Shown here: positions 1 to 30,817 of the stretch, in pieces
How positions within the stretch are numbered: position 1 is the first letter of the stretch
Layout of the letters: every line of letters begins with the position of its first letter
Origin: Saccoglossus kowalevskii
Lineage: Eukaryota > Hemichordata > Enteropneusta > Harrimaniidae
Reading direction: 5' to 3'
Length of the DNA: 30,817 nucleotides
Assembly: GCF_000003605.2 (NCBI RefSeq)
Contig: NW_003112492.1
Location: 1 to 30,817 of the forward strand
Position numbers and translations under genes: made by a program
Notes under the pieces: generated by a model
Told to the model about the DNA's origin: nothing
Seen by the model: the letters and a program-made list of their open reading frames with translations, nothing else
The model's database searches: none

Positions 1-97
1 GTTCTGATCGGAGATCTCGTTGAATTGTATTGGAGTTTAAGTATCTAGTTATTGGAGTAGTGGAGTTTTACTGCGTTATTGTACTTGATGTTTGCAG

Positions 98-286
98 AGT
101 ATAATAATACCAGTACCGGTTGAAACCTCATCTGTTGGCTCCGTGTTCGTATTTTTTCATCGCCGCCAGGGAAGTCTTTCTGTTACTGTTGCCATTTTGG
201 TATTTGAACCATCACACCTGTACTATACCAATTACGGTAATATTACGTTGCGTGTGACAGTCACGGCTGGTTTAGCAGAATATATA
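98..286 (+). CDS. possible single exon of an unrecognised gene
   Basis: An open frame of about 63 codons is bounded by an acceptor-like end (tgatgtttgcag) at 97 and a donor-like gtaagg at 287, so the whole open stretch could be one internal exon. The translation is rich in Val, Ser and Thr and looks beta-stranded (segments LSVTVAILVF and NITLRVTVTAG), unlike the low-complexity translations of the surrounding spacer. I do not recognise the family. No partner exon is visible within the next several kilobases, and the upstream part would lie outside the window. It may equally be a chance open frame or a transposon remnant. Confidence 0.25.
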
Positions 287-2094
287 ACGTAAGGAATTAT
301 TTCAATTTTTCTCACCTTTACAAATGTATCCCACTCTCATCTACCTATGGGGTGTACACTGTACTGTATTGTTTTTAAATATGACACATTTTTGTCCCAC
401 CTTCACTCAAAATCACTTAAAAACGCAAATTAGTTTATTCAAAACACTACTGTTTTCGAATAAAAGACATGAAAATTAAGAAAAGTATATATGATGAAAA
501 CACTAGTCAGTGTATTGGAAATGCTGGGAATGTTTTTGCATATAACTCATTATTATAAAGTGCTTATAGTAACAGCGCTGTTAAAAGTGCTTTTACAAAA
601 CATACATTTTGTAAAGTATTCCCACCAGGAACATGTATTGAAAAGTGTTTATTATTACAACGCTTTTTAAAAGTGTTTTACTAGATAAACATTTCCATCA
701 GGAGTATGTGCTGAAAAGTGTTCAGTGTCACAACACTTTTATAAGTGATTTCACTAGACATGTATCTTTAGTCTCTCCAAGTAGACACCAAATTCCTGGG
801 GGAAAAAAACAAAAAATAGAAGGGCAAATAAAAAATCACTAATTTCAGAGAAACATGCTCACTAGAAACAAATTTACTCTATCCCAATCCTATCCTCACT
901 TAATTCACGAATCTGCATATATGCTCTACATTCAATCTATTCCATACACCTTCCACTTTCTATCCGTCTAATTGTTTAATTGCTAATTTCCACCACTTTA
1001 AAATCACCCCCTTAAACGGGCAGTATAGCATTTATTTATCTAAAAAGAGTTCGCCTGGCACAGAGGACAATGACACTGAACCAACAATTATCTATATTGA
1101 AAGACATATTTGTCTCTTCCGCTGCATTTTTTTAATATGAAAAATACAATATTATCAAAATCCAGTGAGTAATGTTTAATTAATTAAATAATCAGAAATA
1201 TGTGATGTGAAACATTAAATTTGTTATAAAGTAAATGTTAATAGAACGCACATGTAAAGTGGAAACGAAAATAAGACCACTCAACACTGACACAATTTGA
1301 ACTGTATGATCCTGTTATATTTTGCTTATAATTTCTATAATATTATTTGATAACTCAGATCATATCTTTGAGGAATGTTGGCAAGGAAGTTATGCAGTAT
1401 GGAATTCTCTGGTTTGTAAATGCATGAACTTGAGTTAAATGAGTTATCTTACCAACCCAAACATTGTGAAATGAATGGTGTCCACTACAAATGATAATAC
1501 AGTTTACAGCTGCCGACGCTGGTTCTATCAATTACACTTTCCATACATTTCGTAAGAGAATAACAATGTCACCATACCTTCAAGTTTATTTAGGAAGACT
1601 TGCGGTTCCCTTCTAAATAACATTCGGTTCAAGTTGTTGTTGCTTTTGTAATCAATATGCCACCTGTCCACATGCGCCTAACGGTATAATTCCATGGTTG
1701 AATGAACGGCGCAAGTTAACAGCTACTTGGACACGCAACATATAATAGTATTCATCGGAAATACTGTCGTTTACGAAAGGTATCTCAAAAAGAATTGGCA
1801 GCCCAAATTATTGTTGAATATTAGTTTTCACATTGTATTTTGTTTATAACATCTCTAAATAACAGTGAAAAAAATGTATTAAAAGCCTCAGAGTGGCTCA
1901 TTTAGATCATATGCAAATTCGCACGGGTGTGTGGTAATCACGATATTAGATGGATCCAATGGAATCCATTGGGGCTCCGCCAATAGAATAATTGCTAAGA
2001 AGAATATGAATTTATTAATTAGATCACATGGAATTAACGTCTATCTAGCGCTGCGTCATCCAGCTTACGAACGTGTACATGTCGCATACAGAAA
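287..2094. other. non-coding spacer, AT-rich
   Basis: No exon with supported splice sites and no recognisable protein similarity was found on either strand. The only structure seen is the degenerate tandem repeat at 556-760. The rest is AT-rich unique-looking sequence. Confidence 0.5.
556..760. repeat. degenerate minisatellite, ~73-85 bp unit, about 3 copies
   Basis: The phrase aaaagtgttt...aaaagtgtttta recurs with offsets of 85 and then 73 bases, starting near 556, 641 and 714. The second and third units are also preceded by a shared segment (cagga.catgt / caggagtatgt at 626 and 699). Copies are heavily diverged. The short open frame across it is a by-product of the repeat. Confidence 0.6.
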
Positions 2095-2101
2095 ACACTT
2101 A

Positions 2102-2340
2102 TGAAACATGTAGTGTGTGGTGTTTTAGATTGAGAATAAATGAGTGTCTGTTTTCTAAAGTACTTCAAAGAACAGTTTGGAAGAAAAGTGTTTTATTTAC
2201 TCCCATGAACGCAAATGTGTTTTATACATTAGAACTTTGTGAAACATAAAGTCTGGTGTTTTGGGTTGAATCATCGTTGGTGATTTTGCTTTCTGAAGTG
2301 CTTCAAAATAAACAGTTTGGGAGAAAAATGTTTAAATCAC
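2102..2340. repeat. diverged direct duplication, ~138 bp unit
   Basis: Two copies start near 2102 and 2240 with shared blocks tgaaaca, tggtgttt, gttttctaaagt/gctttctgaagt, acttcaaa/gcttcaaa and acagtttgg. The second copy runs towards the ATTC microsatellite at about 2473. The arrangement could be the 3' portion of an old retroposon with an internal duplication. Confidence 0.55.
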
Positions 2341-2472
2341 ATGTGAGTGGAACCACCATCAATAGAACTATTTCAGTGATCTCCACCACAAATTTCTTAT
2401 ATTCTATTAGTAATGTAACACTGATTTTTATTTGTTTATTTGTTGTGAAATAAACTCATTCTTTTTGTGAAA

Positions 2473-2503
2473 TAAATTCATTCATTCATTCATTCATTCA
2501 TTC
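2473..2503. repeat. (ATTC)n microsatellite
   Basis: About seven uninterrupted attc units follow two copies of a tgaaataaa(c/t)tcatt phrase, the kind of junction seen where a non-LTR element's 3' end carries a short-unit tail. Confidence 0.85.
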
Positions 2504-5500
2504 ACCGCCGTTCACCAAATGCAGAGTGTCAAATCCATTAACGGCTACGAGGTACTTCTTGATTTCCAGTTGTAAAACCATGCAGAGTAGCTACAATTAA
2601 CATTTCCACAACCTGGTGCTTACTCGTAACATCATAAAGCATAAAATTATTTCTACAAAGTAATGTCATGACAAACTCATTATGCGTAGAATTAGTAGTC
2701 GTCTAGTTAGGTCAATGACATATATACCATAATGCTTACTTACGAGTTCTCAGTTCGAGTCCTAGACTATAGTTTGTTAGTACTGTTTGCACAAAAGTCG
2801 GTTGCTTTAATCCATAAATTTTCAATCAATAAACACTTTAATGACACATTTTATGTCCCTATAAAACACAGTGATTTATTTTGAAAAAGTGTATTTTTGT
2901 GTTTTTTGAAAGAAGTACTTTTGTGTGTTTACAATGTGCTTAATTACCACAAAGTGCTCGCAATATTTACAGTGTACATTTCTTAGCTCATTTGGTATCC
3001 CTGGGGCATTGTTTCAAGATGTAGGTTACTGCACGATGAGTATATTTATCTAGAACACGTTAGTAATCGTTTGGTAATACCTGAGTCATCCACCAGAAAT
3101 GTACAATATTCGCCCTTCTGAAGACCATTAGTGGACTGAAGATGAATATCTTCTTAGTTATTAAGGCCAACTTTTAAACCTTATTTAATAACGTAATTAG
3201 CATAATTATGTGGGATGTTTTTTAATTTCTTTTGCTGCAATCTCCACTAAATATAAACTTGAAACATATATCCCCTGTAATATGGTGCAGACCGGATTGG
3301 TATATGAGATATAACCAATAAATATTATTTACCTAATTTGTATAATCAGTAGTGTTTTTTCCATTTCCAACATGCAACATGGGACCACTAAAGAATTGAA
3401 GTGGTCTGAGATTCAACACACTTTAGTGAAACTAACATATCTTTGACAATACGTGCATATTAATCTATGCATATTGATGGCATATTTCTAATCCTGATTG
3501 TGAGGATTTCATTTATAATTAAAATTTCTGTCGAGTGTCCAGACAGTGCAGGGGGCATGGGATGAGTAAATTGTTGCTTTGTTAATTTTCTTGAACATTA
3601 AATAATTGTTATACGTTCACTTGCACAGCAACTAACCAGTACAATCACGTGACGCCGATTCTTCGGATTACGTTCGCGTACGTACACAACTTTCTTCGGG
3701 GAGCCCTTTTGTTTCGACGGGTTGCTTTGTGGTTATTTGATAGATTATTAAACCCTGCAGTTACCACCAACTATATATTAAATGAATAAAGAAGTTTGGA
3801 TATACTAATAGCTGGTCACGTGGCCTCATTAGATGACCATTTATAATACTCACCAATACTTGAAATTGAAATACATTTATTCTATGTAACAATGCAATTA
3901 TATAATGCGCATGTGCACTAGTTGTTTTGATGCGTACGTGGTTGCAATGTTTCTAACGAATACTGGGGTGTTTCATTGCAACCGTAACATTTTTACTTAG
4001 GGTTAATCATAGTTAATATGGTCTACGTTATTGAGTATCAAACAACAATATTAAACAAAATATGTTTTGTTCATATTGCATTTTTGAAAGAATTCAGGAA
4101 AAATATTCTAAATTGGGAGGAAATGATTTTGATTTTGTTTTTCAGTGGTCTGTACGGCCCTTTAACCGAGTCGATACTATGTATCTAATAAATACAGATC
4201 CCACGCTATAATCGTTATCTATGTAAGATATCGTTGCATCACACGCCACACATAATATATTCCCGAATCTTCATCGTCAGTAACTTGTTTTTACATTTTG
4301 TTGGAATTGTGGGGTTTCCATAACCTGAGTTAACTGTAACGTAACTAAAGGTTCAATGAGATCATCTTTTGTCTATGTTCACTCCCAGCGGGTGTATGGC
4401 GTGTTAGCAATTGGTCTAAAACTGTCTGCCAAGAACCAACAGGCATCTGTTTTTAATTTACCGTGATCCCAACAATCCGTGACTTGACTTTAATATGGGT
4501 TATAACACGCATGGAAGCATGTCTTGTTAAAACTCAATTGACTTGTGGATTGTCAAGGTCTGGGGCAAACTATTTGCAAAGTATAAATAATAGATACTGC
4601 TTTTCCTAGCGGGAGTATTTTTTACGTTTTTTTTGCGAGTGAAAGGAGCAACATTACCACAATTTGTGAAAGGTCATTCCTATTAAAGACAAAAATGTTA
4701 TTGTGATGATTTGCATACTATCGATGACATGAAATACGTGAGCACAAATCGTAGTGTGTATCCAGAGACTTCTGCCTACTGCTTTAGAATACACACAAGT
4801 TCCGGGTAATATTTGTGTATTATTTTAATACTTATTCATTCATTAGATTGCCAATGGTAATGTTATCGGTTACATGGCATGTTTTTAAGCATTTCTGACT
4901 CTTATGTTACGCTGTACGTATTTATATTCAAATCAAATTGAAATGACTGAGACGGAGGCGAGTTGGTCAATATGTTTAATTTGTAGGAACGGGTTGTACA
5001 TTACTGTGACGTGTATGTCAGAGGGTTGAGTATGCGTGTTAGCGTTTGAAGTTTTTCTCGCCAAATATTCGGTGTCACTTTTTAGCATTTTGTTTTATAA
5101 AGGATTAATTTGAGATTAATTAAAGAGAGTTTACTTTGGCATCTAAAGGGAATGGGTCGGGTCGGGTTCCGGCTATACCGGGCTAAGTATGGGCTACGAT
5201 TTAAGCTAATCTTGTATGTAGCATGAGAATTTGTCAATGATAATTTAAACATTTATAACTTGTATATTTGTATGCATACATGCATTCAGCTCTGCTAGGG
5301 TGCCTTGGGAGGTTACCAAGCACGATTGACTGACACAATTTCTCCTTATTATTATTTACATTATAAATTGATCAAAAAGAACCAAAAACTGCCCATATAC
5401 CTAGGCCGTGATCGATCGATCCCCAATCAACCATTTTGATAGAATACATTGAACTGACGAGGGCGCTGTTCATATTTGGTATATATATATATATACTAGT

Positions 5501-7170
5501 AAATAGAAAATTATTAAATAACAACTCACAATGAATATAAGTAAAAACTAATAAATTAATAAATAAATATAAACAAGTAAATAGTAAAACGATAAACAAA
5601 CCGATTCATAATAGTCACGTCACGGCATATCGGCCAGTATCTAATTGCCATAAAAACAGTTAGCACGAGAATATACAAATTTACAAATCAGTTTCATACA
5701 GTTTCCAATAATAATGTATAAATGTTAGTTAAATGGTTATAAAAGAATAACAATACAAATTATAAAAGTTCAGGTTACAGAGTAGTAGAAAGTAGTACAG
5801 AGTTTCGTCGTCATACCATTTATTTCTTGAGAATTATGTCTCAGGATGTGTTCCCATCGATTTCATGTACCAATTGGCATGCCGTAAATAATAGTTATGA
5901 ATTTAATAGTAAATATTTCAACTGGGCAATGAATACAAAGTTGTTTTGGGCGCTTAGCTCGATCTAAGCATTAGCGGGAGTTGCAGTTGAATACAACTAA
6001 TGCTTAATTATTAGAATTAATATAGATAAACAACAATCATAATGAATTGTATAAAAAGTAAACCAATACATTATGATTATTAATAGTTAAGTAAAATAAA
6101 TAAATAACCTCATATAATGAATATTAAGTTAATAATAAACTAATGCATATTGATTAATGAGCAAAAAATAAATAAAACTATTATGATTGACGCAAAAGTG
6201 GCGGCGTAGTCGTGTTGGCATGCAATAAAACATTCTGAAAAGTGAAGTTGCCAATTATATGCTTAGCAAAAACTTTCTTTGTAATTTTATTAGTAATCCA
6301 TAGTAGCAGTGACGTCACTACCAGATTAAACTCTCGTTATTGAGCGTTACACTGAATCCTTATTGGTCTTGAATTGTATTATCATTCTATCAATATATAT
6401 TTTACCGGTGTTAATCAGGCATGTAAACACCCACACGCAATATATGTATATATTTTATATCACTTATTCAAACTATCTAATTAAAATTGTAACGTACTAT
6501 TTGACCTGCTATCCTGTGATCTGTAAGGGTACATGTGCACGCATAGACCATTTCCCGCAATTCAGACTGAATCTACGTCATTCGCATGGTATTGATATGA
6601 TTTTAATGTTATAGTTTGACACACACACACGATATCGGTTAGAATTCCTGCACGTCCTATATGGCTTACATTAACATCGTATCAGATAGAATCATTGTTA
6701 GTCCGTGAGATTGTAATTTTGCGTGGACAAGGCTATACTGATAGATAACTACACATATTAAATTCAATTTACAGTTACAAGACGATGACCTTTATGTATA
6801 ATGTCTTTGCTAGAGTAATAAACCAGATCGTCATGACGACGTGTGGACCATTATTTCACGTGAACTTCATTCAACCTGTGGGGTTCTAGCATAAACAATA
6901 AATTAATGTCACAATAGATAGTCGGGCTTTCATGGCACTCTACTATTTCCATACTCAGGACATTACACGTAAGTGTGCTAAATGCCAATCACTAAGTGAA
7001 TATGTGGGTGTAGAACTTGAAGTGGTAAAAGTGTTTGTTTCGCGATCTGTTGAAATTTGTTTTGCATTGAATAGTGAAATGTCAAAAGTATTATCGTTTT
7101 CTGACGTGCACGTCGACGGTTAACTGTAAACGACTATAGAAAACTATTTGGCCAATCAATACAATCGTTC
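2504..7170. other. non-coding spacer
   Basis: I see no exon or RNA gene with convincing support apart from the tRNA-like segment near 2693-2767. Contents are AT-rich sequence, an (AT)n run at about 5478-5495, and a small inverted repeat taagcattag/ctaatgctta at 5965-5974 and 5997-6006. Short open frames here have low-complexity translations and no paired splice sites. Confidence 0.5.
2693..2767 (+). repeat. tRNA-like SINE or tRNA pseudogene remnant
   Basis: A B-box core gttcgagtcc (2753-2762) lies about 45 bases downstream of an A-box-like tcgtctagttagg, the order and rough spacing of a Pol III internal promoter. The T-stem pairs at only three of five positions and no acceptor stem closes, so this is not a functional tRNA. 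A decayed tRNA-derived SINE head is the likeliest reading. Confidence 0.25.
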
Positions 7171-7176
7171 ATTTGA

Positions 7177-7500
7177 TATTTTGTTGTAATTTATGATAAT
7201 GTCATGTTCGCTGAGTAACAATCCAACTTATTTTGTTGCATTTGACCCTGCAATAAAACTATGTCCTCTGTGTGTGTCATAACTTTATTTTGTTGCATTG
7301 AGCCCTGCAAAAAAATCATGTGCGCTGTGTGCCAAACAGTCCTATTTTATTGTATATGTGAGCCCTGGAGTAATTCAATGATCGCTATTTTGTTGTATAC
7401 AAAGCCCTGCAATAACTCAATGCATGATGATCGCTATGTGTGCTAAATAAACCTATTTTGTTGTATCGAACCCTTCATCAAAGCCACGCACGCTGTGCAA
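7177..7500. repeat. minisatellite, ~57 bp unit, six variable copies
   Basis: The phrase tattttgttg (or tattttattg) recurs at 7177, 7229, 7286, 7343, 7386 and 7454. From the second unit on it is followed by a variant of gagccctgcaataa, and most units also carry an atgt(g)cgctgtgtg-like segment. Spacings of 52, 57, 57, 43 and 68 show indels between units. The two short open frames across it derive from the repeat. Confidence 0.75.
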
Positions 7501-10080
7501 GAGAAACAACAACTTTTTTTCACAGTTGGTTTCTTGAAAATATCTTCAATTGTTTTCGGGGAAGTCAGTCAGTGATTATATTATCGGTTACATGGTTATT
7601 TTATTTTTTACCTATGATGAATAATATCAATCAATATTGAATTACAAAGAATGTATGGAAATTTGCACGCCATGGCCGACTGAATATGACTCACACCGTC
7701 GTGGCGGTGAAAATCATATATGTCACGTTAATCAGAGTTTACATACGTTCATTTAGGAAAAAAAAAATATAAGAAAAAAATTATTTCCGTTATTTTTTAA
7801 TTTTCTTCATTTCCTTAATGAATAAGGCATGTAATAATCCTAGGAAGTGGCCCTGAGTGGAACAGTGGGAACCTATGATAATCCTAAGACTAATTCAGAG
7901 TAACGACCCCCAGATCGTGAAATATCAATCTGACTTATTTGCGTAAGAAATAGTGCCGTAAGCTATCATAATGGTTCATTTATTACTACAACGTGGTTGG
8001 CACGATACGCATTGTCCCATTTACAATCCACGAGAGGCCGACGTAGACGTGTTTGCACAGCAAGCTATTGGGTATAAGCCGAGTGGGCGAGGAAATTATT
8101 AGTATGCAACCGGGGAAGTATTATTAACGACAGATGCCGACGAATTATGAGAAAGTGGGGAATGCGTCATTGACTATCTAGTCGCTATCTTCTGATTGGT
8201 TATGTTAAGGTAAATCAACTCTTGAATGAAAAAAATGCAGAATTTATCTTATTTCAGTACTTCCGGCCAATATAAGAATATTGACATAACGAAGTTAGAT
8301 TACGACTTAATTTTTGAAAATTATGGCTGTTTTTCAGTGAATGACGGCCATTTTGTCAGTATTATCGCGCCAATATCTCAAATTGTAGGCTTAAGGTGTA
8401 AGGGGAAAAATTAAATATCATCATGCCCGATGGTGTACGTTTTGTTATGAAATATTGGTTTTAAAAAACTAACACAGGTGCTTTATTGGAAATGTCACTT
8501 TCGTCATAAATCAGGGCGAATATTGCTCCAATTCCTACAATATCTAATTTTTACTTGAATTCGAAATGAAATGCTTCATGACAGCTACCACGTGAATGCT
8601 CAATAGACTACGTATATCATGCATACTGCATACTGGGGCGTTCAGTATTTTGACGCTTGGTGGCAATATATTGTTTCCCTCGTGGATTCTTGCGCCATAA
8701 CCATGGTGACCGTATCTACGACTGTAACTATCGACCCCCGCTCTCCATTAATCAAACTAGCCAATTGCAATCAAGATGTTCAGATTTAGGAAAGATACAT
8801 CGTAGCAGGCGATACTTAAAATAGAAAACGTTTACTGCCAATGACTCTATTCGTCGGTATATAGAATTTTATGTTGTATTAGGTTATGTTATTCTTTTGT
8901 AGCAATTGCAGTATTACAAAACAAAAAAATACACCTGAACTTGAATATTTCGGGAAAGGGAATGTAAATATATTATATGTTGTTGTTTTTTTTGTTTTTT
9001 CTGGTGGAATATGTTTAATATGCTAATAGTAACTTTAGTAATACACACGTAACAAATAAATACGATCCCGATATGATGGTAGTGAATTGTTGATCACAAA
9101 AAGATAATATACAAAGACATTATTTGTAACGTGTCTCAGTTAATTATTAATACATGTATTCGGTTATTCACAAAATAATACAAATTCCTGTATTTTGTGT
9201 GTGTAACATAATTATTATATGCCCTTTTCGGACTAAAACGATACAAAAAAAAAAAAAAAAAAAAAAACGATTTGATTTTGCGCCGAACAACACTCAATTG
9301 CATACAAATACGATGTTTTGTTTTTACAACAGAGGTTAACAAAAAAGTAGGCACAGCCGAATATTCAGAGTGTTTTCACGCTGCCACGAGCTAATCGCCA
9401 TTTATTAATGATCATTATTTACAATACAATAATATAATGTATAAATAACTACACCAAGTGCCCTGTAACCGGCGCAAAAAGCTGTGTAGAAAAAACCAAG
9501 GCCAAAAAACCCACGTAATGAAGGGGAAAAAATAAGCCTGGAAATCTACCCCCGCCACATGCTGAATGCGCCTGGGGGAGGGTGGCGGGTTTCATCCTTA
9601 TATATTCTAAGCGGAACAAAAGAAAAAATAATGCATGCTACCCAAGAGCTCTTGAAATGCTAGAAAATAATTAAAAAATAAATACACTTGACGAGCTGCT
9701 GGCTGTGACGTGGCAACGCCAAGACTGACCAACTCACACAATGCACTCCTACAAGCCAATGCGGTATGCCAAATGCGCCCTCTAACGGGTGCCACCAAAA
9801 CATTTATTTCTGGCTTTACTTCGTACCGCAAGAAATAACATTACTTGTATTGTGCTTCGTTGGTCGGATGGAGAGGTCAAAGTTCAAATACAATAGTAAT
9901 TAAAATACCTCGAGTGCAGTAATATGAGCAAAATAAAAAAAAATATTGTGGTGCGCAACGCTATTGTTTACAATTAGCATAATCATACTAGTTATTTTTT
10001 GCCGTTTTTTTTATATTTTTCACTCCATGTCAAGGGTCAACAAAACACAGTCATGTGATCGACGAGAGGTGATCAAAAAA
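7501..10080. other. non-coding spacer upstream of ZFYVE26
   Basis: No supported gene. The stretch contains a 23-base poly-A run (9245-9267) and a G+C-rich inverted repeat cccgccac/gtggcggg at 9551-9558 and 9582-9589 inside otherwise AT-rich DNA. A segment around 9690-9800 has the agagggcgc-type composition common in dispersed repeats. The last few hundred bases presumably include the ZFYVE26 promoter; I see no clear TATA box. Confidence 0.45.
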
Positions 10081-10095
10081 ATGGCGACCAAATGA
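10081..10095 (+). promoter_or_regulatory. five-codon upstream ORF in the ZFYVE26 leader
   Basis: An atg in the context aaaaaaatggcgacc opens a frame reading Met-Ala-Thr-Lys-stop, 102 bases before the ZFYVE26 start codon. The context resembles the TISU/YY1 type initiator (ATGGCG), so it may also mark a core promoter element. Whether it lies inside the transcript depends on the unknown transcription start. Confidence 0.35.
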
Positions 10096-10197
10096 ATGTG
10101 TTGTGTCCTGTAGTTCCGCATTCTGTACATTTTAAGTGTTTGACGTACAACTATCTATACAACGCTTTACCCATCAACGCATTTAGAAAAACCAGTA

Positions 10198-10385
10198 ATG
10201 TCTCGCCATCTTGGAGACGAAGAATCGTCTCTTGAATACCTTTTTCTGGGATTCTGCAACAATTTGCGACTCGGTCAGTGGGAGTTGGCTCGAGCTCAGT
10301 TGAGAGGTTTGCATAAACACCACGGAAATCAAAATGTCACAGAAAATATTCTTGCAACCGTTACAGACTGTCCTTATGAATTTAG
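10198..10385 (+). CDS. ZFYVE26: ZFYVE26 exon 1 (coding part)
   Basis: It encodes residues 1-62 plus two bases of codon 63 and ends at the donor gtaagt (10386). It contains the conserved Leu-rich GFCNNLRLGQWELARAQL stretch. The frame would hit a stop immediately inside the intron, which confirms the donor. Confidence 0.9.
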
Positions 10386-13300
10386 GTAAGTGTAATCTAC
10401 TTCATTTATTGATGAGATCTATTTCATGGTGTATGATTATACATGATGATGCTATGCTCGCCATTCGTGCTATGATTGAGCCATCATGTCAACAATTATT
10501 TACCGTATTTATATATATGACTGGCAGCCTATAGAAAAGTGTCATATTTTGACCTCCTACTTTCTAAATTTAGCCATCAAGTCCATGCAGAACGAAAACC
10601 CTGCAGTGCAGAACAGTTGGAAAGAGTTTCTTAATGACCCCATACCCCTAACCTGAATCCTAACCTTAACAATCCAGCCTCCAATGTAATTCAATATGCC
10701 CCTCGAATTAACTATATATAGAGATGAAGATATACAGATGTATTGGTTTGATGATCCGATTAAAAATGGCGAAATGGTAACACATGGCCATTTTTGTGCT
10801 AAAAAATCATCGAAAATTAAGCTTTTCTGGCATTCCAGAACCAGATCTTGGTTGTTTATAGATGGATTTCGTTCAAACTTGGTACATACATTACACATTA
10901 TTGTTCCTTGACGCACGTTTTTCAAATCAAAATTGCTGACTGGCATGCTTTGACTGTTTATGTTTTATTTTTGTTTTATATATTCATTATACATCATACA
11001 TGTATCATAGATACATTGTATATCAGATGTATTCAAAATGGCTGATCACTAGCCATTTTGTTTTAACTACCAGTAACGCTGTTTCAGAACATTATCTCAA
11101 TATGGACAAGTACTTGTTTGATGATTAGATACAAGATGACTGAATGTCAATCATTTTAATGTTAAAAAATCATCATAATCAAGCATCAGCTTCTGGATCC
11201 ATATCACTGACATGTTTATGTTCCAAATATATTACCATAAACACAGTTCGTCCACAAATGTGGAGGGACTGTGCTTTAATCAAAACTATATATCTTAAAT
11301 TTGATAACTAACAGTGACTATGCCAGGCATGGTACTGGAGGGTCAGGTTTAGGATTAGAGTTATGGGTGAGGTGGCCCTAAGGAACTTGCAGAACAGTTA
11401 GCCATCATTATCAAGAGGGCAGTGTTGAATGATGTCATTTTGTTATGAAAATAAACGAGCTCTTCAAATGTTGTGGTGGGTAATATGAAAGCTAAATACA
11501 AAAAATGTCAGTGGTTAGTTATTTGATCACAGAGTAGTTCAAAGCTTGTACAGTGTATAAAGTAAGATTACGACTCTTCACTTTGGAACTGAATACCTAA
11601 ATATGAATCTACTTGTCTCTGAATACTCCTTAAAATCATCCAATGTGAAGCTGAAACAATCCAACACTTAAATGCATGGTAAATCATAATGTGAATATAA
11701 ATTTGTTTCTCTTATATTTGTTTACAGTTATGGTTCAGAAAGCATCCCTCTACCCAGTAATTTGTCTTGGCTGTGTTTACAGGAATATAATCAGATTTAT
11801 GAATCTGAGGTAAAGTATGATAATATGAAGTTACTGCAAACAAAGTACAATCATGTACAGTATCAATTGCTATTCTGTACCGTGACTGTGTACTGCTGAG
11901 TGACTATTTTTTCTGTGTCTGCTAGATAACATTATTATGTATTTATATTTACTGACCACTTGGTATATGGAGCTGGCATAGTTGTGATAAATAAAGGTTT
12001 TTAATTCTTTTAGTAGTGTATCCGTGTTTGAAATTTACATTTCCTAATGAGGTAAGATGCTGGGACCCAATACATGTAGCTAAAATAGTGCAATCACTTC
12101 TAATAGAGGATCTATGGTACTGTGAAATACTTTATTTTCGCTTGCAATTTTGTTTTCACTCAAGGTATGATTCAGAGAAAATAAAATCCAGCGAATATAC
12201 CTTATTTCCTATATTATACATTCAACTTATCAAAAATCAGTGAAAATAAATTCCATATACAACACCCAAAAATTCTTTCAACAAAAATTAATTCCAGCTA
12301 AAAGTATTTTACAGTTAGTATTACACCCTGCTTGCCTCCTGGTCAAAACTTGTTATACAGTTAAATCAGTTTTGGGAATAGTTCATGGAAAAGTAGTGGG
12401 TTTTCCACTTATGTATTCTTATAGATGGTACTTTGGTGAATTTGTATTATAGTTCTATTACATGTATCTGAATAGCAGAAACAGTAGGTAAGTTAATTTT
12501 TACATTATACATGTATATAACAGGAAATCTGAACTGCTGTTTTCATTGTTTTTCTGATTTTAGGAGGAACATACAAGAACTATTTGTCGCGATACAGAAT
12601 TTAAACTTCTCCTCTTTACAGCATGTTCTTACCAGGAAAATGTGTCCACTTTTCCTATAAAGGTAATATTAATCTTGTGATATCCTTGGTGTCTAGATAT
12701 TTGCACTCCACACATGTAATTGAAAAAAATATATAATGAAGTTAGAAACCCACATGTACATGTTTTTGCTATTTTGCAAAAAAATATGATGCATGAAGTG
12801 CTAACCTGTAAAGGCATTCAGCCTCGATTTGTTAGGTTCATTGATTTATGTGGTATTCATGGTACAAAGATGATCTATACATATATGAGTTGACAATGTA
12901 CACCATTAAAAATATATGCTTTTAAATTACATGTAGTAATTGGTGGAGATGACCTAATGCCAATTAAACTTGTATTTCTCATATTTTTCTCCTCCAGCTA
13001 TCCACAAGCAAGATTGACCTTGAATAGATACATGTCTGGTAGTAACCATATGTCTCATTTATTGTAGGTACTCTACAACTACCACAATCATATTCTTACT
13101 ACACGCGAAAAAGGGCAGACATTCTGTGATTCAATCCCGTCATTATGTACAGATTCTCTAACATTTCTAGCAACAATTCTGAACACTGATCCAGTTCTAG
13201 CACATTTGATAATAGAATATTTAAGTGTGAAATTTAATTTAGAATATTTAGAAAATAACCAAAGGCTTCAACAAATTTATATAGAGAGTATACAGAATGA

Positions 13301-13706
13301 TCTGAAGGTTCTGAAATGTGTGGGTGACAAAAACAAGCTGGACATGACAGTCAAACATCTCCGCCATATGCTGTCATTCTTAGATCCAACATGGGACATG
13401 ATAGATCTTGCACTGTGTGATCTATTCTGTGAACTGTTGTCATTTGCTGAGAAGAATCCATCCGTCCTATGTCATAGTGATATATACTCCAGTCTACTTG
13501 GTAGAAACACCATCTATTTACTTCAACAATTTACACTTGCTGAGAAGAAATTGAGATTTGATTTGGAAGCATGTAACTGTGATGCGCTTGACAATGACAC
13601 TAGAGTATGGCTACACATTTCATGTCTGAAAGACAAGAAGAAAGCATGGATGGATTTGTTTTTCAGGTGTTTGCAAACTGATAGGCATTTACTGGAGACG
13701 ATTGTG
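10198..13706 (+). CDS. ZFYVE26: ZFYVE26 (spastizin), 5' part only: exons 1-4
   Basis: Four exons join in frame (10198-10385, 11728-11809, 12564-12662, 13068-13706) to give the first 336 residues. In vertebrates this protein is a ~2,500-residue scaffold that binds PI3P through a C-terminal FYVE finger, partners spatacsin, and acts in autophagic lysosome reformation and cytokinesis. Identity rests on collinear similarity to the vertebrate N-terminus: a GFCxxLRxGxWELA motif (residues 18-31), an ILxxVTDCP block near the end of exon 1, a segment around SNLSWLCLQEY, and an AW..LFFRCLQTDRHLLE block near residue 320. This N-terminal region is alpha-helical and has no named catalytic motif. The start at 10198 has a purine at -3 and matches the family start. 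The FYVE domain and the remaining ~2,200 residues are not here: the coding sequence stops at a good donor (gtgagt, 13707) and no further exon appears before the assembly gap at 15026. The gene is cut by the assembly, not obviously mutated: no stops or frameshifts were seen. Confidence 0.9.
10569..10915. repeat. dispersed repeat, copy 1 (intron 1 of ZFYVE26)
   Basis: The core at about 10722-10880 (gatatacagatgtattgg, tttgatgatccgatt, gcattccagaacc, gatcttggttgtt) recurs at 13880-14012 and, more diverged, at about 11095-11215. A flanking part at 10610-10680, with a cctaacctgaatcctaacc block, is related in inverse orientation to 11330-11395. Open frames on both strands across it are repeat-derived. 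No transposase or reverse transcriptase motif is visible, so it is probably a non-autonomous element of unknown class. Confidence 0.6.
11041..11410. repeat. dispersed repeat, copy 2, strongly diverged
   Basis: It shares tagccattttgttttaa with the copy at 13791-13807, and gtttgatgat plus (t)taaaaaatcatc..aat.aagc..ttctgg with the copy at 10.75-10.83 kb. The end at 11330-11395 is an inverse relative of 10610-10680. Much more decayed than the other two copies. Confidence 0.4.
11728..11809 (+). CDS. ZFYVE26: ZFYVE26 exon 2
   Basis: Acceptor tttgtttacag ends at 11727 and donor gtaaag starts at 11810. It completes codon 63 and encodes residues 64-90, including SNLSWLCLQEYNQIYESE, which aligns with the family just after the exon 1 block. 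It ends in phase 0. Confidence 0.85.
11810..12563 (+). other. ZFYVE26 intron 2
   Basis: About 750 bases of AT-rich intron. Short open frames at 12016-12452 have no conserved sequence and lack matching splice phases. No repeat seen. Confidence 0.6.
12564..12662 (+). CDS. ZFYVE26: ZFYVE26 exon 3
   Basis: Exactly 33 codons between acceptor ctgattttag and donor gtaata, phase 0 on both sides. It encodes residues 91-123, including FKLLLFTACSYQENV, matching the helical segment that follows exon 2 in vertebrate spastizin. Confidence 0.85.
12663..13067 (+). other. ZFYVE26 intron 3
   Basis: About 400 bases, AT-rich, ending in ttattgtag. No other feature seen. Confidence 0.7.
13068..13706 (+). CDS. 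ZFYVE26: ZFYVE26 exon 4, large exon
   Basis: It has 213 codons, phase 0 at both ends, with acceptor ttattgtag and donor gtgagt. It encodes residues 124-336, a helical segment ending in AWMDLFFRCLQTDRHLLETI, which matches the family around human residue ~330. No stop interrupts it. Reading past the donor gives a stop at 13743, so the gene must splice onward to an exon that is not in the window. Confidence 0.9.
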
Positions 13707-13790
13707 GTGAGTTTATTAATTGCTTATTTTTTTAGTTCCCGTTAGAGAAATAGGGACTTATGGATTGAACTCTGTGTGTGTCCAACTGGT

Positions 13791-14016
13791 AGCCATTTTG
13801 TTTTAATGAATGTGGTTCTTCAGACATATCTCTATCAGGTTATGACTGATTAAGTAATATTATTAATATATCATGTCATAGATATACAGCTGTATTGGTT
13901 TGACGATCCGATTTAAAAAAAGCGGAATGGTGGCTATGTTTGTGTTAAAATTCATTAAAATTAAGCATTTCTTGCATTCCGGAACCTGATCTTGGTTGTT
14001 CATGAATGGATTTTGT
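13791..14016. repeat. dispersed repeat, copy 3, truncated by a nested element
   Basis: Gatatacagctgtattggtt, gacgatccgatt, gcattccggaacc and gatcttggttgttcatgaatgg match copy 1 at 10733-10870 in the same order. Similarity stops at ggattttgtt (14016), exactly where the element at 14017 begins, while copy 1 continues at that point. This indicates insertion of the younger element into this copy. Confidence 0.6.
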
Positions 14017-15017
14017 TAGCTCCGCTGTCGACTTTGTCGAGCGGAGCTTATCATATGAGTGATTGTCCGTCGTCGTCGTCGTTGTCGTCGTTCGTGTCAA
14101 TGTTTTACTTTTTCGACTTCTTCTTGAAAACTACAAGCCTAAATGCTTTGATACTTGGTGTATATGTACCTTGGGTAGACCACTCTTAGGTTTGTTCATT
14201 TCATGTTGATATCTTTAATTCTCTAATTTTGGTGAATATTTTTGTCATTTTTGGTAAAAACTGATATTTTCGACTTCTTGTTAAAAACCGCAAGTGCAAT
14301 TGCTTTGATATTACATATATAGGTACTACATGTGGCCTCTCTCAGTTTTGTTCATTTCGTGATGATATCTTTAATTCTCTAATTTTCTGAATATTTTTGT
14401 CATTTTTGGTAAAAACTGATATTTTCGACTTCTTGTTAAAAACCGCAAGTGCAATTGCTTTGATATTACATATATAGGTACTACATGTGGACCTCTCTCA
14501 GATTTGTTCATTTTGTAATGATATCTTTAATTCTCTAATTTTGGTGAATATTTTTGTAATTTTTGGTAAAAAGTGATATTTTCGACTTCTTGTTAAAAAC
14601 CAATAGTTCAATTGCTTTGATATTACATATATAGATACTACATGTAGACCTTTCTCAGATTTGTTCATTTTGTGATGATATCTTCAGTTCTCTAATTTTG
14701 GTGAATATTTTTGTCATTGTTGGTAAAAAGTGATATTTTCGACTTCTTGTTGAAAACTGTAAGTCCGATTGCTTTGATATTACATATATAGGTACTACAT
14801 GTGGACCTCCCTCAGATTTGTTCGTTTTGTGATGATATCTTCAATTCTCTAATTAATTTATTTTGGTGAATATTTTTGTAATTTTTTGGTAAAAAGTGAT
14901 ATTTTCGACTTCTTGTTAAAAACTAAGTCCGATTGCTTTGATACTATTCATATTGTTCATTTTCTAATGATGTCTTCAGTTCTTTAATTGAAATGTGCAT
15001 TGCTAACAGCGGAGCTA
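14017..15017. mobile_element. Helentron-associated / pearl-like element with tandem core
   Basis: The ends carry a 12-base perfect inverted repeat, tagctccgctgt at 14017-14028 and its complement at 15006-15017. The left end folds into an imperfect hairpin (14018-14048) and is followed by a (GTC)n-like microsatellite (14065-14095). The interior is a tandem array of a ~157-bp unit. Short subterminal inverted repeats, a microsatellite and a 150-170-bp tandem core are the known plan of non-autonomous Helentron relatives (HINEs, the pearl family of bivalves). There is no coding capacity. It ends eight bases before the assembly gap. Confidence 0.7.
14100..14955. repeat. tandem array, ~157 bp unit, about 5.5 copies
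   Basis: The anchor cgacttctt recurs at 14114, 14271, 14426, 14583, 14740 and 14906 (spacings 157, 155, 157, 157, 166). Each unit contains tgctttgata, usually followed by ttacatatatagg, then ttgttcattt, gatgatatct and aattttggtgaatattttt. The middle units are most alike and the outer ones most diverged, as in arrays that grow internally. It forms the core of the surrounding mobile element. Confidence 0.9.
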
Positions 15018-15025
15018 TCTCAGCC

Positions 15026-15075
15026 NNNNNNNNNNNNNNNNNNNNNNNNNNNNNNNNNNNNNNNNNNNNNNNNNN
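15026..15075. other. 50-N assembly gap
   Basis: A run of exactly 50 N, a conventional placeholder size. ZFYVE26 stops before it and ABCF1 starts after it, and both are incomplete on the gap side. Confidence 0.99.
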
Positions 15076-15213
15076 GATAGGCTGCTTGTTTATATTTGTT
15101 ATGTTCACTGGTTTTCTTTAGTTATAGATGCCTTTACATGTATATGTTTTACTGATTCACACCATGTACTTTTTACTATATACAGACTTCATTTGAATTA
15201 TTTATTTTTGCAG

Positions 15214-15385
15214 GAAAAGAAAACGAAAGAAGCACTAACGAGAAAACAAGAGAAAGGAAGAAAAAAAGGTCATGAAAATGAGGAAACAGCACCTGTAGAA
15301 TTATTGAAAAGGCCACGGGAGTACACTGTCAAGTTTACGTTTCCCAACCCGCCGTCGTTGAACCCACCAATACTGGGATTACATT
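15214..15385 (+). CDS. ABCF1: ABCF1 exon: charged linker and pre-NBD2 block
   Basis: Acceptor atttttgcag ends at 15213 and donor gtgagt starts at 15386. It encodes residues 1-57 of the visible part plus one base. It opens in phase 0 with a charged [19 protein letters not shown] stretch, then [20 protein letters not shown], nearly identical to vertebrate ABCF1. The upstream exon must lie in or beyond the gap. Confidence 0.92.
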
Positions 15386-18300
15386 GTGAGTTCTGTAAAG
15401 TATACAAATATTGTGTGCTGCTTCACAATTTAAAATACACTTTGCCTCGCACTGTTAAAATTTCACATCTCTACTACAAGTAAAACACATTTATTAACAA
15501 CAAAGGTAAATATTAGGGGTGGGTTATAGTGGGCCAGTGTTGAATGATTTTTCACAATTTCCTGTTTTAAAAGTGACGTAATTATTGATTTTGACAGTTG
15601 CCACCATAAGTACTAAGTGTTTGTAATGAAATGAAATTTTGAGATATGGTGTGAACTTTTTACCATAGGAACCAATAGTAAGGTCCAAAAATCACAATTT
15701 TCGTAATTGTTTGACCTGCATTTTGTGCAAAAATGAGTTTGCTTACCATACATTTCAGTGAACAGCATAAAATAAAACCATAGTGTAAATGTCAAGAAAA
15801 TCTAGCATTGTTTTAGTGGCTGCCAACTACCTTAATTTTGAAACTATTTTCAGTCTCTTTTTTTTTTCTGATGTTAATTTTTCAGCTTGTACCTTCGGTT
15901 ATCCTGGACAGAAAGAACTTTTTAAAGATATAGATTTTGGAATTGATTTGTCCTCCAGAAGTGAGTATTCTCTTTGTCTCAGCAAATGTGCTTTGCAAGT
16001 CAACTTTTGTAACCAAGCCATGAATGTAAAGTTGGACCATTTCATTGGTTACCCACTCTCTGCTAGTACCTGAATGGCTGCTGGAATTGTGTTCACCTCC
16101 ACAGTCTGTGAGTAACCATGATGTTGATTGGCTGACAGTATGCTGCTAATCTGCATATGCTAATTTTTCTGAAAATGGATGACAGTTCTGTTTTTCCTCT
16201 TGCACACTTCATCAACTGATAGCTGCCACAGCAAAAAAAGAGCTCCATGCATCACTCTATCCTTTATGACGTTATGATAAATTTACATGTGCAAAATTTT
16301 ACTAATTTGTTAATGGAAAACTAGTTGTTAATTTTCCATTTGGTCCAAAAATAACAAATTTTACACCAAAATGTTGTGGAAAAAATGGTGGTTTCCAACA
16401 AAATCCCATAATGAATTGACCTTTAATTAAAATGAGTTTGACATTCTTGTTTTAGTGGCTATCTGTGAATGTTTGACTGTATTATCTGTTATTTGACTCA
16501 TGATGGGCCTTAAAGAAAGTCTGTGTTGAATACGTTTTATTTGCAGTTGCTATTGTTGGACCGAATGGTGTTGGGAAGTCAACTTTTCTGAAACTTTTGA
16601 CAGGTGACCTTGTGCCGGTAAGTTGATTTCATAGCAGTTCTTTATGACTGAAATGATTTGCCTAATAATGCCTGAAAGGAGACTGGTATAAGTGTATATA
16701 ACTTTTAAAGTAGAACATAATGATGGGTAGATATTTTTGCCAGGCATGTGATTTTTAATGACAATTACGATCATAAGGTCTATAAATTGCCTGGCCTTAA
16801 ATACATCTAAGCAGTTATTCTGTGAAAACAAAAAAATTGAAAAACCCTTGGTATTATCGTTTCCAAAGGCATCCCCACGAACACAATTATGGTGTCAATT
16901 ATTGCCACCTAGAAGCTACAAACGGGCAGGAAAAAAAAGTTTCTTTTATTATTTCCATGTTGTGTTGTCATATCCAAATGGTTATATAGGATAGCTAATT
17001 TGTTAAAATGCAGACAATTTAAGAACACTACAAATTCTTGATCTAAATGAAAACAAGCAAATAAGAAAAAGGGCATATGCAAACTTGTTTCCATGGAAAC
17101 TGATTTTCTGCTCTATAGTCCTACTTCTTAAAGCGAGGGAGTCGTCACCTGCACATGCTATAGCGTGTTGTTTACAAACAAGCAACTACCCATGAGCCTT
17201 TGCGCTTTAGTGTGCGTTGTTATCGTTGCATGGGATATCGTTGTCTACCCAATGAGCCTTTGTGTTTTTAGTGTGCGTTGTTATCGTTGCTTGGGACTCA
17301 ATCCCGCGTATGTGTAGGTGACGACACCTCCGCTTCAAGTTGGTCAAAATGCAGGTGAACTCGCGTTCATAATTCAAAAACTGATTTGGTTATTTCAAGT
17401 TTTTTCTTCAAACTTTCAAATATCCAGTTACAAAGACTCACTTCCTGTCCTGGTGACCTTGTTTAATTTCTGAGTTAGTGTGCCTATGCTAATAAACAAT
17501 ATTCGTCTGACTTTGTCTATGTTATAGTTAATGTATTAGTTAGGTATGTATGAAAAAAAGCAATTTAATTCATGTGTGATTTGATTTCAGCTGCAAGGAG
17601 AAAGACGTAAAAATCACCGTCTTCGTATCGGTATGTATAGTCAACATTCAGCGGATCAGTTAGATTTAGAAGAATCGTCCGTCGAGTATTTACAGGTATG
17701 TTTGCAATGTATATCATGTAGAGGTGTGGCTCAATTCGTGCCTATCTCTGTTATTTTTACCATTCGCACAGACTTGAACAAAATTTGCCTAACTTTCTAA
17801 CATACAAAGGTTAACAAATCTTGCCTAACTATGCTATATTTGCTGCACTGGTGTGCTTGCCACATGATCAAGTCTTTCATAAATTCCACATAAAGTCCAT
17901 ATTGTATGTATACTCCCACTTCACTTTCTTGATATTGGCAAACCCAGTTTTACTCGTCATATTTCACTTTCTATCTACAGAGGCTATTTAATTTAAATTA
18001 TCAAGATGCTAGGAAGACATTGGGAAGATTTGGTTTAGTCAGCTACGCTCATACAATCCGAATTAAAGATCTATCAGGGGGACAGAAATCCAGAGTTGCG
18101 TTTGCTGATCTGTCCTGTCGAGAACCAGACGTCTTGATCATGGTAAGCTGTAATGGCTTAAGAAAGTGTCATAGCTGGACAGAATAAATGTATGTAATGT
18201 TTGCTGTGTATATATGCGTCTCTGGGTCATTATTTAACATAGCATACATCTATTTCTCTGAGGAATTTTAAGTTACCCAAGAAAAATCAAGCCCATTTCT

Positions 18301-19786
18301 CGATGTGTAGGAATGGTTCAGGTGCAGTTGATAGCATAATTCTATATAACCCCATGTGACCACCTTTTGACCAATCATGGCACAGAATTTGGAAATGATG
18401 TGTTATAGTATTGACCTTCACTTCAATAACTTTATTTATTAGGTGCCTCTGATTGAATTTATCTTCAAGAGCAGTAGTTGTTGCAGTGCATCCTGTTTGA
18501 TATTAGTTTCCATAGCAACGTATATTTGTCTACACGAAATATAAACGTAGGCTACATGACAATGATCACTGTTCAAGCTTACCCATCCATCCACTCTTGT
18601 TTGTCTGTCTCAAATGTATAAGTGTACATAACGATATTTTTTCATGCAATGGCTTTATTTATCTAATCTCTGTAGGATGAACCGACAAATAACCTAGATA
18701 TAGAATCAATTGATGCCTTGGCTGATGCTATGAATCATTTTGAAGGAGGTAAGTACAGTGATTAACATATGCAAATCATCAGAATCATAGTGTATCAACC
18801 TTGCTTATTTTGTTACTCTAATTCAATAAAAGTATGCCCTCTATGGCGAAAATGACAACTTGAGGTACGGTATTGAGGTCACAGTTGTAAGCACTTCAAC
18901 TTTTTTTTATTTATTTCAATCAAATAAAAGTATGCCCTCTATGGCGAAAATGACAACTTGGGGTTTTGAGGTCACTGTTGTAAGCACATCAACTTTGTTT
19001 ATTTGTTATTTCAATCGAATAAAAGTATGCCCTCTATGGCAAAAATCTTCAGGTTTTTTAGGCCACTGATGTAAGTAATGCAATTTCCCCTTGAGATGAA
19101 AAATAATAATAAACGTAACCAAACAACTGCACCACACAGACATGAATTCTTTTTGATGTCATTGACTTTCCATTCCATGAAGGATTTTAGATCCATATTA
19201 CGTAGTTGTTGTTATTTCATATACGCAGTGACGAATGCTGTATTATTACTATTATCCTCGGGGACGGACATCCAGGCATTTTCACCGCCTGGCAACCCTC
19301 AGGGTGAAAACAAATACCAAAAGCTCGCAAAAAAACGGTACTTTGGGATGGTTGTTGAGAGTCCCCTGAACAGTGTAACAAGATTAGCCCTACGTGTGTA
19401 ACATATATGAATTTGGTGGTTCAGGATTACTTCAAAGTTGAGTTTGTATTGTTTTCTTGAATTTTCACCTGCTCAACCGGCGTTCCACAGTGCGTGTCTT
19501 AGCAATGTGGAACGTTTTATGACGTAGCTCCACCCCGAGGATATTGGTTTAGTTCAGATGTAACACTCTCAAAGTATGTAACATTGTGCACTGTTTTATT
19601 TCTTTTTCAGGTGTTATCATAGTGAGTCACGATGCTCGTTTGATTTTGGAAACTGACTGTCAGCTTTGGGTCGTAGAAGACCAGACCATTAATGAAGTAG
19701 ATGGGGATTTTGATGACTATAAACGTGAAGTATTAGAACAGTTAGGAGAGCAAATAGCTGAAGCCACAAAACCTTTCAGTAAATAA
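15214..19786 (+). CDS. ABCF1: ABCF1, 3' part: linker and second nucleotide-binding domain
   Basis: Seven exons join in frame to 277 residues: 15214-15385, 15886-15960, 16547-16617, 17591-17695, 17981-18142, 18676-18748 and 19611-19786. ABCF1 is a cytosolic ABC-F ATPase without membrane segments; in vertebrates it binds eIF2 and ribosomes and promotes translation initiation. Visible motifs are a Lys/Glu-rich linker (1-35), the [16 protein letters not shown] block that introduces NBD2, Walker [10 protein letters not shown] (87-95), signature LSGGQ (172-176), Walker B LIM-DEPTNN (193-201), and the H-loop in VSHDAR (224-229). The ending [18 protein letters not shown] is characteristic of ABCF1 over ABCF2/3. 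All catalytic residues are intact. The stop codon lies inside an AATAAA (19782-19787); another AATAAA is at 20259. Missing upstream are NBD1 and the N-terminal eIF2-binding region, about two thirds of the protein, lost at the gap at 15026. Confidence 0.95.
15386..15885 (+). other. ABCF1 intron
   Basis: About 500 bases, ending in a pyrimidine-rich tract and ttttcag. A short phrase, cagtgttgaatgat (15535-15548), is shared with the ZFYVE26 intron near 11420. Nothing else is seen. Confidence 0.6.
15886..15960 (+). CDS. ABCF1: ABCF1 exon: start of NBD2
   Basis: It completes Ser58 and encodes [20 protein letters not shown] and the following LSSR (59-82), the first beta strands of NBD2 with the aromatic A-loop position in FGYPG. 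Donor gtgagt. It ends one base into codon 83. Confidence 0.92.
16547..16617 (+). CDS. ABCF1: ABCF1 exon: Walker A
   Basis: It encodes [20 protein letters not shown] and LVP (84-106) with a complete Walker A P-loop (Lys93, Ser94). Acceptor tttgcag and donor gtaagt are strong. Confidence 0.95.
16618..17590 (+). other. ABCF1 intron carrying a foldback element
   Basis: About 970 bases. Apart from the foldback element at 17127-17339, no feature is seen; the open frames on both strands lack conservation. Confidence 0.6.
17127..17339. mobile_element. small foldback/MITE-like element with internal duplication
   Basis: The ends 17127-17156 and 17310-17339 are inverted repeats matching at 25 of 30 positions, sharing gtcgtcacct and cacat. 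Between them lie two direct copies of a ~60-bp unit starting near 17189 and 17248, each with atgagcctttg and gtgtgcgttgttatcgttgc. No clear target duplication was seen, so the exact boundaries are uncertain. No coding capacity. Confidence 0.55.
17591..17695 (+). CDS. ABCF1: ABCF1 exon: NBD2 Q-loop region
   Basis: Exactly 35 codons, phase 0. It encodes residues 107-141 with [20 protein letters not shown]; the Gln in MYSQH is the Q-loop glutamine that contacts Mg/ATP in ABC proteins. Confidence 0.92.
17981..18142 (+). CDS. ABCF1: ABCF1 exon: ABC signature
   Basis: Exactly 54 codons (142-195) with [20 protein letters not shown] and VLIM, i.e. the signature motif and the hydrophobic half of Walker B. 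The intron splits Walker B between Met195 and Asp196. Where vertebrates have VLILDEP, this protein has VLIMDEP. Confidence 0.95.
18143..18675 (+). other. ABCF1 intron
   Basis: About 530 bases of intron. No repeat, exon or RNA gene is apparent. Confidence 0.6.
18676..18748 (+). CDS. ABCF1: ABCF1 exon: Walker B and D-loop
   Basis: It encodes [20 protein letters not shown] and HFEG (196-219) plus one base, with the catalytic Glu197 and the D-loop NNLD. Acceptor ctctgtag; donor gtaagt. Confidence 0.95.
18825..19075. repeat. tandem repeat, ~96 bp unit, about 2.6 copies
   Basis: The phrase aataaaagtatgccctctat recurs at 18825, 18923 and 19018, followed by ggc(g/a)aaaat and, in full units, by ttgaggtcac(a/t)gttgtaagcac. 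The copies are close to identical in the conserved blocks, so the duplication is relatively recent. It lies in the last ABCF1 intron and accounts for the open frame at 18860-19069. Confidence 0.85.
19253..19543. mobile_element. MITE, copy A, in the last ABCF1 intron
   Basis: A perfect 11-base inverted repeat, tatcctcgggg at 19253-19263 and its complement at 19533-19543, bounds a 291-bp segment. A diverged relative in the same orientation lies at about 21510-21798, sharing cggtac, ggttgttgag, ctcctgaaca and gttgagtttgt, and cacctgctc followed by ttccacag/tttcacag. It has no coding capacity. The superfamily is not determinable; a TA or short AT target duplication cannot be told apart from the flanking AT sequence. 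Confidence 0.6.
19611..19786 (+). CDS. ABCF1: ABCF1 terminal exon: H-loop and C-terminus
   Basis: Acceptor ttctttttcag. It encodes the second part of Gly220 and residues 221-277: VIIVSHDAR (H-loop His226), [20 protein letters not shown] and [20 protein letters not shown]. The stop is TAA. The last ~10 residues differ from vertebrates, as expected for a free C-terminus. Confidence 0.95.
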
Positions 19787-21509
19787 ATTGTTGGGTGGAC
19801 ATAAGCACTTGCATTGTTTGTAGCCTTCGATGAACTGTTATTTTCTTCAGCAATCTGCAAGTCAACAGCGTCCAACATCTTAAACAAGGTGATTATCTAC
19901 CAGAACTTTAAAGTCAACTTTAGTCTCCATTCACAGATTTTTTTCCCACAAATTTTGATCAACAGATAGTGACAAATTATTTCTATCTGTTACAAAATTA
20001 ACAATATTGGCGTTCAAAGTAGTAATTACAAGTCGCCTTGTTATTTACAAATTGTTGAGGATGACGAAAAACAGAAACATTTCATTCCGAGAATGATAAC
20101 ATTTGTGTTGACACTCAGTTACATAGGAAACATAAAAAAGACAAATTTTACAATCAGTAATATGTTAACATGAGTGTTATCTCAACATACAACAGTAAGC
20201 TGCACTGTCATATTGTACATGAAGAAAAGAAATATGTTCTAAACATTTTTATATCTACAATAAATAGAGCATACAAAGTAATGGTGGTATTATTTATTAT
20301 GCTATGTCGTGTGTACTGTTCAGTTGCCTGTATGATCCTGTATCATATGAGCAACTGTGATATCTGTGTTCCTGTTTGTTTAATAGGGGTTATATTTTTC
20401 ATTTGATCCCCCACTACATGATATTTCAACCCTGTGTTTGTTCGTTCCCAGTAGACGTAGTACGGAACAATAAGACTTGTGTTTTGGACGTAACAGGATC
20501 AATTTGACATGATTTATTTTATGCTTAGATTAAAATTATTATCACTGATTTAACCATCTAGTTAGTCATCATATCCTGTCATTTATGTTTTCTGAGCACA
20601 GCCAAACACCAAATGCAGAGAACATTTTTTTTTCTGTTGTGTAAATCTTCTGTTGTGGTGACTAATATAACGTAGACAACTGAAAGTGAACAATGCTCAC
20701 AGAAATGAGATCACATGTTTTTTAATGTCAGAGTAAATTGCATATTGGAACATGAAAATTACATAAATATACGTAAATAACACTGTTTACACTTTTCACT
20801 GGAATTGTATTTTACGGCAATCCCGGGAAGGTGAATCACATGGTACCATGGAAAGAAGAGACGTGCGTATTTCTCGCCGCCAACAAACATAAATATTTCT
20901 TGCGGTGATAGCTAACACTACTGGTCTTTATTTTGATTTAATTTCAAGTTTAAACGCACCTGCTTGAAGGAAAACACCATAGAGTACAAACATTAACACT
21001 CTGTTCCTGAAATACGATAAATTTAACCTTCAAGAATAAAAGCGCACATTTGTCAATTAAGAAAGCGCATGCGTTCCTAATAGAGGAAATCGGGTATATT
21101 CCACTAGTAAGAGTAAACAGTGTCCATCCTGCAGTACGCATACTCAAATACCGGCTTTCTACTTTTAACACTTGTCCACATCCAATTTAAAGATTTCTTG
21201 CTGATGTAGGTACACACATGATAAAGAAAGCATATGCAACTAACACCTTAGATAATGTGTGGTATTGAAAGGATCAGTGTCAAATATCTACCGGTAACTA
21301 CGGGGTACATGTTCTAAACAAAAAATTAGTTCACCAATCATGCAATAATTAGGTTTGTGAAAATGGCTTCCTGTATGAGAATAATAAAAACTTTTCCATG
21401 AACTATAATTGCAATCTAGTTGTTCTCTGGGAAATCTCTCAATAGTCAGTGGTCAGTTTGTGCTCAGATATATGGCAGTGCCATGTTAACATCATCGTTT
21501 TCAGTATAT
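19787..21509. other. ABCF1 3' flank, non-coding
   Basis: Contains the likely ABCF1 3' UTR with AATAAA at 19782 and 20259. No exon or RNA gene is seen. Open frames such as 20170-20406 and 20950-21171 lack family similarity and matching splice sites. Confidence 0.5.
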
Positions 21510-21798
21510 TGCCCAGCAGCCTGTGCTGCCAAACACAACCGTTGAAAACGCAAAAAACAGTACCGGTACCTCGGACTAGTTGTTGAGGCTCTCCTGAACA
21601 AGATTACCAAGAGTGTACCAAGATGTGTACATGTGCAGCATATTTACATTTACATTTCGTTGTTCTGGATTGTCTAAGTTGAGTTTGTGCTTTCTTGACT
21701 TTAGCTGTTTTCACCTGCTCTTCGATCGGCATTTCACAGCACCTCATGCAGAGCCCATAGACGTATATAGCTCCCGCCACGCCACCCGAGAGTATTGA
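21510..21798. mobile_element. MITE, copy B (diverged)
   Basis: Collinear with 19253-19543: gcaaaaaacagtaccggtac, tagttgttgaggctctcctg, gttgagtttgtgctttcttg, cacctgctc, then a region complementary to the ctcgggtgg...ggagcta end. Followed by a short direct repeat ccgagagtattga at about 21786-21820. The left inverted repeat is degraded. Confidence 0.5.
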
Positions 21799-23009
21799 AC
21801 ATTGACCCGAGAGTATTGACTTCCTTTGCATGAGGGAGTATTCACACAGTGACACTTGTCATAAACTCTTTTGTGCTACTAGTATCTTGGTCTCCGATCT
21901 TCTCTCTGTGAATTCAAGAAATTATAGCATTGCTCAAATCCAACAACATTTGGATCCATTTTGTTATTCATTATTATTTCGGGTTTTTTTTGGGGGGGTA
22001 TAGAATATCATTATTTATTTATTAGGATTTTTTTTTCTTAAAGGGAGTGGAAGTACCGGCAGCACACGCGGTCACTGATTTTTTTTCTCTCGCCGTGCTG
22101 GAAACAAATGATTTGGTTACATTTACGGTGGACAACTACCATAATATTGGATTGCGTACGTAATGTACGTGCTGACCGTTTCTATAAACTAGTTTGAACC
22201 CTGGACTTGTTATTGTAGGGTTTAAGATGTGTGCTCAATTGTTTTTGTTTTGACTAGACGCCTCCTTGAGGTAAATGTTTTCAAACCATAAACAATAACA
22301 ATTATCCGATAAACACCAGTAAAACACGAGTGCATATACAAAAACGTTGCTGGCTCTGGTCTAGTCGAACACCAGTAAAATAGTCATTGCGTGATCTGAT
22401 ATGGTGAGCAAAATTCTGCCGACTTGTATAATGTTGCTCACCTAGGCCCGCTCTGTTTCAACTCCATTACGACATAAACTCCCCCGAATGGAACGACTTT
22501 CGTTTCAGTGTTAATGATTGACGACCCTTAAACTAGTTCAAGCGGGGGACCCCCTACTGTATTGCGCAATTTTGTTTATATGCTTAGATGAACACAACTG
22601 CATCGATCAGGTTTGAACGTATTTTTCAAAAGTAGCTGCAATCAAACCTAAAAATAAAGATGACCACATTGGCCTCTACCCCATCCTTGACTATGCCGAC
22701 CATAATTTATACATTTATAGGTTATGCACATAGTCTGAATAAATGTCGATTTATAATGAAGAATTTGGAGTACATATCTTGCTTATTAAAGTATACGATT
22801 GCCACATGTACAGCATAACGCTGAATTGAATAACACTGCTCAAATAATAATCATGTTCGTACTTTTTATTACTTCTAAACATAGTTAATACAGAAAATGT
22901 TCTTCTGTCACAAACGTTTCTATTTTGACAAGAAAATGTACAGTAAGTCTATTGACTGCACTTTAAATGTTATTTAAAACATTGCAATGTATAATGAAAA
23001 ATGCTAAAT
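21799..23009. other. non-coding spacer
   Basis: No gene seen. The phrase aacaccagtaaaa occurs twice about 60 bases apart (22313 and 22369). T-rich and G-rich homopolymers occur near 21985-22035. No conserved translation on either strand. Confidence 0.5.
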
Positions 23010-23348
23010 ACACAATACAAGGTATTACTATTTGTATTATATTAAAAATAGATAACAATACCTACAATTTGGATATTGTAAAAATGTACTCTGTCCAAAC
23101 GTTCGCTTAAATATAAATGTGAAAGTAACACAGTATAATTCTCTATATACAAAAATGTAGTTTAAATTCGTATTTATTCAAATATAACAAAAAGATACAC
23201 AATACAAGGTAATACAACTGTATTAAAATAAAAATTAGATAAAAAAAGCCGACAATGTGATATTGTGAAAATGTACTCTTCAGTTGTTCAAACGTTCGCT
23301 TAAATATAAATGTAAAAGTAACACATTATAATTCTCTACATAGTTAAT
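23010..23348. repeat. direct tandem duplication, 188-bp spacing
   Basis: Acacaatacaaggta (23010 and 23198), gatattgt.aaaatgtactct and caaacgttcgcttaaatata (followed by aatgt.aaagtaacaca) recur with a constant offset of about 188 bases. Copies are very AT-rich and perhaps 80-85% alike by eye. No coding content. Confidence 0.8.
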
Positions 23349-23870
23349 TTATTAAAATACAATAAAACAAATCATGTAATTTTAAATACATTTCATTTAC
23401 ATTTAATTAAAATGGAGATTGTTATGCGAATGCAAAAAAAAATACATAAAATGCATATTGCGAGTAATACTGTAATTTATGTGTAAGATTTTTGTAATGA
23501 ATAAATAATTTATGTATACACAATGTCACAGGTATCGATAATGATTTTGAAGTGATCAATGAGTGGATGGGTATGACAGTGCTTCTTATATTTGTATTAT
23601 TGTAACTATAATTTTGCGATTACCAAAACTTGAAAGAACTACCAACATAAACAAATAAATTATAATGAAACATATATTTAAAAAATGAAAAAAAAAAAAA
23701 AAAAAAAATTAAGCAAATACGATAATTTCAAGAAACAGTGTCTTCAAACTCGAGTTGGATAAAACACATTCTTGGACATGCTGACTTATCTGAAGTAAAG
23801 ATATATATAATGAGGGAAACATCACTAAATTAACTAAATTGTTGACAGAAAAATAAAAAAATAAATATTT
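23349..23870. other. AT-rich spacer
   Basis: Holds a 21-base poly-A (23688-23708) and no recognisable gene. Part of it, especially after 23709, may be decayed LINE sequence upstream of the pol remnant, but I cannot show it. Confidence 0.4.
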
Positions 23871-23888
23871 ACAATCATGGAATCAGCA

Positions 23889-24203
23889 TGTCCCAAAAAC
23901 AGAATTTCAGCAAACAAATTACGAACGTATAATTTGTTTAAAATGGAATATCATGAATTTGAATGATATTTAACATAAATTCAGGATTTCAATTTGAGAA
24001 GAATGGTTACCAAGTTTCGACTTAGTGACCATAATTTGGAAATAGAATTAGGCAGGAGAAAATTCCAAAGAATCGAGGCAAACAACAGATTGTGTAAAAA
24101 AAGCAACACAGGTACAATAGAAAATGAAGAACATTTCATACTTGACTGTTGCTTCCGAGAAGACTGTAAATTAAAAATGTGTAAAAAAGCTAAGCGAAAT
24201 TAA
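23889..24203 (+). pseudogene. non-LTR retrotransposon pol, C-terminal remnant
   Basis: One frame read from 23889 gives a typical tail of a non-LTR (LINE) polyprotein: ANKLRTYNLFKMEYHEF, then MVTKFRLSDHNLEIELGR, then a degraded zinc-knuckle-like C...(N)EEHFILDC, ending at a stop at 24201-24203. In-frame stops at 23964 and 23976 and loss of the second Cys of the usual C-x2-C pair show that it is dead. The reverse transcriptase domain is absent, so the element is 5'-truncated as expected for LINE insertions. It is followed by a 3' UTR and an ATT-repeat tail. Confidence 0.75.
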
Positions 24204-24303
24204 ATGTACACTTGCATTTTAAATAGTAGTACTACACTTGCAAAATACTTAAAAAACACAATTTATAAACCTAATTGTGAATCCGTGTAATTGTAATTTA
24301 GAT

Positions 24304-24338
<35 letters not shown>

Positions 24339-24404
24339 TTGTGTTTTTTTCTGATCTGTATCCTTACCATACAGCACCCACCGATGGTGCAGTTGTGTAA
24401 TAAA

Positions 24405-24484
<80 letters not shown>
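24204..24484 (+). mobile_element. LINE 3' UTR and microsatellite tail
   Basis: About 200 bases after the pol stop include a (TTG)n tract of about ten units (24305-24336) and the segment accatacagcacccaccgat...gtgcagttgtgtaataaaatt, then about 26 ATT units (24405-24484). Short-unit repeats directly at the 3' end are typical of several LINE clades. The long poly-Ile and poly-Asn open frames here are artefacts of the microsatellite. Confidence 0.7.
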
Positions 24485-24844
24485 AAGTCAAAACACTAAG
24501 GCGTGGCGGAGTAAACATGCGATCAGCCAATCGCTGCAGTCTTTGGCACGATCACTGCCACTACTAAATACAATAAGTAAACATTTATAAAATTCCTGTA
24601 TTATATGTTTATAATCTTCACCCTAAACATGCACGTTGTTGATTCTAAACAATAGTCTAACAGCGTGTGAACCGAATGCGCGAACGTGAAGTCGCTATCA
24701 TAACAACAGTAACGCAAATAAATCACATGTAAATAAATTCAACCTGACTTAATTTACATATCTGTGGATATAAATGACAACAACTTATTCTGTTTTTTGA
24801 ATGCGGCTATGAAGTTCACCTGGTAATGAAACTTGGAGAATATT
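24485..24844. other. spacer / 3' flank of the TRAF gene
   Basis: About 360 bases between the LINE tail and the TRAF stop codon. It must contain the TRAF 3' UTR on the minus strand. No canonical AATAAA is visible on that strand; an ATTAAA overlaps the stop codon region. No other feature. Confidence 0.5.
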
Positions 24845-25861
24845 TTAATTAATGTCACTATTGTCAACAATGATCTTGATGTACGCCACGTCGTCTTTGA
24901 CGTATGCATGTCGTGGACTATGAATTTGTGCAAGAGGCATAAACAAAGGACACCCACTTGCGATATTCATATCTTGGCTGGGTCGTTTAAATGAGTTTGA
25001 TGTTGGGTCAGGTCTGAACGCATCGATCACGTGCTCTCGGTGATTTTGATCTATCCACATTAGCGTGACCTTCTGCCGAAATGGCCATCTTAAAAGTCCG
25101 TCAAAAGTTCCTCTCATAATTACAAAGAACAGAGAAACGTGGTTACCCTTTCCCATGCCATCCCCATTAAGGTAAATACGAGCGCACATCTTGTAACCAT
25201 GGCGACTAGTAAAGAAGCAAGGGGAGTATATCGAGAGGGTTCTCTGAGAAACTGCATCGCATTGTTTTTGTGCAGAATCTGTTATTTTCCACACTAAAAC
25301 TCCATCGTAAGACGTCATCTCTAAAGATTGAATTCTTAAATCTTGTTCCGCAAGTGCTACATCTTTCATTGCAATAATTCTATCTTGTGATTTGATCTTT
25401 CGCTCTAACGCGTCTGATCGTTCTCTTTCTCTTTTCAAACTCATTTCTACTTCTTTCAGTTTTTCAGCTTCATTTTCAACTTCGTTACTCAAAACACCTA
25501 CAATACCTTCGTATGTCGTGACCTTACTGTGTAAAAGTTTTGTCTTGTTGCCCATGTCTTCGATTTTCTTGCCTTGCTCTTGGATGAGTCCTGTCACTAG
25601 AAGCCCATTTGGATGCTCAGCCGTTCTCTCTGACTCTGTCAAGCGTTTCTTTACCTGAGTTTCCAGATCATGTACGGTGGTCGTCAAACTCTCAATTCCT
25701 TGTTGCTGCTTTTCGACCGTTTTTTTAATGCTCATAACGCTACCGAATTTGCCGTTAACGTCCTGTACCATGGCTAGAAATGGTATCAGGTAGTGAAACA
25801 ACAGTTGTAGATGCTGGACAGTGTATTCGTGATGGTGTTCTTTTAATTTCCCAATCTCCAT
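24845..25861 (-). CDS. TRAF2: TRAF2-like terminal exon: coiled coil and MATH domain
   Basis: It encodes 338 residues after acceptor ttcttttacag (25862-25872 complement). The first ~35 residues finish the zinc-finger region (HHHEYTVQHLQLL). A long Glu/Lys/Leu-rich coiled coil follows, then TSYDGVLVWKITD opening the MATH domain. Its first codon is ATG by chance; it is an internal exon, not the start. Confidence 0.95.
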   Translation of the reverse strand: MEIGKLKEHHHEYTVQHLQLLFHYLIPFLAMVQDVNGKFGSVMSIKKTVEKQQQGIESLTTTVHDLETQVKKRLTESERTAEHPNGLLVTGLIQEQGKKIEDMGNKTKLLHSKVTTYEGIVGVLSNEVENEAEKLKEVEMSLKRERERSDALERKIKSQDRIIAMKDVALAEQDLRIQSLEMTSYDGVLVWKITDSAQKQCDAVSQRTLSIYSPCFFTSRHGYKMCARIYLNGDGMGKGNHVSLFFVIMRGTFDGLLRWPFRQKVTLMWIDQNHREHVIDAFRPDPTSNSFKRPSQDMNIASGCPLFMPLAQIHSPRHAYVKDDVAYIKIIVDNSDIN

Positions 25862-27685
25862 CTGTAAAAGAAATGTTACATTGTCAATGGCTAGTCAACT
25901 TAGCTAGGGATGATATAGAACCCCAAAAAACTATAATATAAGTCTGTTTTCACCAAGTGATTTATTGTGTAATGCAGACCTTATTCTTACCTTTCTTTCG
26001 CATCCAACTTTCTCGAACTCACATGGAACTATTTTCTTGCTACAGTCTCCATTATTTGCATCAAGGTGCAATTTAAGCTGTAATTAATAAAACGAAGCGT
26101 ATATTTAGTGATTGCTCATTTCATTTTACAGTAGGATGATTCTATTTAGAAAATACTAAATTATGCAAAGCAACTATACCTCTCCTCGTGGTATGTTCTG
26201 CTTATGACAATTTGGGCATTCCGATGGCACTTTGTCACATTCTTTAGTATGCATCTGAAATGATTAAATATGATTACAAATTAAACATATAGTAAAACTA
26301 AATATTTATCAACTTACATTTTAAAACAAAATATTAACATAATATCAGATAATCATTCAACATTTTCTATGACAATCACTATGCAAATATGATGGTTCGA
26401 ATGTCATCAATAGGCATCACATATTATTGCTGCGTCAAGGGATATATTTAAATTACCTTAATTTCCTTATATGGAAGTTGAACATCACAGTAATCACACT
26501 GTATGACTCTCATGTCACACTCTGTACGTAAATGATGTGCAAGAGCATCTCTTCTGACTTGTGCCTCACATCCATACTTTATACAATGTATCACCTGGGC
26601 GGGACACTCATCAACATGAGTCTGTACAAATGATAATGATCATATATGTCATTCATGAATATGGTTGTCATAAACTTGATGAATTGCTGGAGGTGTTTAT
26701 GACGATTTTATGTATGAGCACTTACTGTAAACCATTATATCTAGGCGACCTCTGGTATCCGATGTAGTATAAATATATGAATACGACCCAGAGGCAAATT
26801 TTGATACACGGCTGTACAACCTGTGGTCACAAAAGTACATGGGAAATACTACTGAATGTCAACGCACTACCAGCTAATTTCAATGACACTTTAAGACTAC
26901 CCCAGACCATTCGTCCCGGTGTTATCTTTAAGACACGTCTATTTTTAAATACTCCATGATTGAACTGTTTTATAACATTCAAATAAACATTATTGTTGGT
27001 GTAACTGTCTGGTCATTTCTGGGTTACTCATTTTCATACTTTTCGAAAACTATCGATGTTGCTTATATATCGCATTTTTCTAGAATCGAATAATGAGGAG
27101 TCTTACCTCGTCGTAATCTTTGAATATCCCAGTCCAATTACATCCTTCATTTTGACAACGAACTTCATATTTACTCAATTCTCGTTGTATAGCTTTATCT
27201 TGATAGCACTGTCGAATATAAATCAGGGTTATTATAGATGAGTATAGAGATGACACAAATGTGGGTTTTAACATCGACCACAGTGAGGTGGTTAATGTTC
27301 TAAATCAATGAAATCGACATTTACATTTCGCGATTAGACCAACCTGTTCCAATGCTTAGCTACACACTCGATACGTAAATGCGACAAAACTTCAGTAAAG
27401 ATGAACATTTAATAACAATAGAAGTATACGGTACATTTTGCCATGGTGTAGTATTATACTACGTGGATCCACGTTTTATTTTCTGTTGTTACAATATTTC
27501 AGTGGTGAATATAAACATTGTGACGCCCCGATAGAATGAACATTATTTTCATGGTCGTTCATTATTCACCACTGGTCTATATGAAACTGGTTTTACTCAT
27601 AATACATCATGTACGTACCTCCTCTGTACTTAGAACAGAATGACTTCCTTCTTCCTTGCATGCATTACAAATTGGTGGTGTGTGC
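24845..27685 (-). CDS. TRAF2: TRAF2-like TNF receptor-associated factor, lacking first RING exon(s)
   Basis: Six minus-strand exons join in frame to 503 codons: 27685-27619, 27208-27107, 26621-26457, 26254-26180, 26077-25991 and 25861-24845. TRAF2 is a trimeric cytosolic adaptor and E3 scaffold linking TNF-receptor-family tails to NF-kB and JNK signalling. Order of domains: the C-terminal zinc pair of a RING (PPICNACKEEG), about five Cys/His TRAF zinc-finger modules over exons 2-5, a coiled coil (about residues 38-182 of the last exon), then a MATH/TRAF-C domain (185-336) with YKMCARIYLNGDG and DDVAYIKIIVD. TRAF2-specific likeness includes NHREHVIDAFRPD and the KDVALAEQDL...SLE stretch before TRAF-C; some positions recall TRAF3, so it may be a pre-duplication TRAF2/3-type gene. 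No disabling mutations. The N-terminal RING half is not found up to the window end, so the gene begins beyond 30817 or behind a >3.1-kb first intron. Confidence 0.92.
25991..26077 (-). CDS. TRAF2: TRAF2-like exon: last zinc-finger module
   Basis: Exactly 29 codons, phase 0, between tattaattacag and gtaaga. Contains HLDANNGDC and PCEFEKVGC, a TRAF-type zinc-finger pattern running on into HHH of the last exon. Confidence 0.93.
26180..26254 (-). CDS. TRAF2: TRAF2-like exon: zinc finger
   Basis: Exactly 25 codons, phase 0 (MHTKECDKVPSECPNCHKQN and IPRGE). Cys/His ligands continue the finger begun in the preceding exon and start the next. The IPRGE block is also found in vertebrate TRAF2-type proteins (IPRE). 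Confidence 0.93.
26457..26621 (-). CDS. TRAF2: TRAF2-like exon: two zinc fingers
   Basis: Exactly 55 codons, phase 0, between tttgtacag and gtaatt. Reads THVDECPAQVIHCIKYGCEA, then HHLRTEC and QCDYCDVQLPYKEI, regularly spaced Cys and His as in TRAF-type zinc fingers. Plus-strand open frames here are shadows. Confidence 0.93.
26622..27106 (-). other. TRAF2-like intron
   Basis: About 485 bases. A 60-codon plus-strand open frame at 26777-26959 contains a Cys-x2-Cys pair but no recognisable family and no splice context; I treat it as chance. Confidence 0.6.
27107..27208 (-). CDS. TRAF2: TRAF2-like exon: first zinc finger after RING
   Basis: Exactly 34 codons, phase 0 (CYQDKAIQRELSKYEVRCQN and EGCNWTGIFKDYDE). 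D-x-A-x(2)-RE followed by C-x4-C and W-x-G is the classical junction from RING to the first TRAF zinc finger. Confidence 0.95.
27209..27618 (-). other. TRAF2-like intron with palindromes
   Basis: About 410 bases. It holds two adjacent palindromes (gtagtattatactac at about 27448-27462 and cgtggatccacg at 27462-27473) and an 11-base inverted repeat cagtggtgaat/attcaccactg (27500-27510 and 27564-27574) with a nested aatgaac/gttcatt pair. The latter could be a tiny foldback element; no target duplication seen. Confidence 0.5.
27619..27685 (-). CDS. TRAF2: TRAF2-like exon: end of RING finger
   Basis: Acceptor ccaacag and donor gtacgt on the minus strand. It starts one base before a codon boundary, then reads HTPPICNACKEEGSHSVLST and EE. 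The C-x2-C is the last zinc-ligand pair of a TRAF RING, so the rest of the RING must be in an upstream exon ending in phase 1. Confidence 0.85.
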
Positions 27686-28199
27686 CTGTTGGCGGAAACA
27701 TTAGATAGATGATAAGGTCAAATTGCTATCGATTATAACATTGACATCTATATTTTCCGATAAGGTCGTTAATCCATCAAATTACGTGCTAAGAAATCAT
27801 AAGCCCCGTTTGAATATTGTTTCATTCAATCTTGTCTTGGTCAATCGTCAATACATATTAATATCTTTGACCGTTCGAGCGAGATGGTGAGAGAGTTATT
27901 CACAAAATTTGACATTCGTGTTGAAAATTTAGGGCGATTTTAATGGATAGTATCTGTGTCAATATTTGAAACACAATATTTGAAACCTCGTATATCAAAA
28001 ATCGTAGTCATTTGAATAAAATATTTTAAATTGGATATAACATTGAGTAGTCATCAATCGGATCCATTGAGCTAACAAAAAATAAAAGAATTTATCGTGT
28101 TTAAGACCGGTCTGTTTATTGAATAAACAAGATTAAAATTTGGTTTGCTTTCACACAGTCAAAGGAAGCGTACTCTTTTTTTGGATGCAGATTTGTTAC
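27686..28199. other. spacer or first TRAF2-like intron
   Basis: No exon encoding the CGH-type centre of a RING is seen on the minus strand. AT-rich, no repeats of note. Confidence 0.5.
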
Positions 28200-28206
28200 A
28201 TATCCA

Positions 28207-28424
28207 ATCATAGACCTCAGAAATCCTCGCGGCTTCTCTGTATTTACGTAAATATAGGGGCTGGGAGATATAACGACACAGATGTATCTGTCAAAAAGTG
28301 TCTATTTTGTGAGCGGAACCCCGTAAAGGACGAACAACATTTTCTGTTCACATGTTATCATTGCGCAGAAGAAAAACTTCCAAAATACACCCGAAAATTT
28401 AGCAAAAAAATAAAGAAAAACTAA
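28207..28424 (+). pseudogene. second LINE pol C-terminal scrap
   Basis: The frame gives NIGAGRYNDTDVSVKKCLFC followed by PVKDEQHFLFTC, the same zinc-knuckle tail type (C-x2-C...H-x4-C) as the remnant at 23.9 kb but from a different family, with intact Cys residues. Sequence before it fits only loosely, and after the stop (28422-28424) there is no microsatellite tail, so it is a short internal fragment. It lies antisense to the TRAF2-like gene. Confidence 0.55.
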
Positions 28425-28539
28425 AATATTTTTATTTTATTATTAAGATGAGAAAAAAAATAATATAAATAGCAAATACAAAGAAAACTGTTTCAAAACA
28501 AGAGAAGAAAAACTGAAAACAAGAAAGTCTCAAGATAAG

Positions 28540-28546
28540 GTCATAT
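28540..28546. repeat. target-site duplication, left copy
   Basis: The sequence gtcatat, identical to 29698-29704, abuts the left inverted repeat. Confidence 0.85.
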
Positions 28547-29697
28547 CACAGTCCCTCTATCCTCGGTCTGGAAACGGTCATTGTATTAGGTGTGAATTGG
28601 CCTCCGTTCCTGGCAAAGGCGCATTGCGGGTATGGGTAGAGCATTGTCACGTGATCAGTACGCAGCCGGCCACTATTTTTGACATCGTCAGTGTTATGTA
28701 CTTTTTTTACAACTTAGTTGTTTATTCCAGAATTCGTGCTTTTTCACATAATTTTTTAATCAGGATATCTGTATTAGGTCATATTTTAGCCGGCGAGTAG
28801 TTCTTTAATTCATCTATTTTACCAGCAGCGACACATTTTCGCAACAAATGTTCATACCTTTACCCAGATATTTGTCGTTTTTGATTTTGGGGTGATTGAA
28901 ATGAACTCTATTTTATTTACCATACTTCTCGGCGCGAAACCAATATTTGTCTTCGATTTTGACATTTTATGATCGAAACATATCATTAAAAATTGGTGGG
29001 CTGATTTGTTATTTGTCACACCGCATTTTATTAATGTTAAATTGAGCGACTTTTATGGATGCTTTTTAGATCGTAAATGCAAATGGCGACGTTTTGAAAT
29101 GACAATGTACTCAATTCTGTGCTAAAAAAATCATTTATATACAAACATTGTTATATACTTTTGCATAGAATAAAGTCAGTGGTTGTTGTATAGTTGACTT
29201 GAACTGTTGAAACCCCCAAGAATCAGAAATATCACAGGTTTTTCGATCGACTACGTTAACATGAACGACGCTATTTTGACAAGATTTGTTTAGCGATGTC
29301 AGCATGTTGGCACGCGAAGTTTTTTCCCTATTAAAACGAGAAAATGAACATAATTCCCGATATTAATTTTTGCATTGCAGGAACTGGGTGTTTATGAGTT
29401 GGTAGGCTGGTTGTGATGCGTATCAGGGTTAAAAAAAACAAATTTCATAGTGATAATTGTGTTTACTTGTTTGTTTACGTTGTGGTTGCCCGAATTTGAA
29501 GTCAAAGTTAAGTCATACAATGAGGTATCGTTTTGCATGACGGTAAATTTTCCAATTTTAATGAATATTTTGACGGTATTGTAATCTGTCTGACTTCGTG
29601 ACTCCCTCGGCCCGGGTGTGAACGGTTTGTTTACCCGCACCGCGGTTCGAGACAAAAGAACGCTAGTCGTTTCCAGACCGGGGATAGAGGGACTGTG
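28547..29697. mobile_element. 1.15-kb DNA transposon with 30-bp TIRs and 7-bp TSD
   Basis: The left end 28547-28576 (cacagtccctctatcc...) and the complement of the right end 29668-29697 match at 29 of 30 positions. The 7-base sequence gtcatat lies directly outside both ends (28540-28546 and 29698-29704), a perfect target-site duplication. The interior has open frames up to 106 codons but no transposase motif (no recognisable DDE/D region), so it is a non-autonomous deletion derivative or MITE-like element. CACAG termini are compatible with several superfamilies; TSD length 7 fits P-like best but does not decide. Confidence 0.85.
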
Positions 29698-29704
29698 GTC
29701 ATAT
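29698..29704. repeat. target-site duplication, right copy
   Basis: The sequence gtcatat, identical to 28540-28546, abuts the right inverted repeat. Confidence 0.85.
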
Positions 29705-30817
29705 ACATGCATTAGTAAACCAAATATTTACCAACACAAATATGAAAAACAATCCAATTTACTTTTCCATTATTTTTTCTACTTTAATTTGCTTGTCAGT
29801 TATTTTATTCTAATATTGTTTGTGTTTTTTCGCATCTGTATTTCATTTTATTCAAAATCAAAAACGCAACACAGATTATTATTGTTTCATTTGACTACAG
29901 GTTTTACATTTCCATCAACGCAGTAACTCTTGTGGACATACAGGGTGAGAAAAATTGTAATTCGCTTACAAGTTTTTTTATTGCTTGCCGTGCTGTATGT
30001 CCAGTTTTCTTGGACAGTTCTGGCTTGGTTAGTTAAAGAGGAGAGGGGGTAGCTAGTACAGTTTTACGGGAAATAAAAAGGGCTTTTTACAATTTACAAG
30101 GAAAAAAGTACGTTTTTACAGTTTACAGTGAAAATTGAATTTTGCAGTAAATTGTGCCATCTAGTCGTTTTACAGTTTCGAAAATGTAATTTCCCTGGAT
30201 TATTCTTTACGACTTTTTTTTATTTTGGATGTAAATTATTGTACGTACCGAGAAAAATGACACATTTTTACAGTGTACGACAAAAATATTTGATGATTAC
30301 GTTGTACGTCTAGCCTGTGATTACAGAATTACGGAATTTATTTTTTTCAATTTACGTTGTACGAACAAACAGATATTGCAATTACGTTGAACGAAAATAA
30401 CCCTTGCCCCCTAGTTATGTATTATAAAACCAATACAAACTTTAATACTTGACGCAATGATCCCGGGACCCGCCGTAGGCGGCAGTATTTTCATTCGAGG
30501 TCAATTTTGGATCACCAGGTCATTCCTAAACGCGTAATTAGGACTGAGTCAAGAATCAATTTTGGATGCCAGAAATCATCAAAAGACGTTTATTTGGGTA
30601 TAATTTGCGCTGTCAAGACAAAGTTCAGGCTAATAAAATAAGATTAACGACGTTTTCCCATGAGAAAAAAGTGAATTATTTGTTGAAATAAGCGGAGAAA
30701 AATTGATACGCAGAAATCGTGACGTTGACTCTACACATGCAATGCAGCGTCATGGAAATTGTCTACAGTACACGTACACGCATCTTTCGATGACGTAATT
30801 ATTTTGCCAGCCAGCCC
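29705..30817. other. non-coding end of window with a degenerate TTTACAG/TACG motif field
   Basis: No gene is seen, and no RING exon of the TRAF2-like gene. From about 30080 to 30395 a loose motif recurs: tttacaatttacaagg, ttacagtttacagtg, tttacagtttcg, tttacagtgtacg, then ttacgttgtacg (30297 and about 30352) and ttacgttgaacg (30382). Spacing is irregular. Confidence 0.45.

Follow-up and report, generated by a model that had tools for sequence, protein, structure and literature searches.

In draft genome assemblies, dispersed repeats induce scaffold mis-joins: when the ends of two contigs fall in copies of a single repeat, the contigs are placed side by side with a short N spacer, and each acquires a false neighbour. 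We analysed a locus of the hemichordate Saccoglossus kowalevskii that resembles these cases. The window, that is the whole stretch of DNA under analysis (30,817 bases), corresponds to bases 1-30,817 of scaffold C662 (201,126 bases), in an assembly of 572 Mb and 4,830 contigs. As in known repeat-induced mis-joins, two contig ends lie in one dispersed repeat and are separated by a short N spacer. There is no difference in kind; here the ends meet exactly within the repeat's 3' palindrome, and the coding sequences on the two sides are in frame.

The repeat is a HINE, for which the closest described counterparts are the bivalve Cg_HINE/pearl elements, non-autonomous Helentrons with central tandem repeats of ~160 bp; the window element is likened to them by its anatomy. 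PMC7492417 lists, for the Pacific oyster HINE, the same parts as those of the window element, and PMC4067079 states that HINE and DINE-1 favour TT or T-rich targets and carry a palindrome near the 3' end.

Two truncated genes facing a 50-N run

Exactly 50 N are found at 15026..15075 (no strand assigned), and they are the sole N run within the window. Upstream of this run, exons 1-4 of ZFYVE26 were delineated on the plus strand (10198-10385, 11728-11809, 12564-12662 and 13068-13706) from a spliced model and its alignment with the ZFYVE26 chain 8yad_C (2539 aa). Each exon is followed by a GT donor (GTGAGT in the case of exon 4), exons 2-4 are preceded by an AG acceptor, and when spliced the four form 1008 nt or 336 codons, the last codon ending in phase 0 at donor 13706. 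The product aligned end to end with the ZFYVE26 N-terminus (residues 5-338), a weak but full-length match (E 6.8e-7), and 8yad_C was the only PDB sequence retrieved at E<=0.001. Because the 336-codon product covers only residues 5-338 of 2,539, ZFYVE26 is truncated in the window, with ~2,200 residues absent. Exon 4 had a single match in an assembly search, the window itself; therefore, this search revealed no second ZFYVE26 5' end.

Downstream of the run, the 3' half of ABCF1, from the linker through NBD2 to the stop, is encoded on the plus strand by seven exons (15214-15385, 15886-15960, 16547-16617, 17591-17695, 17981-18142, 18676-18748 and 19611-19786), which splice through to the stop codon without any internal stop. 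This piece begins in phase 0 at 15214 with the NBD1-NBD2 linker. Its first 195 residues matched residues 273-467 of the ABCF1 chain 5zxd_A (E 5e-92; the next chain, ARB1, at 1.2e-44), which identifies a second NBD with an ABCF1-specific linker. ABCF1 NBD1 and the N-terminus are missing, because the first exon starts at 5zxd_A residue 273. No second allele or duplicate of either gene piece was seen in the assembly search. Ten window stretches were compared with Pfam, and the four among them that belong to ZFYVE26 or ABCF1 had no match above cut-off; an Rfam scan gave 0 matches at the gathering score.

A preliminary description had reported the 336 codons up to donor 13706, the 50-N run and a phase-0 ABCF1 exon at 15214, and every detail that was checked was right. 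It had also stated that ZFYVE26 needs about 2,200 more residues and that ABCF1 lacks its first NBD and N-terminus, both in agreement with the alignments above, and had warned of a false fusion in frame, which is indeed predictable since the gap-facing exon edges (13706 and 15214) are both in phase 0.

The absent ABCF1 NBD1 was not found in two assembly searches, which returned 4 and 21 matches; of the 21, the five best were read, and the 16 weaker ones had E 0.005 to 7.3. There was no clear match for this domain on C662; strong matches were located on two other scaffolds, the best five of the 21 being on C2263 (68%, 44%) and C1169 (66%, 32%, 38%). From their motifs, we take these sequences to be ABCF3 and ABCF2, respectively. 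The ABCF1 NBD1 may be unassembled or may lie within stretches that read N. When C662 1-200,000 (long N runs included) was searched with NBD1 and with later ZFYVE26 segments, nothing better than E 0.18 was obtained.

A HINE copy interrupted inside its 3' palindrome

Anatomy and comparison with intact copies identified, at 14017..15025 on the plus strand, a HINE (non-autonomous Helentron) of ~1 kb that is complete except for its last ~14 bases. In order, it comprises a 5' subTIR (14017-14028), an inverted complement (14040-14048), a GTC-rich microsatellite read by eye around 14066-14090, central satellite-like tandem repeats made of 4.8 units of 157 bp (14178-14943), a 3' subTIR (15006-15017) and the left palindrome arm CAGCC (15021-15025). 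The two subTIRs form an inverted-repeat pair of 12 nt, 100% complementary. On the other side of the N run, positions 15076..15090 (plus strand) carry the end of a HINE: the loop GATA, the right arm GGCTG, the terminus CTTGT and a flanking T. The same set of parts, from the 5' subTIR to the 3' palindrome, characterizes Cg_HINE/pearl, in which the tandem units measure ~160 bp, and the TT at the left junction of the window copy would also suit elements of this kind.

Two intact copies, C662:108112-107357 (minus strand) and L001:57-746, were available for comparison. The short 3' palindrome is intact in the first (CAGCC-GACA-GGCTG), imperfect in the second (CAGCT-GACA-GGCTG) and, in the window, divided by the N run. 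In both copies, the sequence reads ...CTCAGC(C/T) and then GACAGGCTGCTTGTT at once, with no base in between; in the window, CTCAGCC stops at 15025 and GATAGGCTGCTTGTT starts at 15076. With up to 2 mismatches, the 15-mer GACAGGCTGCTTGTT has three occurrences among 564,524 bases, counting both strands: one is the gap edge, and the other two are HINE 3' ends. Thus, the gap falls within a HINE, where the left palindrome arm meets the loop, and it is bordered on both sides by pieces of one kind of mobile element.

The flanks of the split element

The absence of any base between the edges in intact copies could suggest that sequencing simply stopped at the HINE hairpin, in which case the contigs would truly abut within one insertion, with ~0 bases missing. 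Structure prediction is compatible with such a stop: a hairpin of -8.1 kcal/mol (RNA parameters) is predicted both for the C662 copy at its 3' end and for the joined window edges; the L001 copy, which differs by one base in an arm, has a different predicted fold (-5.6 kcal/mol). A single insertion is opposed by the sequences that surround the element. The intron that follows ZFYVE26 exon 4 holds, at 13880..14016 (plus strand), the left portion of one copy of a further repeat, R, which breaks off at a TT where the HINE begins. A second R copy in the window starts at 10728 and spans the insertion point, and the left HINE junction fits the empty site of R, GT/TCAAAC. Four other places that cover the site were seen: 10.87 kb in the window, L008 (without ~30 bases just upstream) and two in L019 (which have no more than a ~32-base block in common). 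In all four, the sequence of R goes on as TTCAAA(C/T)TT(G/T)GTACATA.

On the right of the HINE, R is not resumed. The sequence at 15091..15213 (plus strand), part of an ABCF1 intron and with a single match in an assembly search, gave best local scores of 26, 22, 21 and 19 against the four R continuations, values that were equalled by 22, 52, 41 and 84 of 200 shuffles, respectively. As a yardstick, the remaining three R continuations scored 57, 39 and 44 against the first. The right junction would belong to another place. Because R fails to resume right of the gap, the two HINE halves are not one insertion; from this comparison, they derive from different places, or else the material between them was lost. 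The flank test speaks against a true gap of ~0 bases, and later ZFYVE26 exons also lie elsewhere (see below), so that the probability of a hairpin stop is close to nil.

The right junction expected for the left-hand copy (HINE end, then R) was also searched in the assembly with up to 3 mismatches. It was found on C3492 and C1938 and not on C1701 (introduced below), which weighs against the reading favoured below; the reversed HINE-R pattern had 0 matches. C3492 (82,535 bases) is not obviously the partner of the left side of the window, because its copy has its own long flank. A third match to the junction pattern, on C3691, resembles R alone.

Later ZFYVE26 exons and the origin of the join

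Segments of human ZFYVE26, verified against 8yad_C, were used as queries on the assembly (E<=10). Residues ~1829-2032 were located on C1701 (25,458 bases) and residues ~2036-2447 on C4732 (180,957 bases), in reverse. All five matches to query 1896-2246 were collinear on C1701 plus (24659-24874, 25206-25370) and C4732 minus (180443-180610, 177618-177782, 176874-177014), with E 3.8e-12 to 0.253, query position 137 falling 88 bases from the end of C1701 and position 141 falling 347 bases inside the end of C4732. Likewise, the four matches to query 2234-2448 (E 1.5e-6 to 0.0115) were all collinear on the minus strand of C4732. Three of these nine matches overrun stops (one from 2234-2448, at its edge, and two from 1896-2246), which can happen when an alignment extends beyond the limit of an exon. 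With a FYVE query, C1701:22939-23064 was the best of 13 matches in the assembly, and the 42 residues of this exon had ZFYVE26 as the top PDB match of 13 (E 4.7e-12; EEA1, 2.5e-9). The FYVE finger and C-terminal region expected of the same gene thus had no match better than E 0.18 on C662 1-200,000 and are present on C1701 and C4732.

Residues 339-1828 were not located in the assembly, where query ~441-648 had 0 matches, a weak result since this region has probably diverged. Indeed, because human residues 5-338 recovered just two of the four known window exons (38% and 24% identity), residues 339-1828 are probably too diverged for a human query to reveal. The simplest reading of the matches is a single ZFYVE26 gene spread over the left side of C662, C1701 and C4732. 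The true continuation would then run through C1701 (forward), which would come after window position 15025, and then C4732 (reverse). ABCF1 is most likely not the true neighbour of ZFYVE26, because the later ZFYVE26 exons sit on these two scaffolds; nor would it lie within tens of kilobases, because the one-gene reading leaves ~174 kb of C4732 past the last ZFYVE26 match, on the 3' side of the gene.

The order of the two contigs might nevertheless be correct and only the gap mis-sized, with unplaced sequence between true neighbours collapsed to a 50-N placeholder between direct HINE copies. The shared orientation of the HINE copies at both edges and the failure to find ABCF1 NBD1 would both fit; in opposition, C1701 and C4732 already contain assembled later exons of ZFYVE26 and, if these placements are right, the gap would need ~200 kb or more. 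We consider a mis-sized gap very unlikely. In particular, the correct order with a gap of tens of kilobases, which the preliminary description had proposed as an alternative, is disfavoured by the matches on C1701 and C4732 and the ~174 kb beyond them.

Mismatching flanks around a hybrid element are also what would be expected had two HINE copies recombined in the sequenced animal, deleting a 3' portion of ZFYVE26 together with a 5' portion of ABCF1, and the two phase-0 exon edges would suit the true chimera left behind. Such a protein would be without ABCF1 NBD1 and ~2,200 ZFYVE26 residues. Against this deletion, the later ZFYVE26 exons persist, on scaffolds other than that of ABCF1, no second copy of either piece appeared in the assembly searches, and, as the N run makes plain, the assembly process failed to read through. 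The two genes are not found on one uninterrupted stretch, given the N run and the mismatching flanks, and a literature search for a ZFYVE26-ABCF1 fusion returned nothing relevant, as judged by titles. It is hardly credible that a real deletion occurred, and just as hardly that HINE recombination left an expressed in-frame chimera.

We are thus highly confident that C662 contains a false scaffold join at a dispersed HINE. It was directly observed that a gene and an element are split, that the flanks do not match and that later ZFYVE26 exons lie on other scaffolds. The left contig (window 1-15025) carries ZFYVE26 exons 1-4 and terminates within one HINE copy, and the right contig (from 15076) opens with the 15 terminal bases of a HINE copy and bears the ABCF1 3' half; as the two ends abut in the repeat, the scaffolder would have paired them with a 50-N spacer. 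The proposal that two unrelated genes had been mis-joined, and that their contigs ended in or near repeats, is therefore upheld, both contigs ending inside copies of one HINE family. To this proposal, the present analysis adds the identification of the repeat as a HINE and the placement of later ZFYVE26 exons on other scaffolds. The suggestion that the missing exons would be found on other scaffolds held for ZFYVE26 (residues ~1829-2447, collinear on C1701 and C4732) and failed for the ABCF1 5' exons, for which there was no ABCF1 match.

All of this indicates that ZFYVE26 and ABCF1 are most likely not real neighbours in the S. kowalevskii genome, and a gene model splicing 13706 to 15214 would be an artefact. 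ZFYVE26 probably also allows C1701 (+) to be linked end to end with C4732 (-). A general check follows for any short N run with both edges in one transposon: the outer flanks should be compared with the empty site before the join is trusted. Gene prediction at this locus could yield a spurious in-frame ZFYVE26-ABCF1 protein, and each of the two genes would count as fragmented.

Continuation of ZFYVE26

The ZFYVE26 coding sequence runs to the final bases of scaffold C1701 (plus strand) and continues in the high end of scaffold C4732 (minus strand). These two scaffold ends probably adjoin each other in the genome.

Other features of the window

An ABCF1 intron holds a dispersed repeat (15603-15838) with at least 42 other matches in the assembly, 68-97% identical among the matches listed; a tandem repeat (18794-19046; 95-98-bp unit, about 2.5 copies) is also intronic in ABCF1. 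On the minus strand lies a TRAF-like gene (24845-27304), with a MATH domain within 24845-25894 and TRAF zinc-finger matches at 25931-26083 (below cut-off), 26448-26639 and 27080-27304.

A possible repeat-edge gap, and R-like sequence at HINE ends

The window's contig contains a further N run of 540 bases (C662:187154-187693); both its flanks carry similar TA-rich sequence and TTTTGCGACCA, and it is perhaps a second repeat-edge gap. The 3' end of HINE, a non-autonomous Helentron, is followed by sequence resembling the interspersed repeat R on two other scaffolds (C3492:5020-5046 and C1938:1397743-1397769, both minus strand). These junctions suggest that R has been a landing site of HINEs more than once.
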